Shown here piece after piece: positions 1 to 34,574 of a stretch of 34,574 nt of DNA; position 1 is the first letter of the stretch; the number at the start of each line of letters is the position of its first letter. The notes under the pieces were generated by a model. It searched no databases, was not told where the DNA came from, and saw nothing but the letters and a program-made list of their open reading frames with translations. A program made the position numbers and the translations under genes. Location of the stretch: positions 1 to 34,574 of the forward strand of contig JAJRPG010000007.1 of NCBI GenBank assembly GCA_024280855.1. The letters run 5' to 3'. This DNA comes from Planctomycetota bacterium. Lineage in GTDB: Bacteria; Planctomycetota; Phycisphaerae; UBA1845.

Positions 1-203
1 CAGACATGATAGCAGAGAGCTACGAATCAAGGTATTAGACAAACCTCTCGCGACGACGTGAGCGGATCAGAAAATGTGCAGGAAAATTCTGTCAGGAAAA
101 CACTTGAAAGAAAAACTCTTTCAGGTATGGGCCACCCGGCAACACCACCGGCGCGATTTATACATTTCGCGTCCGCGCGGGCTGAAGCACGCGGCTCGTT
201 GTG
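1..203. other. Intergenic left edge
   Basis: No open frame with protein-like composition was seen in these 203 bases, which lie downstream of the minus-strand GlmU-like gene. A short GAAAG...CTTTC inverted repeat around 116-133 could form a small hairpin but has no convincing T-run on either strand, so it is not called as a terminator. Confidence 0.4.
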
Positions 204-1424
204 CTAATTTGCTTCGTTGGTGAACTTTTCGCCTAGCTCTAAAAATAGTTCTATTTCTTCATCGGTCATGTCAATGTCGCGCCGGGCCATGACTTTTGTG
301 GCTACGTCTAGTAAACGGTTGGGGTCTCCGTTAGTAGCTGATGCTTCGGTTAGCCAGGCAAAGGAATCTACCCATTTGGGGAGGATGCTTGTCGTGGCGA
401 CTACTGCAGCCATCCCGATGATTGCGCCGGTTGGGATTGATGCGTTGATGCCAATTTTTGCATGGTCACCAATCACGGCTCCGAAAAACATTTGTCCGGT
501 GTCGCGGGCCTGGCCATTGATCGAAACGCTGACGTTACCGTAGGTGTTTTTTAGGTCGGAGTTGCACGCACCCGCGCCGATGTTGACCCAATTGCCGACG
601 AAACTATGGCCTAGGAATCCTGTGTGCTGCTTGTTGCTGTATCCTTGAAAAACGCAGCCATCAATCTCTCCGCCAACTTTGCAGACCGGACCAATGGCGT
701 TGGCACCGTGTAGCCAAGTGTGTGCGTTCACGATTGAGCCGGGGCCAATGTAGGATGGGCCTTCGATTACGGCGTATGCACCGATGGTCACATCGTGGCT
801 AATAAATATCGGGCCATTGGTGGCGTCGATTATGGCTGTAGGGTGGACGGCGGTCCTTTCGCCGACGCGAATTTTTAGCTTATCGCCGATCAAACTGTTT
901 GAGGAAACTTCGGATTCCAACTCGGCGTCGTCATCGCTCCAATCCTGGCAAATTAAATCTGGCAAGTCCGCGATGACCTCCCAGGGGTATCGGACCAGTC
1001 TTCCCGGTGCTGCCATCTGCGCGACACCTTTTATAGCCTCTGGCCATTGGTCCGCTTGCTGTAATGTTTGCGGGTTGAAACGGTTGGCTAGCGATTCGTC
1101 ACAAACGATATAGGCAACCTCGCCGTCCAACATGCCCAAACATGGCTCATTGGGAATTTCGACGGGGCCTGAAGTTAGCCAGCGTCCGTTGACTAAAATT
1201 GTTTCAGCGGCGGCTGGACGATTGGCTGGCGCGCCACAGCGCTGCGATGCGACGGATGATATATCATCGCGCGTCCAAACGCCCGCGACGGGCATGGCAA
1301 GATGTTGGGCTAAGCGGTCAATCTGAAGCTTTCGGCCAACACGAAGCTCGAAGATACTCCGCCATAAAGTAAGCGGATAAAAATCTGAGCATTTGTCATC
1401 TTCAAAAAGTACAAGCGATTTCAT
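204..1424 (-). CDS. GlmU-like sugar-nucleotide/acyl transferase with left-handed beta-helix
   Basis: A protein of 406 aa. The N-terminal region carries the degenerate nucleotidyltransferase start of the alternative bacterial GlmU family (LVLFEDD, then FYPLTLWRS and FELRVGR). The second half is hexapeptide-repeat left-handed beta-helix, including GPIFISHDVTIGAYAVIEG and HTGFLGHSFVGNWVNIGAG. Members of this family are annotated as putative UDP-GlcNAc diphosphorylase/GlcN-1-P acetyltransferase; the exact sugar here cannot be read from sequence. The frame is open back to 1487, but I chose the ATG at 1424 because family similarity begins at MKSLVLFEDD and an exact TATAAT lies 7 nt upstream, so a longer product would start upstream of that promoter. 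It lies downstream of the 6S-like RNA on the same strand but behind that RNA's terminator. The family is clear; the substrate is not. Confidence 0.8.
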   Translation of the reverse strand: MKSLVLFEDDKCSDFYPLTLWRSIFELRVGRKLQIDRLAQHLAMPVAGVWTRDDISSVASQRCGAPANRPAAAETILVNGRWLTSGPVEIPNEPCLGMLDGEVAYIVCDESLANRFNPQTLQQADQWPEAIKGVAQMAAPGRLVRYPWEVIADLPDLICQDWSDDDAELESEVSSNSLIGDKLKIRVGERTAVHPTAIIDATNGPIFISHDVTIGAYAVIEGPSYIGPGSIVNAHTWLHGANAIGPVCKVGGEIDGCVFQGYSNKQHTGFLGHSFVGNWVNIGAGACNSDLKNTYGNVSVSINGQARDTGQMFFGAVIGDHAKIGINASIPTGAIIGMAAVVATTSILPKWVDSFAWLTEASATNGDPNRLLDVATKVMARRDIDMTDEEIELFLELGEKFTNEAN

Positions 1425-1431
1425 GAGCAAC

Positions 1432-1437
1432 ATTATA
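1432..1437 (-). promoter_or_regulatory. Exact -10 box abutting the GlmU-like start codon
   Basis: TATAAT on the minus strand ends 7 nt before the ATG at 1424, so transcription would begin at or next to the start codon (leaderless mRNA). No good -35 hexamer is visible at 16-18 nt. This is inferred from the motif only. Confidence 0.4.
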
Positions 1438-1511
1438 ACACAGACGGCGCGAATTGCATGTGTTATGGGACAAACCCCATTAGGCACGCGCGATCAAAAC
1501 GAGAAAACTAG

Positions 1512-1547
1512 AAAAAAAGGCTTACGTTAATGATTAAACGTAAGCCT
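1512..1547 (-). terminator. Intrinsic terminator of the 6S-like RNA
   Basis: A perfect 11-bp stem (AGGCTTACGTT, 1518-1528, with its complement at 1537-1547) and an 8-nt loop is followed on the minus strand by seven T residues (1512-1518). This is a classic rho-independent terminator. No protein gene ends just upstream of it on the minus strand, so it points to an RNA gene between about 1548 and 1790. Confidence 0.85.
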
Positions 1548-1790
1548 AAAGAAGCAGTTGAGTGTTGTCTGAGCGATGCGGCCATCGGTACTGCCGGTGG
1601 GGCATTATGGTCGAAACCCGCAGCTTGTACGTGGGTGATTCGCCGGAACTCGGACCGCCAACCTCATATGGGGCCAGTACGTCGTTTAGCTCCGCGTCAA
1701 ACCTCCTCTGGTTTCGCATATCGGTTCAGGCCATGTATGCCCCTTATTCCCGGCAATCAAGCCGCACCGATCAGACAACACTGTCTGTCC
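1548..1790 (-). ncRNA. ssrS: Candidate 6S RNA (SsrS-like)
   Basis: 6S RNA binds the housekeeping RNA polymerase holoenzyme by mimicking an open promoter. Seen here: a minus-strand transcription unit with its own promoter (1797-1825) and terminator (1512-1547) and no plausible ORF. The two ends pair into a long rod: GTGTTGTCTGA with TCAGACAACAC, GTGCGGC with GCCGCAT, TGCCGG with CCGGCA, and GGGGCAT with ATGCCCC, in nested order with small internal bulges. On the 5' side of the unpaired centre is CCTGAACCGATAT, which differs at one base from a segment of E. coli 6S RNA as I recall it, and further on is GGTTGGCGGTCCGAG, also reminiscent of that RNA. The predicted length of about 240 nt is longer than the usual 180-200. 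Ends are approximate. RNase P, SRP and tmRNA signatures are absent. Confidence 0.68.
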
Positions 1791-1796
1791 ACTACT

Positions 1797-1825
1797 ATTA
1801 TACCACATTAGATCGACACTTTCAA
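1797..1825 (-). promoter_or_regulatory. Sigma70-type promoter of the 6S-like RNA
   Basis: On the minus strand TTGAAA (1820-1825) and TATAAT (1797-1802) are separated by exactly 17 nt. The expected start is near 1790, just before the closing stem of the RNA. This is the best sigma70-like match noted in the left part of the window. Confidence 0.75.
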
Positions 1826-1979
1826 AGGTTTTGTATTAAACTTTTATACAGAAAAAAAGATTTTTTTAATGCGCGAATAAGACGCCGCAATGCGGTTTCC
1901 TGCGTTTGGAAAGATAATTTTTTTCTTGACAGAGTAGACAACATTTGATCTATCGAAGATGGTGAATATCTTAGTTGGG

Positions 1980-1985
1980 TATAGT
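1980..1985 (+). promoter_or_regulatory. Possible -10 box of trpA
   Basis: TATAGT lies 11 nt before the trpA ATG, which would give a leader of about 5 nt and fits the absence of a Shine-Dalgarno site. An alternative upstream promoter is TTGACA at 1926-1931 with a weak TCTATC 17 nt later. I cannot decide between them. Confidence 0.35.
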
Positions 1986-1996
1986 ATTTAGCTGTT

Positions 1997-2818
1997 ATGA
2001 AAACTTCGTTAAACAATCGTATCGATGAATCACTGGCTAAAACATCTGAGCTTGAGCGCTCTACGGTGCTACCCTTTTTGACTGCGGGCTATCCCGATGC
2101 ATTCACGACCATCAAATTAATTCGTGCGTTTGATAACGCAGGCGCACGCGTGATTGAATTAGGATTTCCCTTTTCAGATTCCATCGCTGACGGGCCTGTA
2201 ATACAAAACTCTTTTCATCATGCTATCGAAGGTGGCCAATCTGTGGCGGGCGTGTTCGATATTGCATCACAAGTTCGTGCCGAAATCAAGTGCGGATTAG
2301 TAGCCATGGTTTCGTGTTCGATTATTGAACGACTTGGTCAGGAAAATTTTCTTCAACGCGCAGCCGCGTCTGGATTTGATGGTCTCATTGTACCTGATAT
2401 GCCATCGGACTTAGCCATAACTTTTAGCGAGAAATGTCGAGAGGCTGGCCTGCATTTCGTAGGACTCATCGCGCCGACAACCTCAGTGAAACGTGCGGAA
2501 GAAATCGCTAGCTATACGTCTGGTTTTATTTATCAGATAGCTGTCTCTGGCACGACCGGAGAAAGACAGGACATTGGCGAATCCATCGCTGAGCAAGTTA
2601 GGAAACTCAAGCAATCACATGGCTTACCGGTGTGCGTTGGCTTTGGCGTTTCCAGCCCAGCCCAGGTTCGTGAAGTCTGTGATTTTTCTGATGGCGCGAT
2701 TGTGGGAAGCGCGATTGTTCGGCGTATCGCGGCATGTGTGGAAAAGTCAATGCCGCAAGATGAACTTGTTGCGGAGGTGACATCCTTTGTAAAATCTTTG
2801 GTATGCGGTTCGGACTGA
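1997..2818 (+). CDS. trpA: Tryptophan synthase alpha subunit
   Basis: A protein of 273 aa, the normal length for TrpA, which cleaves indole-3-glycerol phosphate to indole and glyceraldehyde-3-phosphate and channels indole to TrpB in the cytoplasm. The TIM-barrel motifs are all present: PFLTAGYPD near the N-terminus, IELGFPFSDSIADGPVIQNS with the catalytic Glu54 and Asp65 (equivalents of Salmonella Glu49 and Asp60), GLIVPDMP, GLIAPTTS, the phosphate-loop region YQIAVSGTTGER, and VCVGFGVSSPAQV. No trpB or other trp gene is adjacent, so the gene is separate from any trp operon here. No Shine-Dalgarno site is seen before the ATG. A 39-bp repeat begins 10 bp after the stop. Confidence 0.97.
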   Translation: MKTSLNNRIDESLAKTSELERSTVLPFLTAGYPDAFTTIKLIRAFDNAGARVIELGFPFSDSIADGPVIQNSFHHAIEGGQSVAGVFDIASQVRAEIKCGLVAMVSCSIIERLGQENFLQRAAASGFDGLIVPDMPSDLAITFSEKCREAGLHFVGLIAPTTSVKRAEEIASYTSGFIYQIAVSGTTGERQDIGESIAEQVRKLKQSHGLPVCVGFGVSSPAQVREVCDFSDGAIVGSAIVRRIAACVEKSMPQDELVAEVTSFVKSLVCGSD

Positions 2819-2827
2819 CGAGATTAG

Positions 2828-2866
2828 CCTTCCCCCACCCCTCGGGAGTACCCGAAGAATGGGGCA
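2828..2866 (+). repeat. 39-bp intergenic repeat, copy 1
   Basis: This copy matches 8466-8504 at 34 of 39 positions without gaps. It starts CCTTCCCCC and ends CCCGAAGAATGGGGCA. It can fold as a nested hairpin (CCCC with GGGG outside, TCGGG-AGTA-CCCGA inside). It begins 10 bp after the trpA stop and lies about 30 bp before the promoter of the next gene. There is no T-run after the hairpin, so it is not a canonical terminator. Confidence 0.75.
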
Positions 2867-2896
2867 CCATCACTATACCTCCCAATGAAGCACGCA

Positions 2897-2924
2897 TTGA
2901 TAAAGAGGGTATAACAACTATAAT
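2897..2924 (+). promoter_or_regulatory. Promoter of the membrane-protein gene
   Basis: TTGATA (2897-2902) and exact TATAAT (2919-2924) are separated by 16 nt, giving a start near 2931 and a leader of about 50 nt to the ATG at 2982. Confidence 0.65.
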
Positions 2925-2981
2925 GCTAGGCGACGTAGGTTGTGCATGGGTTGCGCCCCGTCATTGGTAAGGGAAGTTTTC

Positions 2982-4385
2982 ATGTCCACACCTCAGACAG
3001 ATACACATGCGCCGCACTGGCTCGAAGCACTGGGCTTGTTGCACATTTTTCGTATCCTGAAGCTATCACTGCAGCCGTCCAAAATTGGCTTGGCGTTGAT
3101 AACCATTATCTGCACGTTCCTGTTCGGCAGCGCGTTGGACATTATCTGGACAGCGGGCAGCGGTGTGGATGCCGCCGCTATCGACCGCTTCATCATCGCC
3201 AACGAAATAGACCAGCCATACGAAAAATTAACGGGCGATTATGGGATTTTTGAGGCGTGGCGCGAACATGGTGAACGTTGCGTCTTTGGCTTAATGGGTT
3301 CGTCCGTGCCTGGCGCGGAAGTAGCTCAGGGTACACCGCTGGGTGCATACCTAGAGACGTATTCAAGAACCAAGCCGCTTCGTAACCTGACGAATTTTGC
3401 TTATGGCATTTGGTGGTTAATCTCTCAACATCCTTTTTTCTTCGTCTTTTTTGGAGCAGGCACGTTGCTGCTGTGGGGGTTAGGCGGCGGCGCGATTTGT
3501 CGATTAGCCGCGGTGGAATTCGCACGAGATGAGAAATTTACTTTTATGCAAGGACTCACCTATGCGCGAACCCATCTTTTGGGCGGATTCGCTTTAGCTC
3601 CGTGTATTCCATTAGTATTTGCGCTTCTCGTGGCTTTGTTGCTCATGGCGTCGGGCCTGCTGCTGCGCATCCCACTTCTGGGAGACCTGCTAGGCGGCGT
3701 GACTTTCGTGTTAAGCATTCTCGGCGGATTCATCATCGCAGCCCTACTATTTGGCTTGCTTGTTGGTGGACATTTCATGTGGCCTGCCGTCGCGGCGGAG
3801 GGCCAGGATGCCTACGACGCATTTTCTCGTGGGCTAAGTTATGCGTTTACCAGGCCCTGGAAAACTTTCATTTATTCTATCACTGCGACGATTTTTGCTT
3901 CCGTATGCTGGCTATTTGTAAACTGGTTCACCTTCGCGGCACTTTCCATTACCCGTCTGTTTGTTGGTGCGGGGGCAAACTGGTTTGGCCTTTGGCCTCG
4001 CTCAGGGGGTGAAGGCGACCCCATTGGAAAGCTCCAGGCTCTCTGGTCGATGAATGGCCCTAGCCACCTTTACACCTGGCCTGTGTGGTCCTCCTTATCA
4101 TGGCACGAATATATTTCAGCGTTCCTGGTCGGCATTTGCGTGCTTCTGGTCGTGGGTTTGATGTTTTCGTTTCTTGCTTCGTTTTACTATTGCGCTTGTA
4201 CGACCCTATACTTCCTGCTCCGTCGAGAAATTGACAAAGTTGACCTAGCTGAAGTGTACATGGAGCCATACGTTGCGAATAATGAGTCAACCGCCCGGTC
4301 GCCCATGATTCCCCTCGTGGTTCCTACGCCACCCTCAACAGACATTTCGTTGCCTATCAGTGGCGATCAAAAACCGGGCTTGTAG
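2982..4385 (+). CDS. Polytopic inner-membrane protein of unknown function
   Basis: A protein of 467 aa that I do not recognise. Six to seven hydrophobic segments are visible: about residues 36-55, 150-175, 200-225, 230-262, 295-320 and a long stretch at 385-415. A soluble, probably extracytoplasmic, loop of about 90 residues follows the first segment, another of about 60 lies before the last, and the tail is Pro-rich. The reading frame is open from a TTG at 2940, but the ATG at 2982 has a GGGAAG ribosome-binding site 6 nt upstream and begins a hydrophilic N-terminus, so I start there. No transporter or enzyme signature was seen. It has its own promoter and is followed, 107 nt later, by the glycan-modification cluster, which may be co-transcribed. 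Confidence 0.85.
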   Translation: MSTPQTDTHAPHWLEALGLLHIFRILKLSLQPSKIGLALITIICTFLFGSALDIIWTAGSGVDAAAIDRFIIANEIDQPYEKLTGDYGIFEAWREHGERCVFGLMGSSVPGAEVAQGTPLGAYLETYSRTKPLRNLTNFAYGIWWLISQHPFFFVFFGAGTLLLWGLGGGAICRLAAVEFARDEKFTFMQGLTYARTHLLGGFALAPCIPLVFALLVALLLMASGLLLRIPLLGDLLGGVTFVLSILGGFIIAALLFGLLVGGHFMWPAVAAEGQDAYDAFSRGLSYAFTRPWKTFIYSITATIFASVCWLFVNWFTFAALSITRLFVGAGANWFGLWPRSGGEGDPIGKLQALWSMNGPSHLYTWPVWSSLSWHEYISAFLVGICVLLVVGLMFSFLASFYYCACTTLYFLLRREIDKVDLAEVYMEPYVANNESTARSPMIPLVVPTPPSTDISLPISGDQKPGL

Positions 4386-4492
4386 CCTCACCGAAAATCG
4401 AGGGTCGGGCCGATATACCCCAATAAGTAGTGGTGCGCCCGGCGTTCATTCAAAAATGTCACAGCTTGCGGCACTACCTTTTGGAGATTCTT

Positions 4493-6352
4493 GTGCGAAT
4501 TGGTGTGTTCCAGCAGGGTTGGTGGACAGAGGCGTGTAAGCCGCGCGGGCACGATGTCGTGGCGCTACCGGTGGCGACTCACCCATCGGGCAATGCCTAC
4601 GCCTCGGACATGGGTTCCCGGCTCGCGGTTAGCCAAAAAAACTTTGCGTTAATTCGTAATCAAGAGATTGATTTTCTTTTAGATAACAGCGGTACCGGTC
4701 TTGGATTTTTGCCTGGGCAAGATGGCTCGCCCGCTGATGTCACGATGATGCACGAATCAGCTGGGCTGGTACTTTGCTCGCATTTTATCGATCCTCTGAT
4801 TACGGCTTTTCAGGGGATTGGTTGGCAAACCGCTTGGCAATGCCTTCAAAGTTCGCAGTGGGTCAAGGCTATTTGGGATCGCGCTCAGGCCTATGAGTTG
4901 CAACGCTTCGGGGTTCCAAACGTATTGCATCTCCCCATGGCTGCCCCTTTGCGGGATTATGATACGACGCCAATTGCCCCAGACAAGCAGCGGCGGGTGG
5001 TTTCATTTGTCGGCGGACAGAACTCAAACTTTTTCACCAGCAACCAAGCCGTGGGGACAGCCTCTTTGCTTCCTGGTGTGTTGGCGAATGCGACTCATGC
5101 GGATATGCCCAACGCAGCTTTTTGGGATTTGTATCACGAGGTGTTCGGCTTAGCTAATCCCATTATGGAAAGCGACGACGCGAATACTCGGCTGCAAAAG
5201 ACGACTAATTATTTTAACGCCAAGCTTTTTTATAATGCGTCGCTTTGCATGCGTAACCGAGACAGATTCGTAATTTTTCTAGTACGCAAGCTCGGCGAAA
5301 ATTTTCATCTTCATGGTAACGGATGGGATACGGCTTATGGGATTCCCGCGCGTCAGCAGTTGCCTTCCGGCGATGCCTATTTTCAGCATTTTCGTGATAC
5401 GGCGATCAATATCAATCTGGTCAACGGCAACGCTGAAGGCGGATTGAACATGCGTCATTTTGAGATCACGGCTGCGGGAGGGTTTATGCTCTGTTATCAA
5501 CAGCCGGAGTTAGCCGAGTGCTTCGAGATTGGTAAAGAATGCGTAGCCTTTACGAGCGAAACTGATCTTATCGAAAAAATAGACTACTATCTGCAACATC
5601 CGCAGGAGCGTGCAGAGATAGCTGCTGCTGGTCAACGGCGCACACTGGCGAACCATCTTTACAGCCATCGGCTTGACACTTTGCTTCACGCGTTAGCTCC
5701 GGCGAAACCGCCGGTCGAGTTTTCGCTGACCAATTGGACGGATGATTGTAAGCAACTATTACCCGAAGCCGACATCGTCCTCGACATCGGCGCCAACGTA
5801 GGGCACATGACCAAAGGGCTTCGCAGGCTGTATCCATCCGCAGAGATTCACAGTTTTGAGCCGGTACCAGAAGCTTTTGAGAAATTACAAAAAACCTGCG
5901 AAGAAATTAGTGCCTACCCGGTTCAAAAAGCAGTGGCTGATAGCGATGGCACGATGACGATTAACTTAACCGCAAGCTCGGAGTGTCATTCGATTCTTGG
6001 TTTTCAAGAAGGGAACCCCTGCGCTCAGTGGACACGTATCGTTGGCCAACAGGAGGTCGATGTGTGTACGCTAGACCATTGGTGCGAAGAATCTAACATC
6101 GACCCGGCCCGCATTGATTTGTTAAAGCTCGATATCCAAGGGGCAGAACTTAAAGCCCTTCATGGCGCGCGTAAGATCTTGAAAAGTGCCAAGGTGGTCT
6201 ATACCGAAGTATCATTCGTTCCGATTTACAAAGAGTCACCATTACTAAGCGACATTGACGGGTTCATGAATAGCTGCGGTTTTCGCCGACATGCCATTTA
6301 TCCCTCAGACCAGCCCCACAACTGGGGCGACGCTTTGTACGTTAAAAAATAG
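4493..6352 (+). CDS. CgeB-like glycosyltransferase fused to FkbM methyltransferase
   Basis: A two-domain protein of 619 aa. Residues 1 to about 400 resemble the CgeB/YkvP-type glycosyltransferase family, with the C-terminal glycosyltransferase-1-like block (GGLNMRHFEITAAGGFMLCY, then a predicted sugar-nucleotide region with FEIGKECVAF and AAAGQRRTLANHLYSHR). Residues about 425-619 form an FkbM-type SAM-dependent methyltransferase: DIGANVGHMTKGLR (motif I), HSFEPVPEAFEKL, and LLKLDIQGAELKALHG. The likely role is adding a sugar and O-methylating it on a surface polysaccharide or glycoprotein; the acceptor is unknown. The open frame reaches a GTG at 4430, but the GTG at 4493 has GGAG 6 nt upstream and starts exactly where similarity to the next gene begins (VRIGVFQ). 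The gene is 14 nt upstream of its paralogue. Confidence 0.85.
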   Translation: MRIGVFQQGWWTEACKPRGHDVVALPVATHPSGNAYASDMGSRLAVSQKNFALIRNQEIDFLLDNSGTGLGFLPGQDGSPADVTMMHESAGLVLCSHFIDPLITAFQGIGWQTAWQCLQSSQWVKAIWDRAQAYELQRFGVPNVLHLPMAAPLRDYDTTPIAPDKQRRVVSFVGGQNSNFFTSNQAVGTASLLPGVLANATHADMPNAAFWDLYHEVFGLANPIMESDDANTRLQKTTNYFNAKLFYNASLCMRNRDRFVIFLVRKLGENFHLHGNGWDTAYGIPARQQLPSGDAYFQHFRDTAININLVNGNAEGGLNMRHFEITAAGGFMLCYQQPELAECFEIGKECVAFTSETDLIEKIDYYLQHPQERAEIAAAGQRRTLANHLYSHRLDTLLHALAPAKPPVEFSLTNWTDDCKQLLPEADIVLDIGANVGHMTKGLRRLYPSAEIHSFEPVPEAFEKLQKTCEEISAYPVQKAVADSDGTMTINLTASSECHSILGFQEGNPCAQWTRIVGQQEVDVCTLDHWCEESNIDPARIDLLKLDIQGAELKALHGARKILKSAKVVYTEVSFVPIYKESPLLSDIDGFMNSCGFRRHAIYPSDQPHNWGDALYVKK

Positions 6353-6366
6353 AGGAATTACAACTC

Positions 6367-7689
6367 ATGGATTCACCATTACGCATCGCAACTACGAAAC
6401 AATTGCATCGCTCTGCCAGTGAAGCAGGGTTTGATGCTTTCTGCCTGCCGGAACTTCCGAGCTTTGATTTTAATCGTGACTTAGCACAGCGGCGCAACGA
6501 TGGGCCGGCGATGAAAAAATTTCTCGAAGAAAATCAAATCGAACTCGTCGTAGACTTTAACACCGAAGCTTTAACACTTGTGCAATCGCCTGATAAACCA
6601 ACTGAACTGATGTTAGCTACGGCTGCTTTGCGTATTCCCTATGTGGCGTGCTACTTAGACCCCGTAACATCGACCATGGCTAATGTGCCGTGGGCAGACC
6701 ATTGGCATCTTTTGGAGAGTCACGACTGGGTCAAATGGATTTGGGAGACGGCTCATAGCGACGAACTCAAGCGCCTTGGCCTGCCTAACATTTTAACGAT
6801 GCCCATGGCTGCGACGAATGAGGATTTTAATACTGACCCACTACCCGAACCTGACCCTGGGCCGGTCATTGCGTTCATGGGACATCCGGCTTCGTCCTGG
6901 TTCAAATCGGGTCAAACAGTCACCTCCGATTCTATCGTACCTGGGCTTACTGCGGCTGCGGTTCACGCAGACATGCCAGACTTAGCCTTTCACAATATAT
7001 ATTACGATTTATACAACTTTGCAGAACCACCGTTGCCAAGCGACGATCGCGCGATTCGTGCCCAAAAGTCAGGCCAATATTTCAATGACAAGTTTTTCTA
7101 CAATGCATACTTAGCGATCAAACAGCGCGATCGATTTGCAAAGTTTCTAAAAATGAAACTAGGCGACGCCTTTGAATTGGTGGGCGACCATTGGGGCGAG
7201 ACGCACGGACTAAAGCATACGCCTCGTGTTTGGGATATGAAACAACTTCACGAGCGCATGAGGCGTGTTCCGATTTGCCTGAATCTTATGAAGGGCTGTT
7301 TAGAAAGCGGGCTGAACATTCGGCATTTTGAAATCACCTCTCATGGCGGGTTCATGCTCACTTATGAAACGCCGGAATTAGCCGCGAATTTTGAGATTGG
7401 CAAAGAGTGCGCAGTCTTTCACGATGAGCAAGAACTTTTAGAAAAAATAAGATATTACATCGCCCACGATGATGAGCGGCGTGAAATCGCAGCGGCTGGT
7501 CAACGACGCACACTCAAAGAGCATTTATATAGCCATCGTTTCAAGACGCTGGTTGGACTACTTCAAAAGGCCGGCATGCTACGCGGCGGAGAAGGAAACC
7601 CTGCCAAACAAGTGTCACCCGCTGTCAACACATCAACCGCTGAAATCCCATTGCCATCACCAACCAGACTGCCCGTACAAGAAGTGTAA
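6367..7689 (+). CDS. CgeB-like glycosyltransferase, paralogue of the upstream N-terminal domain
   Basis: A protein of 440 aa aligned along nearly its whole length with the glycosyltransferase half of the preceding gene. Shared blocks include the WVK.IW motif with LP.PMAA, the HADMP segment, YFN.KFFYNA followed by RDRF.KFL, and the C-terminal GLNIRHFEITSHGGFMLTYE, EIGKECAVF and AAAGQRRTLKEHLYSHR. The two genes are therefore a tandem duplication in which only one copy carries a methyltransferase. The C-terminal 35 residues are a low-complexity Pro/Ser/Thr tail. A GAGGA ribosome-binding site lies 10 nt before the ATG. It is probably an operon with its neighbours (gaps of 14 and 6 nt). The donor and acceptor sugars cannot be inferred. 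Confidence 0.82.
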   Translation: MDSPLRIATTKQLHRSASEAGFDAFCLPELPSFDFNRDLAQRRNDGPAMKKFLEENQIELVVDFNTEALTLVQSPDKPTELMLATAALRIPYVACYLDPVTSTMANVPWADHWHLLESHDWVKWIWETAHSDELKRLGLPNILTMPMAATNEDFNTDPLPEPDPGPVIAFMGHPASSWFKSGQTVTSDSIVPGLTAAAVHADMPDLAFHNIYYDLYNFAEPPLPSDDRAIRAQKSGQYFNDKFFYNAYLAIKQRDRFAKFLKMKLGDAFELVGDHWGETHGLKHTPRVWDMKQLHERMRRVPICLNLMKGCLESGLNIRHFEITSHGGFMLTYETPELAANFEIGKECAVFHDEQELLEKIRYYIAHDDERREIAAAGQRRTLKEHLYSHRFKTLVGLLQKAGMLRGGEGNPAKQVSPAVNTSTAEIPLPSPTRLPVQEV

Positions 7690-7695
7690 TACTAA

Positions 7696-8457
7696 ATGAG
7701 TACGACAACGACCCAACCTGTAACCCCGTCCACATTGACGCCTATTAACCTGGACCATTTGTATCGCGCTCAATTTGGTGAAGACCGCATACTTTGGCAG
7801 ATTTTCAAACGGCGCCATCATGGCTTTTTCATCGAAGTCGGCGCTTTCGACGGCATCACGCTTAGCAACACATACTTCTTAGAGCAGATGGGCTGGGCTG
7901 GGCTACTCGTTGAACCCATTCCCGAACTATGCAACCGCGCAGCTATGGTTCGTCCGCGCAGCATGATAATCAATGCGGCGTGCAGCAAGCCCGGTTCACC
8001 TCCCAAAGCTAACTTTACGGTGACAAAAAATGTGCCCGTCCTGTCGTTTCTCCAAGCGGACAAGGAGCATATCGAACGATGCGTGCGCGAAGGCGCGGAA
8101 TTGGTCGAGATAGAAGTACCCGTTGCAACGCTGGACGACATTCTGCTCGACACCAGACGCACACCGTTTCCGCACGGCAATGCCTGGGTAGATAATCATG
8201 GCTGGCAAATTGATCTGGTTTCTATAGACGTAGAAGGCGGCGAAATGGACGTCTTAGCTGGTTTTGATTTGAACCGATTCAAGCCCCGCATTCTAATCAT
8301 GGAAAACGACCGTTCAGCCGGAAGCGAAATTGAGCCTTATCTTTCCAAGCAAGGCTATCGCAAGTTCCACCGTCAGAAAATCAACGATTTCTATGCGCGA
8401 GACGAGGATAATCATAACGACTTGCAACTATCGGGGCTTATCTCTGACGCGGACTAG
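7696..8457 (+). CDS. FkbM-family SAM-dependent methyltransferase
   Basis: A protein of 253 aa. Family motifs are FFIEVGAFDGITLSNTYFLE (SAM-binding motif I), LLVEPIPEL, VATLDDIL, and LVSIDVEGGEMDVLAGFDL, the acidic block conserved in FkbM methyltransferases. FkbM enzymes usually O-methylate sugars or polyketide hydroxyls; here the context of two CgeB-like glycosyltransferases points to glycan methylation. The sequence is clearly distinct from the methyltransferase domain fused at 4493-6352, being closer to the 'VGAFDG' subtype than the 'DIGANVG' subtype, so it is not a simple duplicate of it. It starts 6 nt after the previous stop with only a weak AGAAG upstream, suggesting translational coupling. 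A 39-bp repeat follows 9 bp after its stop. Confidence 0.9.
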   Translation: MSTTTTQPVTPSTLTPINLDHLYRAQFGEDRILWQIFKRRHHGFFIEVGAFDGITLSNTYFLEQMGWAGLLVEPIPELCNRAAMVRPRSMIINAACSKPGSPPKANFTVTKNVPVLSFLQADKEHIERCVREGAELVEIEVPVATLDDILLDTRRTPFPHGNAWVDNHGWQIDLVSIDVEGGEMDVLAGFDLNRFKPRILIMENDRSAGSEIEPYLSKQGYRKFHRQKINDFYARDEDNHNDLQLSGLISDAD

Positions 8458-8465
8458 CCGGTTCT

Positions 8466-8504
8466 CCTTCCCCCGCGCTTCGCGAGCACCCGAAGAATGG
8501 GGCA
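8466..8504 (+). repeat. 39-bp intergenic repeat, copy 2
   Basis: The second copy of the element at 2828-2866, same length, with five substitutions. The inner hairpin is preserved in a different form (CTTCG pairing with CGAAG) and the outer CCCC/GGGG arm is retained. It begins 9 bp after the FkbM stop and lies 33 bp before the nadA promoter, the same layout as copy 1. Confidence 0.75.
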
Positions 8505-8536
8505 TACGCACCCCACTCGGCGAAAGCATCCGCAGC

Positions 8537-8566
8537 TTGGCACAAGCATTGCAGGTGGACTATACT
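8537..8566 (+). promoter_or_regulatory. Promoter of nadA
   Basis: TTGGCA (8537-8542) and TATACT (8561-8566) are 18 nt apart. The expected start near 8573 leaves a leader of about 100 nt before the GTG start codon; no known riboswitch was recognised in it. Confidence 0.6.
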
Positions 8567-8673
8567 CAGATGGGTGTTATTGCCAAACGAATTGGGTGGC
8601 ATGGGTATGCGACAGCTTACCCGTGTCTTAAAAAGTTCAAGGGTTTATTCATTGTTACTGGAGTTCGCCGACC

Positions 8674-9780
8674 GTGCTTTTTCAGCCTCCTATTCCGCCG
8701 CATTACAACGACCTGACCCAGGCCCAACTAGCCAAACGCATCACGATGCGCAAAACGGAGCTTGGCTCTCGACTGGTCATCCTGGGACATCACTATCAAC
8801 AAGACGAGGTCATCCAGTTCGCGGATTACTTTGGTGACAGCTTAAAACTTTCTCAAATCGGCGCGGACCAAAAAGAGGCTGAGTTCATCGTTTTCTGCGG
8901 CGTGCATTTCATGGCTGAGTCTGCTGACATTCTTAGCGACGATCGCGTCAAGGTTATCCTGCCAGACCTCTCCGCAGGTTGCAGCATGGCAGACATGGCT
9001 AACCTTGAGCAATTAGAAGACGCATGGGATTTCTTAGAGAAAGATTGCCAAGCCTGTGTCATCCCCATTACTTATGTCAACTCCGCGGCATCCATCAAAT
9101 CCTTCTGCGGCGGTCATCAAGGCGCTTGTTGCACCAGTAGCAACGCTCGCGCCGTTTTAGAATGGGCATTTGCGCAGGGCGAAAAAGTATTGTTTCTGCC
9201 GGACCAGCATCTAGGCCGTAACACCGCATTTGATATGGGTATAAAGCTCGACGAAATGCTGGTCTACGACCCGAAACTCCCCGATGGCGGTTTAACCAAA
9301 TCTCAAGTTGAACATGCCAAGGTATTGCTTTGGAAAGGCCATTGCAGCGTCCACGCATTATTCACGACTGCTCAATGCGAGGAGGTTCGTCAACTTGACC
9401 CTGAATACAAAATCCTCGTGCACCCGGAATGCAGTTGGGAAGTCGTCCAACAAGCCGACCTCGCAGGCAGTACGGAGTTTATCATTAAAACCGTGCGCGA
9501 ATCACCCGCGGGTAGCAAATGGGCTATTGGCACTGAAATTCATCTGGTCGAACGCTTAATACAAGAGCATCCTGACAAAACCGTGCGCTCTGTCGCGAGC
9601 ATTCAATGCCTCTGCACCACCATGTACCGCATCGACCTCAAGCATCTCGCCTGGACGCTGGATAACCTAGCCGAGGGTCGCATCGTCAATCAAATTTCTG
9701 TTACGCCAGATACAAAACGGTTGGCGGTCATCGCGCTCGAACGCATGTTAGCCAATGTTTCCCCTGCCCCTGTTTTCTAG
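8674..9780 (+). CDS. nadA: Quinolinate synthase A
   Basis: A protein of 368 aa, the length of the Bacillus-type long NadA. It condenses iminoaspartate (from NadB or aspartate dehydrogenase) with dihydroxyacetone phosphate to quinolinate for NAD synthesis, using a [4Fe-4S] cluster. Motifs seen: LGHHYQQDEVIQFADYFGDS, FCGVHFMAE, PDLSAGCSMADM, YVNSAASIKSFCGGHQGACC, LFLPDQHLGRN, WKGHCSVH and HPECSW. Cluster ligands are expected at Cys103, Cys224 and Cys314 (Cys312 is the neighbour) by correspondence with the Bacillus enzyme. The start is GTG with GGAG 12 nt upstream. No nadB or nadC is present in the window, so the rest of the pathway is elsewhere. Confidence 0.96.
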   Translation: MLFQPPIPPHYNDLTQAQLAKRITMRKTELGSRLVILGHHYQQDEVIQFADYFGDSLKLSQIGADQKEAEFIVFCGVHFMAESADILSDDRVKVILPDLSAGCSMADMANLEQLEDAWDFLEKDCQACVIPITYVNSAASIKSFCGGHQGACCTSSNARAVLEWAFAQGEKVLFLPDQHLGRNTAFDMGIKLDEMLVYDPKLPDGGLTKSQVEHAKVLLWKGHCSVHALFTTAQCEEVRQLDPEYKILVHPECSWEVVQQADLAGSTEFIIKTVRESPAGSKWAIGTEIHLVERLIQEHPDKTVRSVASIQCLCTTMYRIDLKHLAWTLDNLAEGRIVNQISVTPDTKRLAVIALERMLANVSPAPVF

Positions 9781-9796
9781 TAAATAAACCAGCCGT

Positions 9797-9830
9797 TCCC
9801 GGTGACGTCTGTTTTCGGACGTTGCCGGGA
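9797..9830 (+). terminator. Hairpin downstream of nadA, probable terminator without T-run
   Basis: TCCCGGTGACGTC (9797-9809) pairs with GACGTTGCCGGGA (9818-9830) over 13 bp, with two G-U wobbles and an 8-nt loop. It begins 17 nt after the nadA stop. The stem is strong, but the following bases are TAATCAAAAC, so intrinsic termination would be inefficient; it could instead stabilise the 3' end. Confidence 0.5.
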
Positions 9831-9910
9831 TAATCAAAACCTTACCAGCATTGATACAGCATTTTTTATTGTCTACGCAACATACTTGTCTATTGAGCCG
9901 ATAACACGTA

Positions 9911-10071
9911 ATGACCGGTAATAAGGCTAGGGAGCGTAGCCAATGGTGTATCCGATGCCACGCAGCGCGGTCTTGACCTGTGGACAAAAGAATAGCCGCC
10001 ATCGGCGAACGGTAATTGGCGTGCAAGGTCATTGGCTATATTGTAATATATTAGCCAGCGGTAACCGTCAT
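9911..10071. repeat. Imperfect 160-bp inverted repeat / structured RNA candidate
   Basis: Nested inverted segments from outside in: ATGACCGGTAATAAGGCTA (from 9911) against the complement of TTAGCCAGCGGTAACCGTCAT (to 10071), imperfect; TAGCCAATG (9937-9945) with CATTGGCTA (10030-10038), perfect; CCGATG (9952-9957) with CATCGG (10000-10005), perfect. The centre has a possible CCAC/GTGG stem. It could be a MITE-like element or a transcribed long hairpin. No obvious target-site duplication was seen. Confidence 0.5.
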
Positions 10072-10103
10072 GCCGCCAAAGCGCATGAAAGTTTGATATT
10101 CAA

Positions 10104-10715
10104 ATGAATTCGACATTGGTAAAAACTCGACTCGGCGTCAGTCACAGTGCGGCGATGTCCGAAGCCCCATCACGGGCCAGCGAAGTTGCGGGAGAAGTCG
10201 CTGCAGCATGGCTACAATTACCGGGCGGCGTTGTCAACGATAGCGAAATTGTCATTCTAGCTATCAAGCCTGCGATGCTCCGGCCACTCATCGACTCGTT
10301 TCCTTGGATTGTTGTCACCACTGTGATTGCCAGTGCAATGGCTTGGACAGGTGCCACCTTCGGGACACTATCATCAGCCGTGAGCGTTCAACTTGTCCTA
10401 CTTATCGGCGTTGCGAGATTCATCCTAGCTGTCGTGCGCTGGGCGCCATCCTGGTATGTGCTAACTAACCGCCGCGTACTTACTATCGAGGGCGTTCGCA
10501 AACCGCGCATAACATCCTGTCCGTTACTGGATATTCGCAACACCTATTTAGAATCAGACCTTGTAGAGCGAATGACGCAATTAGGCAGCATCCGCTTCGT
10601 CTCTGATAAACCAGATCGCAAAACACGCAACTGGCGAACAATCGCTCAGCCCAACGAAGTCCATCGCCAGATACGCCGCGCGATCGAAAACGCTATCGAT
10701 CAACATTCCATGTAG
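10104..10715 (+). CDS. Membrane protein with bacterial PH-like (bPH2/DUF304) domain
   Basis: A protein of 203 aa. After about 60 hydrophilic residues there are two hydrophobic segments (about 69-88 and 92-112), then the DUF304/bPH2 block beginning WYVLTNRRVLTIEGV, with ITSCPLLDIRNTYLES and LGSIRFVSD, and a C-terminal IAQPNEVHRQIRRAIENA helix. This order, two membrane helices followed by a cytoplasmic PH-like beta domain, is that of the YdbS/YdbT-type family of unknown molecular role. The N-terminal extension (Ala/Ser-rich) is longer than I would expect for the family, and an internal start is possible. There is no strong Shine-Dalgarno site before the ATG. The gene is alone between nadA and the oppositely oriented thioredoxin gene. 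Confidence 0.82.
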   Translation: MNSTLVKTRLGVSHSAAMSEAPSRASEVAGEVAAAWLQLPGGVVNDSEIVILAIKPAMLRPLIDSFPWIVVTTVIASAMAWTGATFGTLSSAVSVQLVLLIGVARFILAVVRWAPSWYVLTNRRVLTIEGVRKPRITSCPLLDIRNTYLESDLVERMTQLGSIRFVSDKPDRKTRNWRTIAQPNEVHRQIRRAIENAIDQHSM

Positions 10716-10719
10716 ATCT

Positions 10720-10737
10720 ATTTCTGCTCACAGAAAT
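10720..10737. terminator. Short hairpin between convergent genes
   Basis: ATTTCTG-CTCA-CAGAAAT is a perfect 7-bp stem with a 4-nt loop, 4 nt after the bPH2 stop. No T-run follows on either strand, so termination is only inferred from its position between two convergent genes. Confidence 0.35.
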
Positions 10738-10876
10738 AAATTACTCTGCGATTTGCGAGTTCTACTATTTCACGAAGATGGCTCTCAACAATAGGAATAG
10801 GGGACAGTCGCCTGTTTACCCACATCGCAAGGTTCGTCGACATGGTTGTGTTCCAACGGCCAGAATCGCTCTTGTG

Positions 10877-11407
10877 TCACATATCGTTTGAGTCAGAGCG
10901 ATTCACAGGTTGAAGTAGCCCTAGGAATTCCGCTTTGCTCATGCCTCCCTCTTTCTGTCGTAGAACATTCCCATCTGGATCAGTAATTATCGTCTTTGGC
11001 GTACTGCCAACATTGTATCGTCTCAATGCGTCAGCCGCGTCGGGATCATCCACGTCTATCATCACGGGGACGAACTTGGCATGCACCGTAGCCGCGACCA
11101 GATCATCCGCCCAGACGTTACGTTTCATGATCCGGCAGGGAACGCACCATTCTCCAGTGAAGAAGAGGATGATCTGTTTGTCAGATTGGACAGCCTGTCG
11201 CTGCGCCGTGGCGTAGTCGTTGGCCCATGCGATGCTATTGGAAGGCACATAGAAACTGTACCAAGCATAAGGAAGAGACACCACAAGGGATGTCAACCAA
11301 AAGCATTGCCAAAACCGATGAAACTTGCCCCGTTTAGATCCCCGTGGGGACTCAGAAGGTGATTGGTTTTGAGAATGCGAGTCGCTTAACGCGTTGCTTG
11401 GAATCAT
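10877..11407 (-). CDS. Membrane-anchored thioredoxin-fold protein
   Basis: A protein of 176 aa. Residues about 32-53 are one membrane segment after a basic Ser-rich N-terminus; the rest is a thioredoxin domain facing the periplasm. The active site is WCVPC (Cys88 and Cys91) in FFTGEWCVPCRIMKRNVW, and GSTPKTII contains the expected cis-proline. This is closest to the DsbD C-terminal/thioredoxin_7 type. Probable role: thiol reduction or disulfide handling outside the cytoplasm, relevant in a genome that exports very Cys-rich proteins. The frame is open to a TTG at 11566, overlapping the upstream stop, but I prefer the ATG at 11407, which has an AAAGG site at the right distance and begins normal-looking sequence. 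It follows the 759-aa secreted protein gene on the same strand. Confidence 0.85.
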   Translation of the reverse strand: MIPSNALSDSHSQNQSPSESPRGSKRGKFHRFWQCFWLTSLVVSLPYAWYSFYVPSNSIAWANDYATAQRQAVQSDKQIILFFTGEWCVPCRIMKRNVWADDLVAATVHAKFVPVMIDVDDPDAADALRRYNVGSTPKTIITDPDGNVLRQKEGGMSKAEFLGLLQPVNRSDSNDM

Positions 11408-11562
11408 CTTGCGCCTTTCGTGAAATAACCACCTATGCCGAGACTTACCAACGAATGCAGGCTGTTGAGCCGACATTTCCAGGATGGCCCGTGACCGAAC
11501 GAACAACGGACCATGATACCGATCCAACTTCCTTGATTCAGTTACAAATTGAAGGTCGTATT

Positions 11563-13842
11563 TCAATCATTATTCGTCACTAACTTCGGTCGGTCAACCT
11601 GCTGGGCCTCAAATCGTGCGAGCGACTCTTGTAAATCTGGCGAACCTTTTCCATTAGCCAGTTCAATAGCCTTCTTTTCGAGTTGGACTGCCGCATCGGT
11701 GTCACCCGTTTCAAACATCGCTACAGCTAACGTGTCTACATACATCCAATTCTTTTCATGTGATAACTCATTTGAACGCTGCGACATTTTCAACGCCAGA
11801 TCATTATACTTCCCATCGTACCGGTCCTCCGTCAGCAAGCCCCAGGCAATCGTATTCAGCGTATTGGCATTATTTGAAACACAGGCATAAACTTCCAGCC
11901 CACACTGATTCGCGGCATCAGCATCTTTAGCCTTCACCGCTAGCACGTTAAACTTTCTTCTCAACAAGCGACAATCGTCGGGCTTTTTCTGGATCGCTTC
12001 ATCAATTTGCACTATCGCAGATTCATAATTCCCCTCGTTTATAGCACGCTTAATGCCAGCCAATTGCTGCTCTTGCTGCATTTCAGCTTCGATCAATTGC
12101 GTCAACATGCCGCTTACATTCGGAATTCCTGTCACATTGATAGAAAAGTGAAGCACCTCATTAGAATGCTCAATAGCTAACGAAGCTACGGTGTTTTCCA
12201 GCAGCGGCGCGACTTGTGCCATTTCCTTGGCCTCGTCTTCAGACATGAACGGCTTAGCCACTTTCATCATTCGACCCGGATGGGCAAACACACCAGCCGT
12301 CGTACCGTCACTTAGATTAGATAAAATGCTTGAAAACGCGGGGTCTTCTACAACCGAATCTCCTGATCGCCGCGTACCAACCGCACTAGCCATCGCAGTC
12401 TTGGAAGTGGCTAGCACCACGCGATTATCGAGAGTTGCGAAGTATAGCGACATGCCTTCTGGCAAGCTAAATCGTCGAGCCTTCACGCCTGACACTGTGA
12501 TGGCATTACCTTGCATTGTACCAGAACCCGAAGCTAAGCTCGCAATCCCTAGAAACTGCGACCACAACGCATCCGACTTGCCAGAATCATTTACAGCAAT
12601 AGAAGCCACAACATTCGGCGTAGGGCCTGCGGATGCGCCCTCTTCAGGAGGCATGACATAGACTGAAAAGCTGGTGATGTTTGCGAATATTTCTCGACCG
12701 ACATCTAGCACCGACACATACTGGGTTGCTGGGTCTGATGCTGCCCCAGAATATCGTGAGGTCGATTCATTGAATGCGCCCACAAGAAACGCCGCAACCC
12801 CTTTAGGCACATGACGCAAAGTATCTTGGCTAACGGCTGGCGTTCGGAACAAATTGTAAGCCAGATTACGATGACCGTCCGCGAGTCTTAGCGATACATC
12901 AAGCGAAATGCCCTTGTCCGAAACACCTAATTGCCCTGAGATTGATTGTAAGCTATTTGGATCAAGCATCGCCTGAGCCATAGCCATCTCTGGATTACCC
13001 ATCGCGCCGGTCGCAAGCAGGCCGTTAATCATTGGCATCACTGGTCGAGCATTAATACAAAAATGAAGTAACGCATCTCCTCGGTCGCGCAGCACCTCAG
13101 CCATGTCAGGATTAGTCGCTAGCGAATCACGTTCCTTGCCACTGAGTCTTCGAATCACCGATTCAATTTGACCGCGTGAATTACTAGCCACGACCAAACG
13201 TGAAGTGAGTGTCACGAACGATTCGCCTTCAACTTCAAACGTAGGATAGCCACCGATGGGCTTAACTGTTTTTCCTGCAATAGGAAGCCCCGTCTCCAGC
13301 AGCCCGCGAATGACGTCTATATTGCCAGGGTGAAAAATTGCTACACCACTAGGCTCACCCTTAGCCATGTTGATGCCTGTTATCGCCACTGCCGCGCCAC
13401 GAAGCCCTAACAATTCATTCACCAACTTCGGACTAATGGAAACTTTTCGCCCGCCAGCTAAACCAGCTTCCAAACCGTCTTCATCACCCAACACGCCTAG
13501 CTGATTTAACAACTTCTTCACTTGTTCACCGGGCTGATGCAACTCGATGAATGCGATGGTGGTCTCCGGCACGAGCGACGCGAAGTCCGTACTCATCTGC
13601 TCTTCCTGGCAGGCCAAAAGCCTTGCCTTCGCCTTGGCTCTCGTTGCTGAATCCACGCGCTTATCAGCTACGACAACTTCATACAGTTTCGCTGCCCCCG
13701 CGAAATCGTTATCCACTTGCTCCATATAATACGCACGATAAAACGCATTTTTCTTCTGCCCCGCATGCACCGTTGGCACGAAGGAAACCGCCCCGACGAG
13801 TAACAAGACTAAAATCTTGACTTTGATAACCTGCATCCACAT
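11563..13842 (-). CDS. Large secreted protein with C-terminal TPR region
   Basis: A protein of 759 aa. The first 27 residues are a signal peptide ending VPTVHA. The next 50 or so residues are helical and TPR-like. A long central region (about 80-580) has repeating beta/alpha segments rich in Gly and Ala, with phrases such as AFIELHQPGEQVKKLL and RLVVASNSRGQIESVIRRL reminiscent of DUF3352-type exported proteins, though I am not sure of that assignment. Residues about 590-740 are TPR-like (INEGNYESAIVQIDEAIQKK, TIAWGLLTED, DTLAVAMFETGDTDAAVQLE). Function unknown; it may be a periplasmic assembly platform. I chose the ATG at 13842 because GGAG lies 8 nt upstream, rather than the more distal start at 13857. 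A 155-nt gap separates it from the thioredoxin gene downstream. Confidence 0.8.
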   Translation of the reverse strand: MWMQVIKVKILVLLLVGAVSFVPTVHAGQKKNAFYRAYYMEQVDNDFAGAAKLYEVVVADKRVDSATRAKAKARLLACQEEQMSTDFASLVPETTIAFIELHQPGEQVKKLLNQLGVLGDEDGLEAGLAGGRKVSISPKLVNELLGLRGAAVAITGINMAKGEPSGVAIFHPGNIDVIRGLLETGLPIAGKTVKPIGGYPTFEVEGESFVTLTSRLVVASNSRGQIESVIRRLSGKERDSLATNPDMAEVLRDRGDALLHFCINARPVMPMINGLLATGAMGNPEMAMAQAMLDPNSLQSISGQLGVSDKGISLDVSLRLADGHRNLAYNLFRTPAVSQDTLRHVPKGVAAFLVGAFNESTSRYSGAASDPATQYVSVLDVGREIFANITSFSVYVMPPEEGASAGPTPNVVASIAVNDSGKSDALWSQFLGIASLASGSGTMQGNAITVSGVKARRFSLPEGMSLYFATLDNRVVLATSKTAMASAVGTRRSGDSVVEDPAFSSILSNLSDGTTAGVFAHPGRMMKVAKPFMSEDEAKEMAQVAPLLENTVASLAIEHSNEVLHFSINVTGIPNVSGMLTQLIEAEMQQEQQLAGIKRAINEGNYESAIVQIDEAIQKKPDDCRLLRRKFNVLAVKAKDADAANQCGLEVYACVSNNANTLNTIAWGLLTEDRYDGKYNDLALKMSQRSNELSHEKNWMYVDTLAVAMFETGDTDAAVQLEKKAIELANGKGSPDLQESLARFEAQQVDRPKLVTNND

Positions 13843-14036
13843 AGCTGATTCTCCCATTTGGTAAGCCTATATATTGCGAAGTCGGCGCGACTCATTCGCG
13901 CACAACAATCACAGCGATCATGTGGGGATAGACACGGCTAACCGCGCGCCCGTTAGGGGATTCGTAATTGAAAATTGAATATTTTCCTTGAATCAGAATG
14001 ATTCTTAGATTCTGCGGTGCTGAATTCAGATAACGG

Positions 14037-15473
14037 CTACTGCAATAAAACCTGCTCACCAGCACCAATAGCCGGGACTTCCGACGTGCCGCGAGACACA
14101 TCGCTGGCATCAAGCGCGAAAGAGGGCATTATCACCACTTCGGCGCCTGGCTTCTTGTCGGCTGAGCGTGGCAATGACACCCCAGCCGCCGTCAACCAAC
14201 GATAGCTCCGAGCGATAAGGTCACGATGAGCCGTATCCAACGAATCACTTCCCGAAGCATTTTTGACCGGCGAAAATTCCTCGCCTCGGTCAATCTCCAG
14301 GACCAACGGATTATTCGCCAATGGTAAAACATCAAAAACAAACGTCTCAAGTTTAACCGCGTTCGGCTCGCTCGGCACGATAACTTCACCCGACTCATTG
14401 ACATAAGACACAGCTTTGACCGCTCGACGATAGGGCATCTGAAACGAACGCCCCGCTACACGCTCTACAAAATCTACATCGAAAAAATGGATAGCGGCGT
14501 TGCCAGAATCGAAGCGACGCTTCCCATTCGCATCGCGACTCTTAGCTAATGCCTCTGGGAAATCGGAATATTCCACCACTCGCACACGCCCTTGCTCGCT
14601 GCAAACATTACCCACCCGCTCAAGGTCATCAGCCTTGGGAATCACTTTGATAGCCATTTCTGAGCCGGTTGATACATGCAAACCAATGCCCAGAGGCTCG
14701 AACGGTTTCACCAGAGGATTATCAACCTGGAAATAACTAATGACAGTCACACTGCGCGCTTTAAGCTTAGCTAACGTTCCACTATCGACCAAGGCTTTGA
14801 TTGACCCGCCATGCCCGTTAGGCGCGAGCGCAAGCCCTGACCGGCTGGACATAATAAGCTTGCCCGCTAAGTCAAACGCTGGCAGCATCTGCTGACTAAA
14901 CATGTACACATCGTCGGGCGACAAACCGAACCAATTTTTGGATTCAAAATAAGCCAGCGTCTGCGCGTGATTCGCCTCGCTGGTCATCACGCACCAGGGA
15001 ATGCTCGTTTCATATTTTTGTTGCGCCGCTGCGACCATCTGTGCGAATAGCTCGAATAAGGTGTACGAACCCACAGGCGTCACAGGCAACATCCCCTTAG
15101 GTCCATCAAAGCCCAGGCGAGAACCTTGCCCCCCCGCCACCGTCATCGCAGCCACCTGCCCCGCCCGAAGTTTTTGCTCCCCCACTTCGATCGCTCGTTC
15201 GTATTCCGCTTTTCGCTCCTCCGGCGGGTGACACGGAAAAACCTTCGCAGGTTCCAAATCACCCGGCGCAGCTACCACAGGCTGGTTCACGATATGCGTG
15301 AGAATCAGATCATCCAACACATCCCAAGGCACAGCTTCCAGTTCGCCCAGCAGACTAGCCTTCTCGTCAATTGTCAGACCATCCCAAAAGCGCAGCACAT
15401 GCGCCTGCCCACGCGAAGACAACTGCTCCTGGCACGATGAAAACCTGCTATCTATTGACTGTGTTGATTCCAA
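14037..15473 (-). CDS. UDP-sugar pyrophosphorylase, UAP/UGP type
   Basis: A protein of 478 aa of the eukaryote-type UDPGP family. It transfers UMP from UTP to a hexose-1-phosphate, most likely GlcNAc-1-P or Glc-1-P, in the cytoplasm. Seen: the nucleotide loop VAGGQGSRLGFDGPKGMLPV (about residues 111-130), the substrate-site stretch APNGHGGSIKAL (UAP1 proteins have PNGNGG here), YFQVDNPLVKP, and SGNAAIHFFDVDFVE. The UAP-like PNGHGG and QVDNPLV motifs make UDP-GlcNAc/GalNAc pyrophosphorylase the better guess. It could supply UDP-sugars for the glycosyltransferases at 4.5-7.7 kb, but it is not in their operon. The start is TTG at 15473 with GGAG 9 nt upstream. Confidence 0.88.
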   Translation of the reverse strand: MESTQSIDSRFSSCQEQLSSRGQAHVLRFWDGLTIDEKASLLGELEAVPWDVLDDLILTHIVNQPVVAAPGDLEPAKVFPCHPPEERKAEYERAIEVGEQKLRAGQVAAMTVAGGQGSRLGFDGPKGMLPVTPVGSYTLFELFAQMVAAAQQKYETSIPWCVMTSEANHAQTLAYFESKNWFGLSPDDVYMFSQQMLPAFDLAGKLIMSSRSGLALAPNGHGGSIKALVDSGTLAKLKARSVTVISYFQVDNPLVKPFEPLGIGLHVSTGSEMAIKVIPKADDLERVGNVCSEQGRVRVVEYSDFPEALAKSRDANGKRRFDSGNAAIHFFDVDFVERVAGRSFQMPYRRAVKAVSYVNESGEVIVPSEPNAVKLETFVFDVLPLANNPLVLEIDRGEEFSPVKNASGSDSLDTAHRDLIARSYRWLTAAGVSLPRSADKKPGAEVVIMPSFALDASDVSRGTSEVPAIGAGEQVLLQ

Positions 15474-15889
15474 TTCGCCACTCTCCTACGCCGGTCTGTT
15501 ATTTCGGACTATCGTAATAACCGGCGGTCCTCAGCCAGAAATTTGTGTATCCACCTTCATTCAATCGTCTAGTCACGCAACGAGGTCAAATCCTAGCCCT
15601 GAGACTTCCACTAGCATAGTCCAGGAATTCACAGATTGACGGGATATTAGCTCCGTCTAAGCTTTAGGGAGAACATGCGAACGATATCGGACGTGGGGAG
15701 TTCACGCAAATCGTTGGCCTTAAAAAGGTTACGATTTTCAGCAGAAATCGAATCCCAGCGTTCGATGAACGGTATAAGAATGATGTGTACGCGGCGAAAT
15801 ACGCAGGAATCTCCCTACGATCGACCTTCGCCCAGACCTCGAAAAAATAAGCCACTGAAAGCAGGTGCTTTCGGTCGAGAAAATACTAT
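15474..15889. other. Intergenic region upstream of gspE with a start-less protein-like frame
   Basis: No gene is called with confidence. On the plus strand 15668-15850 is an open frame of 60 codons whose translation looks protein-like (contains GRGEFTQIVGLKKVTIFS and DVYAAKYAGISLRSTFAQ) but has no start codon after the in-frame stop at 15665-15667. It may be a gene remnant. A different plus frame, 15675-15893, has an AGGGAG site and an ATG, and its stop overlaps the gspE start, but its composition (Arg/Ser-rich) is unconvincing. A small GAAAGC/GCTTTC hairpin lies at 15857-15872. Confidence 0.3.
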
Positions 15890-17581
15890 ATGAGCCTAGG
15901 AAAAGTATTATTAGAGCGTGGCAAGATCACGAATCAGCAGCTTGAGCAAGGGCAAGAGCTGCGGAAATCCTCCGAGCGCATCGAACAATGCCTTTCTCGG
16001 CTAGGGTTTATTTCCGAGCGGGATTATCTTGAAATCTACGGCGAACAACTTTCTATTCCCCTGGTCGACCTCTCTGCGATCGAAATTGATCTAGAATTAT
16101 TACAAACCGCGCCATCCAAAGTCGTTCACCGCGACCGCGTTATCCCCATCGACCGCCACAATGGTTCCATCCGCGTAGCTACCAACAACCCGTTCAATCT
16201 TTACGCCTTCGACGAACTCCGCATGCTGATGGGCGCTAAGATCGAAACAGTCTTAGCCACCGGCGAAGAAATTTCCCGCATCATCAAACAACACTTTGGA
16301 GTCGGAGGCCAAACCGTCACCGATATGATCGACTCTGGCGGCGGCGTCGAAGTTGTCACTGGTAGCGATGCCGAAAATGCCGACCTGATCGAACAAGCCC
16401 AAGAGGCTACCGTCGTCAAATTGGTCAACGAAATTTTGCTTGAAGCCATCCGCGACCGGGCCAGCGATATTCATATCGAACCTTTTGATGACGACTTAAA
16501 AATTCGCTACCGTATCGACGGTGTGCTACACGCCACCAACGTACCTCCGGAAATTCGTCGCTTTCAAGCAGCTATCGTTAGCCGAATAAAAATCCTTGCT
16601 AATCTCAACATCGCTGAAAAGCGATTGCCCCAAGACGGCGCGTTCAAAATCAAAGCCCAAAACCGTGACATCGATTTGCGTGTCAGCATTATCCCTACAT
16701 CATACGGCAATGCGGTTGTCATGCGTATTCTTGACAAAGAATCGTCGCTACTTTCTCTTGAACAACTAGGCCTCATGGGTCAAGCGCTTGAAGGCATTCA
16801 AACGCTTATTAAACAACCTTACGGCATCATTCTAGTCACCGGGCCTACCGGTTCAGGAAAAACCACCACGCTGTACGCCTCGCTGAGTACTATCGTCAGC
16901 GACAAAATAAAAATTCTCACCATCGAAGACCCTGTGGAGTATAACCTCGGCGGCATTCAGCAGGTGCAGGTCAAACCACACATTGGCCTAACGTTTGCAT
17001 CAGGCCTGCGTAGCTTTTTGCGTCATGACCCGGACGTGATTCTCGTCGGTGAAATTCGAGATCACGAGACTGCCGAGGTAGCCATCAACGCTTCGCTTAC
17101 TGGTCACCTTGTGTTCAGCACGTTACATACGAATGACGCGGTAACGGCTTCGACGCGTCTGCTCGATATGGGTGTTGAGCCGTTTCTAGTTTCCAGTGCG
17201 GTCAGCGGAATTTTGGCACAGCGTCTGGTACGTTGTATTTGCAAAGGCTGTCGAGAAGAGTTCACACCCGACCCGGTTGATGTCCCACCTGATTTTAAGC
17301 TGGAACGCGGAGAAAAAATCTTTCGCGGCGCAGGATGCAGAGAATGCAGACACTCAGGCTATCGAGGTCGACTTGGTATTTATGAACTGCTTATTATCAA
17401 TGACAAATTGCGTGAGATGATCGTAGAGCGAAAATCTGCTGGCGAATTATTAGTCGTCGCAAGAGAAAGCGGCCTGGAGCTAATGCGAGAAGACGGCTGG
17501 GCCAAAGTGCGTAAAGGGATTACGACCATCGAAGAAATCGTCCGCGTCACCAAAGTCGATGCTGTGATGTCAAAAAAATAA
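15890..17581 (+). CDS. Type II secretion / type IV pilus assembly ATPase (GspE/PilB family)
   Basis: A protein of 563 aa, full length for the family of hexameric cytoplasmic ATPases that drive pseudopilus or pilus assembly. The N-terminal MshEN/GSPII_E_N-type domain is present (LGKVLLERGKITNQQLEQG). The ATPase core has Walker A GPTGSGKTT (Gly318-Thr326), the Asp-box region, Walker B ILVGEIRD with Glu388, the His box HLVFSTLHTND, and a tetracysteine zinc site (Cys451, Cys454, Cys483, Cys486). All catalytic elements look intact. No gspD, F, G or pil gene is in the window, so this is an orphan copy, and whether it serves secretion or pili is open. No good ribosome-binding site precedes the ATG, whose ATGA overlaps the stop of a doubtful small ORF. 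Confidence 0.93.
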   Translation: MSLGKVLLERGKITNQQLEQGQELRKSSERIEQCLSRLGFISERDYLEIYGEQLSIPLVDLSAIEIDLELLQTAPSKVVHRDRVIPIDRHNGSIRVATNNPFNLYAFDELRMLMGAKIETVLATGEEISRIIKQHFGVGGQTVTDMIDSGGGVEVVTGSDAENADLIEQAQEATVVKLVNEILLEAIRDRASDIHIEPFDDDLKIRYRIDGVLHATNVPPEIRRFQAAIVSRIKILANLNIAEKRLPQDGAFKIKAQNRDIDLRVSIIPTSYGNAVVMRILDKESSLLSLEQLGLMGQALEGIQTLIKQPYGIILVTGPTGSGKTTTLYASLSTIVSDKIKILTIEDPVEYNLGGIQQVQVKPHIGLTFASGLRSFLRHDPDVILVGEIRDHETAEVAINASLTGHLVFSTLHTNDAVTASTRLLDMGVEPFLVSSAVSGILAQRLVRCICKGCREEFTPDPVDVPPDFKLERGEKIFRGAGCRECRHSGYRGRLGIYELLIINDKLREMIVERKSAGELLVVARESGLELMREDGWAKVRKGITTIEEIVRVTKVDAVMSKK

Positions 17582-17661
17582 CACGACCACACATTCATCC
17601 CATGAAACGAATATCAGTGTCTCACGCTACGAAAGACTAATCGTACACTGCACAAGGCTTT

Positions 17662-19599
17662 TTATGGACAGCTTGGTACGCAGGTACCGGTCAAGCAGCT
17701 TGTAGCACCAAACCCAAAATCGCCACTGGCAAATGCTATGACTTCCCTCAAGATATCGTTACTTGCGATGAGGCCATTTGGAATTTTAGCGTCAGTGTCT
17801 ACGCGAGAAATATGAGGTGCGGAAACGATCAATTGGAATTTCTGCACTACCGCGACAATATCGCTAGCTGTTACAAACCCTTCCGGAGCTGACCACGCTC
17901 CGCCAGCAAACGATCCCACAAGATCGCCAAATTGTCGACCAGCCGTAAACTGAGGCGGGGTCGTAAATATCGATAGCGACGGCGAGAAAGTAGAATCGTC
18001 CGCTGAGGCGTCGATTATGTATTCATTCCCCGGCACGACTTCGCAGCCACGGATGTGAATGACCGAATCGGTCCACACGCAAAACTCCGCAACCTGTACT
18101 AACTCGCTTAATTTGCCATCTACACCAGCGTCTTGCAGCGCACAGCTAACATACCAAGGCGTACTTGACCCCACACGGGTCACTCGTAACGCAATAGCCT
18201 GGCCAGGATTCGAGCTTGGGTCAATGGACAGATACCGATCCTTAGTAATATCGTGAGGCGCAGGCGGAGATAGTGGCGGTACTAAAATATCGTTACAGTT
18301 GAACGATGTGCTTCCTAACGATAACTCTGCAGGCGTCGGTGGTGGACGAGAAAATACGCCGACACCGCCAAGCCCCATCGAACTCGTGATGGAAGATGGC
18401 GAAGCCGCTAGCGTAGACATTTCTACATAACCAATGCGCGACCAGGATGGGTCTATGCCTTGCGGCGTGAAATTAGACCCACCAAAATTTGCGATAATGC
18501 CATTGCTGTTATCAATGCCGCCCTCGTTTAGTTCTGGAAAACCTGCAGAATGAACAAGCGATGTAGCTTGAAAAACAGTGGGGTTAAAGGATAAATCTAC
18601 ATACATGCCCGTGACGCCAGTGTTGACAACACCAACATCACTAACCCACAACTCTACAACGAATGTCCCTGGTATACTGCTTGATTCACAAATACGACCA
18701 GGCAACATGCCAGGCTGATTGCTTACATCGACGGCGCTAGGAGATACGAAAGGGATCAATTGCAAAGCAACGTCCGTAAAGCTTTGACCGGCAGCCCATG
18801 CCATCGCGTTGGTTAACATCTGATCGCCGTCAGAAGTCGCATCCCAATATAAACTACTAACATCGCTGGACGGCGGGTAAAAACCCAGATCAACGCGCAG
18901 ACCGGCAAGGTCTTCTCGATAGGCGATAAGCGGCGCGCCATCATCCCACTGGGCGACGATCACACTCCCGCTAGCCAATAACAATGTTGACGGGCGAGCG
19001 CTTAACAATCCACCGTCAAATGCTAAAACGCCATTCATAAGAGCGTGAGAAGGCATGCTAATGCCACCTAAGCTAGCTGGACCTGCCACATTTTCTAATT
19101 TAGGAACGATGACATCGTAGCCATCGGTCTCCCAACGGCCTGCTACATATCTTCCCGAAATGCTACTCGTGTTAGCAAACACAGCCATGACAACACCGCC
19201 ACCACTGTCAACGTAGTCCGCTAGATTGTCCCCCAGGGTAACGGCATCCAGAAAATCCAAATTGCTCCAAACAAGTACAGCGTCATACAATTGTAAAGTT
19301 GGCAGCGTAGGTGTCATCAACCCGGCATGAATGATGTCTACACTGCTGAATAGACCAGTAGCTAGGAGCTTACCACTGACGTCGGTAAACAAAGCATCTG
19401 TGACATTGGCCGCAGCAGAAGCGACGATAGCAATATCGGCGCCGCCAGCAGTGCCAAACTGAAAAGTCTGAAAACTTTCTCTCGCACCGTCTGGAGCAGC
19501 CGCTTGCGTCACATGCCCCATCGACATGACGACCAATAGCATCGTTAGCCAAGCGTTTGTATTATGTTTGTTCTTGCTTCCCATAACCCTAAATATCAC
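17662..19599 (-). CDS. Secreted protein with GATase-like N-domain, cohesin-like and dockerin-like modules
   Basis: A protein of 645 aa, last gene of the secreted four-gene operon. A signal peptide covers about residues 6-34 (MLLVVMSMGHVTQAAA). Residues about 50-270 look like a Rossmann/class-I glutamine-amidotransferase-like fold (YDAVLVWSNLDFLDAVTLGD, GGGVVMAVFAN) with no visible catalytic Cys-His pair, so probably binding rather than catalysis. A cohesin-like beta-sandwich follows (VELWVSDVGVVNTGV, MYVDLSFNPTVFQATS), similar to one in the 1428-aa protein. The C-terminal 60 residues (GFVTASDIVAVVQKF ... GLIASNDILREVIAFASG) form a duplicated dockerin-like element. The frame starts at a GTG at 19599, 8 nt after the DUF1501 stop; the ATG at 19584 is an alternative. 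Function unknown. Confidence 0.8.
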   Translation of the reverse strand: MIFRVMGSKNKHNTNAWLTMLLVVMSMGHVTQAAAPDGARESFQTFQFGTAGGADIAIVASAAANVTDALFTDVSGKLLATGLFSSVDIIHAGLMTPTLPTLQLYDAVLVWSNLDFLDAVTLGDNLADYVDSGGGVVMAVFANTSSISGRYVAGRWETDGYDVIVPKLENVAGPASLGGISMPSHALMNGVLAFDGGLLSARPSTLLLASGSVIVAQWDDGAPLIAYREDLAGLRVDLGFYPPSSDVSSLYWDATSDGDQMLTNAMAWAAGQSFTDVALQLIPFVSPSAVDVSNQPGMLPGRICESSSIPGTFVVELWVSDVGVVNTGVTGMYVDLSFNPTVFQATSLVHSAGFPELNEGGIDNSNGIIANFGGSNFTPQGIDPSWSRIGYVEMSTLAASPSSITSSMGLGGVGVFSRPPPTPAELSLGSTSFNCNDILVPPLSPPAPHDITKDRYLSIDPSSNPGQAIALRVTRVGSSTPWYVSCALQDAGVDGKLSELVQVAEFCVWTDSVIHIRGCEVVPGNEYIIDASADDSTFSPSLSIFTTPPQFTAGRQFGDLVGSFAGGAWSAPEGFVTASDIVAVVQKFQLIVSAPHISRVDTDAKIPNGLIASNDILREVIAFASGDFGFGATSCLTGTCVPSCP

Positions 19600-19607
19600 T
19601 TTCAGCT

Positions 19608-21140
19608 TTAACGTTGTAGCCGTTGCTGTTTACTTATCCGCCCGGACGTACGTGCGGCGGAATTACTGATAACGCCTAACTCACCCAACACGGGCGGTGG
19701 CTGCTCAGCCGAGGTCTTGAAAATGACGTTATCAATGACCGACTGATCGATTAACAATCGTTTTCTAAGCACCTCGCTATATACCGCTCGATAGTCAATG
19801 GTGGTGCGAATGGCATCTGAATCAATAGTCAAAGCAGGATCAAGCCCAGCCCAGCCATCGACGCCGCCTAGTGTCTTTTTCGCGTAGACGCCGCCGTTGA
19901 TATTTCCGCCCATGAGCATCATCAACCCGCCATTGCCATGATCCGTGCCCGCGTCTGCATTTTCGTTTATCTGCCGGCCAAACTCTCCCTGACAGACCAA
20001 CGTGATTCGATGCCAGTCGTCTTGAAGATCAACACGAAACGCCGCGAGGTTTTGACTAATATCTTTCAAACGGACGTACATGTTCCCATCTTTGAAAGTT
20101 CCAATGTCAGCATGATTATCCCAGCCGGTGCGGTCGGTATATACGACTTCAACATTCACACCGCCGCGAATCAAAGCCGCAGCATTTAATAATCGCTGCC
20201 CAAATGATGAGTTTGTATATCGCGCGTCCGGGTGAGGAGCGATAGACACCTGCTGAAGCAAATCGATAATTTCAAACGTATTTAACACGCCACTCTTTAG
20301 TGGGTCTTGAGTCTGGGCTGCGTACCTAGCCGACAATATGTCCGTGCGTTGCTGAGCGGTGGCTGAACTCCCCGGCAAGACCACTTCGCCAAGCGCCTGA
20401 AACGCCAGCGTCTTTTCGGCAAAAGCAAGCATTTTAGGTACTAAGCGATTAGAAGAAAAAGCCGCACCGCGAAGTGGACTGCCCAAGCTTGGGGCGATGC
20501 TTAAATATCTCGCCAGCCATCCCGTGATATCGGTCTGGGGCTGATTCGGAGTACCAAATTCTATCAAAGCCTCTGCAGAAAAGTGCGAACGATTGGTATC
20601 CGGTGAGCCAGCCGCTGGAATAAATGCGACCTCCCCCGCCTGAAAAAATTCGTAGATAGTATTTCGATCTTCAACACCCAGATATTCCCGATCGCCGTAT
20701 GCTTTGTTGATACCAAACGCATCACTCCCCACAGTCCCTAAATCCAGACATCTATTAGCGCCGAGGTCAGGATCATTGGCATCCGGCGGATTGATCCCGA
20801 TAGTAGGCCTCAGTCCGTTCGGAAATAACTCCGCCCCAGAATTATAAGGGGCCATGTAAAGCCAGGGATCGCTATAAGGAATAATTTGAGAAAGTAGATC
20901 AGGGCCTCCACGCCAAAAACATGATACGAGAATGTCAGGTTGAGCGCCTCCCTGGGCAGAAGCCTTTGATAGCGATATCCCCGGAAGGACATGAGACGCA
21001 GCCACTACGCCAGCCGCAGCCGCGGCAGATTGCCCCATGAATGCGCGGCGCGTAATCTCGCGGTATTCGTTACAAGCCTTCCGATCGTCACGATATTCGT
21101 CGTTGCGATCGAGCGGTTCTATATGTCGCGGCTTATCCAT
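19608..21140 (-). CDS. Tat-exported DUF1501 family protein
   Basis: A protein of 510 aa. The N-terminus has a twin-arginine signal (EITRRAFMGQSAAAAAGVVA, then VLPGISLSKASAQ). The body matches DUF1501, a family related to the alkaline-phosphatase/sulfatase fold and abundant in planctomycetes: ILVSCFWRGGPDLLSQIIPY at the start, DRTGWDNHADIG with the family's conserved W-D-x-H, LVCQGEFGRQINENADAGTD, and HGNGGLMMLMGG. Presumed location: periplasm, folded in the cytoplasm before export. Biochemical role unknown. It is 64 nt downstream of the DUF1800 gene, its usual partner, and 8 nt upstream of the next gene, so the operon is tight. The start ATG is clear. Confidence 0.92.
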   Translation of the reverse strand: MDKPRHIEPLDRNDEYRDDRKACNEYREITRRAFMGQSAAAAAGVVAASHVLPGISLSKASAQGGAQPDILVSCFWRGGPDLLSQIIPYSDPWLYMAPYNSGAELFPNGLRPTIGINPPDANDPDLGANRCLDLGTVGSDAFGINKAYGDREYLGVEDRNTIYEFFQAGEVAFIPAAGSPDTNRSHFSAEALIEFGTPNQPQTDITGWLARYLSIAPSLGSPLRGAAFSSNRLVPKMLAFAEKTLAFQALGEVVLPGSSATAQQRTDILSARYAAQTQDPLKSGVLNTFEIIDLLQQVSIAPHPDARYTNSSFGQRLLNAAALIRGGVNVEVVYTDRTGWDNHADIGTFKDGNMYVRLKDISQNLAAFRVDLQDDWHRITLVCQGEFGRQINENADAGTDHGNGGLMMLMGGNINGGVYAKKTLGGVDGWAGLDPALTIDSDAIRTTIDYRAVYSEVLRKRLLIDQSVIDNVIFKTSAEQPPPVLGELGVISNSAARTSGRISKQQRLQR

Positions 21141-21204
21141 AATCTTAACAACTCCAAATGTTCATCAACCATCAATCTCTGCAACCCATAATCCGCATCT
21201 ATGA

Positions 21205-22827
21205 TTAGATGAACTGATACGTCGGCAAACTCATAGCCAACCCAAGCGCTTCCTTTAGTCTTGATTCAGAAGCGGTGCCAAAGCCAATAAAATCTTGGAT
21301 GGCTTCAACTTCTTTTTGCGTCATTCGCCCGCCAGTCAACAACTCATTCAACCCCTGGGCTTGCGTGCCTGGCGCCGAGGCATTGACTGAAATCAACAAG
21401 TTAGTCACGCTAAAAATCACGACATCAGTAAGGCTGCCGCGGGATAAGGCGTCTAGATAAGACCATCTGGGAATAGCCCCTCCTTCCGACCAGGTCTTGC
21501 TATCAAAAGGCCCGTTAGGAGGCCCCCAGAAGTTCGGGTGCATTCCCATGCTGTCCATATAGAAACTAAGCAGCGATAAAAAACCAGGGCTGGATACAGA
21601 CAAATCTGCACCAACAGCTCTTAGCGATGAAGTTGTCAAATCAAGTGGGCGCCGGAACTTTGGCGTCGAAGCATTCGTCAACACATCTTTCTGCAACATG
21701 ACCGAAAGCATAGAACGAATGTCGCCAATCGGATTACTGTTTAAATAAGTCCACTTCACCATCTGAACAACATCTTCAGGCGGGTCATAAGAATAATTGA
21801 TGCCGCCCAGAAAATGCCTGCAAAGCTTCCTGGAAATATAGTCCGCCGTGTTAGGATGCTCGGTTAATATCGTAATCGCTTCAATGCCTTCGTTCATCCC
21901 GGCTGCGCCACTTTGCCCTTGAATCAAATTCCCCAGCAGCATTTTATCGCCGGTGTCATGTGTGCCGGTGATAAAGCGGAAATCGCCATACTCATAAGTG
22001 CCACCGCTGCAGCCGCCAGCGCTCAAACAAACCGACCAACCAGTGAGAATCCTGGCTAACTCTTCAATGTCCGTTTGTGTGTATCCATTATCTACGCCAA
22101 GCGTATGAAGCTCCATCACCTCACGCGCGTAATTTTCATTCGGAGCAGAGGCTACATTGGTATTATTGTTCAAGTAAAATAACATAGCTGCGCCCTGAGA
22201 CGACGCCTGAATTAGTTCGGGCACCGAAGTCATGGCGTTGGCAAGCACCTTATCTCTTAAGAAGGCCCACAGGATAAAACGCTGAGTCGTAGAGCTATTG
22301 ATGTCAATATTGAGATGCTGGTTCCAAAACTGAAACATGCGGTAGTACAATTGTGCTCGACCATATACCTGCCACATGATTTGAATGGTCGTAGCTTGTC
22401 GCAGCGGATTAAAGGACATATTCATGGGGTTGTAAGCGATCAAAATCTCTAGAGATGACATATTTTGAATGTCATAATCGACAAGTTTCGCTTGCAGCGC
22501 CGGATCATTCGCGCCAATGAGAGTCTCATAATTCAACTGCTCTGCTAAATAAGCGTCATAGCCTAAGCTCTCGGCATACTGGTAATCAGCTAAACTGAAT
22601 CCGCCCGTGATTCGGTCAATCAGCAACACCAAGTCTGGATCAAAACCAGCGCCAGCAACATTCGAAGACGCAGATGTCGCAGCCTTAGCTGAGACTGCTT
22701 CCGACAGGAATCCCGCTGCGCCGCTAAGGGCAGAAACCCCGAGAAACTGTCGGCGCGAAGATGCATCACCTGATCCATTATTGTCGCTCGTCAATGGTTG
22801 CATTGTCTTTGATTTCCCAACATTCAT
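21205..22827 (-). CDS. Tat-exported DUF1800 family protein
   Basis: A protein of 540 aa. A twin-arginine signal is seen (SSRRQFLGVSALSGAAGFL, then EAVSAKA). DUF1800 landmarks are the all-helical early part (LLIDRITGGFSLADYQYAES), WQVYGRAQLYYRMFQFWNQH, the conserved NENYAREVMELHTLGVDNGY block, LARILTGWSV, and KLCRHFLGG. DUF1800 proteins are exported, of unknown chemistry, and are nearly always paired with DUF1501, as here. The start codon ATG at 22827 follows the 1428-aa gene by only 40 nt. No promoter was seen in that gap, so co-transcription is likely. The length is usual for the family and no break was seen. Confidence 0.92.
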   Translation of the reverse strand: MNVGKSKTMQPLTSDNNGSGDASSRRQFLGVSALSGAAGFLSEAVSAKAATSASSNVAGAGFDPDLVLLIDRITGGFSLADYQYAESLGYDAYLAEQLNYETLIGANDPALQAKLVDYDIQNMSSLEILIAYNPMNMSFNPLRQATTIQIMWQVYGRAQLYYRMFQFWNQHLNIDINSSTTQRFILWAFLRDKVLANAMTSVPELIQASSQGAAMLFYLNNNTNVASAPNENYAREVMELHTLGVDNGYTQTDIEELARILTGWSVCLSAGGCSGGTYEYGDFRFITGTHDTGDKMLLGNLIQGQSGAAGMNEGIEAITILTEHPNTADYISRKLCRHFLGGINYSYDPPEDVVQMVKWTYLNSNPIGDIRSMLSVMLQKDVLTNASTPKFRRPLDLTTSSLRAVGADLSVSSPGFLSLLSFYMDSMGMHPNFWGPPNGPFDSKTWSEGGAIPRWSYLDALSRGSLTDVVIFSVTNLLISVNASAPGTQAQGLNELLTGGRMTQKEVEAIQDFIGFGTASESRLKEALGLAMSLPTYQFI

Positions 22828-22867
22828 ATCCTAGCCACTTTGCTACAAACGATTCAACTTCTTAAAT

Positions 22868-25800
22868 TTAACGATCTATCCGCTCAATACTCTTGGTAGA
22901 CAAATACGGATGTAAGACTTTCACCAACGCAGGATCAATCGATCCCACGCCAACGCCAGCCATACCATGCTCGCGCGGAATAATTGTCAACGAATGGCCA
23001 ATCAACATATCCTTTATCGCCTTGAAGCGAATCGTCCCAAACGTAGCCCGTTCGCCCACACCCAAACCAGCGTCCAATGTTGCACCGCCAAACCATTGCA
23101 CAGCCTTCGCCCGCACAGTGCCCGAAGCAAACAGCGGGAAGGCTGCGTCCGTCGCCGCGTTAATGACCGCAACCTGAGTCGTATCGAACATGACATCCAC
23201 AAAAACGCCAGATACACCTAGTGCCCCAGCCGATTCATCGCGGATAAACAATGAGACTTCAAATTCTTCGCCCGCAGCCACAAATGGCTTATCAGTCTCC
23301 CAGGAAATACTCAAAGCAGGCGACGCGAGAATTGAGTTAGATAATCGGCTAATTCCGCCACTGCTTTCAGGAGGCGACACAGCGGCTATTTTGTCTCTTG
23401 TTCCGTCTCCAATAAGGGGCATACCAGTGTCACACTTACGACACGCTGGTATGTCCGCCTGGCTAACAGATGCGCACGATTGCAACCATCCTGCGGCAAA
23501 CCAGCCTACATCACCCGCGTCAACAAAAGCGCTACAATCGAAATCACATGCACGATCAAACCCGGCATCCCCCAAGGCAGTTAGCCAACACCCTGCGAAA
23601 ATCCCGGAATCCCCGGCGTTGATAAACAAATCGCCATCCAGGTCGTAAACACAACTGGATTCAACGCCGAAGGTTTCAGCATCCCCAGAAACATCTGCGG
23701 GATTGACCAAGCCATTACCGACTGTTGAAACGCCTGACGGACCAACATCAACCGTGATCGTAGTACTAGCTGGGCAATCCTTAGACTGTAAATCAACAAC
23801 GGCAATCCGCCGCCATTCTGGCGCAATACCCACGCCGGACGCAGTTAAATCTACGCCGCCAAGATTAGTAATTGTACCCGCAGTGTTATCAACAGTTCCA
23901 TCGACGTTTGATGTAAAAGGTGGACGGTGGTCAATAGTCGAAGCCTGGAAGGCCGTACTGTCAAAAGTCACATCGACAAAAACCTCAGCTAAGCCGGTGT
24001 TGACCGCCCCGCTATCGGTAGCCCAGATTTCAATCACAAACGGATCCCCCAATGGGAACACGCTATCAGAAACTGGAGGTGCCATTGCGGCGTCACCAGG
24101 CCCGGCGACATTACGTACGACAATCGCTAATTCTACATCAACACCTTCGCACTCATCGGGAATACCGTTGGTGTCCACATCAAGACTGAACCCGCTGGTA
24201 ATGTCGCAACTATCTGCTAGGCCATTACCATTACAGTCTTCGCATTCGTCTGGAATCATATTGGTATTACAGTCACTCGATGCGGGTCTGAACGTGATAT
24301 CGAATGCCGTCACCAATGACGTAGACTGAGGCAAAATCTTAATAACTGCACCTGTAACGCTATCCAATTCCACAACTGCATTTAGCAACGAATGGCCAAG
24401 ATACAAATTGCCATTGGGCCCGAACTCCAAAGGCGCCAGAAAAAAGCTACCGTTACCGCCAAGGTCTGCCAGCAAGATTCGATCGAACACACCCGTCGTA
24501 CCGTTGTAGACCTGTATATTATTAGAACCCGTATCTGTCACATACAAATCGCCGCCAGGCCCAAATGTTAAACCGACAGGATTGACCAGCGTTCCGCCGC
24601 TTACAAAGTTGCCGATGACAGTTCCGGTCACGCCATCTATCTGCACGATCTCACCATTGGTAAAATCAGCGACGAAGATATTGCCCGCCGAGTTAAACTC
24701 TAGAGAAAACGTAGCGGGAGGAGCCGCTGGATTAAGCTCAGAAAATTCTCCAATGGGTGTGCCTGTTATACCATCAAATTTGACAACCTGCCCATTTGTA
24801 TTGAGGGCATAAAGGTCTTCATCCGGGCCAATTTTCAAATCGATGATTCGTGGAATAACAACGCCGGTAAAATCGCTGATCGCAGCCCCCGTAGAGCCAT
24901 CAAACCTTAAAATTGACTGAGAAGTAAAATCACTGACCAAGAGATCGCCCCTTGGCGAGAAGACAATGCCCGCTGGCGATAAGAGGCCGCCAGTCGTCGC
25001 CGATATAAATTCGCCCAGCAAAGAACCAGACACTGGATCATATTGCAATACGTTTCGAGACGTAAAACCCGTCACAAATAAACCGCTGGTCCCAGCTAAG
25101 TTGCATTGGTCGGGCGCGCCATCCCCATTGCAATCAGTCTCTAATCCGCCAGAAATATCGCACGCATCCAAAATGCCGTTGCTATTACAATCTCTGAACC
25201 CCTCACATTCGTCGGGGATGGCATTCAAATTACAATCCGGACTTGTCGCGTTAGCGATGTCGCAGGAATCAGCTAAACCATTTCCATTACAATCTTCGCA
25301 GTCATCAGGAATGGAATTGGTATTGCAATCGCTGCTTGTGCCACTACTCAGATCGCACTCGTCTGGAATGGCGTTTGCATTGCAATCCTGACTAACCTGG
25401 AACGACTTGAATTCCAATGTAATCGAATCCAGCGTGCCTTCATCAAACTCCGAACCGTCGTACACGCGAATGGTCCAATCGCCGCATTCAGATTCACCCG
25501 CAAAAGTAGATAAAGTCCCAGGCCAAGCCGTTGCGCCAGCGTCCGGATGATATTGCCCTATACCCGAATTCGCATCTTCAATGCTAACGGCAAATCGATC
25601 ATCTAGTTCTAAGTCCAAAGATGAATCGCTTAGCCCGCAACATTCGCCGCCACTACAGAAAGGGTCTAACTCAGCATAACCAATCCGACTAAACAATGTC
25701 ACCTCGCTGCCGCTGGGACTAACCAACACAGCGACCATGTCGCCAACCCAGCTATGGGTCGCTTGCAGGCTAACCGTCAAATTTTCGACCGTGCCACATT

Positions 25801-27154
25801 GCCCTGCAAAATCTACAGGAATCGTTTGAGATGTAAAAGTTGATCCGCCAGCAGCACAATCTGGAATCGTAACGCCAGGAGAACCGAAGTTCACCGTAGC
25901 TGTTTTGCCTTGATCGCCGGGAACTAAATCAAGATCGTCAGGAATCAGGTTTGTATTACAATCTAACTCGCATTCATCGGGAATACCATTTGAATTTAGA
26001 TCGGGACTCTGCATCGTTAAGATGTCGCAAGGGTCAGCTATGCCATTCGTATTGCAATCTGGCTGACACTCATCTGGCACATTGTCTCCATCGCAATCAG
26101 ACGCGCCGCCGAGAACATCGCAAACGTCAGAGGTACCATTGGTATTGCAATCTGGATCGCACTCGTCAAAAACGCCGTCGTTATCGCAATCAGGCAATGA
26201 CTCGCATTCATCGGGAATAGTGTTGTTATTACAATCCGGCAATCCTTCGCAAGAATCCGGGATCGTATTCAAATTGCAGTCAGCCGCCCCACCAATGATG
26301 TCACAATTGTCTGGGATGCCGTTACCGTCGCAATCCAGCTCGATGGCTCCAGCCAATTCGCATTCGTCAACGATACCGTCATTGTCGCAATCGGCCAGCG
26401 ACTCACATTCATCAGGAATTCCATTGCCGCCGCCACCCAGGTCAGATAGGTACGCCTGCAAATCGGTATAATTATCGGGCGTCAAGTTGAACGTGCCGCC
26501 AGTATGAAACACGCATCCGCTGGTTTTCCATTGATAGGTATAGCGACTACGACCGCGATGATTCGGCGCGGTCCCACCAAAACCACCAAAGCCATGACAA
26601 AGCGCGCAGTTTGCATTGTGAATCAACTGGCCAAAGAACATGCTGCCAACATTAACGCCCCCACCGCCGCAATCGACCACAACCTGATTGATTAAATCGC
26701 ATACATCAGATGCGCCATTGGATTGGCAATCCGGGTCGCATTCGTTCAACACACCATCGAAATTGCAATCTAGCGCGAAATTTAGCGAGCAATTAGAATC
26801 AAGTTCGCATTCGTCCGGTGTACCATTATTATTGCAGTCATCCAAAAATTCGCAGATGTCAACGATACCGTTCGAATTGCAATCGGTCGCCGCATTGAGA
26901 GTGCAAATGTCGCCTGGAAACCATGTTCCATTTTGGCTTTCGCAATCAATCTGAGTTAAAGCTTCGCTGCATGAAGTGGGTAAACAGCATGCACCTGTCC
27001 CCACATTGCTCAGGTCAGGGCTAGCTAGAAGCTGAGAGCCTTCCCGCGACGGAGTCTTTCCGAGAAGCATTTCGCCGCGAGACATGCTGCCATGCCCAAC
27101 AAATGTCAGCGAAATAGCTATAAAAACATAGAACCGACAATTACTTCGAGTCAT
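22868..27154 (-). CDS. Giant secreted mosaic scaffold with haem-c site, P-domain, propeller, cohesin- and dockerin-like modules
   Basis: A protein of 1428 aa, first gene of the operon. Signal peptide at 1-27 (FYVFIAISLTFVGHGSMSRG). In order: a Cys motif GACCLPTSC ... at about 53; many thrombospondin-3-like acidic repeats of the form DCNxNGIPDEC (about 90-400, 585-690 and 955-1000) that probably bind calcium; a cytochrome-c-like insert with CALCH (Cys183, Cys186, His187) and a C-terminal helix LTPDNYTDLQAYLSDL; a P-domain (about 417-585); an NHL-like propeller (about 690-955, repeating motif SPRGDLLVSDFTSQSILRFD); a cohesin-like domain (about 1003-1138); a duplicated dockerin-like element (about 1166-1230, DLDGDLFINAGDSGIFAGCW); and a second cohesin-like domain (about 1276-1428). 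A ribosome-binding site AAGGGGA lies 8 nt before the ATG. Likely an extracellular or surface scaffold; any redox role is speculation. Confidence 0.85.
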   Translation of the reverse strand: MTRSNCRFYVFIAISLTFVGHGSMSRGEMLLGKTPSREGSQLLASPDLSNVGTGACCLPTSCSEALTQIDCESQNGTWFPGDICTLNAATDCNSNGIVDICEFLDDCNNNGTPDECELDSNCSLNFALDCNFDGVLNECDPDCQSNGASDVCDLINQVVVDCGGGGVNVGSMFFGQLIHNANCALCHGFGGFGGTAPNHRGRSRYTYQWKTSGCVFHTGGTFNLTPDNYTDLQAYLSDLGGGGNGIPDECESLADCDNDGIVDECELAGAIELDCDGNGIPDNCDIIGGAADCNLNTIPDSCEGLPDCNNNTIPDECESLPDCDNDGVFDECDPDCNTNGTSDVCDVLGGASDCDGDNVPDECQPDCNTNGIADPCDILTMQSPDLNSNGIPDECELDCNTNLIPDDLDLVPGDQGKTATVNFGSPGVTIPDCAAGGSTFTSQTIPVDFAGQCGTVENLTVSLQATHSWVGDMVAVLVSPSGSEVTLFSRIGYAELDPFCSGGECCGLSDSSLDLELDDRFAVSIEDANSGIGQYHPDAGATAWPGTLSTFAGESECGDWTIRVYDGSEFDEGTLDSITLEFKSFQVSQDCNANAIPDECDLSSGTSSDCNTNSIPDDCEDCNGNGLADSCDIANATSPDCNLNAIPDECEGFRDCNSNGILDACDISGGLETDCNGDGAPDQCNLAGTSGLFVTGFTSRNVLQYDPVSGSLLGEFISATTGGLLSPAGIVFSPRGDLLVSDFTSQSILRFDGSTGAAISDFTGVVIPRIIDLKIGPDEDLYALNTNGQVVKFDGITGTPIGEFSELNPAAPPATFSLEFNSAGNIFVADFTNGEIVQIDGVTGTVIGNFVSGGTLVNPVGLTFGPGGDLYVTDTGSNNIQVYNGTTGVFDRILLADLGGNGSFFLAPLEFGPNGNLYLGHSLLNAVVELDSVTGAVIKILPQSTSLVTAFDITFRPASSDCNTNMIPDECEDCNGNGLADSCDITSGFSLDVDTNGIPDECEGVDVELAIVVRNVAGPGDAAMAPPVSDSVFPLGDPFVIEIWATDSGAVNTGLAEVFVDVTFDSTAFQASTIDHRPPFTSNVDGTVDNTAGTITNLGGVDLTASGVGIAPEWRRIAVVDLQSKDCPASTTITVDVGPSGVSTVGNGLVNPADVSGDAETFGVESSCVYDLDGDLFINAGDSGIFAGCWLTALGDAGFDRACDFDCSAFVDAGDVGWFAAGWLQSCASVSQADIPACRKCDTGMPLIGDGTRDKIAAVSPPESSGGISRLSNSILASPALSISWETDKPFVAAGEEFEVSLFIRDESAGALGVSGVFVDVMFDTTQVAVINAATDAAFPLFASGTVRAKAVQWFGGATLDAGLGVGERATFGTIRFKAIKDMLIGHSLTIIPREHGMAGVGVGSIDPALVKVLHPYLSTKSIERIDR

Positions 27155-27161
27155 AGACGCA

Positions 27162-27168
27162 TCCCCTT
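27162..27168 (-). promoter_or_regulatory. Strong ribosome-binding site of the 1428-aa gene
   Basis: On the minus strand AAGGGGA ends 7 nt before the ATG at 27154. It supports that start codon. A TACAAT (27180-27185) just upstream may be the -10 box, which would place transcription start close to the site; no good -35 hexamer is visible. Confidence 0.6.
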
Positions 27169-27760
27169 ATATTTTGGCGATTGTATCACTACGATTTGAA
27201 AAAAGAAAGAAAAATATATTTTCCGTTCAAAAATGCGAAGCTAAAGTCTAAACGTCATCCGGAAACATTAAAGTCGTGCAGGATAACAATTGTCCAACCT
27301 TCGATTAGCACGAAAGCTGACGTACAGTGAACACCAAATTGAATTCGAAATAATTAAAGGCCGGGAATTCATGGGGTGAATTGATGAATCGTCGATGAAG
27401 AACACGATTCAAAGTTTTAGACAATAGCTCACGCTGCTCGGATTCCGTTGCCTAAATTATTCAAAATCCGTAATGTACCCTTCCCATATATTATGGCAAC
27501 GGTTACCTCGTTCGCGGAGTTCAAGAACTTAACTCTGCTTTGTGAGTAACAAATACATCAAAATAACTGAGAATTGCTGACATTCCAGCACTGAATCCGA
27601 TCCGGAAATTACTTGCAAAAAAATGAACTATCTGAAACTTCGAACCTCACTAATTTGGCCATGGAGCTAATTTATTGACATCGCTCACGCAGGTATGCAC
27701 AGGGAAGGATCGTAGACTCTCGCGTAAAGTGTATGAGGTCTCAAAAGGGTAATCCGAAGT

Positions 27761-27787
27761 AGCCTAATGCCGTAGGCTTAAATTTTT
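27761..27787 (+). terminator. Orphan intrinsic terminator-like hairpin
   Basis: AGCCTA-ATGCCG-TAGGCT is a perfect 6-bp stem with a 6-nt loop, followed after TAAA by six T residues. No plus-strand gene ends upstream of it within the gap, so it may end an unannotated small RNA or be chance in AT-rich sequence. Confidence 0.35.
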
Positions 27788-28272
27788 TCTGGGATAAAAC
27801 CACGTCAAATTTTTGAAAAGGTGAGCCAAGATTCTGTCACAGCTCACTCATGCCATTATGCACCGGCTCGACAATAGCCGTTTTTGTCCTTCACAGTGGC
27901 TTTTCGATCATTATAACCTTCTCGACGCTCAGGATGTCTTTTTTAAAATAATTTTCCAGAATCGTACACTAAACGGGTAATGTTCTTGCGAATCACAAGA
28001 ACGCCTGTGCGATAAGAATTAAAAGCCCAACCAAATTCCCGTTGATTTCCCCAACTCTATTTTGCTTGGCAAAAAAACTCCACTAATTTTTCTTGACTCT
28101 CATTATCTGTAACGCTAGTTTGGAAAAATGGCGTCTGTGGGGCTATGCAACGAACACAAACGTCAGTTGTTAGTTTCGTGCGTCAACACTTAACAGCCAA
28201 GACATCTGTTACTTGCGTGCAAATTATTGCCGGCAAGGAATAGTTTGTTTTAGTGCGTAGGACGCCGAAAGG

Positions 28273-28278
28273 TATACT
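28273..28278 (+). promoter_or_regulatory. Possible -10 box of the subtilase gene
   Basis: TATACT lies 62 nt before the ATG at 28341. No convincing -35 hexamer is at 16-18 nt upstream. A Shine-Dalgarno-like AAAGGAA is at 28323-28329, 11 nt before the ATG. Confidence 0.35.
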
Positions 28279-28340
28279 TATCTATTCGTGGCGAAGCGTC
28301 GATTTATTAATTTTTTATTTTTAAAGGAACGAACGAAATT

Positions 28341-31300
28341 ATGCACAGAAAATGCGAACGATTGTTTGGGCCCTGGTTCCGTTACCTTGTCGTGGCTACC
28401 GCGATAGTAGGTATAGCTACCTTGGCAGGCGAGGGGTCTGCCAGCGCAGGTAGCGGAGAAATTCTTAATGTCACAGCGATTCAATTACAGCTTGGCTCAT
28501 CTAATGATGCCTGGGCAGCGGACGCTGTTCGTATTCCGGGCGCGTCACCAGCGGCGGCCATTGCAGTGCCAATGACGAAGCATCCGCTTGTCTATTTTGA
28601 CAACGCTGGCCTAAAGCGCGTCAGTGTACTGGTTTATATGAACCCAACACTCACCAAGCAATCTGTGCAACGTAAGGGTGTACGCACTTTTACCGCGACC
28701 ATGAAAGGCACGGTAAAATATGAGTACGGGGCCGTTATGCCCAATGTACTCAACATTCGGGATTATCCTGAATCGCAGATTGACGCTTTGCGCAAAATGG
28801 CTGGAGTCTCCAAAGTTGAGCTGGACGAATACCATCCTAATGTAATTAGGTTAGACGAAGCCACGCCGCTTGTTCGCGGACTGCAAAGTCAACTGACGGC
28901 AGCCAATCTGCCATACGATGGCACGGGCATTCGCGTTTGCATCGTTGATACCGGTATCGACATGGACAATGTGATGTACGCTTCGCGCATCGATGCGGCG
29001 GCGAGTTTCGACTTTAACAACAACGACTCGAACCCTGACGATGATAATGGCCATGGTTCTCATGTGGCTGGTATCTCTGTTGGGGGCACGGGTATCACGG
29101 TAAACTTAGGATGCGACGGCGTCGAACCTCTACAAGGTATGGCTCCAAATGCCACGCTCATCGGGGCTAAGGTATTGAATTCCGCTGGTGGTGGTACTGA
29201 TAGTAACATCATCGCGGGCATCAATCACTGTGCAGACCAAAGCGCCACTGGCGGTCGGGCTGATGTAATTAACCTTAGTATTGGTACGGGCAACTTTACG
29301 GGTACATGCGACTCGCATAGTTGGGCAGTAGCTTCTAATAATGCAGTAGCTGCGGGTGTCGTGGTTGTGGCTGCTTCAGGTAACGAGTGCAACTCAAACT
29401 CAATGGGTTCCCCGGCGTGTGGCTCAAGCGTCATTGCCGTCGGTGCGACGTATAAAGCGGCGTATCCAAACTGCGAAGACGCGACATCAAACTTTAACTG
29501 GGGTTGCTGCACGAATAACAGCCCAGGAATCGACAGTATTGTTTGCTTTAGCAATCAAAGCGATTTGCTGGATGTGTCTGCCCCTGGTTCTGTGATTCTT
29601 TCGGCTAGCAACGCTGCCGGTGGAATGTCCCTGAGCAACAAAAGCGGAACCAGCATGGCCTCCCCAATGGTTGCAGGTCTTTCGGCTTTAATTCTCGATG
29701 CTGACCCAACACTAACGCCGGCTGAGGTTCGTCAGATACTTCGGGACGGAGCTACCGACATGGGCGCACCAGGGTTTGATCGCGCTTATGGCTATGGTCG
29801 AATCGACGCAATAAATACTTTGTCACTCGTGACACCGTGTATCAATAATACTGACTGTAATGATGGTGATGCTTGCACGACGGACGTATGTAATACGGGT
29901 ACATGCTCTAACACGCCGATCTCATGCCCAACTGGACAAACATGCAATGGCGGAGTTTGCGAAGGTCAAGGTGCCTGTTGTACGGGTACAGCTTGCGCCA
30001 TAGACAGTCCGAGCAACTGCGCTACAGCAGGCGGGTCATACTTAGGAGATGGCTCTGTTTGTGGCAGCGGTACGGCTGGTAATCCAACGATCTATTCTGC
30101 TGCTCCGGGTGTAGCTATACCTGATGGCGGTGGCGCTGGCAACGCAGCTACGGACACCATCAACGTCCCAGACACATTCACTATTGGCGACTTAAACGTT
30201 GATGTGACTATCAGTCATACATGGGTTGGCGACGTGACAGTAACTATATCTCACTTGGGCACAACTGTATCGATAGTCGATCGACCTGGTGTCCCAGGTT
30301 CTACTTATGGTTGTAGCTTAGACAACTTCAGCGGCATCCTCCTGGACGACGAAGGTACTGGTGGCACAATGGAAGCGCAGTGTGCCGCGAACCTGACATC
30401 TCCGCCTAATTATACCCCTAACAATTCTTTGTCAGCTTTCGACGGCATGGACGCAGCTGGCATTTGGACGATCACTGTATATGACAGCGTGTCAGCCGAC
30501 TCTGGTACCCTCAATAGTTGGTCCTTGCACATCGACGCTCAAGGATCAAATCCTTGTGTTGGCGGTTGCACGAACAATGCCCAGTGCGATGACGGCGTGT
30601 TCTGCAACGGTGCAGAAACCTGCGTGTCTACTGTTTGCGTGCCTGGCACGGTCGTAAATTGCAACGATGGCGTGGGCTGCACGGACGATTCCTGCAACGA
30701 AGCAACGACGAGCTGCGACAACATTGTCAACAACGCGAATTGTGACAATGGCCTATTCTGCGACGGTAGCGAAACTTGCGACGCCGCACTCGACTGCCAA
30801 GCAGGAACGGCTGTGAATTGTAATGACGGCGTGGGTTGCACGATGGTTGCGTGCAATGAAACCACGAATTCTTGCGACAATACGACGAACGACCTTGCCT
30901 GCGACGATGGCATTTTCTGTAACGGCGCAGAAACCTGCGACGCAGCATTAGATTGCCAATCTGGTTCAGCAGTAAATTGCAATGATGGCGTGGGATGTAC
31001 GGACGACTCCTGCAACGAAACGACCAACAGTTGCGATAACATCGTCAATAACGCAAATTGCGATAACGGCTTATTCTGCGACGGTGTGGAAACATGCGAC
31101 GCCGCGCTCGATTGCCAAGCAGGCACGGCTGTGAACTGCAATGACGGCGTAGGTTGCACAGACGATTCCTGCAACGAAGCGACCAACAGTTGCGATAACG
31201 TAGTCAATGACGCGAACTGCGATAATGGCTTGTTCTGCGACGGCAGCGAAACCTGTAACGCCGTTAGCGACTGCCAAGCCGGTAGTAATCCGTGCTTTGG

Positions 31301-34025
31301 CCAAGCGTGCGACGAGGGGACTAACACCTGTGTCGCTTGTGTTATCGACGGGGATTGTGATGACGGATTGTTCTGTAACGGTATCGAGGCTTGCGTGTCT
31401 AATACATGCGTCGGTGGAAACGCTGTCGATTGTAACGACGGCGTAGGTTGCACTACCGACTCCTGCAACGAAGGTACCGCTTCTTGCGATAATGTCACGA
31501 ATGATGCCGCGTGTAATAACGGGCTATTCTGCGACGGCGTCGAGACTTGTGATGCCGCTCTAGACTGCCAGGCTGGCGTCAGTGTTGATTGTAACGATGG
31601 CGTCGGATGTACGACGGATACTTGCAACGAGGCGACTAACTCGTGTGACAGCGTGGCTAACAACGCCGCTTGTGACAACGGATTGTTCTGTGATGGCGTG
31701 GAAACATGCGATGCAGCACTTGACTGTCAAGCGGGGATTTCCATTGACTGTAATGACGGCGTGGGTTGCACAAACGACGCTTGCAACGAAGCAACGAACT
31801 CTTGTGACAACACCGCGAATGATGCCAATTGTGGTAATGGCATCTTCTGCGACGGCGCCGAGACGTGTGACGCGATAAATGATTGCCAAGTTGGGGCCGC
31901 GGTCAATTGTAACGATGGCGTTGGCTGTACGACGGATTCCTGCAACGAAGGCACTTCGTCCTGCGACAATATCGCTAGCAATGCGGCGTGTGATGACGGC
32001 TTGTTCTGCAACGGTAGTGAGACTTGCGATGCTGCTCTCGATTGCCAAGCCGGGGCTTCTGTCAATTGTAACGACGGCGTTGGCTGCACGACAGATTCGT
32101 GCAATGAAGCGACCAACAGTTGCGATAACATTACAAGCAATGCAGCCTGCGACGACGGCGTGTTCTGCAACGGCAGTGAGACCTGCGACGCAGCGCTAGA
32201 TTGTCTAGCTGGTGGCGACCCTTGTCCTGGCCAAGTTTGCGACGAGGCTACGACTTCGTGTGTGGCTTGTAATATAGATGGCGATTGCGATGATGGCCTG
32301 TTCTGTAACGGCTCTGAAACTTGCGTAGCTAACGCATGTGTTGCGGGCACTGCAGTGAACTGTAACGATGGTGTTGGATGTACTTCTGATTCGTGCAACG
32401 AAGCGACGAACAGTTGTGACAATATCGCCAGCGACGCGGCTTGTAGTGATGGCCTGTTCTGCAACGGCGTTGAAACTTGTGACGCCGTGTTGGATTGCCA
32501 AGCTGGCACAGCCATCAATTGTAATGACGGCGTGGGTTGCACGACTGACTCGTGCAATGAGGCGACCAACAATTGCGATAATGTCGCCAGCAACGCAGCC
32601 TGCAATGACGGCTTATTCTGCAATGGTAGCGAAACCTGTGATGCCACGCTTGATTGTCAAGCAGGCACGTCGCCATGTACGGGTGGCCAAACGTGTGACG
32701 AGGGAACACAAACCTGCACGACAACTGGTTGCGTAATTGATGCAGATTGTGACGACGGTAATGCCTGCACGGTTGATACATGCACGGCTAGTGTGTGCAG
32801 TAACGACTGTGCCACAGCGGTATCGGCACTCCCATATTCTGAGAATTTCGATGCAGGATTAGGATTGTGGACCAATACGGCTGGCGACGTCTTTGATTGG
32901 ACCAGACGAAGCGGCACGACGCCATCGTCGAACACAGGCCCATCTGGTGATCATACATCTGGTAGTGGCTTCTATATGTATACCGAAACATCTTCGCCGC
33001 GTGCGGCAGGTGACACAGCTATATTTGAAGGACCATGTATGGACCTCAGTGGTGCGAGCAGTTCTACCATGACGTTCTGGTACAATATGAATGGTGCTTC
33101 AATGGGCACTCTGGACGCTGAAGTATCGTCCGACTGCGTAACCTGGACGAACGCATTCACATTGTCTGGCAACCAAGGCAACACATGGTTCCAGGCCACG
33201 ATTGATCTTACGCCATATGTTGGTGCATCATCGGTCAAGGTACGTTTCATAGGCACGCGAGGTAGCAGTTGGCAAGGTGACATAGCTATCGATGACATCG
33301 ACGTCACGATGGTAGCCGCAGCTAACTGCACGTTAGATGCTCAGTGTGATGATGGGAATGTATGCACCGACGACGCATGTATTGCTAATGTTTGTCAAAA
33401 TACTAACAACAGCATCGCATGTAACGATGGATTATTCTGTAATGGCGCAGACGTTTGCCAAAGCGGAACTTGCACACCAGTTACCAGTCCGGGCGTAGCT
33501 AACGGCACATTCGATAGCAGCGCTTCCTGGACTTCTCTATCAGGTGGCGGGGCCATTACATTCCCTGGCAACCTTAATGTAGTCGGCGCGGACGCAGGCT
33601 CTGCGAGCTTCACTATGGCGAGCCAAAGCGGTGTCACTGTTACCGGCGCTAATTTGGAGTTTGACCTGTTGAGTTATTCAAGTGGCGACACGGGCGGCTG
33701 GGACTATCCAGTCTTCCATCTTAACGGAACCTACTATGGCCTGAATTCAAACGGTACACTCGGTGCTACGACGACAGGCGGAAATGGAAACGGCGGCACG
33801 GTAGACAACGCAGGCCAAGTCACAGTGTCGATTCATTACATTGTGAACATTGACACATTAGCAGGAAACGCCGGCCCTCACACGATAGGCTTTGGTGTCC
33901 ATACTGCGGATGGCGGCTTTGGTGCGGGAACAGCCGTGTTCGATACGGCCATACCAGCAGGCGGAGCCATCGACCCATGCCCGGGCCAAACGTGTGACGA
34001 AGCCAATAATGTGTGCGTTCCATAA
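28341..34025 (+). CDS. Secreted subtilisin-like protease with P-domain, Cys-rich repeats and MAM-like domain
   Basis: A protein of 1894 aa. The signal peptide ends near residue 36 (GEGSASAG). An I9-like propeptide (about 115-168) is followed by a peptidase S8 domain (about 185-500) with an intact triad: Asp203 in CIVDTGIDM, His238 in NGHGSHVAG, Ser438 in SGTSMASPMVAG. A Cys motif GACCTGTAC (about residue 550) recalls the 1428-aa scaffold. A P-domain follows (about 580-730). Then come eleven 53-residue units of the Dictyostelium CTDC-like type (about 773-1444), Cys-rich linkers, a MAM-like domain (about 1494-1658), another CTDC-like unit and a final beta-rich domain (about 1717-1870). No C-terminal anchor or LPXTG was seen. 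An extracellular protease likely stabilised by many disulfides; its substrate is unknown. Confidence 0.93.
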   Translation: MHRKCERLFGPWFRYLVVATAIVGIATLAGEGSASAGSGEILNVTAIQLQLGSSNDAWAADAVRIPGASPAAAIAVPMTKHPLVYFDNAGLKRVSVLVYMNPTLTKQSVQRKGVRTFTATMKGTVKYEYGAVMPNVLNIRDYPESQIDALRKMAGVSKVELDEYHPNVIRLDEATPLVRGLQSQLTAANLPYDGTGIRVCIVDTGIDMDNVMYASRIDAAASFDFNNNDSNPDDDNGHGSHVAGISVGGTGITVNLGCDGVEPLQGMAPNATLIGAKVLNSAGGGTDSNIIAGINHCADQSATGGRADVINLSIGTGNFTGTCDSHSWAVASNNAVAAGVVVVAASGNECNSNSMGSPACGSSVIAVGATYKAAYPNCEDATSNFNWGCCTNNSPGIDSIVCFSNQSDLLDVSAPGSVILSASNAAGGMSLSNKSGTSMASPMVAGLSALILDADPTLTPAEVRQILRDGATDMGAPGFDRAYGYGRIDAINTLSLVTPCINNTDCNDGDACTTDVCNTGTCSNTPISCPTGQTCNGGVCEGQGACCTGTACAIDSPSNCATAGGSYLGDGSVCGSGTAGNPTIYSAAPGVAIPDGGGAGNAATDTINVPDTFTIGDLNVDVTISHTWVGDVTVTISHLGTTVSIVDRPGVPGSTYGCSLDNFSGILLDDEGTGGTMEAQCAANLTSPPNYTPNNSLSAFDGMDAAGIWTITVYDSVSADSGTLNSWSLHIDAQGSNPCVGGCTNNAQCDDGVFCNGAETCVSTVCVPGTVVNCNDGVGCTDDSCNEATTSCDNIVNNANCDNGLFCDGSETCDAALDCQAGTAVNCNDGVGCTMVACNETTNSCDNTTNDLACDDGIFCNGAETCDAALDCQSGSAVNCNDGVGCTDDSCNETTNSCDNIVNNANCDNGLFCDGVETCDAALDCQAGTAVNCNDGVGCTDDSCNEATNSCDNVVNDANCDNGLFCDGSETCNAVSDCQAGSNPCFGQACDEGTNTCVACVIDGDCDDGLFCNGIEACVSNTCVGGNAVDCNDGVGCTTDSCNEGTASCDNVTNDAACNNGLFCDGVETCDAALDCQAGVSVDCNDGVGCTTDTCNEATNSCDSVANNAACDNGLFCDGVETCDAALDCQAGISIDCNDGVGCTNDACNEATNSCDNTANDANCGNGIFCDGAETCDAINDCQVGAAVNCNDGVGCTTDSCNEGTSSCDNIASNAACDDGLFCNGSETCDAALDCQAGASVNCNDGVGCTTDSCNEATNSCDNITSNAACDDGVFCNGSETCDAALDCLAGGDPCPGQVCDEATTSCVACNIDGDCDDGLFCNGSETCVANACVAGTAVNCNDGVGCTSDSCNEATNSCDNIASDAACSDGLFCNGVETCDAVLDCQAGTAINCNDGVGCTTDSCNEATNNCDNVASNAACNDGLFCNGSETCDATLDCQAGTSPCTGGQTCDEGTQTCTTTGCVIDADCDDGNACTVDTCTASVCSNDCATAVSALPYSENFDAGLGLWTNTAGDVFDWTRRSGTTPSSNTGPSGDHTSGSGFYMYTETSSPRAAGDTAIFEGPCMDLSGASSSTMTFWYNMNGASMGTLDAEVSSDCVTWTNAFTLSGNQGNTWFQATIDLTPYVGASSVKVRFIGTRGSSWQGDIAIDDIDVTMVAAANCTLDAQCDDGNVCTDDACIANVCQNTNNSIACNDGLFCNGADVCQSGTCTPVTSPGVANGTFDSSASWTSLSGGGAITFPGNLNVVGADAGSASFTMASQSGVTVTGANLEFDLLSYSSGDTGGWDYPVFHLNGTYYGLNSNGTLGATTTGGNGNGGTVDNAGQVTVSIHYIVNIDTLAGNAGPHTIGFGVHTADGGFGAGTAVFDTAIPAGGAIDPCPGQTCDEANNVCVP
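30657..32672 (+). repeat. Eleven tandem units of a 159-bp coding repeat
   Basis: Inside the subtilase gene, eleven units of about 53 codons each begin with NCNDGVGC and contain the NSCDN, GLFC[ND]G and ETCDAALDCQAG blocks. Units 4, 9 and 11 are extended by a second Cys-rich segment (PCxGQxCDE ... DGDCDDGLFCNG). The extensions divide the array into blocks of 4, 5 and 2 units, suggesting a higher-order duplication. Third codon positions differ among copies, so the protein is more conserved than the DNA. Confidence 0.9.
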
Positions 34026-34117
34026 TAATGGTACAAATACGCGGCGGTTATCGCCTGCGTTTGTTGTTAATAAGATCAGGTCTTAGGATTTGATCGAGCC
34101 AATATAAATACTATTGC

Positions 34118-34152
34118 GCGGGGCAGGTTTTTATGACCTGCCCCGCCTTTTT
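34118..34152 (+). terminator. Strong rho-independent terminator of the subtilase gene
   Basis: GCGGGGCAGGT (34118-34128) pairs perfectly with ACCTGCCCCGC (34136-34146), with a 7-nt loop and then five T residues (34148-34152). It lies 92 nt after the stop. The last T residues overlap the stop codon of the small minus-strand gene. The minus-strand flank has no T-run. Confidence 0.92.
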
Positions 34153-34336
34153 ATGCGGTGTGTTGGTCCAGCGACATTTGCGCGATGAAATAGTACACCA
34201 CCAGCAGAATGGCCAGCATTGAGGCAATGAAAACGGCAACCATGGCGTCCAGAAGCCGCCTGCAATAGGCACAGTTGTTAAGTCGTCGTCCCTGAAAATC
34301 CCTATATACCCTCCAATTAAAGCGTGAAGTGTTCAT
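34151..34336 (-). CDS. Small single-span membrane protein with a CxxC pair
   Basis: A protein of 61 aa that I do not recognise. A basic N-terminus holds Cys22 and Cys25 (NCAYCRR), followed by one hydrophobic helix (about 30-51, AVFIASMLAILLVVYYFI) and a short polar tail. The clean charge-then-helix layout favours a real gene, with the CxxC on the cytoplasmic side by the positive-inside rule. No ribosome-binding site precedes the ATG. It converges on the subtilase gene and shares the terminator region with it; its upstream side faces the insertion element. Confidence 0.5.
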   Translation of the reverse strand: MNTSRFNWRVYRDFQGRRLNNCAYCRRLLDAMVAVFIASMLAILLVVYYFIAQMSLDQHTA

Positions 34337-34352
34337 TTGGTTGTGGTATACT

Positions 34353-34391
34353 TTGCAAGGTTGTTATGGATAACGATCTAAAACCTTGCAA
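34353..34391. repeat. Inverted repeat before the transposase gene
   Basis: TTGCAAGGTT (34353-34362) and AACCTTGCAA (34382-34391) are perfect 10-bp inverted arms. Between them GTTAT-GG-ATAAC forms a second small palindrome. The pair lies 24 nt before the transposase ATG and may be part of the element's left end or a regulatory hairpin that shields transposase expression. Confidence 0.5.
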
Positions 34392-34414
34392 TAGTTGCCC
34401 GGCATGGAGGCCGT

Positions 34415-34574
34415 ATGAAGCCCAAACCTCAGTCTCGCGATTCGTTTGAACTTTTTCAAGCCCATTTTGATCAATTGCTAAATCCCCGTCACGAACTGAT
34501 CTTGTTGGCTAATAAAATTGACTGGACGAGCCTGGACGCCGCCTTCGTGGACACCTATTGCCCTGGCAACGGCG
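34415..34574 (+). CDS. IS5-family transposase, N-terminal fragment cut by window end
   Basis: The first 53 codons of an ORF that runs off the window. The sequence has the N-terminal pattern of IS5-type transposases (IS1106-like branch): SFELFQAHFDQLLNPRHELI, then LANKIDW and a YCPGNG that usually continues as GRPG. In complete members the DDE catalytic domain follows. The right end and terminal inverted repeats are outside or unseen, so element integrity is unknown. The ATG follows a short open reading of four codons (34404-34418) that overlaps it. Expected length in the family is about 320-450 aa. Confidence 0.75.
   Translation, partial: MKPKPQSRDSFELFQAHFDQLLNPRHELILLANKIDWTSLDAAFVDTYCPGNG

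Follow-up and report, generated by a model that had tools for sequence, protein, structure and literature searches.

What joins a DUF1800 and a DUF1501 protein, both exported and of unknown role, to the two large surface-type proteins encoded beside them in an uncultured planctomycete? The genes lie within the window, the whole stretch of 34,574 nucleotides that was analysed, as four minus-strand open reading frames:

22868..27154, minus strand: P0004, exported mosaic protein of 1428 aa, with DxCxxNGIPDECE (TSP3-like) repeats and the modules given below
21205..22827, minus strand: P0003, DUF1800, with a Tat-type signal and an all-helical model; by profile, a remote homologue of PSCyt2-PSD1
19608..21140, minus strand: P0002, DUF1501, with a Tat signal, an alkaline-phosphatase-superfamily fold (model) and conserved active-site-like residues
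17662..19599, minus strand: P0001, exported protein of 645 aa, with a ThuA-like domain, a cohesin-like module and a C-terminal module

The intergenic gaps are 8, 64 and 40 nt by ascending coordinate, and our ORF calls agreed with the layout given in a preliminary description of this DNA. Gene order, strand and close spacing were kept in all six complete loci, from the genome itself and five relatives in three genera; one more locus, in a fourth genus, lies on a contig that ends inside DUF1800 and is thus outside this count. Since order and tight spacing recur in 6/6 complete loci, the operon was taken as real and a chance arrangement was dismissed. The four genes are a conserved operon of uncultured planctomycete bacteria. 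It is extremely unlikely that they are coincidental neighbours without shared function: a scan for promoter- and terminator-like sites, with no excess over shuffled sequence, would agree with such a view, but the arrangement is held across three genera, and P0004 orthologues are 49-81% identical. No tRNA lies within the window. By coupling DUF1800 and DUF1501 to two large proteins of surface type, one of them with a predicted domain for heme binding, the operon suggests a cell-surface enzyme complex.

The family assignments of the central pair were confirmed, P0003 matching PF08811 over residues 69-538 (295.4 bits, cut-off 26.1, E 1.1e-87) and P0002 matching PF07394 (77.4 bits, cut-off 27, E 1.6e-21). 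Both had been called Tat-exported; the P0002 signal scored above the TIGR01409 cut-off, while for P0003 the call rests on a sub-threshold Pfam TAT match and an SRRQFLG motif read by eye. The outer two, P0001 and P0004, had been called giant Sec-type mosaic proteins, a term which P0001, at 645 aa, does not bear out; their Sec signals come from inspection by eye rather than from a predictor. For DUF1800 and DUF1501, both widespread exported families, the portions of the open-access literature covered give no tested function.

The modules of the two Sec-type proteins were delimited as follows:

26369..26692, minus strand: c-type cytochrome-like module spanning aa 155-262 of P0004, with CALCH at 26594-26608 and a candidate distal histidine, His217
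25385..25942, minus strand: proprotein-convertase P-domain region of P0004, PF01483 E 2.8e-10, above cut-off
24275..25087, minus strand: NHL-type propeller region of P0004, PF01436 E 3.4e-12
23657..24145, minus strand: first cohesin-like module (module 1) of P0004, scoring 86.4% in hhalign against cohesins that Pfam recognises
23429..23659, minus strand: EF-hand pair of P0004, dockerin-like at 76.6% in hhalign against dockerins of the same genome, without a Pfam match
22871..23287, minus strand: second cohesin-like module of P0004, scoring 95.9% against module 1 but just 16.1% against cohesins
18784..19482, minus strand: ThuA-like (class I amidotransferase-like) domain of P0001, sub-threshold PF06283 in orthologues
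18280..18783, minus strand: cohesin-like module of P0001, hhalign 91.2% to cohesins and 99.8% to P0004 module 1
17665..18267, minus strand: C-terminal module of P0001, which includes an EF-hand-like pair

P0004 thus combines TSP3-like repeats (20 matches of a simple TSP3-type pattern) with cytochrome c-like, P-domain, NHL, cohesin-like, dockerin-like and second cohesin-like regions, the last of which is missing in the alignment at the ends of the orthologues L053 and L054. A sequence search of solved structures with P0004 returned mainly NHL and other propellers, together with one cytochrome-domain row (E 0.47), and an alignment profile reached NHL structures at a best E of 2.8e-15; the same kind of search with P0001, DUF1501 or DUF1800 returned nothing. 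The ThuA-like assignment in P0001 draws on orthologues, PF06283 being sub-threshold in 5/6 of those scanned (best E 1e-4) and without a match in P0001 itself; the core is conserved in all 11 alignment rows. The ThuA-like domain and the cytochrome c-like module, NHL region and P-domain of P0004 had been overlooked in the preliminary description.

Pfam and NCBIfam scans of P0001 and P0004 for cohesin or dockerin returned nothing at E<=1, and profile comparison was therefore used. The hhalign figures for cohesin listed above were obtained against a reference profile of 29 Pfam-recognised cohesins of relatives; a second alignment mode gave 84.2% for P0001, 81.2% for the first P0004 copy and 2.6% for the second, while six control segments from elsewhere in P0001 and P0004 reached at most 0.9%. 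In the orthologue L055 a Pfam cohesin (PF00963) match had an E of 0.075 (13.7 of 24.1 bits). The cohesin-like modules, although below Pfam cut-offs, are thus supported by controlled profile comparison as putative cohesin relatives. For dockerin, the P0004 and P0001 modules scanned alone had no PF00404 (dockerin type I) match at E<=1. The first comparison run, against four DUF1501 tails, failed (P0004 6.1%, P0001 C-terminus 0.1%), and four P0001-type dockerins gave 4.7% and 0.1%; a profile of 18 of the genome's own 22 dockerins, run after that failure, gave 75.2% for the P0001 C-terminus besides the P0004 value above, with controls at 2.5% or less. The claim that both Sec proteins carry both kinds of element therefore stands by profile for cohesin, and the likeness to dockerin appears moderate, given the values of 6.1% or less against the other sets. 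No Pfam cohesin or dockerin was found on the DUF1800 or DUF1501 of the window, and so nothing found here holds this pair on the scaffold.

These parts could instead be generic to surface proteins, the modules of the two Sec proteins serving sorting or wall contact and DUF1800 and DUF1501 being merely operon-mates, a reading which we consider possible but tentative. The genome contains 39 stretches matching the C-terminal module of P0001 (E<=0.001), 35 of which reach E 2e-14 or lower; this recurrence had also been overlooked before and rules the module out as operon-specific. IPTL-CTERM-like ends, all sub-cut-off (18.6, 16.8 and 13.5 of 20.5 bits), occur in three of the nine P0001-type orthologues scanned, and in some orthologues such an end replaces the C-terminal module. 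Together, the 39 matches and this substitution point to anchoring rather than recruitment of DUF1800/DUF1501 as the role of this module. The genome furthermore holds 22 Pfam dockerin and two Pfam cohesin matches, none of them inside the operon. A cohesin-dockerin-cohesin array was also found in another gene pair (L061, L062), without DUF1800 or DUF1501 in the stretch examined.

A survey of DUF1800 loci, however, argues against purely generic parts. It comprised 119 DUF1800 ORFs from fetched loci, of 137 matches (some of them fragments) in 70 of 150 genomes. A cohesin/dockerin-like module was present in or beside 26 of the 37 loci of one DUF1800 clade (support 0.997), as against 1/82 outside, where the loci come from related and even the same genomes; the 26/37 count rests partly on clade-built profiles, and loci of one clade are not independent. 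With a dockerin profile from other proteins of the genome the figures were 17/37 and 1/82. Among the first 79 loci 16 had been flagged, L099 lying beyond the distance window then used and being counted under the wider final one; in a named-genome scan for distant DUF1800 relatives only the best 80 loci are listed, and records near the window may be absent. Within the clade the carrier varied: the P0001-type protein was cohesin-like in six loci and dockerin-like in five (L070 matching more weakly), DUF1501 itself had a dockerin-like tail in nine, only another neighbour carried the module in four, and in one only P0004 was in view. The DUF1501 tails were below the Pfam cut-off, the best of four tested reaching 22.0 bits against a required 22.9, and their occurrence in nine loci is hard to square with a chance neighbour. 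Eleven of the 37 clade loci had no such module nearby. The genome's second DUF1800-DUF1501 pair (L005) falls outside the clade and its scanned neighbours lacked the module; two genes with a P0001-type tail lie about 5 kb and more from it, on the opposite strand and beyond the scanned window.

The preliminary interpretation is thus borne out in part. The linkage with cohesin/dockerin-type proteins that it proposed is conserved, and the coupling is nearly confined to one DUF1800 clade; as a general trait of DUF1800-DUF1501 pairs it is ruled out by the same counts. The absence of scaffold genes from most loci had been named as evidence against the proposed complex: overall, 107/119 loci were indeed without a P0001-type gene and 112/119 without a P0004-type gene (some contigs being truncated), whereas within the clade most loci had cohesin/dockerin modules.

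What the pair itself might do was approached through predicted structures. The DUF1501 model (mean pLDDT 79.9) gave, in a structure comparison, a best VIA Z of 18.2 (rmsd 3.3, 247 residues aligned), with 483 of the 1000 chains scoring Z>=8, and DUF1501 thus models as an alkaline-phosphatase-superfamily fold. This superfamily is defined by a two-metal site with a Ser/Thr/Cys nucleophile; in an alignment of DUF1501 proteins G78, D81, S185, H186, D341, H343, E386, D400 and H401 were invariant in 40/40 rows. The all-helical DUF1800 model had 92 PDB matches at E<=10, none of them at E<=0.001, and a best Z of 3.1 in a second comparison; no PDB relative was found for the model, from which novelty of the fold does not follow.

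Profile comparison did, however, relate DUF1800 to the PSCyt2-PSD1 (DUF1549-DUF1553) proteins, whose genes occur in PVC bacteria (PMC5615132, in the part covered). Two alignments scored 94.3% and 93.6% over 366 and 358 columns, as against 0.2-0.3% for reversed alignments and 15.7% for the best of 60 block shuffles, although the operon-clade DUF1800 alignment alone reached only 61.5%. By these profiles, DUF1800 is a remote homologue of PSCyt2-PSD1 proteins, a relation not found in the portions of the open-access literature searched (including PMC5122149, PMC6461901, PMC5615132 and PMC7563939). From 30 fetched loci, 17 entered the PSD1 alignment, which excluded overlapping loci and the longer PSD1 proteins, and all eight of its members that were scanned had PSCyt2 and PSD1 above cut-off; one PSD1 gene (G063:C3) was also touched by the DUF1800 Pfam model (E 4e-4, sub-cut-off), and P0003 had no PSD1 Pfam match at E<=1. 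The PSCyt2-PSD1 loci examined resemble the operon in having a partner-then-DUF1501 gene pair, a DUF1501-type gene adjoining PSD1 in 11/30 short PSD1 loci, or 10/27 distinct places. They differ in that P0003 lacks CxxCH, the CxxCH loop of one PSCyt2 row aligning to a gap in DUF1800, that the heme site is on another operon protein, and that genome G000 has no PSD1 match.

It could be envisaged from this that DUF1800-DUF1501 is a heme-less counterpart of the PVC PSCyt2-PSD1/DUF1501 pair, in which P0004 would give the c-type heme in trans and a surface substrate would be oxidised with electrons passing to the cytochrome. In the P0004 module C183, C186, H187, W209, C214 and H217 are present in the alignment of all seven orthologues (L053 with CxxxxCH spacing), and although P0004 itself is sub-cut-off for PF00034 and PF13442 (18.5 of 27 and 17.9 of 21.3 bits), a Pfam cytochrome cut-off is passed by relatives found with this module (L292 30.9, L304 39.1, L305 30.4 and L293 21.4 bits). 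Such a split redox complex nevertheless seems unlikely. CxxCH is absent from 6/17 aligned PSCyt2-PSD1 proteins, which makes heme a variable trait among them too; the cytochrome module adjoins DUF1800 in only 7/119 loci, which rules it out as a general companion of DUF1800; related modules also occur in large proteins without DUF1800 or DUF1501 in the stretches fetched; and the operon-clade alignment by itself reaches only the 61.5% noted above.

At even chances, we favour a hydrolase pair displayed at the surface on a planctosome-like scaffold that bears a cytochrome, a reading underpinned by the conserved gene order, the profile-based modules, the predicted DUF1501 fold and the clade-specific association. 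The operon products would form an exported enzyme assembly, probably at the cell surface, whose working pair would be DUF1501, prefolded before Tat export and possibly acting on a phosphate- or sulfate-type ester, and its all-helical partner DUF1800. P0004 and P0001 would be Sec-exported, with cohesin- and dockerin-like modules that would link the two proteins mutually or with further cohesin/dockerin proteins of the cell, in a planctosome-like arrangement. P0004 would contribute one c-type heme site, which may transfer electrons, and the NHL region; P0001 would contribute its ThuA-like domain. A bolder combination, in which the clade's pairs were made into a surface machine through three carriers of cohesin/dockerin modules and became here a split heme-hydrolase complex, with a heme-less PSCyt2-PSD1-like DUF1800 and P0004 taking over electron transfer, we regard as distinctly improbable.

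In the cellulosome, cohesin and dockerin modules are carried by secreted proteins, as are the cohesin-like and dockerin-like modules of the operon. In contrast to it, the operon has no carbohydrate-active enzyme family among its Pfam matches, its modules are below Pfam cut-offs, and no dockerin was found on its presumed enzymes. Another comparison is with the planctosome, a hypothetical cohesin/dockerin peptidase complex of freshwater Nemodlikiaceae, where, according to the part of the report covered, exported planctomycete proteins mix P-domains, TSP3-type repeats and cohesin/dockerin with no evidence for cellulose degradation (PMC6461901). P0004 likewise unites a P-domain and TSP3-type repeats with cohesin-like and, at moderate likeness, dockerin-like modules, the P-domain being above cut-off and the cohesin-like modules recognised by profile only. 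Planctosome cargo, in the same part of that report, comprises peptidases of types M12B and M14, and its anchor carries a lamin-tail domain (PMC6461901), for which the four operon products had no Pfam match at E<=1; the operon instead has DUF1800 and DUF1501 as neighbours, and adds cytochrome c-like, NHL and ThuA-like parts.

The locus offers a predicted fold class for DUF1501, relates DUF1800 remotely to PSCyt2-PSD1 by profile, and ties both genetically to cohesin/dockerin-type proteins; if the scaffold does hold the pair, cohesin-dockerin assembly would reach beyond cellulosomes to a pair of enzymes with a heme. DUF1800-DUF1501 pairs have also been described at horizontally moved chitin synthase loci, where the partner is chitin synthase and the part of the report covered mentions no cohesin/dockerin scaffold (PMC5122149); the same two-gene core is found there, with a Tat motif on DUF1501 (PMC5122149).

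The preliminary description of a four-gene operon held for its layout: four minus-strand ORFs, encoding the Sec-type proteins P0004 and P0001 around P0003 (DUF1800) and P0002 (DUF1501), are separated by gaps of 40, 64 and 8 nt (P0004/P0003, P0003/P0002 and P0002/P0001), and DUF1800 and DUF1501 were recognised by Pfam. The genome comprises 4.56 Mb in 112 contigs, the window being one entire contig, and the closest named relatives of P0003 among the matches listed were Planctomycetota and Phycisphaerae MAGs, which suggests a planctomycete source.

The operon and its upstream neighbour
27154-22868, minus strand: P0004 ORF, 1428 aa
22827-21205, minus strand: P0003 ORF, DUF1800 (Pfam E 1.1e-87)
21140-19608, minus strand: P0002 ORF, DUF1501 (Pfam E 1.6e-21)
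19599-17662, minus strand: P0001 ORF, 645 aa
28341-34025, plus strand: subtilase with P-domain, 1894 aa, divergent, 1186 nt from the operon

P0004 was used as a query against 150 relatives, and near full-length matches (52-100% identical across the matched part) were found at seven loci in four genera, including its own genome. DUF1800 adjoined the P0004-type gene in all seven; one contig stops within DUF1800, and in the six that continue, DUF1501 and then a P0001-type gene followed with order and strand kept and no gap above 88 nt. DUF1800, DUF1501 and a P0001-type gene were found together at six additional loci, five of which had no P0004-type gene directly upstream; the sixth (L064) starts within DUF1800, so that its upstream gene is not in view.

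A survey of 119 DUF1800 ORFs, out of 137 matches, found DUF1501 close downstream in 115. One DUF1800 clade of 37 loci (support 0.997) includes the window and holds all P0001-type (12/119) and P0004-type (7/119) genes. A cohesin- or dockerin-like module occurred on DUF1501 or an adjoining same-strand gene at 26/37 loci in this clade versus 1/82 outside it, a count for which some profiles derive from clade members; when the dockerin profile came instead from the genome's other proteins, the figures were 17/37 and 1/82. Fisher values overstate independence here, since clade loci share descent. Eleven clade loci lacked any such module nearby, some on short contigs. The telling feature is that the carrier changes across the clade: the P0001-type protein carries a cohesin-like module at six loci, each with P0004, and a dockerin-like one at five, with a weaker match at a sixth (L070), DUF1501 has a dockerin-like C-terminal tail at nine (L087, L094, L099, L107 and L328-L332), the module lies solely on another neighbour at four, and P0004 alone is in view at one. 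Support is low (0.208) at the node where the window and L107 join, so the module may have been gained one or more times. The suggestion that DUF1800-DUF1501 enzymes work with an extracellular scaffold is partly supported and sharpened: the link to cohesin/dockerin-type proteins is real, specific to one clade and changes carrier, and the coupling hardly extends outside that clade.

The modules themselves were assessed by profile-profile comparison (hhalign). Against 29 Pfam-recognised cohesins of relatives, the P0001 module scored 91.2% and the first and second P0004 modules 86.4% and 16.1% (84.2, 81.2 and 2.6% in a second alignment mode), with six other segments at or below 0.9%; compared with each other, the first P0004 module gave 99.8% with its P0001 counterpart and 95.9% with the second copy in P0004. 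Against 18 of the genome's 22 dockerin matches, the EF-hand pairs of P0004 and P0001 scored 76.6% and 75.2%. In the same comparison four DUF1501 tails reached 97.3% and four P0001-type genes, from loci that show no P0004, 98.9%; no control exceeded 2.5%. P0004 and the P0001 end scored 6.1% and 0.1% against these DUF1501 tails, and 4.7% and 0.1% against the four P0001-type dockerins. All four DUF1501 tails tested fell under the Pfam cut-off (best 22.0 of 22.9 bits). Of the elements previously proposed in both Sec proteins, the cohesin-like assignment is thus fairly well supported by these profiles and the dockerin-like one moderately. A second gene pair (L061:997-4202, G000:C77; L062:3095-6476, G001:C2) combines the cohesin-dockerin-cohesin-like array seen in P0004 with a smaller cohesin-like protein; no DUF1800 was found in the stretches examined.

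The first 270 residues of P0001, the best conserved part of its family, precede the cohesin-like module. P0001 itself gave no Pfam match to ThuA; for this N-terminal part, sub-cut-off ThuA matches occurred in 4/5 P0001-type orthologues, with E between 1e-4 and 0.21, and one further orthologue gave 0.15. Its last 201 residues (17665-18267) match 39 places in the genome, their own included, with up to 70% identity elsewhere. At 35 of these places E is no higher than 2e-14; one example is the end of an M28 peptidase (L005:1472-3055). Among P0001-type proteins this module is kept only in the three operon loci of the window's own genus; L055, L056 and, among other loci, L116 have an IPTL-CTERM-like end under the NCBIfam cut-off. 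We infer an anchoring or sorting part, which could be a tail of an undescribed kind. In P0001 and the peptidase it finishes CLTGTCVPSCP-like.

P0004 contains DCNxNGIPDECE repeats, with a P-domain and an NHL region above Pfam cut-offs; the divergent subtilase has many Cys-rich repeats of a similar kind. The preliminary account of P0004 overlooked a cytochrome-like module among the repeats (aa 155-262), which we read as a predicted one-heme c-type cytochrome. Its Pfam cytochrome scores (18.5 of 27 and 17.9 of 21.3) are both under the cut-off; relatives exceed one in L292, L304 and L305 (small proteins) and, narrowly, L293 (large). CALCH, W209, C214 and H217 are kept in 7/7 P0004 orthologues, L053 having wider cysteine spacing, and a HPGG or HAGG histidine in 8/10 modules shown whole. 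Across 114 genomes belonging to the order, hits to the module comprised the 7 orthologues, 24 more matches (36-46% identity, E 6e-20 to 1.1e-7, frames of at least 1250 aa) and weaker ones; DUF1800 and DUF1501 profiles found no match in 15 stretches around such copies. Large proteins at L293, L294, L298, L291, L301 and L302 join the P0001 C-terminal module to a cytochrome c-like module (or an edge match).

The predicted heme could carry electrons, which would be sensible only if the DUF1800-DUF1501 pair had a redox role; an account in which P0004 transfers electrons for a redox-active pair depends on this and seems to us unlikely. A P0002 model (40-row alignment, mean pLDDT 79.9) resembled nucleotide phosphodiesterases, alkaline phosphatases and sulfatases, the top structural match having a Z of 18.2 with 247 residues aligned (Foldseek best E 7.1e-5), and an Asp, His, Ser and Glu set was invariant in 40/40 DUF1501 rows. 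The DUF1800 model (39 rows, pLDDT 85.8) was mostly helical and had no convincing match in the PDB. Most likely, DUF1501 together with DUF1800 would split an ester outside the cytoplasm, with P0001 and P0004 positioning the pair at the surface. The two Sec proteins could contact each other through their cohesin-like and dockerin-like modules; none was found in the window's DUF1800 or DUF1501.

Two broad DUF1800 alignments matched a 17-protein PSCyt2-PSD1 alignment at 94.3% and 93.6%, collinear across 366 and 358 columns, and the narrow operon-clade alignment at 61.5%. Controls gave 0.2% (DUF1501), 1.2% (P0004 family), 0.2 and 0.3% (reversed alignments) and at best 15.7% (60 block shuffles). The PSCyt2 and PSD1 Pfam domains were both above cut-off in 8/8 scanned members of the PSCyt2-PSD1 alignment. 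Independent evidence came from a PSD1 gene (G063:C3, PSD1 E 3.2e-51) matching the DUF1800 Pfam model at a sub-cut-off E of 4e-4; L230 gave 0.0045. The CxxCH loop of the one PSCyt2 row displayed lies opposite a gap in DUF1800; CxxCH is also absent from 6/17 PSCyt2-PSD1 proteins. DUF1501-type genes adjoin PSD1 genes at 11/30 short PSD1 loci (10/27 distinct places). On these grounds DUF1800-DUF1501 seems to be a counterpart of PSCyt2-PSD1/DUF1501 that lacks heme; for the latter, one paper (PMC5615132) suggests, by context, a carbohydrate-related function. The genome's second DUF1800-DUF1501 pair (L005:7226-11421, G000:C92) is followed by a glucose/sorbosone dehydrogenase gene (GSDH, E 1.8e-52), and genes of similar length come after the pair at other loci of that DUF1800 group.
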